36,175 nucleotides of DNA, taken from NCBI GenBank assembly GCA_015067075.1, contig SVND01000026.1:1-36175 (forward strand). The letters are read 5' to 3'. This stretch comes from Oscillospiraceae bacterium (GTDB taxonomy: Bacteria > Bacillota > Clostridia > Oscillospirales > SIG530). Within the stretch, counting starts at the first letter, position 1. The number at the start of each line of letters is the position of its first letter. Below, piece after piece: positions 1-36,175 of the stretch. Below the pieces are notes generated by a model, which was not told where the DNA came from, made no database searches, and saw nothing but the letters and a program-made list of their open reading frames with translations. The position numbers and the translations under genes were made by a program.

Positions 1-109
1 CTTCGCCACGACCATAACTACCTTGCAAACCAACAAACCATACACGGTCACCAAAAGTCTCATTTAATGTCTGTAAAAAGTTTTTCATCCAAACTGTAAT
101 ATCTATCAT
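1..109 (-). CDS. Nucleotidyltransferase-like protein, N-terminal fragment (continues beyond window)
   Basis: Only the first 36 codons are in the window and the reading frame runs off its left edge. The visible protein starts MIDITVWMKNFLQ and reaches GSYGRGE. A G-S-x-G-R motif right after a short hydrophobic strand (WFVGLQ) is typical of the polymerase-beta-like nucleotidyltransferase fold used by aminoglycoside or lincosamide adenylyltransferases and by stand-alone antitoxin-type nucleotidyltransferases. The catalytic aspartates would lie further on and cannot be seen. The start is supported by GAGGTGAT placed about five bases upstream and by a consensus promoter at 149-177. The substrate cannot be predicted from this fragment. 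Confidence 0.55.
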   Translation of the reverse strand, partial: MIDITVWMKNFLQTLNETFGDRVWFVGLQGSYGRGE

Positions 110-148
110 TTTAATCACCTCGTCAAATTCGTATTTATCGGTGAGTTT

Positions 149-177
149 ATTATATCATAGAACTGCTTGTGTGTCAA
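149..177 (-). promoter_or_regulatory. Promoter for the nucleotidyltransferase-like gene
   Basis: Read on the minus strand this is TTGACA (172-177), a 17-base spacer and TATAAT (149-154). It matches the vegetative sigma consensus exactly and lies 40 bases upstream of the start codon. Confidence 0.8.
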
Positions 178-190
178 ATGATGCATCGCC

Positions 191-219
191 AACATCATTT
201 GCCGAAGGCAAACATCATT
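191..219. repeat. Small intergenic repeat with TGCC-GAA-GGCA hairpin
   Basis: Two copies of AACATCATT flank a small hairpin (TGCC, GAA, GGCA). The arrangement resembles short interspersed hairpin repeats found in intergenic regions of gut Clostridia. Only this one degenerate unit is present in the window. Confidence 0.4.
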
Positions 220-221
220 CA

Positions 222-260
222 AAAAAGCCTGATTTGTCTGGTAGACAAATCAGGCTTTTT
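222..260 (-). terminator. Intrinsic terminator downstream of tRNA-Val (usable on both strands)
   Basis: A perfect 17-base inverted repeat (222-238 with 244-260) around a five-base loop carries an A run on one side and a T run on the other. It lies directly after the tRNA on the minus strand, so that tRNA is probably its main client. Confidence 0.85.
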
Positions 261-262
261 GT

Positions 263-339
263 TGGTAGAGATAGTAGGGCTCGAACCAACGACCTCTCGC
301 ATGTGAAGCGAGCGCTCTGACCAACTGAGCTATATCTCC
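263..339 (-). tRNA. tRNA-Val (anticodon CAC)
   Basis: The minus strand folds into a full cloverleaf: a 7-bp acceptor stem (GGAGATA with TATCTCT, ending in a G-U pair), D stem GCTC/GAGC, anticodon stem CTCGC/GCGAG around loop TTCACAT, and a T arm with TTCGAGC. The anticodon at positions 34-36 is CAC, which reads GUG valine codons. Discriminator A and the CCA end are encoded. One irregularity is a T-T mismatch in the third pair of the T stem (bases 288 and 276). A promoter lies upstream at 350-378 and a terminator follows. Confidence 0.9.
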
Positions 340-349
340 TTATATTTTT

Positions 350-378
350 ATTATATCACAAAAGCTACACAAAAACAA
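350..378 (-). promoter_or_regulatory. Promoter of tRNA-Val
   Basis: On the minus strand TTGTTT (373-378) is separated by 17 bases from TATAAT (350-355), which is preceded by TGA (extended -10). It lies 11 bases upstream of the tRNA 5' end. Confidence 0.65.
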
Positions 379-432
379 TACTTTTATTATATTTTTATTC
401 ATTCTCTCTTGAACTAATTTTACTTTTGCATA

Positions 433-461
433 TTGACACACAGTTTTATATCATATATAAT
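433..461 (+). promoter_or_regulatory. Promoter of the solute-binding protein/two-component operon
   Basis: TTGACA (433-438), a 17-base spacer and TATAAT (456-461) match the consensus exactly. The upstream in-frame ATG at 426 lies before this promoter, so it cannot be the start for transcripts made here. This supports the start at 501. Confidence 0.85.
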
Positions 462-500
462 AAAAATAACAGCATTATTTTTATAAAGGAGCTGATCTCC

Positions 501-1661
501 ATGAAAAAGCCATCTGTTTTATCTGTAATTTTGAAAATTATAGCTACCGTTTTCGTTATATGCTTCTCTCTTATCATCTCTGCGCTCCCGATGCTGCTCT
601 TAAGTGTAAGCGGTCTTTGGCTGATATTTGCATGGTTTGTTCCTTTATTCATACCTTCCCTTGCAATACCGCTTATTTGGTTTAAAAAATACAAACGCAT
701 CGTTATTATATGGCTTTCCTGCGTGGCCGTCTATATTTTAGCCATTTGTATTAACCTCGGCATCATTAAATATAACGCTTCTATCACGATAGATACCTCT
801 CCGAATATCAACGTACACGAGTATCTTCCCTTCGAAGAAGATTCAAAAATCGTTAAGATTGAAAACGAATTACTGTTCGAGGATGAAGTGCCTGTAATCG
901 ACGGTGCCGCCGCCGTATTTCCCGTTTATTCAGCTTTCGTAAACGCAGTTTACCCTTCCCCTATGCCGCTTAATGAAAGCGAATTTCAATACAACAACAC
1001 GTCTTACGGTTATCAGCTTTTGGCGCAAAGGGAAACGGATATTTTCTTTGGTGCATATCCCTCCGAAAAACAAATAGCGTATGCCGAGGAATGCGGAACA
1101 GAGTTTGAATATACACCTATCGGCTACGAAGCTTTTGTATTTTTCGTCCATAAGGACAATCCCATTGACAGCTTGACAACTGAACAAATACAGGGCATAT
1201 ATTCCGGAGAAATTACCAACTGGAAGCAAGTAGGCGGTAAAAACGAGGAAATTGCCGCATTTCAGCGCAATGAAGGAAGCGGAAGTCAAAGCATGCTTAT
1301 TCGTTTCATGGGCGACAAGCCTCTTATGACACCGCCGACTAAAATGGTAAACGACTTAATGTCAGGTATTATTGAGCAGGTTGCCGATTACCAAAGCAAA
1401 TCAAATTCAATCGGTTTTTCCTTCAGATATTACGTTGAAGGTATTATTAAAAATCCCAATATAAAGCTTATAGCCATCGACGGTGTTCATCCCACAGTTG
1501 ACAGCATCAAAAGCGGCAGCTACCCCATCGTTGCGCCGCTATACGCAGTAACGTACAAAGGAAATGAAAACAAGAACGTCAAATTGCTTCTTGATTGGGT
1601 GCTCTCCGAGGAAGGGCAATATATTATCGAACAAACAGGCTATGTTGGACTCGGAAAATAA
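501..1661 (+). CDS. Membrane-tethered PstS-like solute-binding protein
   Basis: A 386-residue protein with a substrate-binding domain of the phosphate ABC transporter (PBP-like) superfamily. The N-terminus (about residues 8-90) holds three to four hydrophobic segments ending in a short linker, in place of a cleaved signal or lipobox. The rest has PstS-type landmarks: the ligand-pocket start VIDGAAAVFPVYSAF, the IYSGEITNWKQVGG segment, and QRNEGSGSQSM, which corresponds to the R-x-x-G-S-G anion-binding loop. The start at 501 is chosen because AAAGGAG lies just upstream and the promoter excludes the earlier ATG at 426. It heads an operon with two unknown genes and a response regulator/kinase pair, and no ABC permease is present. 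This suggests sensing rather than uptake of an anion such as phosphate. The ligand is not proven. Confidence 0.8.
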   Translation: MKKPSVLSVILKIIATVFVICFSLIISALPMLLLSVSGLWLIFAWFVPLFIPSLAIPLIWFKKYKRIVIIWLSCVAVYILAICINLGIIKYNASITIDTSPNINVHEYLPFEEDSKIVKIENELLFEDEVPVIDGAAAVFPVYSAFVNAVYPSPMPLNESEFQYNNTSYGYQLLAQRETDIFFGAYPSEKQIAYAEECGTEFEYTPIGYEAFVFFVHKDNPIDSLTTEQIQGIYSGEITNWKQVGGKNEEIAAFQRNEGSGSQSMLIRFMGDKPLMTPPTKMVNDLMSGIIEQVADYQSKSNSIGFSFRYYVEGIIKNPNIKLIAIDGVHPTVDSIKSGSYPIVAPLYAVTYKGNENKNVKLLLDWVLSEEGQYIIEQTGYVGLGK

Positions 1662-1676
1662 AGGAGAAAAAATGAG
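1655..1676 (+). repeat. 22-bp direct repeat, left copy
   Basis: Identical over 22 bases to 2673-2694. The repeat includes the stop codon TAA of the upstream gene, the AAGGAG ribosome binding site, and the ATG plus the first two bases of codon 2 of the next gene. The two copies flank the unknown gene pair. Confidence 0.7.
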
Positions 1677-2202
1677 GCTTGAAGATGCATATTATTTTAA
1701 AATATTACTGTTAAACGGCATATCGGACGGATACAGCGAATGGTTAAGCACTCTTTTAGACCAACAAGATCCCTTAAGTGATATTTTGTTAGAACTCTCA
1801 TTTTGCATTTCAGACATTAATAAGACTATTTCCCTTCTTAATAATTACTGTTCTGGTCAACCTTTTGACGAAAAGGAAGTCTGCGATATGTTGCGTAAAT
1901 TTCTCAAAAACACTTATAAAGAAAACCGTTTCACAAAAGAAGAAATAATATCTTTGATGCACCGTTTTGTGTCAGCCCACGCAGCTCCCTGTGATTTTGA
2001 TTATGCGACATGGGGTGATATGTTTTACATTGATGACTATTATTCTTTAGCCAAGGATGGCACTATGTCAATGGAAAAATTCGACCGTGCTTTTTTTGAA
2101 TACCTTGAGCACGGCACTACCATAGACAGCAATTCATTGTGGGCTTTCAAAACCGAGCAAACATTACTTCAAAAAATCAAAAAACTATTTAAAAGGAGCT
2201 GA
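1672..2202 (+). CDS. Hypothetical protein of the sensing operon (unknown 1)
   Basis: A 176-residue protein that I do not recognise. It begins MRLEDAYYFKILLLNG, has no signal peptide or membrane helix, and looks mostly alpha-helical and acidic until a basic tail (LLQKIKKLFKRS). A weak CxxxxxxxF pattern is not diagnostic. The start follows AAGGAG at a six-base distance. It lies ten bases after the solute-binding protein and five bases before the next unknown gene, so it is clearly co-transcribed. Base composition looks more AT-rich than the regulator genes that follow. It is probably a cytoplasmic accessory protein of this operon, but its function is unknown. Confidence 0.6.
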   Translation: MRLEDAYYFKILLLNGISDGYSEWLSTLLDQQDPLSDILLELSFCISDINKTISLLNNYCSGQPFDEKEVCDMLRKFLKNTYKENRFTKEEIISLMHRFVSAHAAPCDFDYATWGDMFYIDDYYSLAKDGTMSMEKFDRAFFEYLEHGTTIDSNSLWAFKTEQTLLQKIKKLFKRS

Positions 2203-2207
2203 TTTTT

Positions 2208-2678
2208 GTGAATAACGTTTCAATCGTTATAGAAAACGATGTATTTGTCACTTCATACACAGAGAATATCAGCACCGCTTTTCACATTGAAATTGACGGC
2301 AAAGCTTTTCCAAATGATACTTGGACTGATTTTTCCTATCCTGCTTTAGAGCTTTGGAAAAACGAGCTTATCAAGCATGAAAGCATCAGCAATGTATCAT
2401 TCACCCTGTATTTTTTTGACGGACCTTTTCATTTGGAGGTTTTTAAAGATAGCCATATGTCTCTGAAAATTGATTGTATCGACCGGCGCGGTAGTGATAC
2501 AGTTGTTTTCACAGCCAAAATCGGATACTATGACTTTTTGCAACAAGTTTATACTGCTATGAAAGCTCTTTCGAAAATAATTTACGACAATTCCTTGCAT
2601 GAAAAAGGGTTCACTTCCAACTACAATAAGACATTAAGCTCGATCAAGGAAGTAAAAACAGTTTTAAACAAAAAATAA
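2208..2678 (+). CDS. Hypothetical protein of the sensing operon (unknown 2), GTG start
   Basis: A 156-residue protein of unknown family. It starts with GTG, preceded by AAAGGAGCTGAT, the same ribosome-binding sequence that precedes the solute-binding protein gene. The protein begins MNNVSIVIENDVFVTSY and appears rich in beta strands (FTLYFFDGPFHLEVF, DTVVFTAKIGYYDF) followed by a helical end. No signal peptide, membrane helix or metal motif is visible. It sits five bases after unknown 1 and ten bases before the response regulator. Together with unknown 1 it is bounded by perfect 22-bp direct repeats, so the two may behave as one inserted block. Confidence 0.6.
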   Translation: MNNVSIVIENDVFVTSYTENISTAFHIEIDGKAFPNDTWTDFSYPALELWKNELIKHESISNVSFTLYFFDGPFHLEVFKDSHMSLKIDCIDRRGSDTVVFTAKIGYYDFLQQVYTAMKALSKIIYDNSLHEKGFTSNYNKTLSSIKEVKTVLNKK

Positions 2679-2694
2679 AGGAGAAAAAATGAGA
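2673..2694 (+). repeat. 22-bp direct repeat, right copy
   Basis: Second identical copy of the repeat at 1655-1676. It spans the stop codon of unknown 2, the ribosome binding site and the start of the response regulator gene. Confidence 0.7.
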
Positions 2695-3369
2695 ATACTT
2701 GTTGTTGAAGACGAGCGCGATATGAACAGCATTATTGTAAAGGTGCTAAAAAAAGCAGGCTACAGTGTTGACGGTTGCTATAACGGCGAGCAAGCTTTGG
2801 AGCATCTTTTCGGCGCTGAGTACGACGGCGTTATCGCTGACATAATGATGCCGAAAATGGACGGATACGAGCTTTTGCGCCGAATGCGAAGCGGCAATAT
2901 AGACGTACCTGTTTTGTTCCTTACCGCCAAGGATACCGTCGCTGACAAGGTCGCCGGACTTGACATGGGCGCTGACGATTACCTTGTAAAACCCTTTGAT
3001 TTTGACGAGCTTTTAGCCAGACTGCGCGTTATTACACGCAAAAAAAGCGGTGTCAAAAGCAATATTTTCACCGTTGCGGATCTTACCGTGGACGTGGCGC
3101 GCCGCACGGTAACACGCGGTGGCGTCGAGACAACTCTGCTTCCAAAGGAGTTTACCATCCTTGAATACATGATTCGCAATCGCGGTATCGTTATTTCACG
3201 CCAGCAGCTCGAAGATAAAATATGGAACTACGAGTATTCCGGCAGCTCCAACAATATTGACGCGTACATGAGCAGGCTTCGTAAAAAAATAGATGGCGAG
3301 CGCGAGGATAAGCTGATCCACACCGTAAAAGGCTCGGGCTGGGTTCTCCGCTCCCTCAATGAGGAGTAA
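2689..3369 (+). CDS. OmpR-family response regulator
   Basis: A 226-residue two-domain regulator. The receiver domain (about 1-118) has the acidic pocket E7-D8, the phospho-acceptor Asp51 (VIADIMMP), Thr79 (FLTAKD) and Lys101 (VKPF). The C-terminal winged-helix domain (about 125-224) carries LLPKEFTILEYMIRN and the recognition-helix region SSNNIDAYMSRLRKKI, typical of the OmpR/PhoB class. The start follows AAGGAG. The kinase gene begins two bases after its stop codon, so the two are translationally coupled and should form a cognate pair. Its targets are unknown. Autoregulation of this operon would be usual for the family. Confidence 0.93.
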   Translation: MRILVVEDERDMNSIIVKVLKKAGYSVDGCYNGEQALEHLFGAEYDGVIADIMMPKMDGYELLRRMRSGNIDVPVLFLTAKDTVADKVAGLDMGADDYLVKPFDFDELLARLRVITRKKSGVKSNIFTVADLTVDVARRTVTRGGVETTLLPKEFTILEYMIRNRGIVISRQQLEDKIWNYEYSGSSNNIDAYMSRLRKKIDGEREDKLIHTVKGSGWVLRSLNEE

Positions 3370-3371
3370 AA

Positions 3372-4712
3372 ATGAAAAGATTTTCTGTCAAATCAAAGCT
3401 CACCTTGCTTTTGACCGCCTTAGCCGCCGTCGTTGCAATACTTATTTTCTCCCTTTTGCTTTTTATCAGCAGCTCCGTATCCGTTTCATCATCAATGGCC
3501 GCGCTGAGCGACACCGCACGCAAAAATGCATCGCTCATTTCAATGGAAAACGGCAAGCTCGCCTTCGACGACAGCTTCAGCTTTTATCATCACGGTATTA
3601 CTACTCTCATCTACAGTAAAAGCAAAGCCCTCGTCGCAGGTCAGCCACCCGTAAATTTTAGTTTTTCCGACGATTTTCAAAACGGTACTGTGCGCACCGT
3701 ACCTTCGGATGACACAAGCTACCTTGTTGCCGATATTTATCTGCCTTTCGGTTGGGATGACGGAGTTTGGATAAGAGCCCTTTCGGAAGCGCCCGACAAC
3801 GGTCGGATAGCCGCTGATATCACCTTTGTTTTTTTCATCATCTTCCCTGTTTTTCTCCTTCTTGCCGCCTTGGGAAGCTACCTTATCGTTAAGCTTTCCT
3901 TCCGCCCTCTCGACAAGATATCACGCACCGTTTCTGCCATAAACGAAGCAAAGGATCTTTCAGGCAGGATAGGCTTAAAGGGGAACGATGAGTTTTCACG
4001 CCTTTCCGACGCCTTTGACGGTATGTTTGAGCGCCTTGAACGCTCATTTGATGCAGAAAAGCAATTCACCTCCGACGCTTCTCACGAGCTGAGAACGCCT
4101 GTGGCTGTTATAAAAAGCGCCTGCGAATATGCGGAAAAATTTGATGAAACAGCTGAAGAGCGCCGTGAAACCATTGAAATGACCCACCGTCAGGCAAATA
4201 AAATGTCCGAGCTTATAAATCAGCTTTTGAATATAACACGGCTCGATCAGGGCACGGAAAAGCTCAGCATCGCCGACGTAGAGCTTGGCTCGCTCGTTCA
4301 CTCCCTTTGCTGTGAGCAGGGCTACGATATAAATCGGCTGCATATACAAGCGCAGGAAGGCGTTTTCGTCAGCGGCGACAGTATGCTTTTATCAAGACTT
4401 ATTAAGAATCTCGTGGATAACGGCTTTAAATACGGCAAGGAAAGCTCTTGCGTTTGGATAACCGTCTATAAAAACGAGGATGAAGCCCTTGTCAGCGTTC
4501 GCGACGATGGGATAGGCATCGCCGATGAATATAAGGAAAAAATATGGCAACGGTTTTATCAGGTAGATGCTTCCCGCGGCGAGGACAGCGGAATCGGCTT
4601 AGGGCTTTTCATGGTTCAGCAGATCGCCCGCGCCCACGGCGGATATGTTACCCTTGACAGTACCCTTGGCATCGGAAGCGAATTTATCCTGCATTTGCCC
4701 CTGCGCAAATAG
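3372..4712 (+). CDS. Sensor histidine kinase
   Basis: A 446-residue membrane kinase. A first transmembrane helix lies near residues 8-32, then an extracytoplasmic stretch to about 145, a second helix (FVFFIIFPVFLLLAALGSYL) and a HAMP linker. The dimerisation and phosphotransfer region holds the H-box SHELRTPVAVIKSA. The ATPase domain shows the N-box (LIKNLVDNGFKYG), DDGIGIADEYKEKIWQRF and GIGLGLFMV. All key motifs are intact. The modest sensor domain, together with the membrane-anchored PstS-like protein in the same operon, suggests that the binding protein could present ligand to the kinase. That link is an inference. A strong terminator follows. Confidence 0.93.
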   Translation: MKRFSVKSKLTLLLTALAAVVAILIFSLLLFISSSVSVSSSMAALSDTARKNASLISMENGKLAFDDSFSFYHHGITTLIYSKSKALVAGQPPVNFSFSDDFQNGTVRTVPSDDTSYLVADIYLPFGWDDGVWIRALSEAPDNGRIAADITFVFFIIFPVFLLLAALGSYLIVKLSFRPLDKISRTVSAINEAKDLSGRIGLKGNDEFSRLSDAFDGMFERLERSFDAEKQFTSDASHELRTPVAVIKSACEYAEKFDETAEERRETIEMTHRQANKMSELINQLLNITRLDQGTEKLSIADVELGSLVHSLCCEQGYDINRLHIQAQEGVFVSGDSMLLSRLIKNLVDNGFKYGKESSCVWITVYKNEDEALVSVRDDGIGIADEYKEKIWQRFYQVDASRGEDSGIGLGLFMVQQIARAHGGYVTLDSTLGIGSEFILHLPLRK

Positions 4713-4735
4713 GTACTCGCTCATTTCAGCCATAT

Positions 4736-4787
4736 AAAAACACCGCTTTGTATGCGTAGGACACTACGCATACAAAGCGGTGTTTTT
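4736..4787. terminator. Bidirectional terminator between convergent operons
   Basis: A long perfect inverted repeat (about 4736-4759 with 4764-4787) around the loop GACA, with A and T runs at its ends, separates the kinase gene from the gamma-subunit gene on the opposite strand. Confidence 0.92.
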
Positions 4788-4797
4788 TGTTTTATTA

Positions 4798-5334
4798 TCA
4801 GAAATTATAGCCGAGGTCAGCCGCTTTAAGATTGGGCTCAAGAAGATGAGCTTTCTTTGCGGGAACCATTGCGCGGATAACATCCTTAAATTTATCGTAA
4901 TCAATAAATGCCGATGTATGAACGATCTTCGCCGCCATAATGACGTTTGCAAGTCCCTTAAGTCCGTTTTCGTTAGCCATCTGCGTTGCAGGGATATAAA
5001 CTACGTTTACGTCGTCGCGCTCAACCTTTCTTGAAATAAGTGAGCTGTCGACGATAATTGTACCGCCGGGAACAACGCTGTTTTCAAACTTGTCAAGGGA
5101 GGGCAAATTCATCGCCATGAGAATATCAGGCTCAACAACGATGGGAGAGCCGATGCGCTCGTCGGAAACGATAACGCTGCAGTTAGCAGTACCACCGCGC
5201 ATTTCAGGGCCGTAGGACGGCATCCAAGTTACTTCCTTTTCAAGCTCCATTGCGCATTTTGCCAAAAGCTTACCCGTAAACAAGATACCCTGTCCGCCAA
5301 AGCCCGCAAGAAGTATATTACAATTATATGCCAT
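4798..5334 (-). CDS. 2-oxoacid:ferredoxin oxidoreductase, gamma subunit
   Basis: A 178-residue protein of the pyruvate/ketoisovalerate oxidoreductase catalytic gamma domain. Family landmarks are LLAGFGGQGILFTGKLLA at the N-terminus and WMPSYGPEMRGGTANCSV in the middle. The subunit takes part in CoA-dependent oxidative decarboxylation of a 2-oxoacid with the alpha and beta subunits. The start at 5334 is preferred because AAAGGATG lies just upstream; a longer in-frame version reaching 5421 overlaps the upstream beta gene and has no such site. It is the last gene of the operon, 26 bases after the beta subunit, and a strong terminator follows. Confidence 0.9.
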   Translation of the reverse strand: MAYNCNILLAGFGGQGILFTGKLLAKCAMELEKEVTWMPSYGPEMRGGTANCSVIVSDERIGSPIVVEPDILMAMNLPSLDKFENSVVPGGTIIVDSSLISRKVERDDVNVVYIPATQMANENGLKGLANVIMAAKIVHTSAFIDYDKFKDVIRAMVPAKKAHLLEPNLKAADLGYNF

Positions 5335-5360
5335 TATATAACATCCTTTCCGCAGTAAGC

Positions 5361-6098
5361 TTATCTTTCGCCCTTGAACAAGCCAAGGGGATATTGAGTC
5401 ATCATGTTTGCACGAAGCCATTCAAGAGCTTCTGTGGGAGAAAGTCCCCAGTTTGTCGGGCAAGTGGAAAGCACCTCAACGATAGAAAAGCCCTTACCTG
5501 CAAGCTGGCACTCAAAAGCGTGCTTTATCGCCTTTTTTGCGGAAAGAATATTCTTTACGCAGTCAACAGATACTCTTTCAGCGTATGCAACGCCATCCAG
5601 AGTGGAAAGCATTTCGCAAATTCTTATGGGCAGACCGTTAGCCTTTGCATCACGTCCGTAAGGTGTGGTCGCTGTGACCTGACCGATAAGGGATGTGGGA
5701 GCCATCTGACCGCCCGTCATGCCGTAAATAGCGTTGTTTACGAAAATAACCGTAATATTTTCGCCTCTCGTTGCCGCGTGAACAGTTTCAGCTGTACCGA
5801 TAGCCGCAAGGTCACCGTCACCCTGATATGTGAAAACAGTTTTGTCAGGTCTTGCACGCTTTACGCCTGTAGCAACGGCAGGCGCTCTTCCGTGAGCCGC
5901 CTCGATCATATCGCAATTAAAATAATTATATGCAAAAACAGCGCATCCGACAGGTGCAACACCGATAGTATCGCCTTCGATGCCAAGCTCGTCAATTGCC
6001 TCTGCAACAAGACGGTGGATTATACCGTGAGTACAGCCGGGGCAATAATGAAACGGCGCATCTGTCAATGCATGGGGCTTTTCAAATACAACAGCCAT
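5361..6098 (-). CDS. 2-oxoacid:ferredoxin oxidoreductase, beta (thiamine diphosphate) subunit
   Basis: A 245-residue beta subunit that binds thiamine diphosphate. It has CPGCTHG near residue 19, the TPP/Mg motif [10 protein letters not shown] followed about 30 residues later by [13 protein letters not shown], and a C-terminal STCPTNWG segment seen in the KorB/VorB group. The gene starts one base after the alpha-subunit stop codon, and AGGAGGT inside the alpha gene end serves as its ribosome binding site. Substrate choice among 2-oxoisovalerate, 2-oxoglutarate or pyruvate cannot be settled by eye. The four-gene delta-alpha-beta-gamma layout fits the 2-oxoisovalerate/2-oxoglutarate type better than classical single-chain pyruvate:ferredoxin oxidoreductase. 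Confidence 0.9.
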
Positions 6099-6099
6099 G

Positions 6100-7170
6100 T
6101 TATTTTACCTCCTGTGAAAGCTTAACGATTTCGGCAAGGATCTCGCGCGGTGTGGGCACTACGCCGCCTGTTCTGCCGAAGAAGGATACGGGCTTTTTGC
6201 CGTTTACAGCAAGCTTAACGTCTTCAAGCATCTGACCCATATTCATTTCAACGCACAAAAATGCCTTTGCCGTGTCAGCAACCTTTGCGAAAACTTCATC
6301 GGGGAAGGGCCAAAGAGTGATAGGACGGATAAGTCCCGCCTTTATACCCTGTTCGCGAGCCGCTTTGATAGCATTTTTCGCAATACGAGCTGTAATACCG
6401 AATGCGGCAATAACGATATCCGCATCCTCTGTCATATATTCTTCGTAAAGAGTTTCCTCTTTCTTTATGGTCGCGTATCTTTCGAAACGCTCTTTAACGA
6501 TATTTTCAAGCACATTTGGCTCAATGTAAAGGGAGTTTACTACATTGTGCTCGCGCTTGTTTCCGTGACCGCTTGTAGCCCACGTTTTTTCAATCTTCTC
6601 TGCATCGGAGGGCTCAGGAAGAACGACCGGCTCCATCATTTGACCCATAGCGCCGTCGCCGAGGATCATAACGGGTGTGCGGTACTTGTCAGCAATATCA
6701 AAAGCCTTTGCTGTAAGAGTAACCATTTCCTGAATTTCGGAGGGAGCAAGTACTACGGCATAGGAGTCGCCGTGACCGAGAGCACGCGTCGCCTGGAAAT
6801 AGTCGGACTGCGCCGCCTGAATACCGCCGAGACCGGGACCACCGCGCTGAATATTTACGATAACGCAAGGCAGATCGCAACCGATTATGTAGGATATACC
6901 TTCACTCTTAAGGCTTATTCCGGGGGAGGAGGAGGACGTCATAACACGGACACCTGCTGCCGCCGCACCCATAACCATATTTATTGCGGCAACTTCAGAT
7001 TCCGCCTGAAGAAATACGCCGCCTTCCGTTTTCGGCATACGCTTTGCCATGTATTCGGCAAGCTCCGTCTGAGGAGTTATAGGATAGCCGAAAAAGCACT
7101 TGCAGCCCGCTCTGATAGCGGCTTCCGCAATGGCTTCATTGCCTTTCATTAAAACTTTTTGTTCAGCCAT
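6100..7170 (-). CDS. 2-oxoacid:ferredoxin oxidoreductase, alpha subunit (VorB/KorA type)
   Basis: A 356-residue alpha subunit with an N-terminal pyrimidine-binding domain ([17 protein letters not shown], then [20 protein letters not shown] and [11 protein letters not shown]). The [17 protein letters not shown] motif is characteristic of the KorA/VorB branch. A transketolase-C-like domain follows (about 230-350: [18 protein letters not shown]). It associates with beta to form the active site and passes electrons through the delta ferredoxin to free ferredoxin. Start ATG at 7170 follows AAAGGAA. Codons whose reverse complements are stops (TTA, CTA, TCA) are absent from its first two hundred codons, which points to high expression. 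Confidence 0.9.
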
Positions 7171-7200
7171 TATATATCAATTCCTTTCTTGTGTACTTTC

Positions 7201-7407
7201 TTACTTTTCGACCGTTATAACAACGTCGGGGCACATCGTGGCGCACATAGCGCAGCCTATACATTTTTCAGGCTCTGCAACCTCTGCGGGATAAAAGCCT
7301 TTTTTGTTAAGTGTCTTATCAGACATACGGATTATCTTCTTGGGGCAAGCCGTGACACAAAGACCGCATCCCTTGCATAAATCCTTATTAAATGTAACCT
7401 TGGGCAT
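7201..7407 (-). CDS. 2-oxoacid:ferredoxin oxidoreductase, delta subunit (2[4Fe-4S] ferredoxin)
   Basis: A 68-residue ferredoxin with two complete four-cysteine clusters, CKGCGLCVTACPKK and CIGCAMCATMCPD, each expected to ligate one [4Fe-4S] centre. This small subunit carries electrons from the thiamine active site to external ferredoxin. Start ATG follows a near-perfect AGGAGG. It lies 30 bases before the alpha gene and 51 bases after the P-loop NTPase gene, with no clear promoter in between, so all five genes are probably one transcript from 8172-8200. Confidence 0.93.
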   Translation of the reverse strand: MPKVTFNKDLCKGCGLCVTACPKKIIRMSDKTLNKKGFYPAEVAEPEKCIGCAMCATMCPDVVITVEK

Positions 7408-7458
7408 TTTTCTTCCTCCTGACTATATGGTAAAATATTTTTAACTTTTTTATACAGC

Positions 7459-8127
7459 TTATACGATTTGCTTTGCGTAGATGGAAACGGGATAAAGCCC
7501 GTCTACCTTCTTTGCAAGCTCCTTGCATAAGGGCTCATAAACAGCCGTCATCAAAACGGGCTTACCTGAAAGCTCCGAGACCTTTTGGGCGTATTCCACG
7601 GACTCAAGCACAGTTTCCGCATCCGTTTCAAGCTGTAAATGTGTGTTGTTGATAAGTCCCGTAACGCAAAGCCGTGAGGCAAGCTCAATATTGCGCACCA
7701 TCTCCGCCGCATATTTCGGCTCGGAAATAAGCGGTCTGCGTCCGTTTATAACGCAAAGCATAGTTATGGGGACGTTTTTGAAAAAGCGATAAAGCGTACC
7801 GAGAGCGACAGCTCCGTCGTCATCACCGCCAACGTCAAAAATAACATTGTCATAATCAAGGGCAAAAACGCTGTTTATCTCCGCAGGAATTGCGGGAATG
7901 TCAACGTTCGTGTTCGCATAGGGCGAAACGATAACGTCTATCCCCTGCTCCATCAGCATTTCCTTGTTGTCAGATGTTCGGAAATAAGGATTGACCGTAT
8001 CAAAATCGACGATAGCCACCTTGCGAGAAAGCTTTTTAAGATCCATTGCGATATTCAATGCAAGATTAGTCTTACCTGTGCCGAAATGACCTGTGACTAT
8101 GATAAATTTTTCAAAATTTCCGACCAT
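7459..8127 (-). CDS. P-loop ATPase encoded upstream of the 2-oxoacid oxidoreductase
   Basis: A 222-residue ATP/GTP-binding protein. It has a Walker A motif GHFGTGKTN at residues 13-21, followed by VAIVDFDTVNPYFRTSD and a DVGGDDDGA stretch in the Walker B region. The fold looks like a SIMIBI/MinD-type P-loop protein with no membrane segment. The biochemical role is unknown. Its position as first gene of the operon suggests a function tied to assembly or regulation of the oxidoreductase, for example cofactor or cluster delivery, but this rests on neighbourhood only. Start ATG at 8127 follows GAGGAGA. Confidence 0.75.
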   Translation of the reverse strand: MVGNFEKFIIVTGHFGTGKTNLALNIAMDLKKLSRKVAIVDFDTVNPYFRTSDNKEMLMEQGIDVIVSPYANTNVDIPAIPAEINSVFALDYDNVIFDVGGDDDGAVALGTLYRFFKNVPITMLCVINGRRPLISEPKYAAEMVRNIELASRLCVTGLINNTHLQLETDAETVLESVEYAQKVSELSGKPVLMTAVYEPLCKELAKKVDGLYPVSIYAKQIV

Positions 8128-8171
8128 GCTTATCTCCTCAACCTCGGACAGTGATACTTTTGATAAAGAAT

Positions 8172-8200
8172 ATTATACACCTTTTAACGAATAATTGCAA
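8172..8200 (-). promoter_or_regulatory. Promoter of the P-loop ATPase/2-oxoacid oxidoreductase operon
   Basis: On the minus strand TTGCAA (8195-8200), a 17-base spacer and TATAAT (8172-8177) lie 45 bases upstream of the first gene. Confidence 0.75.
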
Positions 8201-8250
8201 TAGTATTTTTTAACTTTTTATTGTAAAAATATTGACTCGGCTGACACGAT

Positions 8251-8282
8251 AAAAACGCCCTGCATCAGAGGATACAGGGCGT
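8251..8282 (-). terminator. Terminator of the DeoR/PDH operon
   Basis: An 8-bp GC-rich stem (8255-8262 with 8275-8282) with a 12-base loop is followed on the minus strand by a T run (8255-8251). It lies 20 bases after the fused E1 gene. Confidence 0.8.
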
Positions 8283-8301
8283 AATCTTATAGCTTTACCG
8301 A

Positions 8302-10773
8302 TTATACACCGAACTTAGCCTTGCGCATCTGTTCAACAGGTGTGTAGTTCTTCTGAGCTACATAGCCTGCGATGGGCATGATCTTCTCATGGATAGCGTC
8401 AATGATCCAAGAGGGCTGCGGGAAGAATTCCTTCTCATATTCATGAGCAGGAGTGATCCAGTTTTCGCTGCCGACAACAACCGGAGGTGCATCGAGGTAA
8501 TCGAATGCAAGCTCTGTGATGTTGCGTGCAAACTCGTTGAGGATGCTTCCGCGTGCGCAAGCATCGCTGGCAAGAAGGATCTTACCTGTCTTCTTTACAG
8601 ACTCAACGACCTTTTCATAATTGAAGGGAACGATGGAGCGTGCGTCGATGATCTCAGCAGAAATACCGTACTTTTCTTCAAGCTCCTTAGCTGCCTTAAG
8701 AGCAACGTAAAGAGTTGCGCCGACTGTAAGGATAGTGATGTCCTTACCTTCCTTCTTAACATCGGGCTCGCCAAGAGCGATTTCATAGCTTTCTGTGGGT
8801 ACGCCGCCCTGATGGAACTGTTCACCTGTGTCGTATACTCTCTGGCTTTCAAAGAATACAACGGGATCTGTTCCGTTGAGAACGGATGTCATAAGACCCT
8901 TAGCGTCGTAAGGAGTTACGGGGAATACGCACTTAAGTCCGGGAATATGAGAGATAAGAGCTGTCCAGTCCTGAGAGTGCTGAGCACCGTACTTGGAGCC
9001 AACGGAAACACGGACGACAACAGGCATCTTAAGAAGGCCTGCGCTCATTGCCTGCCACTTGGAGAGCTGGTTGAAGATTTCGTCGCCTGCACGGCCGATG
9101 AAGTCAGCGTACATAAGCTCAACGATGATTCTACCGCCTGCCATTGCGTAACCAACAGCGGAGCCAACGATAGCGGCTTCGGAAATGGGAGAGTTGAAAA
9201 GTCTGTTGTAAGGAAGAGTTTCTGTAAGACCACGGTATACAGCGTATGCGCCGCCCCAGTCACGAACGTCTTCACCGTAGCTGATGAGAGTCGGATCTTC
9301 GTAGTACTTGTCGTGGATAGCCTCAAACAAAGCGTCACGAACACCGAACATTCTTGTCTTCGGAACAGGCTTGCCTTCTGCATCGAATGCAAAACGAGCC
9401 TTATTTGCAAGCTGTATCTTTCTCGGGCATTCGCCGTAAGGAAGAAGTGTTTCAGCTTCGCGGTCGTCCATCTTAGCGATCTTCTGGTTGGAGAACATGA
9501 GCTTTTCGATGGAGTCGGGATTTGCAACGTAATCTGTGAAGGGAGATACCTTTTCGTCGATAGCAAGAGCAAACATCTTGTGGTTGCGTTCTCTTACTTC
9601 GTTCCAGATCTCGTCAAACTTCTCGTCGGAAGCAACGCCTGCTTCAACAAGATCACGACGGAAGCATACGATCGGATCCTGTTCTTCCCAAGCTGCCATT
9701 TCTTCCTTCGTTCTGTATGTGGAAGCGTCGGAAGTGGAGTGACCGGAGAAACGGTATGTGACAAGGTCGAGAAGGCAGGGACCCTGACCTTCTGTAAGAA
9801 GCTTCTTAACGCGCTTCATAGCGTCGATAACTGCAAGAGGATTCCAGCCGTCTACGCGCTCTGCATGCATCTGCTCGGGGTTGATACCTGCACCGATTCG
9901 TGCAAGCTGTTCGTAACCCATCGTTTCGCCGCATGTCTGACCGCCCATGGCGTAGCTGTTGTTGTTGAAGTTGAAGAGGATCGGGAGACCGCCCTTATAG
10001 TCGCCTTCCCAAAGCTTCTTCATCTGATCCATTGCTGCAAAGTTCATGGATTCATAAACGGGACCGCAAGCAAGAGAACCGTCACCGATGTTAGCAACAA
10101 CGATACCCTTCTTCTTGTTGCACTTCTTGTAAAGAGCAACACCTGTAGCAACAGGAGCAGAGCCGCCAACGATAGCGTTGTTCGGATAGATACCGAAGGG
10201 AAGGAAGAAAGCGTGCATAGAGCCGCCGAAGCCCTTGTTGAAGCCTGTATCGCGGGCAAAGATTTCAGCCATAGCGCCGTAGATAAGGAATTCACGGGCA
10301 AGCTCCTTAACGGAAGCAGCCTGAGTATGCTCTTTTACGATATTGTAGATCTTACCGCCGAGGAATTCGGACATGATCTTTGTAAGCTCTTCATCGGAAA
10401 GCTTTTCGATTGCAGAAAGGCCCTTAGCGAGGATTTCGCCGTGGCTTCTGTGAGAACCGAGAACAAAGTCGTCTGTGTCAAGGATATAAGCCTGACCTAC
10501 AGCTGTAGCTTCCTGACCTGCAGAAAGGTGAGCAGGACCTGCATACATGAATTCTGTATCATTGTAGCGGCCTTCCTTCTTGATGCTGTTGAGCATAGTC
10601 TCGAATTCACGGATAACAGCCATATCGTGATACATTCTGAGAAGCTGTTCATCAGTAAAGTTCTTACGCTCTTCCTTGATGGACTTCTTATACTGGTTTA
10701 CGGGAATGTCCTTAAATTTGATCTTGCCCGCCGCGCGAAGCTTATTCGGGTCTGTATATTGTGACTTAGGCAT
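8302..10773 (-). CDS. Fused E1 alpha-beta subunit of a pyruvate dehydrogenase-type complex
   Basis: An 823-residue protein joining both E1 chains of a thiamine-dependent 2-oxoacid dehydrogenase. The alpha part (about 1-455) has GSHRSHGE, KGFGGSMHAF and the thiamine motif starting IGDGSLACGPVYESMNF and ending FNFNNNSYAMGG. The beta part (about 470-800) has SYGEDVRDWGG, FNSPISEAAIVGSAVGYAMAG, MYADFIGRAGDEIFNQ and a transketolase C-domain (ILTVGATLYVALKAA). Between HRSHGE and GGSMH there is extra helical sequence of roughly 30-40 residues compared with usual alpha chains. It should decarboxylate a 2-oxoacid and acylate the lipoyl group of E2. Pyruvate is the likeliest substrate; acetoin or a branched 2-oxoacid is possible. 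It is the last gene of the operon. The stretch 8389-10764 has no TTA, CTA or TCA codons. Confidence 0.92.
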   Translation of the reverse strand: MPKSQYTDPNKLRAAGKIKFKDIPVNQYKKSIKEERKNFTDEQLLRMYHDMAVIREFETMLNSIKKEGRYNDTEFMYAGPAHLSAGQEATAVGQAYILDTDDFVLGSHRSHGEILAKGLSAIEKLSDEELTKIMSEFLGGKIYNIVKEHTQAASVKELAREFLIYGAMAEIFARDTGFNKGFGGSMHAFFLPFGIYPNNAIVGGSAPVATGVALYKKCNKKKGIVVANIGDGSLACGPVYESMNFAAMDQMKKLWEGDYKGGLPILFNFNNNSYAMGGQTCGETMGYEQLARIGAGINPEQMHAERVDGWNPLAVIDAMKRVKKLLTEGQGPCLLDLVTYRFSGHSTSDASTYRTKEEMAAWEEQDPIVCFRRDLVEAGVASDEKFDEIWNEVRERNHKMFALAIDEKVSPFTDYVANPDSIEKLMFSNQKIAKMDDREAETLLPYGECPRKIQLANKARFAFDAEGKPVPKTRMFGVRDALFEAIHDKYYEDPTLISYGEDVRDWGGAYAVYRGLTETLPYNRLFNSPISEAAIVGSAVGYAMAGGRIIVELMYADFIGRAGDEIFNQLSKWQAMSAGLLKMPVVVRVSVGSKYGAQHSQDWTALISHIPGLKCVFPVTPYDAKGLMTSVLNGTDPVVFFESQRVYDTGEQFHQGGVPTESYEIALGEPDVKKEGKDITILTVGATLYVALKAAKELEEKYGISAEIIDARSIVPFNYEKVVESVKKTGKILLASDACARGSILNEFARNITELAFDYLDAPPVVVGSENWITPAHEYEKEFFPQPSWIIDAIHEKIMPIAGYVAQKNYTPVEQMRKAKFGV

Positions 10774-10798
10774 AGTTTTCTATCTCCTTATTCAAAAT

Positions 10799-12163
10799 TT
10801 ATTTAAACATAAAAAGTGCTTCACGGATAATTTCGGAAACGGAGGGATGGGGGAATACGATTTCCTTAAGGTCTTCTATGGTCATTTCCGTTTCGATCAT
10901 CATAGCCGCGCCGTAAATAATTTCGGATGCATATCCGCCGATAAGATGTGCGCCGACAATTGTTCTGTACTTTTTGTCCATAAGTATCTTGCAGATACCG
11001 TCGCCACCCTCATTTTCAGCAACGTAGCGTCCGCTGTACTTCATTGTAATGTTGACGATCTCAACGTCAAGTCCCTTAGCCTTTGCAGTTTCTTCCGTTT
11101 CGCCAACGCCTGCAACCTCGGGGTTTGTATAGATAACGGACGGGATAGCGTTGTAGCGCATTCTATCCTTTTTGCCGATAATGTTGTTAATTGCAACCTC
11201 AGCTTCACGGTAAGCTGTGTGTGCAAGCATGGACTTGCCGTTTACGTCGCCTGCCGCCCAAACGCCTGCGATATTTGTACGTCCGAATTCGTCCGTAATG
11301 ATAGCGCCGCGCTCTGTGTATACGTTGAGGTTTTCAAGACCGAAGCCCTGAGTTACGGCACGTCTGCCGATGGAAAGAAGAACCTTGTCAGCAGCTACTG
11401 TGCAAGCCTGACCGTTTTCTTCGAAGGAAACGCTGTCTGTGCCGATACCTGTGACCTTGCAGCCGAGCTTGAATGTAACGCCCTTCTTCTCATAATTCTT
11501 TTGAAGAATGGAGGAGATCTGACGGTCTGTGGGACCTGCAATATGGTCAAGCATTTCAATAACCGTTACCTTAGAGCCAACGGAGTTGTAGTAAGATGCC
11601 ATTTCAAGACCGATTACGCCGCCGCCGACGATAACGAGCTGAGCGGGGATCTCCTGAAGGTCAAGCACTTCACGGTTTGTCATAACAAATCCGTTTGCAA
11701 GTCCTTCCTTTGCACCCGGAATGGGAGGTACAACGGGAGAAGATCCTGTGGCGATAAGAAGCTGCTTTGCAGTGTAGACCTCTCCGCCTGCTTTAACGGA
11801 GAAGCCTTCAGCTGTTTTGCCTTCGATGTAAGCCTCTTCCTTAACAACCTTAACCTTATTTGCCTTCATAGCGGCTTCAACACCGCCGACAAGTGTTGCA
11901 ACGACCTTGTTTTTGCGTGCAACTACCTGCTTTTGATCAATTGTAACGCCTTCAACGTGAACGCCGTATACATCGCTGTGCTTTGCATGGTCGTACATTT
12001 TAGCGGAATTAAGAAGAGCCTTTGAGGGAATGCAGCCTTCGTTAAGGCAAACACCGCCCATTGCACGCTTTTCAATTACTAATGTGTTAAGTCCTGCATG
12101 GCCTGCGCGCTCTGCAGCAAGATAACCTGCAGGGCCGCCGCCGATAACTATTAAATCGTACAT
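10799..12163 (-). CDS. lpdA: Dihydrolipoyl dehydrogenase (E3)
   Basis: A 454-residue FAD flavoprotein that reoxidises the lipoyl groups of E2 with NAD. It has the FAD-binding GGGPAG (residues 8-13), the redox disulfide Cys39/Cys44 in GGVCLNEGCIPSKALL, an NAD-binding GGGVIGLEMA, the second FAD motif VWAAGDVNG, and the catalytic pair His439/Glu444 in HPSVSE at the dimer interface. Length is normal for the family. No N-terminal lipoyl domain is fused. It lies between E2 (14 bases upstream) and the fused E1 (25 bases downstream), with GGGAGG before the ATG. Confidence 0.96.
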   Translation of the reverse strand: MYDLIVIGGGPAGYLAAERAGHAGLNTLVIEKRAMGGVCLNEGCIPSKALLNSAKMYDHAKHSDVYGVHVEGVTIDQKQVVARKNKVVATLVGGVEAAMKANKVKVVKEEAYIEGKTAEGFSVKAGGEVYTAKQLLIATGSSPVVPPIPGAKEGLANGFVMTNREVLDLQEIPAQLVIVGGGVIGLEMASYYNSVGSKVTVIEMLDHIAGPTDRQISSILQKNYEKKGVTFKLGCKVTGIGTDSVSFEENGQACTVAADKVLLSIGRRAVTQGFGLENLNVYTERGAIITDEFGRTNIAGVWAAGDVNGKSMLAHTAYREAEVAINNIIGKKDRMRYNAIPSVIYTNPEVAGVGETEETAKAKGLDVEIVNITMKYSGRYVAENEGGDGICKILMDKKYRTIVGAHLIGGYASEIIYGAAMMIETEMTIEDLKEIVFPHPSVSEIIREALFMFK

Positions 12164-12177
12164 TGTTTTCCTCCCGA

Positions 12178-13518
12178 TTATTTAGCCATAAGAAGGCTGA
12201 AGCTTTCAAGGTTTGCGCTGAGAGCCTTAAGGAATCTTGCTGCATCTGCACCGTCAAGGGCACGGTGGTCAAATGTAAGAGAAAGGCCCATAGCAGGATA
12301 AAGCTTGATCTCGCCGTTTACTTCCTTAGGACGCTTTACGATAGTTGTAACGCCAAGGATAGCTGTCTGAGGCGGATTGATAACAGGTGTAAATACTTCT
12401 ACGCCGAAAGCACCGACGTTGGAAACGGTGAAGGAAGCACCCTTGAGCTTGTCGGGGCTGATAGCACCCTTCTTGCAGTCGTTTGCCAAAGCCTTGGACT
12501 GAACGGCGATATCGTTAAGAGTGAGCTTGTTTGCGTTGAAGATAGTGGGAACCATAAGTCCGCGCTCTGTATCAACAGCAACACCCATGTGTACGTTCTT
12601 GAAATAGTGCATTTCGTCGCCTATAAGGTGAGCGTTAAGAGACTTGAACTGAGGATCTGCCAACGTCTTTGCCGCGGCATAAAGGATAATATCGTTGAGT
12701 GTGATATTTGCAAGACCCATGGGCTCTGCCTTCTCCTTGAGCTTTGCACGGAAAGCCATGATCTCCGTTGCATCGAACGTGGAGGACTGAGTAAGCTGAG
12801 CCATTGTGGAAAGGCTTTCTACCATCTGCTTTGCAATAACCTTACGGATATTTGTAAGACGTGCAACCGTAACCTCTTCCTCTGCCGCTGCGGGAGCTGC
12901 TGCAGGTGCAGATACTGCTGCGGGTGCTGCTGTATCGCCTGTTGTGACTCTGCCGCCGATGCCTGTTCCGACTGCATCCTTGTCTGTTACGCCTGCTGCA
13001 GCGCTTGTTGTAAGCACGCCGTCAGCGATGAGCTTGCGAACGTCTCTTTCAATGATTCTGCCTTCAGGACCTGTGGGCGCTGCAAAGCGAAGGTCGGCGT
13101 TGGACTTTTCTGCAAGACCCTTTGCTCTGGGAGATATTTTCATCATATCGCCCTGTGCCGCTGTAACAACGGGAGCTGCTACGGGGGCTGCTACTGCTGC
13201 AGGAGCTTCAGCAGGTGCTGCTTCAGCTACGGGAGCCGGATCTGCTGCGCCTGCAGGAGCAAATTCCGCTGTGGATTCGCCTGCATTACCGATAACGCAA
13301 ACATTGTTAAGGCACGGTACGTCGTCGTCCTCATTATAGAAAACGTCGAGGAGTATACCGTCAACCGTGGATTCTTCATCTGCTGCAGACTTGTCTGTTT
13401 CATAGCTGAAAAGAATGTCGCCTTTTTTAACCTCGTCGCCTTTTTTCTTGTGCCACTTGGTAAGGATGCAGCTTTCAACCGATATGCCGAGCTTCGGCAT
13501 TATAATTGCTGTTGCCAT
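12178..13518 (-). CDS. pdhC: Dihydrolipoamide acyltransferase (E2)
   Basis: A 446-residue E2 with one lipoyl domain (about 1-78; lipoyl-lysine Lys43 in YETDKSA), an Ala/Pro-rich flexible linker, a peripheral subunit-binding domain (ISPRAKGLAEKSNADLRF to GRIIERDVRKLI), a second Ala/Pro linker, and the catalytic acyltransferase domain ending in HRALDG (His418, Asp422). It carries the acyl group from E1 to CoA. The lysine must be lipoylated by an enzyme not in this window. It is preceded by AGAGGA and lies 37 bases after the aldolase/dehydrogenase fusion. The gene has no TTA, CTA or TCA codons, consistent with strong expression. Confidence 0.95.
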   Translation of the reverse strand: MATAIIMPKLGISVESCILTKWHKKKGDEVKKGDILFSYETDKSAADEESTVDGILLDVFYNEDDDVPCLNNVCVIGNAGESTAEFAPAGAADPAPVAEAAPAEAPAAVAAPVAAPVVTAAQGDMMKISPRAKGLAEKSNADLRFAAPTGPEGRIIERDVRKLIADGVLTTSAAAGVTDKDAVGTGIGGRVTTGDTAAPAAVSAPAAAPAAAEEEVTVARLTNIRKVIAKQMVESLSTMAQLTQSSTFDATEIMAFRAKLKEKAEPMGLANITLNDIILYAAAKTLADPQFKSLNAHLIGDEMHYFKNVHMGVAVDTERGLMVPTIFNANKLTLNDIAVQSKALANDCKKGAISPDKLKGASFTVSNVGAFGVEVFTPVINPPQTAILGVTTIVKRPKEVNGEIKLYPAMGLSLTFDHRALDGADAARFLKALSANLESFSLLMAK

Positions 13519-13555
13519 AATGATCTATCCTCTCTTAAATAGTTTTTTATCAATC

Positions 13556-15535
13556 TTATTTGAGCATTTCCTGTCCGCCTGTTACGGGGATAGCTTGACC
13601 TGTTTCGTACTTTTGCTCTACAATATAGAACAGAGCTCGAGCAACGTCGATAGGCAAGCAACCACGATTGAGGGGTACTTTTGCTTCATAGAAACGCTTT
13701 ACGTCTTCAACAGTCTTTGCGCCGGGAACCTTGCCTGCGTTAAGATACTGTACAAACAAGCCCTTTACGGGATCCATCCAAAGCGGTCCTTCAAGGTAAT
13801 TACCGGGGCAAATGGAGTTTACCTTGATGTTGTATTCAGCAAGCTCAAGAGCAAAGCTCTGTGTAAGACCGATGCCGCCGAATTTGCTTCCTGCGTAAGC
13901 AAAGTTCTTGTTGCTTCCCGTAAGACCTGACTTGGAGTTTATTTGGATGATATCGCTGTAGTAATTGTTCTTTATCTTGTGCTGTATCTTCATTATCTTG
14001 GAAGAATACTTTGCACCGAAGAAATACGCCGTATAATTTATCTTTGTTACAAGGTCAAACGCCTGAGCAGTCATCTCATCGAGTGTGCCTGCTTTAACGA
14101 TACCTGCATTGTTTACGAAAATATCAAGACCGCCGTAAAGGAGAACTGTCTTTGCAACCATAGCGCAAACAGATTCTTCGTTACCTGCGTCAACCTTGAC
14201 AGCCGCCGCACGGCCGACAGTGTTAGCCTGTTCGATCTCCTTTGCAGTTGTCTTAGCGCCGTCTTCGTTAAGGTCAGCGATAACTACGTTACAGCCCTGA
14301 GCTGCCATCTCCTCTGCGATACCGCGACCGAAGCCCTGAGCACCGCCCGTGATGATAGCGATCTTTTCGTTAAGACGCTTGGGAGCCGCACCGGAAAGAC
14401 TTACCTTCTGGCGATAGCTTTCAACCTCCCAATTGCGGATGAAATCGATATTTTCCTCAGCCATAAATCTGTGACCGCCGAAGCTTTCAGCATAAACGGA
14501 GATCTTTATCTCGTCCATGAATACGTCAGCCGCGATGTCAGCTTCCTTCTTCGTCTTGCCGCAAGCATAGAAGCCAAGACCTTCAACGAAGACTATCTTC
14601 GGAGCATGGCCGTTGCGAGCCATATACTCGTCAAGAGCCTTTGCAAGTGCTTCATACTGTGCTTCAATTTCATCGCAAGCTTCAACAAAGAGAGGCTCGT
14701 GCTTGCAGTAAACGATATGGTCGGGAGAATAAGTGGACATGACGGGTGCCATGGACTGCTTATCCTTGCAAAGGCCCATAACCTCTGCGTTAGTTCTGAA
14801 CGTGACGATGGACGTTGCGTTTTCGTCGTCAGCCATGAGCATCATACGAAGAGCAGGTGCAATGGCAACAGCCTTTTCCATATCAAATTCAACATCAGAG
14901 AAATCGGGAGTACGCTTTACGTTTGCGCGAAGCTTTGCGAAAACGTCAGCAACGATAGCGTCAAGCTCCTCCATCGTGTTTGCTGAGAAAAAGATACCGT
15001 GATTTTGGATGAATATTATCTGAGGATACTTTCCTGTCTTAGCCTTATGAGCTTCCATAACATTCTTCGTTTCAAGAGCGAGAATGTAGCCGGGCTTTGT
15101 TTCATTTATCCAAGCCGCATCGTTTCCGAAAATGCGGTTCATTTCAGCTTCGCCCTTCTGACCACAGGTAAGACCGTTTACCATAGGGGGATGAACGTGA
15201 AGCACGTATGTTTCAGCGAAAAGATCGTGGAGAAGAGTCTCAACGCTGGGGCGCTTGTTCATATCCTCGGGGAAGCGTGCCGCCATAAGGTCCGCCAAAA
15301 CTTCACTTTCGCGGACAGCTGTGTCTGCGGAATATTCCGTAGTCCAAAGCTTTGCAAGCTTTTCACGGTTCATCTTAACGAATCCTGCTTCTTTTATTGT
15401 GGCAAGAGTTGTGCCTGAGCCTTTAATGTAAAGCTCTTTATCTGTTTTATAGGACGTGTTACCGCCGCCTGCCAGAACAAATTCGGGATCGCTTCCGTAC
15501 TTGTTTGACATTTTTACAAGTTCTGCAACTGACAT
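13556..15535 (-). CDS. Class II aldolase / SrlD-like short-chain dehydrogenase fusion
   Basis: A 659-residue bifunctional protein. The N-terminal part (about 1-380) is a class II aldolase/adducin domain with GGGNTSYK (residues 23-30), the metal-binding His113 and His115 in LHVHPP, and QNHGIFF. The C-terminal part (from about 388) is a short-chain dehydrogenase with TGGAQGFGRG and the catalytic YxxxK (Tyr547, Lys551). Stretches such as IIQINSKSG, KFGGIGLTQS and the C-terminal TGQ.IPVTGGQ closely recall sorbitol-6-phosphate 2-dehydrogenase. The layout also resembles the rhamnulose-1-phosphate aldolase/lactaldehyde dehydrogenase fusion, but the SDR half looks more SrlD-like. It probably oxidises a polyol or sugar phosphate and cleaves a ketose phosphate. 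The exact substrate is unknown. Confidence 0.85.
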   Translation of the reverse strand: MSVAELVKMSNKYGSDPEFVLAGGGNTSYKTDKELYIKGSGTTLATIKEAGFVKMNREKLAKLWTTEYSADTAVRESEVLADLMAARFPEDMNKRPSVETLLHDLFAETYVLHVHPPMVNGLTCGQKGEAEMNRIFGNDAAWINETKPGYILALETKNVMEAHKAKTGKYPQIIFIQNHGIFFSANTMEELDAIVADVFAKLRANVKRTPDFSDVEFDMEKAVAIAPALRMMLMADDENATSIVTFRTNAEVMGLCKDKQSMAPVMSTYSPDHIVYCKHEPLFVEACDEIEAQYEALAKALDEYMARNGHAPKIVFVEGLGFYACGKTKKEADIAADVFMDEIKISVYAESFGGHRFMAEENIDFIRNWEVESYRQKVSLSGAAPKRLNEKIAIITGGAQGFGRGIAEEMAAQGCNVVIADLNEDGAKTTAKEIEQANTVGRAAAVKVDAGNEESVCAMVAKTVLLYGGLDIFVNNAGIVKAGTLDEMTAQAFDLVTKINYTAYFFGAKYSSKIMKIQHKIKNNYYSDIIQINSKSGLTGSNKNFAYAGSKFGGIGLTQSFALELAEYNIKVNSICPGNYLEGPLWMDPVKGLFVQYLNAGKVPGAKTVEDVKRFYEAKVPLNRGCLPIDVARALFYIVEQKYETGQAIPVTGGQEMLK

Positions 15536-15557
15536 GAGTGTGAACCTCCCGATTTAA

Positions 15558-16820
15558 TTACAGAGCCTTTGCATTTGCAAGAAGATACTTCTCGCAATCT
15601 GCGCTCCAAAGACCGTTGTTAGCCTTAACAAGCTTTGCAAGCTCTGCGTACATAGCGTTGTCCTTGCCCTTTTCTTCAAGGTCAGCAAGAGCAACAAGCT
15701 CCATATCGATGTTTGTATAGATGAGCTTCTTTCCGCCGGGGATCTTGGGAAGATTAAGTGTTGTTTCAGCAGCAGCTGTAAGACCGCCGACGTGAGTGAT
15801 CATAGCGGAGGGATCGATAAGACCCTTTTCCATCATGCTGATGGATTCCTTCATATCGTCTGTGTTACCGCCGCTTGTGCCGATAACGTGAGTGAAATTG
15901 TAATGTACGTTGTAGAAGTTGAAGTTTGCAGAGAATTCGGGGTTTGTAGGACCTGCGAAGAAGTTGAGGCAGCCGCTCTTTGCAAGGATAGCATCACCCT
16001 GCTCAACAACGGGCTTAACGGGAGCAAATACGAATACGTCGTCAAATCCGTGACCGTCTGTGATCTTCTTGAGCTCTGCAACGGGATCTGCAAATTCAGC
16101 AGTATTGACATACATAAGCTTTACGCCGTTCTTTGCCGCATCTTCAACTGTAAGGATCTCAGCTGCACGGGCAAGTCTTGCGTTGTCGATATCTGTAACG
16201 ACCAAAACGGCAGGCTTTCTGTCGTTGTGGATGGCGTAGTCGATAGCACCGAGACCCATGGGGCCTGCACCTGCAAGGATAGCTGTGTAGCCGCCTTCCT
16301 TGATGCCCATTTCATGTACGTATGTACCCTGAGGAATGTGGAAGTTTGCATGGTATGCGCCAACGATGCAGCTCATAGGCTCGGAAAGAGATCCATAGAA
16401 GTATGCGTCGCCGTCATAAGGAAGAAGGCATCCGCAAAGCATTACTTCTTCGGGGATAACGATGTATGTAGCCGCGCCGCCGATATACTTATAGGAATAA
16501 CCGGGAGCATCCAAAGAGCCCTTATAGTTCATAGCAGGCTGAATCGTGAACTTTTGACCTTCCTTGAACTGGTTCTGCCACTTTGCACCGACCTTAACGA
16601 TCTCGCCGCAGAATTCATGACCGATGATGATGGGGTTTACGTCGATATCGTTGGGAACGCGCTTATGGTCGCTTCCCTGCATTGCTGCCTTGTAGGAAGA
16701 CATGCAAACGCTGTCGGATACGATATGTGCGAGTATCTCGCCTTCTTTGATCTCCGGCAATTCAAACTCTTCAAGACGAAGATTATTTTTACCGTAAAGT
16801 CTTAATGCTTTTGTTTTCAT
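15558..16820 (-). CDS. Zinc-dependent dehydrogenase, L-sorbose-1-phosphate reductase-like
   Basis: A 420-residue medium-chain dehydrogenase. The catalytic zinc ligands are visible as Cys39, His68 and Glu69 (GHEFCGE). The four-cysteine structural zinc lobe is absent. The nucleotide-binding fold follows GAGPMGLGAIDYA. Overall sequence and length (for example GYSYKYIGG and YGSLSEPMSCIVGAYH) resemble SorE-type L-sorbose-1-phosphate reductases, which interconvert sorbose 1-phosphate and glucitol 6-phosphate. The start at 16820 is chosen over the ATG at 16826 because AAGGAG lies nine bases before the former and only three before the latter. It follows the DeoR gene, whose stop codon lies in this ribosome binding site. 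Substrate assignment is by resemblance only. Confidence 0.82.
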   Translation of the reverse strand: MKTKALRLYGKNNLRLEEFELPEIKEGEILAHIVSDSVCMSSYKAAMQGSDHKRVPNDIDVNPIIIGHEFCGEIVKVGAKWQNQFKEGQKFTIQPAMNYKGSLDAPGYSYKYIGGAATYIVIPEEVMLCGCLLPYDGDAYFYGSLSEPMSCIVGAYHANFHIPQGTYVHEMGIKEGGYTAILAGAGPMGLGAIDYAIHNDRKPAVLVVTDIDNARLARAAEILTVEDAAKNGVKLMYVNTAEFADPVAELKKITDGHGFDDVFVFAPVKPVVEQGDAILAKSGCLNFFAGPTNPEFSANFNFYNVHYNFTHVIGTSGGNTDDMKESISMMEKGLIDPSAMITHVGGLTAAAETTLNLPKIPGGKKLIYTNIDMELVALADLEEKGKDNAMYAELAKLVKANNGLWSADCEKYLLANAKAL

Positions 16821-16834
16821 TTTCATTTACTCCT

Positions 16835-17596
16835 TTATTCTGCAATTATAAGTTTTGCTTTATTATCAAAATATTCGCCGGGGTCCGCATCGCTTATCAG
16901 AACGTCCACGTCATCAGGCACCGCAAAGGTGTAAGGAAGCGTTCTATCAAGCTTCGTTTTGTCCATCAGAACTATCACGCGCCGCGCTTTTTTCACCACA
17001 AGGCGCTTAAGCTCCGCTTCGGCAGGATTGCCGCAGGTAAAACCCGCGTCCTTTGAAAGCCCCGATGTTGCCATAACGGCAAGGTCAATGTTAATAGTGG
17101 ATATGAATTCCAACGCCGCCGAGCCAGAAAGCGAAAGATTGTCGCGATTAAGCAGTCCTCCTACCATGGTGACGGGCGTTGATATTTTGCTCGCCAGCTC
17201 AAGAGCAATATTCGGACCGCACGTTATGGCGGAAAGCCGCTTTGCCGACATATGCTTTACAAAGGTCATGACCGTTGTTCCTGCGTCAAAATACACGGAG
17301 CGTCCTTCCTCGATAAGCTCAGACGCCGCACTTGCTATTTTCATCTTAGCGTCGAAATTGGTAAGCTCTCGATCGGTATATGCCGCTTCCTGTCGGCTGT
17401 TGTCCGAGCCCTTAAGCGCTTTGACGCTCATGGCTCCGCCCTTCGTCCTGATTATATCTCCGCTGCTTTCAAGATACTCAAGATCGCGTCTGAGTGTCAT
17501 GGAAGACACGTCGGGGAATTCCTGCTCAAGCTCGTGAAGCGATATTGATAACCTTTCGTTTATCAAACGAAGGATCATTTCTCGCCGTTGCTTCAA
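16835..17596 (-). CDS. DeoR-family transcriptional regulator (TTG start)
   Basis: A 253-residue repressor-type protein. The N-terminal winged helix shows the DeoR signature (SSMTLRRDLEYLESSGDIIRT), and the C-terminal domain is the sugar-phosphate-sensing DeoRC fold (YFDAGTTVMTF, ITCGPNIALELA, VGGLLNRDNLSLSG). The start is TTG at 17596, chosen because GGGAGGTG lies at good spacing just upstream and it gives the full N-terminal helix; the next ATG is six codons in. It is the first gene of the operon it probably controls, and a phosphorylated sugar made by the pathway is the likely inducer. Candidate operators are at 17627-17645 and 17661-17675. Confidence 0.9.
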   Translation of the reverse strand: MKQRREMILRLINERLSISLHELEQEFPDVSSMTLRRDLEYLESSGDIIRTKGGAMSVKALKGSDNSRQEAAYTDRELTNFDAKMKIASAASELIEEGRSVYFDAGTTVMTFVKHMSAKRLSAITCGPNIALELASKISTPVTMVGGLLNRDNLSLSGSAALEFISTINIDLAVMATSGLSKDAGFTCGNPAEAELKRLVVKKARRVIVLMDKTKLDRTLPYTFAVPDDVDVLISDADPGEYFDNKAKLIIAE

Positions 17597-17626
17597 AACG
17601 GCACCTCCCTCTTCTTTTACTGCGTT

Positions 17627-17645
17627 TTCACGTTAATTTTGTGAA
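17627..17645. promoter_or_regulatory. Candidate DeoR operator 1
   Basis: Inverted repeat TTCAC (17627-17631), nine bases, GTGAA (17641-17645), in the transcribed leader between the promoter and the deoR-family start codon. Confidence 0.4.
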
Positions 17646-17660
17646 GTAAAACCATGAATT

Positions 17661-17675
17661 TGTGATTTTTTCACA
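17661..17675. promoter_or_regulatory. Candidate DeoR operator 2
   Basis: Inverted repeat TGTGA, five T bases, TCACA, just downstream of the -10 box. Another TTTTTCACA half-site is found at about 17722-17730, beyond the -35 box. Confidence 0.45.
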
Positions 17676-17686
17676 CATGCATTTAT

Positions 17687-17715
17687 ATTTTACACTATAA
17701 GCTCAAGATTGTCAA
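17687..17715 (-). promoter_or_regulatory. Promoter of the DeoR/PDH operon
   Basis: On the minus strand TTGACA (17710-17715), 17 bases, TAAAAT (17687-17692). It is flanked by the TTCAC/GTGAA repeats described as candidate operators. Confidence 0.8.
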
Positions 17716-17866
17716 GTAAATTTTTCACAAAAACCGCGTTTTTACATACTTTTTACATTGTTTTTTTGATTTTGCTTTTGTTAAACCTGTCCGCCTGTAA
17801 TACACCCTCGTTCAGCAAAGGAAAAACACCTTTAAAAAGCTCTGTAAAACCGTAATCCTTTAACAC

Positions 17867-17900
17867 AAAAAGTGCCGTGCGGAAATCCGCACGGCACTTT
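17867..17900 (-). terminator. Terminator of the InlB-repeat protease gene
   Basis: A 14-bp GC-rich perfect stem (17869-17882 with 17887-17900) with loop AAAT is followed on the minus strand by a T run. It starts 17 bases after the stop codon. Confidence 0.9.
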
Positions 17901-17916
17901 AAAATTATTGCTTTTC

Positions 17917-20382
17917 TCACTCAATGTAGCAAGCGAGATAATACGGGAAGATGTAGTTTGCATTTTCTGTACTGCGTATGTTTATATAAGTCTGATCCGT
18001 GTTGACAACATCGTAAACAAAGTAATTGATGTAGAACGTCTCTGTCGAGCCGTCAAGCAGCTCAACATCGTATGTTTCCGACTGCTTTTCAATCAAGGTC
18101 GGCGCAATTCCGTTGCACGTCAGATCAACGTAAGCCGTTTCGCGTCCTGCATGCATAAGACCCATAACTACGACGTGGTATCTCGCCTCGCCCGCCGGTT
18201 TACCGGGATCAAACCAATAATAATCATTATCCGCGTAGTTGTAAAGCCTGTAGATAGTACCCATAACGGTCTGTCCGTTATCAAGCACCTCTGCATTTGC
18301 CATAGTATTGTTGAGCGACTTCTGTGCATTTTCTCCGTTTTCTTCGGACTCGACCATATTGAGAATATCAAGCATAGATATAGCACTGCCCGTTTCTTTA
18401 CCGAAATCCTCCGGTGTTATGGGATTGGATCTGTCGAGCTTATCAAGGTTGCTTACCTTTGCCGCAAGATTGATATTCTGACCGTCCTCCGCAGTGAGAA
18501 TATTTACACCGATAGCTTCGCCATACTCGTTTACAAGAGGACCGCCGCTGTTACCCGAAGAGATGGGCGCCGTCGTCTGGATATAATCTACGCCTTCAAT
18601 TTCTCTGCTTGCCTGGGAAACAATACCCTCCGACAAAGAGCCTGTAAGACCGAGGGAGCTTCCGATAGCATATACGGTTTCACCTGTTTTTACTTCCCTT
18701 GTGGAAAGCTGTATCGTCGGGAGACCTTCCGCTTCAACCTTAAGTATTGCAAGGTCGTAATCCGCATCATACGCAAGTATCTGCGTTACTTCATATACCT
18801 TGCCTGTAGAAAGCTTCACCTCAAGCTTGAATGCGCCGTCAATTACATGGTGGCACGATACGATAACGCCGTTGCTTTCAACGATAAAGCCCGTACCAAG
18901 GGACTGCTGCACCAATCCACCCATGCCGTAGTTGTATATCTCAACGGTTGCAGGGGACACTTTTTCATATACCTCCTGTGCCGTGACGGTAGCCTTTACC
19001 CAGCTTGCTTTTACTGAAATGTCGGATTTAACGGAATCAAAGGAAGTATCCCATCCGTTGAAATTGTATCCTTCGCGGGACGTCTTCGGAGCAGTTGCGC
19101 TCTTGCCGTATTCAACGGTCTGCGATGTCTGACCCTCGTCAAGCTTTCCGCCCGCAAGGTCAAATGTTACTGTAAACTTTTTGATCTTCCATTTTGCTGT
19201 TACGATAATGTCGTCTTTTACGTCATCGTATTTTCTATCCCAGCCATTGAATGTATAGCCCTCGCGGGACGTCTTCGGAGCAGTTGCCTTGCCGCCGTGG
19301 GAAACAGTCTGCGCGATATCTCCGCTTTCAAGCGTACCGCCGTTGAGATTAAAGGTTACTTCATATTTAAGCTCCTTCCAAAGAGCCGTGACCTTCATAT
19401 TTTCAACTATGCGTTCAACATCCTGATCCCAGCCGCCGAAGCGATATCCCTCACGCGTTACCTCGGGAAGCACGGCGCTCTTGCCGTATTCAACCGTTTG
19501 TGTCAGCTGACCGCCGCCTGTGCGCGTACCGCTTGCCGTATCGAAGATTACCTCAAATACGTTTATTTTCCACTTTGCCGTAACTGTGATATCCTCGGTG
19601 ATACTGTCAAAGCTCTTGTCCCAGCCGTCGAAGGTGTGGCCCTCGCGCATGACGAGCGGTACAGTTGCCGCCGAGCCGTAATTTACAGTCTGTGTCGCTT
19701 CGCCCTCGTAAATGTTACCGCCTGCAGGATCAAAAACAACAGTATAGGAATTTATCTCCCATACAGCCTTCGACGTGACATCCTTTGTGATATTGTCCGT
19801 AGCCGTATCCCAGCCTTTGAACGTATATCCCACTCTTTCAGCTGTCGGTTCAGTTGCCGCACCGCCGTACTTTACAGTTTGCGTTGCCTCGCCCTTTACT
19901 TCACCGCCGTTGCCGTCGAAAGTAACTGTATATTCATTTATCTTCCAAATAGCCTTGAATGTTGCATCAGCTTTGATACCGCTGAAATCGCCGTCCCAGC
20001 CTGTCTGCGTATAGCCTTCTCTGGAAAGCACAGGAGCGGCAGGCGCGGCGCCGTGATCCACAGTTTGCTCTAAAGCACCGTTTTCAAGCGTACCGCCGTC
20101 GGGATCAAATACTACTTTATACGTATTTAGCTTCCAAATGGCTTTTACAGTAATATCCTCTTCAGGCGCAGAAAAATCAGCGCTCCATTTTTCAAAGGTA
20201 TAGCCTTCTTTTCGTACAGACGGTGCAGTTGCCGCAGTACCCGCTTCGATAGTTTGCTCAAGGGGAACAGAATCCGTCTGTTCGCCGCCTGAAAGGTCAA
20301 AGGTTACAATAATCTCCTTTGCACATCCCGCGGACAAAAGAAGCATCACACTCATTAAAATGGCTATTATTCTTTTTGTCAT
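17917..20382 (-). CDS. Lipoprotein with seven InlB B-repeats, HtrA-like serine protease and PPC-like tail
   Basis: An 821-residue exported protein. Residues 1-20 form a lipoprotein signal with lipobox LSAGC (Cys20). Seven repeats of about 62 residues (about 24-460) follow the InlB B-repeat pattern: V-x-F-D-x-x-G-G, Q-T-V, P-x-x-x-R-E-G-Y-T-F-x-G-W, I-x-V-x-A-x-W-K. A trypsin/HtrA-like protease domain follows with a complete triad: His512 (CHHVIDG), Asp543 (YDLAIL) and Ser612 (GNSGGPL). No PDZ domain is evident. The end (about 690-821; NNTMANAEVL, VMGTI, NDYYWFD) resembles a bacterial pre-peptidase C-terminal domain. The start at 20382 is preferred over 20412 because AAAGGAAG precedes it and the signal peptide then begins MTKR. 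It probably acts on surface or secreted proteins, and the repeats may work as a spacer or adhesin. Confidence 0.9.
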   Translation of the reverse strand: MTKRIIAILMSVMLLLSAGCAKEIIVTFDLSGGEQTDSVPLEQTIEAGTAATAPSVRKEGYTFEKWSADFSAPEEDITVKAIWKLNTYKVVFDPDGGTLENGALEQTVDHGAAPAAPVLSREGYTQTGWDGDFSGIKADATFKAIWKINEYTVTFDGNGGEVKGEATQTVKYGGAATEPTAERVGYTFKGWDTATDNITKDVTSKAVWEINSYTVVFDPAGGNIYEGEATQTVNYGSAATVPLVMREGHTFDGWDKSFDSITEDITVTAKWKINVFEVIFDTASGTRTGGGQLTQTVEYGKSAVLPEVTREGYRFGGWDQDVERIVENMKVTALWKELKYEVTFNLNGGTLESGDIAQTVSHGGKATAPKTSREGYTFNGWDRKYDDVKDDIIVTAKWKIKKFTVTFDLAGGKLDEGQTSQTVEYGKSATAPKTSREGYNFNGWDTSFDSVKSDISVKASWVKATVTAQEVYEKVSPATVEIYNYGMGGLVQQSLGTGFIVESNGVIVSCHHVIDGAFKLEVKLSTGKVYEVTQILAYDADYDLAILKVEAEGLPTIQLSTREVKTGETVYAIGSSLGLTGSLSEGIVSQASREIEGVDYIQTTAPISSGNSGGPLVNEYGEAIGVNILTAEDGQNINLAAKVSNLDKLDRSNPITPEDFGKETGSAISMLDILNMVESEENGENAQKSLNNTMANAEVLDNGQTVMGTIYRLYNYADNDYYWFDPGKPAGEARYHVVVMGLMHAGRETAYVDLTCNGIAPTLIEKQSETYDVELLDGSTETFYINYFVYDVVNTDQTYINIRSTENANYIFPYYLACYIE

Positions 20383-20428
20383 ATTTCTTGCACTTCCTTT
20401 CTTTTCTACCATTTTTTATTGTAATTTA

Positions 20429-20457
20429 ATTATACAACACTTTTTTATGCTTGTCAA
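20429..20457 (-). promoter_or_regulatory. Promoter of the InlB-repeat protease gene
   Basis: TTGACA (20452-20457), 17 bases, TATAAT (20429-20434) on the minus strand is a perfect consensus. It lies 47 bases upstream of the chosen start codon. Confidence 0.85.
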
Positions 20458-20551
20458 TACCTCTAACTACTACCATTTTTACATTTAGCATATTTTTTCG
20501 GAATTTTTTTATAAATTTCAGGAATAATACATTATAAAAGGAGCGATAAAT

Positions 20552-21253
20552 ATGAAAAATAACAGCGAAGAAGCTCAAGCCCAAGTCTCACCCTCCGAAG
20601 GCGAGCAGCAGCAAATACACGAGTACGGAAGCATTACCGCCCGCGGTCACCACGGTGCAATACATTGCCTTTCTATCATCGGTCAGGTGGAAGGTCACTA
20701 TATCCTCCCCTCCCAAAACAAAACGACAAAATACGAGCACGTTTTACCACAGCTCGTAGCCATTGAGGAAAGTCCTCAAATAGAGGGACTACTCGTTCTG
20801 CTGAACACGGTTGGAGGTGACGTAGAGGCAGGACTCGCCATAGCGGAGATGCTGGCAGGTATGGAAACGCCCGTCGTCTCCTTGATTTTAGGCGGCGGTC
20901 ATTCCATCGGCGTTCCCCTTGCCGTGTCGGCGCGAATTTCCTTTATCGCTCCATCGGCAACGATGACAGTGCATCCCGTGCGTATGAACGGCGTTATGAT
21001 GGGCGTACCGCAAAGCTTCAGCTACGTGGACAGGATGCAGGAGCGAGTGGTAAGATTCGTCTGCGACAATTCGAAAATATCGCCGAAGGATTTCCGCAAG
21101 CTGATGACGAATACGACGGAGCTCGCCTCCGATATCGGCACGGTGCTTACAGGCGACGAAGCCGTAAGCATGGGGCTTATCGACCGCGTCGGCTCAATAA
21201 GCGAAGCGCTTGACGCCCTTGCAGGTCTTATTGAAGAGAAAGAAAATAAATAA
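20552..21253 (+). CDS. tepA: ClpP-like serine protease, TepA family
   Basis: A 233-residue ClpP/crotonase-fold protease. After a polar N-terminal tail of about 25 residues come the strand [18 protein letters not shown], the nucleophile motif [13 protein letters not shown] (serine in G-H-S-I-G) and the catalytic histidine in TVHPVRM, followed by the helical [10 protein letters not shown]. TepA proteins in Bacillus are linked to processing of exported proteins or leftover signal peptides. The protein lacks a signal sequence and transmembrane helix and is expected in the cytoplasm. Start ATG follows AAAGGAG. It is followed by a hairpin at 21304-21342. In many Firmicutes a DNA translocase gene follows; here an AI-2E family gene does. 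Confidence 0.85.
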
Positions 21254-21287
21254 TACAAATTTTAATCACATCTTAATAAATCTACTC

Positions 21288-21317
21288 TTGCATATTAAGT
21301 AATAAGTGTGGTATAAT
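21288..21317 (+). promoter_or_regulatory. Promoter of the AI-2E family gene
   Basis: TTGCAT (21288-21293), 18 bases, TATAAT (21312-21317) with an upstream TGG (extended -10). The -10 box lies inside the left arm of a long inverted repeat. Confidence 0.7.
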
Positions 21318-21342
21318 ATAGAAAATATTACACCACACTTTT
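21304..21342 (+). terminator. Hairpin after tepA that overlaps the next promoter
   Basis: Left arm 21304-21319 and right arm 21325-21340 pair over 16 positions with one mismatch around the loop AGAAA, and the right arm ends in a short T run. It can end tepA transcription, yet it contains the -10 box of the following gene, so it may instead be an operator. Confidence 0.55.
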
Positions 21343-21364
21343 ATTTATGTTGGGAGGTACGGAA

Positions 21365-22597
21365 ATGAGTCCAAAAAGACCAAAGATTAATATGACGCTT
21401 TTCAGAACGAATATCGCCGTTTTACTTATCGGACTTGTACTCTTTTGGATAATCACAAATTTCGATCAGATAGGAAAGCTGCTTTACATATTGACACCTT
21501 TCTTTATCGGCTTTGTTATCGCTTATATTCTTTCATCGCCCGTAAGCTTTTTTGAATCAACTATCCTTCGTTTTATCGACAGGAAAAAGCCGCATCCTCG
21601 GATAAAAAGAGTAATTTCGATCCTGCTTTCCTTTATTCTGTTTTTCGGCTTGGTAACTGCCCTTCTTTCCGTAGTTATCCCTCAGCTTATAAAAAGCGTT
21701 GAAACGCTTATCAGCAACTTTTCAGGCTACCTTGCCAAGATAGATCAGCTTTTCACTTCTCTTTCAGTGCAATACGACCTTGACCTTACGTTTTTGATGG
21801 AAATATTCGACGAATGGGAGGTCATGCTTCTTGACAAAAACTCAATTGTCAACACTATTCTCAACACAGTTTTAACTTACCTTACCAATATCGTTTCCGC
21901 CGCTTCAAACGTGGCAAGCTCTATCGGCACAGCCTTTGTAAGCTTCATCATTTCTATTTACTTTTTGGGCTCAAAGGAAAAATACATTTCCCAATTCAAA
22001 AAAATACTCTATGCTTTTATGAACAGACGTTTTGCCGAAAAGGTATTTGATATCGCCGCTTTTACGGATCGCACCTTTAACCGCTATTTTTACGGTCAGC
22101 TGATCGACTCCGCGATCGTCGGTATCGTTTGCTTCATTTTCATGTCCATCTTTAAATTTCCCTACGCCTTGCTCATCAGCGTGCTTATCGGCGTAACAAA
22201 CATTATCCCGTTTTTCGGTCCTTTTATCGGCGCTATACCGAGTATATTTATACTTCTCATTGTAAATCCCGCCCAAGCGTTTTGGTTCACCTTGTTTATT
22301 CTTATTCTGCAACAAGTTGAAGGTAATATCGTCGCTCCGCGTATTCTCGGTAACACTATCGGTTTGCCGTCTATTTGGATAATGGTCGGCATCATCGTCG
22401 GCGGTGGGCTTTTCGGAATCGTCGGCATGGTCCTCGGCGTCCCCACCGTCGCCGTACTCCACGAGATTTTTTCACAGCTTGTTGAATACAGACTCAAGCG
22501 AAAGAATATGAGCACGGATACATCTGATTATTCAGGAAGCATTTCAAATCACGTTCCCTATCACGCAGACGAGGATAAGGAAGACGATGCAGAATAA
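21365..22597 (+). CDS. AI-2E/PerM family membrane protein
   Basis: A 410-residue integral membrane protein of the AI-2E transporter (PerM/YtvI) family. Hydrophobic segments occur near residues 15-35, 40-60 and 75-100, followed by a soluble-looking stretch (about 105-190) and a cluster of helices from about 200 to 350. The family-typical GVTNIIPFFGPFIGAIP and GNTIGLPSIWIMVGIIVGG are present. Members export small molecules or act in sodium/proton exchange, and the substrate here is unknown. The start at 21365 is preferred over the ATG at 21347 because GGGAGGT lies between them. Its last 11 bases overlap the phosphoesterase gene, which implies translational coupling. Confidence 0.9.
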   Translation: MSPKRPKINMTLFRTNIAVLLIGLVLFWIITNFDQIGKLLYILTPFFIGFVIAYILSSPVSFFESTILRFIDRKKPHPRIKRVISILLSFILFFGLVTALLSVVIPQLIKSVETLISNFSGYLAKIDQLFTSLSVQYDLDLTFLMEIFDEWEVMLLDKNSIVNTILNTVLTYLTNIVSAASNVASSIGTAFVSFIISIYFLGSKEKYISQFKKILYAFMNRRFAEKVFDIAAFTDRTFNRYFYGQLIDSAIVGIVCFIFMSIFKFPYALLISVLIGVTNIIPFFGPFIGAIPSIFILLIVNPAQAFWFTLFILILQQVEGNIVAPRILGNTIGLPSIWIMVGIIVGGGLFGIVGMVLGVPTVAVLHEIFSQLVEYRLKRKNMSTDTSDYSGSISNHVPYHADEDKEDDAE

Positions 22598-23051
22598 TAT
22601 GAATATACTTTTATTTTCAGATTCTCACGGTGCAAAATCATACATGGCAGACGCCATCAATGCTCACGGGAAAAGCACCGACCTTATAATCCATCTCGGA
22701 GACCATATCCGCGATGCACAGTTCATTTCCGATTATTATCCCCAATTTCGCTACGAGCTTATTTCAGGCAACTGCGACGGCATTTTTGCCCACGCTCTGC
22801 GCATACTTGAGCTTGAGGGCAAGCGCATACTTATCACCCACGGTCACACTTTAGGCGTAAAATCAAGGCTGGAAAAGCTGTACTGCTGTGCAGTTGAAAA
22901 CAAATGCGACGCCGCCTTTTTCGGACATACGCATCAGCCTTTGCACGTTTGCAAAAACGGCATTCACCTTGTAAATCCCGGCTGTGCGCCGTCATATGCG
23001 CGCATCAGCATCACCGAAAACGGTTTTGAAGTAAACATGAACAAATATTAA
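22587..23051 (+). CDS. YfcE/MJ0936-type metallophosphoesterase
   Basis: A 154-residue calcineurin-like phosphodiesterase. The metal-binding motifs appear in the standard order: FSDSHG near residue 10, HLGDH, SGNCD, ITHGHT and FGHTHQP. Small enzymes of this group hydrolyse phosphodiester model substrates and are cytoplasmic; the natural substrate is usually unknown. The start at 22587 overlaps the end of the membrane-protein gene and has AAGGAAG just upstream. A second in-frame ATG four codons later is possible and would give a start closer to the conserved NILLFSDSHG. A strong terminator follows. Confidence 0.92.
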   Translation: MQNNMNILLFSDSHGAKSYMADAINAHGKSTDLIIHLGDHIRDAQFISDYYPQFRYELISGNCDGIFAHALRILELEGKRILITHGHTLGVKSRLEKLYCCAVENKCDAAFFGHTHQPLHVCKNGIHLVNPGCAPSYARISITENGFEVNMNKY

Positions 23052-23058
23052 TGCAACA

Positions 23059-23090
23059 AAAAATCCGCAGAAAATTCTCTGCGGATTTTT
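23059..23090. terminator. Bidirectional terminator
   Basis: A 13-bp perfect inverted repeat (23059-23071 with 23078-23090), with A and T runs as stem ends, lies between the convergent phosphoesterase and YbjN-like genes. Confidence 0.88.
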
Positions 23091-23113
23091 ATTAGCTTAA
23101 GATTAGCCGGAAA

Positions 23114-23602
23114 TCAGTTTTGTTCTGCATTTTCCATTTCTATGAACTTTTTGAGATCGATCATACCCTTGGAAAGCATGAGGAATCTGTCGTTATATTT
23201 ATCAACAGTAAAGTTTGTTATGGCAAGTAAATACTCGAACACTTCATCGCCTGTAATGCTTTCACGGAAAGACTGTGTTGCTCTGAATCTGATCTCGCCG
23301 TCGTTTATATCATAATCGAAGCTGCCGTTTACAAGGCCGTAGTTTGCAACGCAAACAGCCAATGCCGCTTCAACTCTCTTATCCTCGCTGATCTTGAATC
23401 CCATGGGAGAAAAGACAGAAACGACCTGAGCGCCAGTATTAACTCTCATTATAAGATCCATCGGAAGATCATCGCCGCGTACACCAAGGCTTATTGTAAG
23501 ATCTTCATCAAATCTTTTAAATTTCCAGCCCTTGCTGTCGAGCGCTTTGCACATTTTTTCATAGACCGCTTTTGCTTGCTTGATTTCGTTTTCTGTTGCC
23601 AT
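23114..23602 (-). CDS. YbjN-domain-like protein
   Basis: A 162-residue cytoplasmic protein with a helix at the N-terminus (MATENEIKQAKAVYEKMCKAL) followed by a beta-rich core (LTISLGVRG, PMDLIMRVN, VVSVFSPMGF) and long helices. This resembles the YbjN/type III secretion chaperone-like fold. The RVEAALAVCVANYGLVNGSFDYDINDG stretch is typical of YbjN-like domains. Function in Firmicutes is unknown; related proteins have been tied to regulation or chaperone-like roles. ATG at 23602 follows AGGAGGAA. It lies 81 bases downstream of rpsT with only a weak terminator between, so read-through expression is plausible. Confidence 0.65.
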   Translation of the reverse strand: MATENEIKQAKAVYEKMCKALDSKGWKFKRFDEDLTISLGVRGDDLPMDLIMRVNTGAQVVSVFSPMGFKISEDKRVEAALAVCVANYGLVNGSFDYDINDGEIRFRATQSFRESITGDEVFEYLLAITNFTVDKYNDRFLMLSKGMIDLKKFIEMENAEQN

Positions 23603-23640
23603 AATAATTTCCTCCTAAATACTGTTTTTTTATACAACAA

Positions 23641-23664
23641 AAGGGTCAAGAGACCTCGACCCTT
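23641..23664 (-). terminator. Weak terminator after rpsT
   Basis: AAGGGTC and GACCCTT form a stem with a ten-base loop, followed on the minus strand by a T-rich stretch. The stem is short, so termination may be partial. Confidence 0.55.
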
Positions 23665-23683
23665 AATTATGTTGCTAGCCAAA

Positions 23684-23950
23684 TTACGCTTCCATGCTGT
23701 TGAGCTTCAATGTGAGAGCAGACTTCTTGTGAGCCGCGTTGTTCTTATGAAGAACGCCTTTTGTTACAGCCTTATCGATCTTCTTGATTGCTTCGATATA
23801 AGCAGAAGCGGCTGCTGTCTTATCACCATCATTTACTGCTGCGTCAAACTTCTTAATGTAAGTCTTGAGAGTAGACTTAACGATTTGATTTTCAAGCGTC
23901 TTTATTTTGCTGACCTTAACGCGCTTAATTGCAGATTTAATATTGGGCAT
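23684..23950 (-). CDS. rpsT: 30S ribosomal protein S20
   Basis: An 88-residue basic, helical protein that binds 16S rRNA early in small-subunit assembly. The start MPNIKSAIKRVKVS and the end LHKNNAAHKKSALTLKLNS are characteristic of S20. The start at 23950 is chosen because GGGGGGTG lies upstream and because S20 proteins begin with M-(A/P)-N-I-K-S-A; an upstream ATG 14 codons earlier would add an unrelated tail. The promoter lies at 23993-24021. It is a useful chromosomal housekeeping marker. Confidence 0.96.
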   Translation of the reverse strand: MPNIKSAIKRVKVSKIKTLENQIVKSTLKTYIKKFDAAVNDGDKTAAASAYIEAIKKIDKAVTKGVLHKNNAAHKKSALTLKLNSMEA

Positions 23951-23992
23951 GCTGTACACCCCCCTTTTCGCACTTTTTGTATCATAACGCAA

Positions 23993-24021
23993 AGTATATC
24001 ACAACTTCAAGCAAATTGCAA
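23993..24021 (-). promoter_or_regulatory. Promoter of rpsT
   Basis: On the minus strand TTGCAA (24016-24021), 17 bases, TATACT (23993-23998). It is 43 bases upstream of the start codon. Confidence 0.7.
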
Positions 24022-24178
24022 GTGATTTTTAAAATTTTTTTCGTTTTTTTTCTGTTTTTTTACTTTTTCGCAATCTTTTTTTGAAATTGTCCGAGATTTT
24101 CGCCCTTTTACTCTTTGTTCATCCTGCGTTCTGACATATATTATATATAATTTTTTGCCTTTCGTCAAGTATTTTCTC

Positions 24179-24207
24179 TTGATTTTATCAATAATATATG
24201 ATATACT
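24179..24207 (+). promoter_or_regulatory. Promoter of the XRE regulator with overlapping hairpin
   Basis: TTGATT (24179-24184), 17 bases, TATACT (24202-24207). ATATAC-TTTTT-GTATAT (24201-24217) forms an inverted repeat over the -10 box, a plausible autoregulatory site. Confidence 0.6.
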
Positions 24208-24245
24208 TTTTGTATATTATATCAAAAATAAACGGAGTGTTAATT

Positions 24246-24863
24246 ATGACAACATTCTTTCCTCACGCCATTTTATCCTTGCGTATAGAAAAGGGGCTGT
24301 CTCAAAAGGACGCCGCCGCCGAGCTTGGCATCTCCCCCGCCTTGCTTTCTCATTACGAAAAGGGCATCCGCGAATGCGGGCTCGACTTTCTTTGCCGCTG
24401 TGCCGATTTCTACGACGTTACTACCGACTTTTTGCTCGGCAGGTCTGCGGAAAGACGCAAAAGCGACGTCACAGCGCAAGCACCATCCTCCTCGGAGGGA
24501 TTATCGGAAAGCGAGGAATACAAGCAGCAGCTTATCGGCACGGTGTCCATGCTGTTTGATACGCTGTCCGACAGCCGTACAGCTGAGTTCACCAAAGGTG
24601 TAAACACATATTTATCCGCAGCTTTGTATAAAGCTCTGCGTTATTACAAGCGTCCTGAGCTTTTCCTGCGCGATAAGTCATCCATCTCCGACAAGCAGTT
24701 TCCCGACATATTGACTTGCCTTATGGCGATGGCTGAAATGAAAATGAAGCTTGAAAGCGCGAAGCTTCCGCGCTCCGTCAGCGAGTCACCGCCGTCAGAT
24801 ACACCCGACGAGGTCCGCAGCCTCATGCGCGACGTGGAGCTATACTGCCACGCAATACAGTAA
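24246..24863 (+). CDS. XRE-family helix-turn-helix regulator
   Basis: A 205-residue regulator. Residues 6-65 form an XRE helix-turn-helix: LRIEKGLSQKDAAAELGIS, then PALLSHYEKGIRECGLDFL and ADFYDVTTDFLLG. After a polar linker, the C-terminal half (about 90-205) is helical, lacks a recognisable enzyme or peptidase motif, and may serve dimerisation or sensing. The start at 24246 is preferred over the ATG at 24198, because that one lies upstream of the -10 box and has no ribosome binding site, whereas CGGAGTG precedes 24246. It stands alone between divergent rpsT and the topoisomerase genes. The target is unknown. Confidence 0.88.
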   Translation: MTTFFPHAILSLRIEKGLSQKDAAAELGISPALLSHYEKGIRECGLDFLCRCADFYDVTTDFLLGRSAERRKSDVTAQAPSSSEGLSESEEYKQQLIGTVSMLFDTLSDSRTAEFTKGVNTYLSAALYKALRYYKRPELFLRDKSSISDKQFPDILTCLMAMAEMKMKLESAKLPRSVSESPPSDTPDEVRSLMRDVELYCHAIQ

Positions 24864-24887
24864 AGCTTCAAAAGGTGAGAGCTTTTT
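24862..24887 (+). terminator. Weak terminator after the XRE regulator
   Basis: AAAGCT and AGCTTT form a short stem with a 12-base loop followed by T bases. It begins in the stop codon of the regulator. Confidence 0.4.
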
Positions 24888-24975
24888 ATTTTCTCCTTTG
24901 TATCATCCAAGCTGATTTCCACCTACTCTGCAAGCTATTACCTATTTTCCACTTATCTTTTGCGTTAAAAAAATA

Positions 24976-25004
24976 TTGCAAACGTATGTTTTATGTGGTA
25001 TAAT
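24976..25004 (+). promoter_or_regulatory. Promoter of the topoisomerase operon
   Basis: TTGCAA (24976-24981), 17 bases, TATAAT (24999-25004) with the extended -10 TGG. Confidence 0.75.
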
Positions 25005-25023
25005 ATAATAAATATATTATACC
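24997..25023. promoter_or_regulatory. Palindrome over the topoisomerase -10 box
   Basis: A perfect 11-bp inverted repeat (24997-25007 with 25013-25023), loop ATAAA, covers the -10 box and probable transcription start. It could be a repressor site or a supercoiling-sensitive cruciform. Its AT-richness means chance cannot be excluded. Confidence 0.45.
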
Positions 25024-25063
25024 TATCATGAAGCTCGGCTTCGAGAAAGGCTCGGTTTTATAA

Positions 25064-27058
25064 ATGGCTCAAAAAAAAGGAAGCAAACAACAATACGATA
25101 ATGAAAGCTTGTCAATGCTGAAGGGTGCTGACCGCGTGCGTTTACGTCCCGGTGTTATTTTCGGCTCAAACGATATTGACGGCTGCTCTCACGCTGTTTT
25201 TGAGATCCTTGCAAACTCCATCGACGAGGCGCGCGAGGGCTACGGCTCCGTCATAACTCTCACACGCTTTCGCGACAAATCAATAGAAATAACTGATATG
25301 GGACGCGGTATCCCCCTTGATTTCAACACGAAGGAAAACCGCTTCAATTGGGAGCTTGTTTACTGTGAGCTTTACGCAGGCGGTAAGTACAACACCCTTG
25401 ACGCTCAAAACTATGAATACTCCCTCGGTCTTAACGGTCTCGGCTGCTGTGCAACGCAGTATGCATCCGAATGGATGGACGTTACCGTTTACCGCGACGG
25501 CACAAAGTTTTCCCTGCATTTTGAACACGGCGAAAATGTCGGCGGTCTGCAAAAGGAGCCGACTAACCGCCGTCAGACAGGTACTATAACACGCTTTAAG
25601 CCCGACCTTGCCGTTTTCACAGATATTGATATTCCTTTGGAATACATCAAAACGGTCATGAAAAAGCAAGCCGTTGCCAACGGCGGAATAAAGTTCGTTC
25701 TGAAAAACGAGCTTGAAAAGGGCTTCGAGGAATTTGAATACCTGTATCCCAACGGCATTTCCGATTATATCGCTGAAATCATCGGTGAGGATACGCCGAT
25801 CTCACAGCCCTATTTCTGCAAAACGGAACGACGCGGCAAGGACAGAGCCGATCTTCCCGAATACAAGGTCAAGATTGAGGCTAACTTCTGCTTTACAAAC
25901 AAGGCGTCGCTGGCGGAATATTATCACAACTCCTCTTACCTTGAGCACGGCGGCTCCCCCGACAAGGCTACCCGCACGGCTCTCGTATACGCCGTTGACA
26001 ACCTTATAAAAAATCTCGGAAAATATAACAAAAACGAAAGCAAGATAACCTTCCAGGACGTTCTCGACTGCCTCGTTCTCGTTATAAACTCCTCCTCGAC
26101 GCAGACGTCATATGAAAATCAGACGAAAAAGGCTATCACAAACAAGTTCATTCAGGAAGCCATAACCGATTTTCTTAAACAGCAGCTTGAAATATTCTTC
26201 ATTGAAAACAAGCCCGAGGCTGAGCGTATCGCCGACCAGGTGCTCGTAAACAAGCGCAGCCGTGAAACTGCCGAAAAGTCACGCGTTGACATCAAAAAGC
26301 AGCTTACGGGAAAGATCAGCATCGCAAACCGCGTTAAAAACTTCGTGGATTGCCGTTCCAAGGACGTTCAGCAGCGCGAGATCTTCATCGTTGAGGGTAA
26401 TTCAGCTCTCGGCTCTTGTATTCAGGCGCGCGATCCCTCCTTCCAGGCTATCATTCCCGTTCGCGGTAAGATACTCAATTGCGTAAAGGAAGATCTGCCT
26501 CGCATTTTCAAAAGCGAAATAATCACGGATCTTCTCAAGGTGCTCGGCTGCGGCGTTGAGGTAAAGGGTAAAACTGCAAAGGAGATCGACAGCTTTGATA
26601 TAGAAAAGCTTCGCTTCGGCAAGATAATCATCTGTACCGATGCAGACGTCGACGGCTTCCACATCAGAACTCTTATCCTTGCTATGATCTACAGACTCAT
26701 CCCCACGCTCATCACCATGGGCAAGGTGTATATCGCCGAATCTCCGCTTTTTGAGATCAACACAAAAACAGACACGTATTTCGCCTATACCGAAAAGGAA
26801 AAGGTTGAAATATTGGAAAAGCTCGGCGATAAAAAATACACCATACAGCGTTCAAAGGGTCTCGGCGAAAACGAGCCGAAGATGATGTCTTTGACAACTA
26901 TGAGCCCCGCTACACGCAGACTCATTCAGGTTGCTCCCGAGGATGCCGCCTTGCTGGATCAGTATTTTGATCTGCTTTTGGGTGACAACCTTGAAGGACG
27001 TAAAACATATATTGCCGAAAACGGCGCTCAGTACATCGAGCTTGCCGATATAAGCTGA
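25064..27058 (+). CDS. Type IIA DNA topoisomerase, B (ATPase) subunit, divergent
   Basis: A 664-residue GyrB/ParE homologue. The GHKL ATPase domain has EILANSIDEA, TDMGRGIPLD and the ATP lid LGLNGLGCCATQYAS. The transducer and TOPRIM domains follow, with EGNSALGS at residues 444-451 in place of the usual EGDSAGGS, then PVRGKILN and the metal-binding DADVDGFHIRTL, and RSKGLGENEPKMM. The TOPRIM glutamate (Glu444) and DxD are kept, so activity is expected. Asn446 replaces the aspartate equivalent to E. coli GyrB Asp426. Size fits ParE. The A subunit gene starts 20 bases later. It is probably a topoisomerase IV-like or accessory enzyme rather than the main gyrase. The ribosome binding site before ATG 25064 is weak. 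Confidence 0.88.
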   Translation: MAQKKGSKQQYDNESLSMLKGADRVRLRPGVIFGSNDIDGCSHAVFEILANSIDEAREGYGSVITLTRFRDKSIEITDMGRGIPLDFNTKENRFNWELVYCELYAGGKYNTLDAQNYEYSLGLNGLGCCATQYASEWMDVTVYRDGTKFSLHFEHGENVGGLQKEPTNRRQTGTITRFKPDLAVFTDIDIPLEYIKTVMKKQAVANGGIKFVLKNELEKGFEEFEYLYPNGISDYIAEIIGEDTPISQPYFCKTERRGKDRADLPEYKVKIEANFCFTNKASLAEYYHNSSYLEHGGSPDKATRTALVYAVDNLIKNLGKYNKNESKITFQDVLDCLVLVINSSSTQTSYENQTKKAITNKFIQEAITDFLKQQLEIFFIENKPEAERIADQVLVNKRSRETAEKSRVDIKKQLTGKISIANRVKNFVDCRSKDVQQREIFIVEGNSALGSCIQARDPSFQAIIPVRGKILNCVKEDLPRIFKSEIITDLLKVLGCGVEVKGKTAKEIDSFDIEKLRFGKIIICTDADVDGFHIRTLILAMIYRLIPTLITMGKVYIAESPLFEINTKTDTYFAYTEKEKVEILEKLGDKKYTIQRSKGLGENEPKMMSLTTMSPATRRLIQVAPEDAALLDQYFDLLLGDNLEGRKTYIAENGAQYIELADIS

Positions 27059-27078
27059 GAAAGGATAGGTGATACAGT

Positions 27079-29292
27079 ATGGCAAGAAAAAGTAAAAAAG
27101 ACGATGCTGCCGCACAAGTTACCGCCGTTATCCAGCGTCAGCCAATAACAGATACGCTTAAGGAAAACTTCATGCCCTACGCCATGAGTGTTATCCTTTC
27201 CCGTGCCATCCCCGAAATAGACGGCTTTAAGCCTGCCCACAGAAAGCTTCTTTTTATGATGTATAAAATGGGCTTGCTTTCCGGCGCACGCACAAAGTCC
27301 GCCAACATCGTCGGTGCGACGATGAAGCTCAATCCCCACGGCGACGCCGCTATTTACGAAACTATGGTTCGTCTTGCCCGCGGAAACGAGTCGCTTTTAC
27401 ACCCCTTCGTTGACTCCAAGGGCAACTTTGGTAAAATATATTCCCGCGATATGCAATACGCCGCACCCCGTTATACGGAAGCGAAGCTTGAGCCTATCTG
27501 CGCGGAGCTTTTCAAAAATATCGACCGCGACGCCGTTGACTTCGTGGACAACTACGACGGTCAGATGAAGGAGCCTTCTCTCCTTCCCACCACGTTCCCC
27601 AATATTCTCGCAAGCCCCAACCTCGGTATCGCCGTCGGTATGTCCAGCCGTATTTGCCCGTTTAACCTTGCGGAACTTTGCGACACGGCGATTGCTTATC
27701 TCGAAGATGAAAACTGCGACATTTCGTCAACACTGAAGGCGCCGGATTTTCCAACAGGCGGCGAGCTTATCTTCGATAAAAAGGTTATTGACCAGATCTA
27801 CTCCACAGGTACAGGCACATTTTCACTTCGCGCCAAATATAATTATGATGAGAAGCAAAACTGCATAGACGTTACGGAAATTCCATATACCACGACTATC
27901 GAGGCTATTATCGAAAAGCTTGCCGACCTTGTTAAAGGCGGTTCGCTTCGTGAGATAAACGACGTGCGAAATGAGATCGGTATCGACGGCTTTCGTCTTA
28001 CTATCGACCTTAAGCGCGGCACAGACCCCGAAAAGCTTATGCAGCGTCTTTTCAAGCTTACAACGCTTCAGGACACATTCTCCTGTAACTTCAACGTGCT
28101 TATCGGCGGCACTCCCCGAGTTATGGGCGTGCGTGAAATTTTGTCCGAGTGGACTGCTTTCCGCGTGGATTGCATTCGCCGTCAGACGTATTTCGAGCTT
28201 CAGAAAAGCCGAGAAAAGCTTCATTTGCTCCAAGGTCTTGAAAAGATACTTCTCGATATCGACAAAGCTATTCGCATAGTCCGTGAAACGGAAGAGGAGG
28301 CTGAAGTCGTCCCCAACCTTATGATAGGCTTCGGTATCGATGAGAAGCAGGCTGAATACGTTGCCGAAATAAAGCTTCGCCACCTCAATCGCGAATACAT
28401 CATAAACAGAACTGCTGAAATAAAACAGCTTGAGGAAGAGATAAAGAAGCTTGAAGGCATCCTTGACAGCCGTAAAAAAGTGCTCAAAATCATCTCAAAC
28501 GAGCTTGCCGACGTTAAGAAAAAATACGGCAAGCCCCGTAAAACGGACATTGTATTCTCCGACGAGATACAGGTCTACGACGAAACGAGCCACATTGATG
28601 ATTATCCCGTTACTCTGTTTTTCACCGCCGAGTCTTATTTCAAAAAGATCACGCCCCAATCACTTCGTATGGGCAGCGAGCATAAGCTCAAGGAAAACGA
28701 TGTTATCACACAAACCGTCGAGGCTACCAACAAAAGCGAACTGATCTTCTTTACAAATAAGGCCCGTGCCTACAAGACCTTCGTCTATGAATTTGACGAT
28801 ATGAAGGCAAGCGTTTTGGGCGAATATATTCCCTCAAAACTTGGTATGGATCCGGACGAACAGGCAGTTTTCATGGCGGTCACAACGGATTACAGCGGAC
28901 GGCTGTTGCTTTTCTTCCGTGACGGCAGGACCGTAAAGCTGGAGCTTAAAAGCTATGAAACAAAGCAAAACCGCAAAAAGCTTGTCAATGCCTTTTATGA
29001 AAAATCACCACTCGTCGCCGCTTATCAGATAACGGAGGACAGCGATTTTGCATTGTTCACCGATTCACGCAGAGTCGTTCTTCTCAATTCCGCGCAGGTG
29101 CCTATGAAGGCGACTCGCTCAAGCCAAGGTATCATCGCCATAACGCTCAAGCGCGGTGCATCAGTCATCAAAGCCGTTCCTTACACGGAGGGTATGTTTG
29201 TAAATCCCAAGGCATACCGTGCAAGAGCGTTGCCCGTTGCAGGCTCGTTTATCAAAAACGAGGACAGCGACGAAGAACAGCTTTCGCTGTAA
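27079..29292 (+). CDS. Type IIA DNA topoisomerase, A (cleavage) subunit, divergent
   Basis: A 737-residue GyrA/ParC homologue that cuts and rejoins DNA. The N-terminal winged-helix region contains MSVILSRAIPEIDGFKPAHRKLL. The catalytic tyrosine is Tyr132 in AAPRYTEAKL. The tower and coiled-coil dimerisation domains follow (about 340-470). The C-terminal domain is short, and no GyrA box (Q-R-R-G-G-K-G) is visible, so negative supercoiling is unlikely and a ParC-like decatenase role fits better. In the quinolone-contact helix the usual HPHGDSAVYDT is NPHGDAAIYET, giving Ala90 and Glu94 where E. coli GyrA has Ser83 and Asp87. It is co-transcribed with the B subunit and preceded by AAAGGATAGG. 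Confidence 0.88.
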   Translation: MARKSKKDDAAAQVTAVIQRQPITDTLKENFMPYAMSVILSRAIPEIDGFKPAHRKLLFMMYKMGLLSGARTKSANIVGATMKLNPHGDAAIYETMVRLARGNESLLHPFVDSKGNFGKIYSRDMQYAAPRYTEAKLEPICAELFKNIDRDAVDFVDNYDGQMKEPSLLPTTFPNILASPNLGIAVGMSSRICPFNLAELCDTAIAYLEDENCDISSTLKAPDFPTGGELIFDKKVIDQIYSTGTGTFSLRAKYNYDEKQNCIDVTEIPYTTTIEAIIEKLADLVKGGSLREINDVRNEIGIDGFRLTIDLKRGTDPEKLMQRLFKLTTLQDTFSCNFNVLIGGTPRVMGVREILSEWTAFRVDCIRRQTYFELQKSREKLHLLQGLEKILLDIDKAIRIVRETEEEAEVVPNLMIGFGIDEKQAEYVAEIKLRHLNREYIINRTAEIKQLEEEIKKLEGILDSRKKVLKIISNELADVKKKYGKPRKTDIVFSDEIQVYDETSHIDDYPVTLFFTAESYFKKITPQSLRMGSEHKLKENDVITQTVEATNKSELIFFTNKARAYKTFVYEFDDMKASVLGEYIPSKLGMDPDEQAVFMAVTTDYSGRLLLFFRDGRTVKLELKSYETKQNRKKLVNAFYEKSPLVAAYQITEDSDFALFTDSRRVVLLNSAQVPMKATRSSQGIIAITLKRGASVIKAVPYTEGMFVNPKAYRARALPVAGSFIKNEDSDEEQLSL

Positions 29293-29335
29293 CAGCTAAG
29301 GTAGTTTAAATTTTATTATAAAAGGAGACTTCATT

Positions 29336-29740
29336 ATGTATTGTAAACATTGCGCAAATCTCATGGACGAACAGGCTGCTGTATGCGTTAAATGCGGATG
29401 CCCCAAGGGCTCCGGTAACAGCTATTGCCCCAACTGCGGAAACGCAACTATGGAGCAAGCCGCCTTCTGCGTAAACTGCGGCGCCGCACTCTCTCAGCAA
29501 GCTCAGCCTGCCGCAAGCGGTGAGCTCAAGTCAAAGATGGCAGCCGGTCTTCTCGGCATTTTCCTTGGTGCCTGGGGTATACACAATTTCTACCTTGGCT
29601 ATACAGGTAAGGCTGTAGCTCAGCTTATTCTTACTTTCGTAAGCTGCGGTATCGGCGGTATCTGGGGCTTTATTGAAGGCATACTTATTCTCACAGGTTC
29701 TATCAACAAGGACGGTAAGGGCAATCCCCTTCGCGACTAA
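29336..29740 (+). CDS. Zinc-ribbon/TM2 domain membrane protein
   Basis: A 134-residue protein. Two zinc-ribbon-like CxxC pairs are followed by a further set (MYCKHCANLM, CVKCGCP, YCPNCGN, FCVNCGA), covering residues 1-50. After a short linker comes a TM2 domain with two transmembrane helices: AAGLLGIFLGAWGIHNFYLGYTGKA, then LILTFVSCGIGGIWGFIEGILIL. The G-x-x-x-x-H-x-F-Y-L-G signature of TM2 proteins is present. Family function is unknown. AAAGGAG precedes the ATG. It lies 43 bases after the topoisomerase A gene with no obvious promoter, so it may be co-transcribed. A terminator follows. Confidence 0.9.
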   Translation: MYCKHCANLMDEQAAVCVKCGCPKGSGNSYCPNCGNATMEQAAFCVNCGAALSQQAQPAASGELKSKMAAGLLGIFLGAWGIHNFYLGYTGKAVAQLILTFVSCGIGGIWGFIEGILILTGSINKDGKGNPLRD

Positions 29741-29747
29741 TATTCGC

Positions 29748-29786
29748 AAAACAGCTTTTCGCTACGGCGTTAAGCTGTTTTTTTAT
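29748..29786 (+). terminator. Terminator after the TM2 gene
   Basis: AAAACAGCTT (29748-29757) pairs with AAGCTGTTTT (29772-29781) and is followed by further T bases. Confidence 0.82.
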
Positions 29787-29837
29787 TGAAATTTCTAAGA
29801 AACGAGCACAAATCTACGATAATTTTTGGCTTCTGTC

Positions 29838-29866
29838 TTGACACGCATTTAAGCTTGTGGTATAAT
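29838..29866 (+). promoter_or_regulatory. Promoter of the first GH110-like gene
   Basis: TTGACA (29838-29843), 17 bases, TATAAT (29861-29866) with extended -10 TGG. It is 31 bases upstream of the start codon. Confidence 0.85.
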
Positions 29867-29897
29867 TGCGTTACCGATTACACAACAGGAGGTAAAC

Positions 29898-31604
29898 ATG
29901 GAAAAAATATTTAACATAAGCAGTTACGCTTCCCTTTTTGACGGCGACGATTGCACGCCCGCAGTGCTTGCCGCTATAAACGATGCCGAGGAAAACGGCG
30001 GCGGTACTATCGTTTTCGACAAGGGCGAATACCATTTTTATGAAAAACATTCTGTAAAACACAATTGTCTGCCATACGGCAACGGCGGCGGTATTAAAAA
30101 CATCCCCTTCGCCTTTATCGGCAAATCAAACATCACCGTCGACGGTGGAAATTCCGATTTCATTTTCCACGGAATGATAACGCCATTCGTTTGTGACAAT
30201 GCTAAAAACATCGAGCTTCGCCATTTTACGATTGGCTTTGACCGCCCCTTCCACACGGAAATGACTGTTACGGCAAGCAACGACGAGGAAAAGTGGTTTG
30301 ACGCTGTAATCGACCAAAACACATTCCCCACACACATCTCGGAAGGCAGACTCAACGCTTACTCGCCTTACATGGAGCTTGCCTCCCCCAACGGATACCT
30401 TATCACGGAATATGACGGCGCTTTGCGTGAGCCTGCTCACAACAGCCGTTACTATGTTTTAAACCGCGAAAAGCCCGCCGACCTTGAAAATTATACAGAT
30501 GACGGCTTTTTCGGCAACTTCTGGGTAGAGGCTACGGGCGAGGACACGCTCCGCGTTTATATGCCCAACAAGCACATGCCGAGAGTCGGTAATGTAATGA
30601 CCTTCCTCAACGACGGCAGACAGTGCTGCTCCATTTTAATGCACGAAAGCGAAGATATCCGTCTTTCCGACATTGATATTTTCGAAAGCGCCGCTATGGT
30701 AATCGTCGGTCAGGTCACAAAGGACATTTCCCTTGACGGAGTTCGCATCAGACTTCGCAACGAAAATGAAAAGGGCTACGATCCCAAGCGAGTCGTTTCC
30801 TGCACCGCTGATGCAACGCATTTTTGCAACTGCATGGGTAAGCTTTCCATGACAAACTGCGTTTTCGACAATATGCTCGACGACGGCACAAATATCCACG
30901 CCGTTTACAGCCTTGTAACAGAGCGCATTTCGTCAAACTCCTTCGCCGCTCGCGACGACGGAAACAATCCTCATTTCTATCGTGTCGGCGATACGGTAAG
31001 CATTATGAAGCTTGCCACGTACGGCGAGGTATGCAGAGCCGTTATCACCTCCATTACCGACAGACCTGAAAAGTGGGATAAGGTTTACACCTTCGACCGC
31101 GAGATTCCCGACGTAGTTGACACAGTTGAGCATTACGTTATGGATAACATGACGACAGTTCTTTCCGAAACGTACATTTCCAACGTAACTACGGGATACA
31201 ACCGTCCTCGCGGCTTCCTTATTGCAACGCTCGGTAAGGTCGTTATCGAGGATTGCACCTTCCACAGCTCCTCTACAGGTATTTTCATGCAGCCCTTCGG
31301 CTACGGATGCCTTGAAAGCCAAGGCGTTGAGGATGTTACTATCCGCCGTTGCCGTTTCGTAAACTGCGGCTATGCCGACGATTGTGCAGCCATATGGATC
31401 GATCCCGTAATCAAGGAAGGTATGGCGCCCGTTCATAAAAACGTATCCATCTACGACTGCATTTTCGAATCCTTCGGCGCACCCTCTATTGAGGCAAACA
31501 ATACGCAAAACCTGCAGATATACAACAACACTTATATACACACGACTGCATATCCGCAGATAAAATTCAACCACCAGGTCATTTTAAAGGATTGCAATTT
31601 ATAA
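29898..31604 (+). CDS. GH110-like beta-helix glycosidase, copy 1
   Basis: A 568-residue protein predicted to form a right-handed parallel beta-helix. The N-terminal DDCTPAVLAAINDAEENGGGTIVFDKGEYHFYE is the usual capping segment of pectate-lyase-fold enzymes. The core segment VSCTADATHFCNCMGKLSMTNCVFDNMLDDGTNIH matches the pattern of GH110 alpha-1,3-galactosidases, which remove terminal alpha-galactose from blood-group B or linear glycans; the Asp-Asp pair in MLDDGTNIH is the likely catalytic site. There is no signal peptide, so it should be cytoplasmic and act on imported oligosaccharides. AGGAGG precedes the ATG. A paralogue follows at 31746. The assignment is by motif resemblance and is the best guess within beta-helix glycosidases. 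Confidence 0.7.
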   Translation: MEKIFNISSYASLFDGDDCTPAVLAAINDAEENGGGTIVFDKGEYHFYEKHSVKHNCLPYGNGGGIKNIPFAFIGKSNITVDGGNSDFIFHGMITPFVCDNAKNIELRHFTIGFDRPFHTEMTVTASNDEEKWFDAVIDQNTFPTHISEGRLNAYSPYMELASPNGYLITEYDGALREPAHNSRYYVLNREKPADLENYTDDGFFGNFWVEATGEDTLRVYMPNKHMPRVGNVMTFLNDGRQCCSILMHESEDIRLSDIDIFESAAMVIVGQVTKDISLDGVRIRLRNENEKGYDPKRVVSCTADATHFCNCMGKLSMTNCVFDNMLDDGTNIHAVYSLVTERISSNSFAARDDGNNPHFYRVGDTVSIMKLATYGEVCRAVITSITDRPEKWDKVYTFDREIPDVVDTVEHYVMDNMTTVLSETYISNVTTGYNRPRGFLIATLGKVVIEDCTFHSSSTGIFMQPFGYGCLESQGVEDVTIRRCRFVNCGYADDCAAIWIDPVIKEGMAPVHKNVSIYDCIFESFGAPSIEANNTQNLQIYNNTYIHTTAYPQIKFNHQVILKDCNL

Positions 31605-31609
31605 TCACT

Positions 31610-31643
31610 AACAAGCCGACTAAGAAACAGTCGGCTTGTTTTT
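31610..31643 (+). terminator. Terminator between the two GH110-like genes
   Basis: ACAAGCCGAC (31611-31620) pairs with GTCGGCTTGT (31630-31639) and a T run follows. The second copy therefore needs its own promoter. Confidence 0.9.
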
Positions 31644-31688
31644 CGTTGTCATACTTTTTGTTTAAAATTGCTTTCTTTTGAAAACCTC

Positions 31689-31716
31689 TTGACAAAGAAA
31701 GCAGATTATATATAAT
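31689..31716 (+). promoter_or_regulatory. Promoter of the second GH110-like gene
   Basis: TTGACA (31689-31694), 16 bases, TATAAT (31711-31716). The flanking sequence differs from the promoter of copy 1, so the two paralogues may be controlled separately. Confidence 0.75.
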
Positions 31717-31734
31717 TAAAATAACTTTGCTTTC
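31697..31734. promoter_or_regulatory. Inverted repeat around the -10 box of copy 2
   Basis: GAAAGCA (31697-31703) and TGCTTTC (31728-31734) form an inverted repeat with a 24-base spacer spanning the -10 box. It is a candidate regulator site, not seen before copy 1. Confidence 0.35.
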
Positions 31735-31745
31735 AGGAGGTCAAT

Positions 31746-33449
31746 ATGAAAAAAATATTTAATATAAACAACTACCGTTCACTTTTTGATGGCAACGATT
31801 GTACGCCTGCTGTGCTTGCAGCTATAAATGATGCCCAAGAAAATGGCGGCGGTACTATCGTTTTCGACAAAGGCGAATATCATTTTTATGAAAAACACAC
31901 TTTAAAGCATTTTTGCGACCCTTACGGCAGTCCCGGAATTAAAAGCATCGCCTTTCCCCTTATCGGCGTTTCCCATATTTCCGTTGACGGCGGAAATTCC
32001 GATTTTATTTTTCACGGCTTGATAACGCCTTTCGTTTGCGAAAAATCAAAAAATATTACACTCCACGGCTTTACGCTAAGCTACAACAGACCCTTCCATA
32101 CTGAAATAGTCGTTAAAGCTGTAAACGACAAGGAAAAATGGTTTGACGGCTTTATCGATCAAAAGCTGTTTCCAACTCATATAACAGACGGAAGACTTAA
32201 TGCCTATTCACCTTACATGGAACTTTCCTCCCCATTCGGCTATCTCGTTACAGAATACGACGGTGCGTTGCGTGAGCCCGCATATGATAAGGGCTACTAT
32301 GTTTTAAACCGTGAAAAACCCGCCGACCTTGAAAGCTATACAGATGACGGCTTTTCCGGTAACTTTTGGGTAGAATCCACAGGGGAAAATACTGTGCGTA
32401 TCCATATGCCCAACAAAAAAATGCCCAAGGTCGGAAACGTCATGACCTTCCTCAACGACGGCAGACAGTGCTGCTCCATAATTATGCACGAAAGTGAAAA
32501 CATCAGCCTTTCCGATATCGACATTTTAGATTGTGGCGCTATGTCCATTGTCGGTCAGATGTCGAAGGACATTTCGCTTGACAGCGTGCGTGTTCGTCTT
32601 CCCAAGGAAAACGAACACGGATATAGCTCGGCCCGTGTCGTTTCCTGTACAGCCGATGCTACGCACTTTGTCAACTGTATGGGCAAGCTTTCAATAACTG
32701 ATTGCGTTTTTGAAAATATGCTGGACGACGGCACAAATATCCACGGAATTTACAACGTCATCACAGAGCGTATTTCCTCAAACACGATTGCATCAAGAAA
32801 TCACGTCCATCAGACATTTTTCTTCCGAAAAGGCGATACCGTAAGTTTTCTCAAGCTCGCCTCCTACAGCGAAGTCGGCAGAGCCGTTATCACATCCGTT
32901 ACGAAAAGGCCCGAAAAAGACGATGTTGTATACACCTTCGACCGCGAAATTCCCGACGTAGTTGACACGGTTGAGCATTACGTTATGGACAATATGACGA
33001 CCGTCCCAACCGAGGTTTACATTTCAAATGTCGTCACAGGAAATAACCGTCCCCGCGGCTTCCTTATTGCAACTCAGGCAAAGGTCGTTATCGAGGATTG
33101 CACCTTCCACAGCTCCTCAAGTGGTATTTTCATGCAACCCTTCGGCTACGGATGCCTTGAAAGCCAAGGCGTTGAGGATGTTACTATCCGTCGTTGTCGT
33201 TTCGTAAACTGCGGCTATGCCGACGATTGCGCCGCTATTTTAATCTCCCCCAACGTCAAGGAAGGTATGGCGCCCGTTCATAAAAACGTATCCATCTACG
33301 ACTGCATTTTCGAATCCTTTGGTGCACCCTCTATTGAAGCAAACAACACGCAAAATCTCCAGATATACAACAACACTTATATACACACGACTGCATATCC
33401 TCAGATAAAATTCAACCACCAGGTCATTTTAAAGGATTGCAATTTATAA
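31746..33449 (+). CDS. GH110-like beta-helix glycosidase, copy 2
   Basis: A 567-residue paralogue of copy 1 along its whole length. It has the same capping segment (NGGGTIVFDKGEYHFYEKH), the same core motif (VSCTADATHFVNCMGKLSITDCVFENMLDDGTNIHGIY) with the Asp-Asp pair, and no signal peptide. Divergence is spread through the first two thirds (for example residues 55-80 and the segment after the DDGTNIH motif). The last 63 residues are identical to copy 1, and the DNA there differs only at a few silent sites. AGGAGG precedes ATG 31746. It has its own promoter and terminator. Substrate preference may differ from copy 1, while the C-terminal end has been kept identical, possibly by gene conversion. 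Confidence 0.7.
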   Translation: MKKIFNINNYRSLFDGNDCTPAVLAAINDAQENGGGTIVFDKGEYHFYEKHTLKHFCDPYGSPGIKSIAFPLIGVSHISVDGGNSDFIFHGLITPFVCEKSKNITLHGFTLSYNRPFHTEIVVKAVNDKEKWFDGFIDQKLFPTHITDGRLNAYSPYMELSSPFGYLVTEYDGALREPAYDKGYYVLNREKPADLESYTDDGFSGNFWVESTGENTVRIHMPNKKMPKVGNVMTFLNDGRQCCSIIMHESENISLSDIDILDCGAMSIVGQMSKDISLDSVRVRLPKENEHGYSSARVVSCTADATHFVNCMGKLSITDCVFENMLDDGTNIHGIYNVITERISSNTIASRNHVHQTFFFRKGDTVSFLKLASYSEVGRAVITSVTKRPEKDDVVYTFDREIPDVVDTVEHYVMDNMTTVPTEVYISNVVTGNNRPRGFLIATQAKVVIEDCTFHSSSSGIFMQPFGYGCLESQGVEDVTIRRCRFVNCGYADDCAAILISPNVKEGMAPVHKNVSIYDCIFESFGAPSIEANNTQNLQIYNNTYIHTTAYPQIKFNHQVILKDCNL

Positions 33450-33457
33450 AATACAGC

Positions 33458-33493
33458 AAAAAAACACACGAAAAGTTTTCCGTGTGTTTTTTT
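33458..33493. terminator. Bidirectional terminator
   Basis: AAAAAAACACACG (33458-33470) pairs with CGTGTGTTTTTTT (33481-33493) between the convergent copy 2 gene and the cysteine-rich gene. Confidence 0.88.
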
Positions 33494-33505
33494 ATTTAGT
33501 ATCGC

Positions 33506-36175
33506 TTACTTTTTATTCTTTTTCTTCGCAATCAGTATTCCGCCGCCTGCCGCCGCAACAGCCGCTGCCGCAGGAATAGACACGATTGCCCACATAGGCA
33601 TGCCTTCGGAAGGCTTTTCTTCATCCGTTTCATCATTCTCATTGCCGCCGCCGGGCTCATCGTTCGCTACGGGAGTCGGCGTAGGAGTGGAATCAGGCGC
33701 AGGCGTAGGTATTGGCGTTTCCGTAGGTGTGGGCTGTTTTTTCATAACGTATCCACACTCGTCACAGCAATCGTCCTCATCGCCATCCGCATGAGCACCC
33801 TCGCCGCAATCCTTCCATACAGGTGTAAGCTCAATATTTCCCGTCAGCTTATCGCCCTTCTTTACAGGCTCACCGGTCGCTTTATCTACCCAGCCGTCAA
33901 ATTTATTTCCATCTTCCGTCGGCGGAAGCGTCGGCAATGCAGGCACAGTTTGTTCATCGCCCTTGGTGAGCATTTCCTTTACCGCAGGCGCAGACGTACC
34001 GCCGCTCGGTGTAACAGGCTTCCCATCGGGAGCCGTTGTAGGTGTAGCCTCGGGAGCAGTAGTAGGTGTGCTATCGCCAGGCGTGGACGGTGTTTCAACG
34101 ATTTGAGAATAGTCCGGTATTATAACAACATACTTATCATCAGGCTTTGTCAGTTTGTCAATAGTCTGGCTTACAGTATAGCCGCAGACGTTGCATTTAC
34201 GCTGTTTTTCGCCCTCGAAAGTATATCCCGCCTTCTTTACCGTCGTCCATTCGCCCATCTTATGAGCACCTTTCGCCGTCACCTCATGGCAATGTATACA
34301 TTCCTTCCAGTGCTCGTCGTTCGTATTCTTGTATTCATACTCGTGAGCTGTCGCGGAAACCTCGCCATCCTTCCACGAGTGACCGCATTCACAGGTATGC
34401 GTTGTATATCCGCCTTCCTTGCAGGTCGGCTTCGTTACAGAATCGGTATACTTATGTGTATGACCGCCTGTCAGCTTCGGAATAGGCTCCTGCTTTACGT
34501 AATCGCAGTCGTTGCAATAGTAAGAACGCTCGCCTTCTTCCTTCTCCGTAGCTTCCTTTGTGACCTCGCTCGTGCCGAAAATATGTACGTCAGCGTTAAG
34601 TTTTGCATCACAGCCGTCACCGCATACTATCCAGTGCTCCGTCTCGTCATATTCTATCTTCGAAGAATCTTCAATGCAATGGTCTCCCACATCGCAATAA
34701 TGGCTTCGCCATTCATTGCTGTTTACGCAAATTCCATGGTTGCATCCAAACGCCTTTGCCGCGTCCTCACAGCACTCCTTACAAAGCTCGCAATCACCGC
34801 ACGTGTCAACGCAGTTTTCGCAGATTCCGCATTCCTCGCAAACCTGTGCGCAAACCGAGCAATACTCGTTACATGAATCGCAGATAGCATCGGCACAATC
34901 TCCGCAGTAGTAGCAATCTATGCACATTGCGTCGGCGCAGTCCATGCATATTCCGCAATCGGGGCAAAATTCACTGATGCATCCCGAACATTTTCCACAT
35001 TCCTCACAAACGCTCTCTGCGCAGTCGCGGCATACTATACCGCAATCCTCGCATATTTCCGTGCATTCGCCGCATTGATAGCAATCCTCGCACCAAAGAT
35101 CTCCTGCACAGTTGCGGCAAATATCGCATGATGCGCAAAATTCGTCACAGCAGGATGAGCACTGTTCTCCGCATTCAGGGCATATATCAGCACAGCTTTC
35201 ACAGCCCTCTCCGCATTGGCAAACAACCGTGCATTCGCCGCAAAGTCCGCAATTTATACAAAAGCCATCTGCACCGGAGCAGTTTATACATTTACCGCAG
35301 TCAACGCACAGCTCGTCGGAGCAGTTTTCGCACGCTTCGCCGCAATCCATGCAAACTACCGCGCAGTTCGAGCATCCGTTTCCGCAGGAGCAAACGACAC
35401 CTGCGCAGTTACTGCAAAGGTAACACTCCGAACAGAAATTGTCAGAGCCAACACAGGACACGCACATACCGCAGTCAACACATATTTCATCCTCACTGCA
35501 GTTGGAGCATTTTTGCGCACAGTCAAGACAAACGGTTGCACAGTTAGAGCAGCCCTCGCCGCATTCGCAAATCGCCTCTGCACAATCTCCGCACATCATA
35601 CATTCACCGCAAAATTCTTCCGCGCAATCGGCACAGGTATTACATTGCGTGCAAAGCTCTCCATCGGCGCAGTTTTCGCATTTTTCACCGCATTCCGGAC
35701 ATATTACGGCACAGTTGGAACATCCGCTTCCACAGGCGCAGACCTCGCCCACGCAGTTTATACACTCGCCGCATTCCGAGCAGTAGTTGCCCTCGCCTCC
35801 GACGCAATCCCAGCAGATTCCGCAGCTTCCGCATATCTCGTCGTCAGCGCAGGCTTCACATTTTTCGTTGCATTCCATGCATATCACGGCACATTGCACG
35901 CATCCGTTTCCGCAGATGCAAATATAGTCTACGCAGTTTTTACATTCACCGCATTCGGTACAGTAGTTGCCCTCGCCTCCTACACAGTCAAAGCAGACTC
36001 CGCAGCTTCCGCATATCTCGTCGTCAGCGCAGTTTTCACATTTTTCACCGCATTCCATGCATATCACGGCACATTGCACGCATCCGTTTCCGCAGATGCA
36101 AATATAGTCTACGCAGTTTTTACATTCACCGCATTCGGTACAGTAGTTGCCCTCGCCTCCTACACAGTCAAAGCA
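33506..36175 (-). CDS. Cysteine-rich repeat surface protein, membrane-anchored (N-terminus beyond window)
   Basis: The last 889 codons of a large protein whose reading frame stays open to the right window edge, so start and signal peptide are not seen. About the first 478 visible residues are an unbroken array of CxxC pairs spaced three to seven residues apart, rich in Asp, Glu and Gly and poor in basic residues; near the edge the unit is 60 residues long. A middle part follows with HTHKYTDS, HTCECGHSW and ECIHCHEV segments known from Firmicutes surface proteins. Then come a Thr/Pro-rich stretch, an InlB-like repeat (KFDGWVDKATGEPVKKGDKL), a second Thr/Pro stalk and a C-terminal helix with a KKKNKK tail. 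No LPxTG motif is seen, so membrane anchoring is likely. The array could bind metals or be a disulfide-linked stalk. Function is unknown. Confidence 0.85.
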   Translation of the reverse strand, partial: CFDCVGGEGNYCTECGECKNCVDYICICGNGCVQCAVICMECGEKCENCADDEICGSCGVCFDCVGGEGNYCTECGECKNCVDYICICGNGCVQCAVICMECNEKCEACADDEICGSCGICWDCVGGEGNYCSECGECINCVGEVCACGSGCSNCAVICPECGEKCENCADGELCTQCNTCADCAEEFCGECMMCGDCAEAICECGEGCSNCATVCLDCAQKCSNCSEDEICVDCGMCVSCVGSDNFCSECYLCSNCAGVVCSCGNGCSNCAVVCMDCGEACENCSDELCVDCGKCINCSGADGFCINCGLCGECTVVCQCGEGCESCADICPECGEQCSSCCDEFCASCDICRNCAGDLWCEDCYQCGECTEICEDCGIVCRDCAESVCEECGKCSGCISEFCPDCGICMDCADAMCIDCYYCGDCADAICDSCNEYCSVCAQVCEECGICENCVDTCGDCELCKECCEDAAKAFGCNHGICVNSNEWRSHYCDVGDHCIEDSSKIEYDETEHWIVCGDGCDAKLNADVHIFGTSEVTKEATEKEEGERSYYCNDCDYVKQEPIPKLTGGHTHKYTDSVTKPTCKEGGYTTHTCECGHSWKDGEVSATAHEYEYKNTNDEHWKECIHCHEVTAKGAHKMGEWTTVKKAGYTFEGEKQRKCNVCGYTVSQTIDKLTKPDDKYVVIIPDYSQIVETPSTPGDSTPTTAPEATPTTAPDGKPVTPSGGTSAPAVKEMLTKGDEQTVPALPTLPPTEDGNKFDGWVDKATGEPVKKGDKLTGNIELTPVWKDCGEGAHADGDEDDCCDECGYVMKKQPTPTETPIPTPAPDSTPTPTPVANDEPGGGNENDETDEEKPSEGMPMWAIVSIPAAAAVAAAGGGILIAKKKNKK
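35641..36175. repeat. 180-bp tandem repeats inside the cysteine-rich gene
   Basis: The sequence repeats with an exact 180-base (60-codon) period: 35641-35820, 35821-36000 and 36001 to the edge. The last two units are almost identical, differing at only a handful of bases; the first is more diverged. The array continues beyond the window. Confidence 0.9.

Follow-up and report, generated by a model that had tools for sequence, protein, structure and literature searches.

An exported cysteine-array protein family of gut Clostridia with putative metal-clamped stalks

We analyzed a contig of 36,175 nucleotides from an Oscillospiraceae bacterium (this whole stretch is called the window here), one end of which carries part of a gene for a surface protein with a dense array of CxxC pairs. 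By sequence comparison, the protein belongs to a previously unnamed small family of gut Clostridia. We consider it moderately probable that the exported, surface-anchored array binds a metal, most likely zinc, through its CxxC pairs, and that the metal would clamp the chain into a stiff, protease-resistant rod.

A cysteine-dense gene at two contig ends

The gene lies at positions 33506..36175 on the minus strand, as an open reading frame (ORF) that is open at the contig end and encodes the C-terminal 889 residues of the protein. Cysteine accounts for 151 of these residues (17%), the mean for the remaining ORFs of the window being 1.8%, and the net charge of the product is -112. We counted 81 CxxC motifs, compared to 25.5 +/- 4.3 (maximum, 39) in composition-preserving shuffles. 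Residues 1 to 480 hold 133 Cys and 77 CxxC motifs, versus 36 +/- 4 after shuffling. The features of the gene, all on the minus strand, begin with a regular array of approximately 60-residue units with 16 Cys each (residues 1 to 343; 35147..36175), in which the two 180-nt units at the contig end are identical at 174 of 180 positions. A less regular CxxC array (residues 344 to 478; 34742..35146) aligns 1:1 with relatives. It is followed by Cys/His spacer modules (residues 478 to 675; 34151..34744) with the motifs CxHGIC, EHWxxCGxGC, HTHEYT...GGYTTHTCxCGHSW, and CNVCGYT, by a first Thr/Pro stalk (residues 693 to 730; 33986..34099), and by a weak match to the Listeria-Bacteroides repeat (Flg_new, PF09479; 33827..34003; E=5.6e-5, 23.6 bits versus a Pfam cutoff of 27). 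A second Thr/Pro stalk (residues 814 to 858; 33602..33736) leads to a C-terminal hydrophobic anchor (residues 859 to 883) with a KKKNKK tail (33509..33601). The initial annotation had described a Cys-dense CxxC array over about 480 residues, a Thr/Pro stalk, and a membrane anchor, and the counts and shuffles confirmed both this description and its coordinates. The contig end cuts the gene, however, and leaves only its C-terminal part in the window.

The genome of the window (G000, in which the window is contig C44) contains a single other array site, at the end of contig C15 (3-1808, minus strand), with 75 to 77% identity to the window array in the best-matching units. The C15 ORF starts with MKKQLERIISILMCAVLIFG, whose basic n-region and hydrophobic stretch resemble those of a signal peptide. 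Next come a segment that is acidic and rich in His (HIHLDDHGHEQTETEHDDHG...), another hydrophobic stretch with SVTAYA at its end, a conserved Cys/His domain, YEDGVECEYCGGWRYDDWKCENGDHCGEGADGDCYEEHHC, and then 60-residue units like those of the window, open at the contig end. The C15 piece is without a C-terminus and the window piece is without an N-terminus, and both stop within near-identical 180-nt repeats; no dovetail overlap between the ends of C15 and C44 was found. Since relatives hold both halves in a single ORF, we infer that the two pieces are one gene, and the C15 piece is very probably the N-terminal part of the window gene. The initial annotation had taken the protein to be exported and had proposed looking for an export signal upstream; fittingly, a signal-peptide-like start was present on the C15 piece as well as in the full-length relatives.

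Repeats related to the Cys/His spacer modules (KEPTEDEEGETTFTCVTCSHTKTEPIDKL) were also observed elsewhere in G000, in a surface protein that is seemingly split between contigs C69 (L008:3387-6086) and C53 (L009:3-1148). This break at repeats is the same assembly trouble at surface repeat genes as that seen for the Cys-array gene.

Family members, the 60-residue unit, and gene neighbors

One scan of genome contigs yielded nine loci from Clostridia/Oscillospiraceae MAGs, and the source records of five of them name the colon or rectum of sheep, roe deer, or water buffalo. Eight of the nine loci are full length (983 to 1402 residues, 171 to 270 Cys). An order-level search added G126 (1244 residues), G185 (about 1370 residues, 314 Cys, with a dockerin), and G355 (665 residues, 114 Cys, with a dockerin), and a class-level search with the N-terminal domain added G627 and G752. 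Weak order-level matches in G170, G284, and G391 were rejected as members, since they are SPFH zinc-ribbon proteins. The family is rare: the sequence search found carriers in 4 of 394 genomes of the order, including that of the window, and in two more genomes of a class sample of 391. No relatives were found among viral contigs or among plasmids.

The members (L022 to L029 and L031 being full length) share a layout of leader, Cys/His domain, 1 to 15 units, spacer, stalk, and variable anchor. Full-length proteins have about 9 to 15 units, and the divergent G355 member has one recognizable unit. The proteins contain 114 to 314 Cys, about one residue in every four to six, and the relatives each contain 69 to 170 CxxC motifs. 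In the leader of most members (L022 to L031 and L007), a His-rich stretch separates the first hydrophobic segment from an AxA-like site that precedes the Cys domain; this stretch is absent in L033/G355. Cleavage by signal peptidase at the AxA-like site would remove the His segment. The Cys/His N-terminal domain has an invariant His beside Cys.

The anchor is a transmembrane (TM) segment in most relatives. SLH repeats take its place in L028 (E=1.7e-19), Dockerin_1 domains were detected in L032 and L033 (E=5e-7 and 8e-12, respectively), and cohesins were present in all four of the carrier genomes searched. The window anchor is without LPxTG, and no member has this motif before its TM segment; a match to Gram_pos_anchor reached 10.2 bits, under the cutoff of 20. 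Since the SLH and dockerin domains of the relatives work only extracellularly, we place the array outside the cell. A cytoplasmic array, which might be read from the additional hydrophobic segment behind the His linker, was rejected in view of the SLH and dockerin relatives and the positive C-terminal tail. Directly behind the Cys-array gene of L057 lies a second CxxC-rich protein (L057:1493-3694, minus strand), with carboxypeptidase-regulatory-like repeats and a dockerin.

Alignment of the units (n=132-134) revealed 16 Cys columns in the pattern CxC-x3-CxxC-x3-CxxC-x3-CxxC-x4/5-CxxCxxCxxC-x5/7-CxxCxxCxxC-x3/4. All 16 Cys were present in 102 of 108 complete units, exactly one was missing in the other 6, and two were missing in none; the losses are thus single and never paired. 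In the family alignment, Cys columns were 99.4% kept (2047/2060 cells), compared to 89% for conserved D/E/G/N columns. Three orthologues have His in place of Cys at unit position 56; as the position is orthologous, the three changes may be one event. Replacement of Cys by Asn was observed at unit position 3, and one case was merely a re-spacing of CxxC. AF2 modeling of the 480-residue array with a 10-row alignment gave an unusable result (pLDDT 50). For a two-unit segment of the window with a 35-row alignment, the best model reached a pLDDT of 89 and a pTM of 0.70, and the remaining four reached 78, 55, 53, and 48, so that one of five was confident; in this best model, short bridges recur every 6 to 8 residues.

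In relatives, the Cys gene is usually the last gene of a run with recurrent partners. One of these, c1, is a surface protein containing "IDDVTITGIDAP..." repeat domains. In 8 of 15 loci it is encoded separately in the vicinity of the array, and in L056 the two are fused (hhalign probability 99.6, E=8.5e-25). DUF6935 lies near the Cys gene in seven loci, and further recurrent partners are c3 (a 190-residue TM protein), c6 (small and lipoprotein-like), and DUF4428. On C15, the order from upstream to the Cys gene is c1, c3, DUF6935, DUF4428, and Cys gene. Genes for an SPFH plus zinc-ribbon protein, a zinc-ribbon YdjG-like protein, and a TPM protein are all near the Cys gene in L024, L027, and L029, and the latter two are near it in L022. 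Each of the ten carrier genomes has one SPFH Band_7_1 gene, located on a different contig in G000 (C84:4891-5559). PspA (PF04012) was detected in none of the ten and in 9 of 14 control genomes; the Ydj-like module apparently works without PspA in the carriers. Membrane LuxR regulators (7TM+GerE) adjoin the gene in L027, L032, L033, and L056. A solute-binding lipoprotein and a membrane LuxR regulator near the Cys gene on C15 (L007:7842-10980) are conserved in L057 and form a possible binding-protein-fed one-component sensor.

Downstream of the Cys gene in the window, and convergent with it, we observed tandem paralogues of 568 and 567 amino acids (29898-31604 and 31746-33449, plus strand). Their near-identical C-terminal thirds point to a recent duplication, and they look beta-helix-like by eye. 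Beside them, a small protein is encoded (29336-29740, plus strand) whose two CxxC pairs resemble those of zinc ribbons.

Metal, disulfide, or free thiol

A search for thiol oxidases that covered DsbA and VKOR found neither in the ten carrier genomes; among the 14 controls, DsbA was present in 8 and VKOR in 3. These absences, together with the unpaired Cys losses, the changes from Cys to His, and the invariant His that adjoins Cys in the N-terminal domain, favor metal (probably zinc) over disulfides. The sub-threshold Foldseek matches to zinc-finger entries, described below, point the same way. The anaerobic gut host also argues against a disulfide-laced stalk, in which Cys would pair outside the cell and covalent cross-links, rather than metal, would hold together a rod or coat. 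The extracellular location, the near-invariance of Cys, and the use of disulfides and/or metal by the CxxC-rich VSPs of Giardia are consistent with such a stalk, which we nevertheless regard as unlikely. Metal capture, a redox-active or disulfide-rigid stalk, and a surface layer had been named as possible roles in the initial annotation; the data favor a metal-clamped rigid stalk among these, without settling the matter.

In the metal-clamped rod that we favor, a divalent metal would be bound by successive CxxC knuckles. Zinc, held as Zn(Cys)4, is the likeliest candidate, and each unit could take as many as four ions, giving tens in a molecule. The metal would clamp a chain with little other hydrophobic core, yielding a stiff, acidic, protease-resistant surface rod. 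Precedents are the zinc-binding CX2C membrane proteins of L. lactis and the metal-dependent protease resistance of VSPs, both discussed below. The Asn at unit position 3 is at odds with Zn(Cys)4 coordination and counts against this model. The array protein may partner the c1 surface protein in an envelope-protection layer, which membrane-embedded LuxR proteins would regulate, with the array gene sometimes placed beside the SPFH/TPM/zinc-ribbon membrane module.

Tens of potential sites per molecule and the His/Asp/Glu linker of most members would also suit a surface metal trap, a protein that primarily collects or detoxifies zinc or soft metals in large amounts and passes them on or keeps them off the cell with the involvement of the His-rich leader. 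Such a trap appears quite improbable, since no metal transporter was noticed among the recurrent neighbors, Rfam (including riboswitches) gave no match in eight loci, and the His-rich segment is missing in L033 and elsewhere precedes the AxA-like cleavage site, where it may be removed. Least probable is a shield or redox sensor in which mostly free thiols scavenge oxygen and electrophiles, and in which the envelope-stress module and the LuxR regulators receive a signal of their oxidation. The very dense thiols on the surface of an anaerobe, neighbors similar to the YdjGHI envelope module of B. subtilis, and the nearby membrane LuxR regulators speak for it. Against it, a simple thiol store would have no need of 16 positions fixed in each unit at almost constant spacings, none of the ten genomes has PspA, and regulator adjacency is not universal.

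On a broader and rather doubtful reading, metal-clamped polythiol rods could make up a surface organelle or coat. Such rods would represent a novel type of metalloprotein scaffold outside the cell, each molecule holding about 50 metal sites and attached by exchangeable anchors (membrane, S-layer, scaffoldin), with membrane LuxR sensors linking it to an envelope-stress module.

Comparison with known systems

The array had no match in Pfam, NCBIfam, or PDB sequences, and Foldseek with the confident two-unit model returned nothing significant (best E=0.85), in agreement with the earlier view that no characterized family has such a layout. In VIA-align, the best Z was 2.3, for the sole chain listed above Z 2, so that the absence of other folds carries no weight. 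We found no description of the array in the literature, and nothing relevant on DUF6935 or on Cys-rich rumen proteins. A ferredoxin array had likewise been dismissed at the outset, rightly so: the motif CxxCxxCxxxCP was absent from the window and C15 pieces and occurred one to three times per relative, and Fer4 gave no match.

The cross-brace zinc domains LIM, FYVE, PHD, and RING resemble the array as chains of CxxC knuckles, and the LIM core includes CxxCxxCxxC. All 14 of the sub-threshold Foldseek matches were entries with zinc-finger domains of these four types, a list that composition may bias; no significant sequence or fold match links these domains to the array.

In some array loci, a likeness to B. 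subtilis ydjFGHI (YdjG/H/I plus PspA; PMC11237479, PMC8581546) is limited to the neighbors, which comprise a zinc-ribbon membrane protein, a TPM protein, and an SPFH plus zinc-ribbon protein. The published account of the operon contains nothing that corresponds to the Cys protein, and since PspA is missing from the ten genomes, the neighbors are not the published Psp circuit. The L. lactis membrane proteins Llmg_0524 and Llmg_0526 are zinc-binding CX2C proteins linked to envelope integrity (PMC4628341). By description, their CxxC-pair zinc sites and membrane anchoring in a Gram-positive bacterium liken them to the array proteins, but they have one CX2CX10CX2C site each, compared to dozens of CxxC pairs in the array.

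CxxC-rich surface proteins are a kind already known, and the setting of the array family, in anaerobic bacteria without DsbA or VKOR, was unexpected. Gram-positive anaerobes have been described as keeping cysteine out of exported proteins ("cysteine exclusion"). An exported Cys-array family without these oxidases contradicts this notion and offers a clean test of external thiols in the anoxic gut. Its anchors are exchangeable, its partner protein is fused to the array in one relative, and candidate regulators lie near it. The family may also be seen as a bacterial counterpart of the CxxC coats that intestinal protozoa carry. Like the VSPs of Giardia (PF03302), whose protease resistance is governed by metal and reducing state (PMC6341118), the array proteins combine many CxxC pairs in an exported ectodomain with a single C-terminal TM segment and a gut habitat. 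Unlike VSPs, they are bacterial, with regular 60-residue units, a His-rich leader, SLH or dockerin anchors in relatives, and a KKKNKK-type tail in place of the conserved VSP tail. They do not belong to the VSP family, since PF03302 gave no match at E<=1 for the window and C15 pieces or at E<=0.1 for the relatives. The protozoan VSP coat is most likely the nearest parallel by function, analogous rather than homologous.
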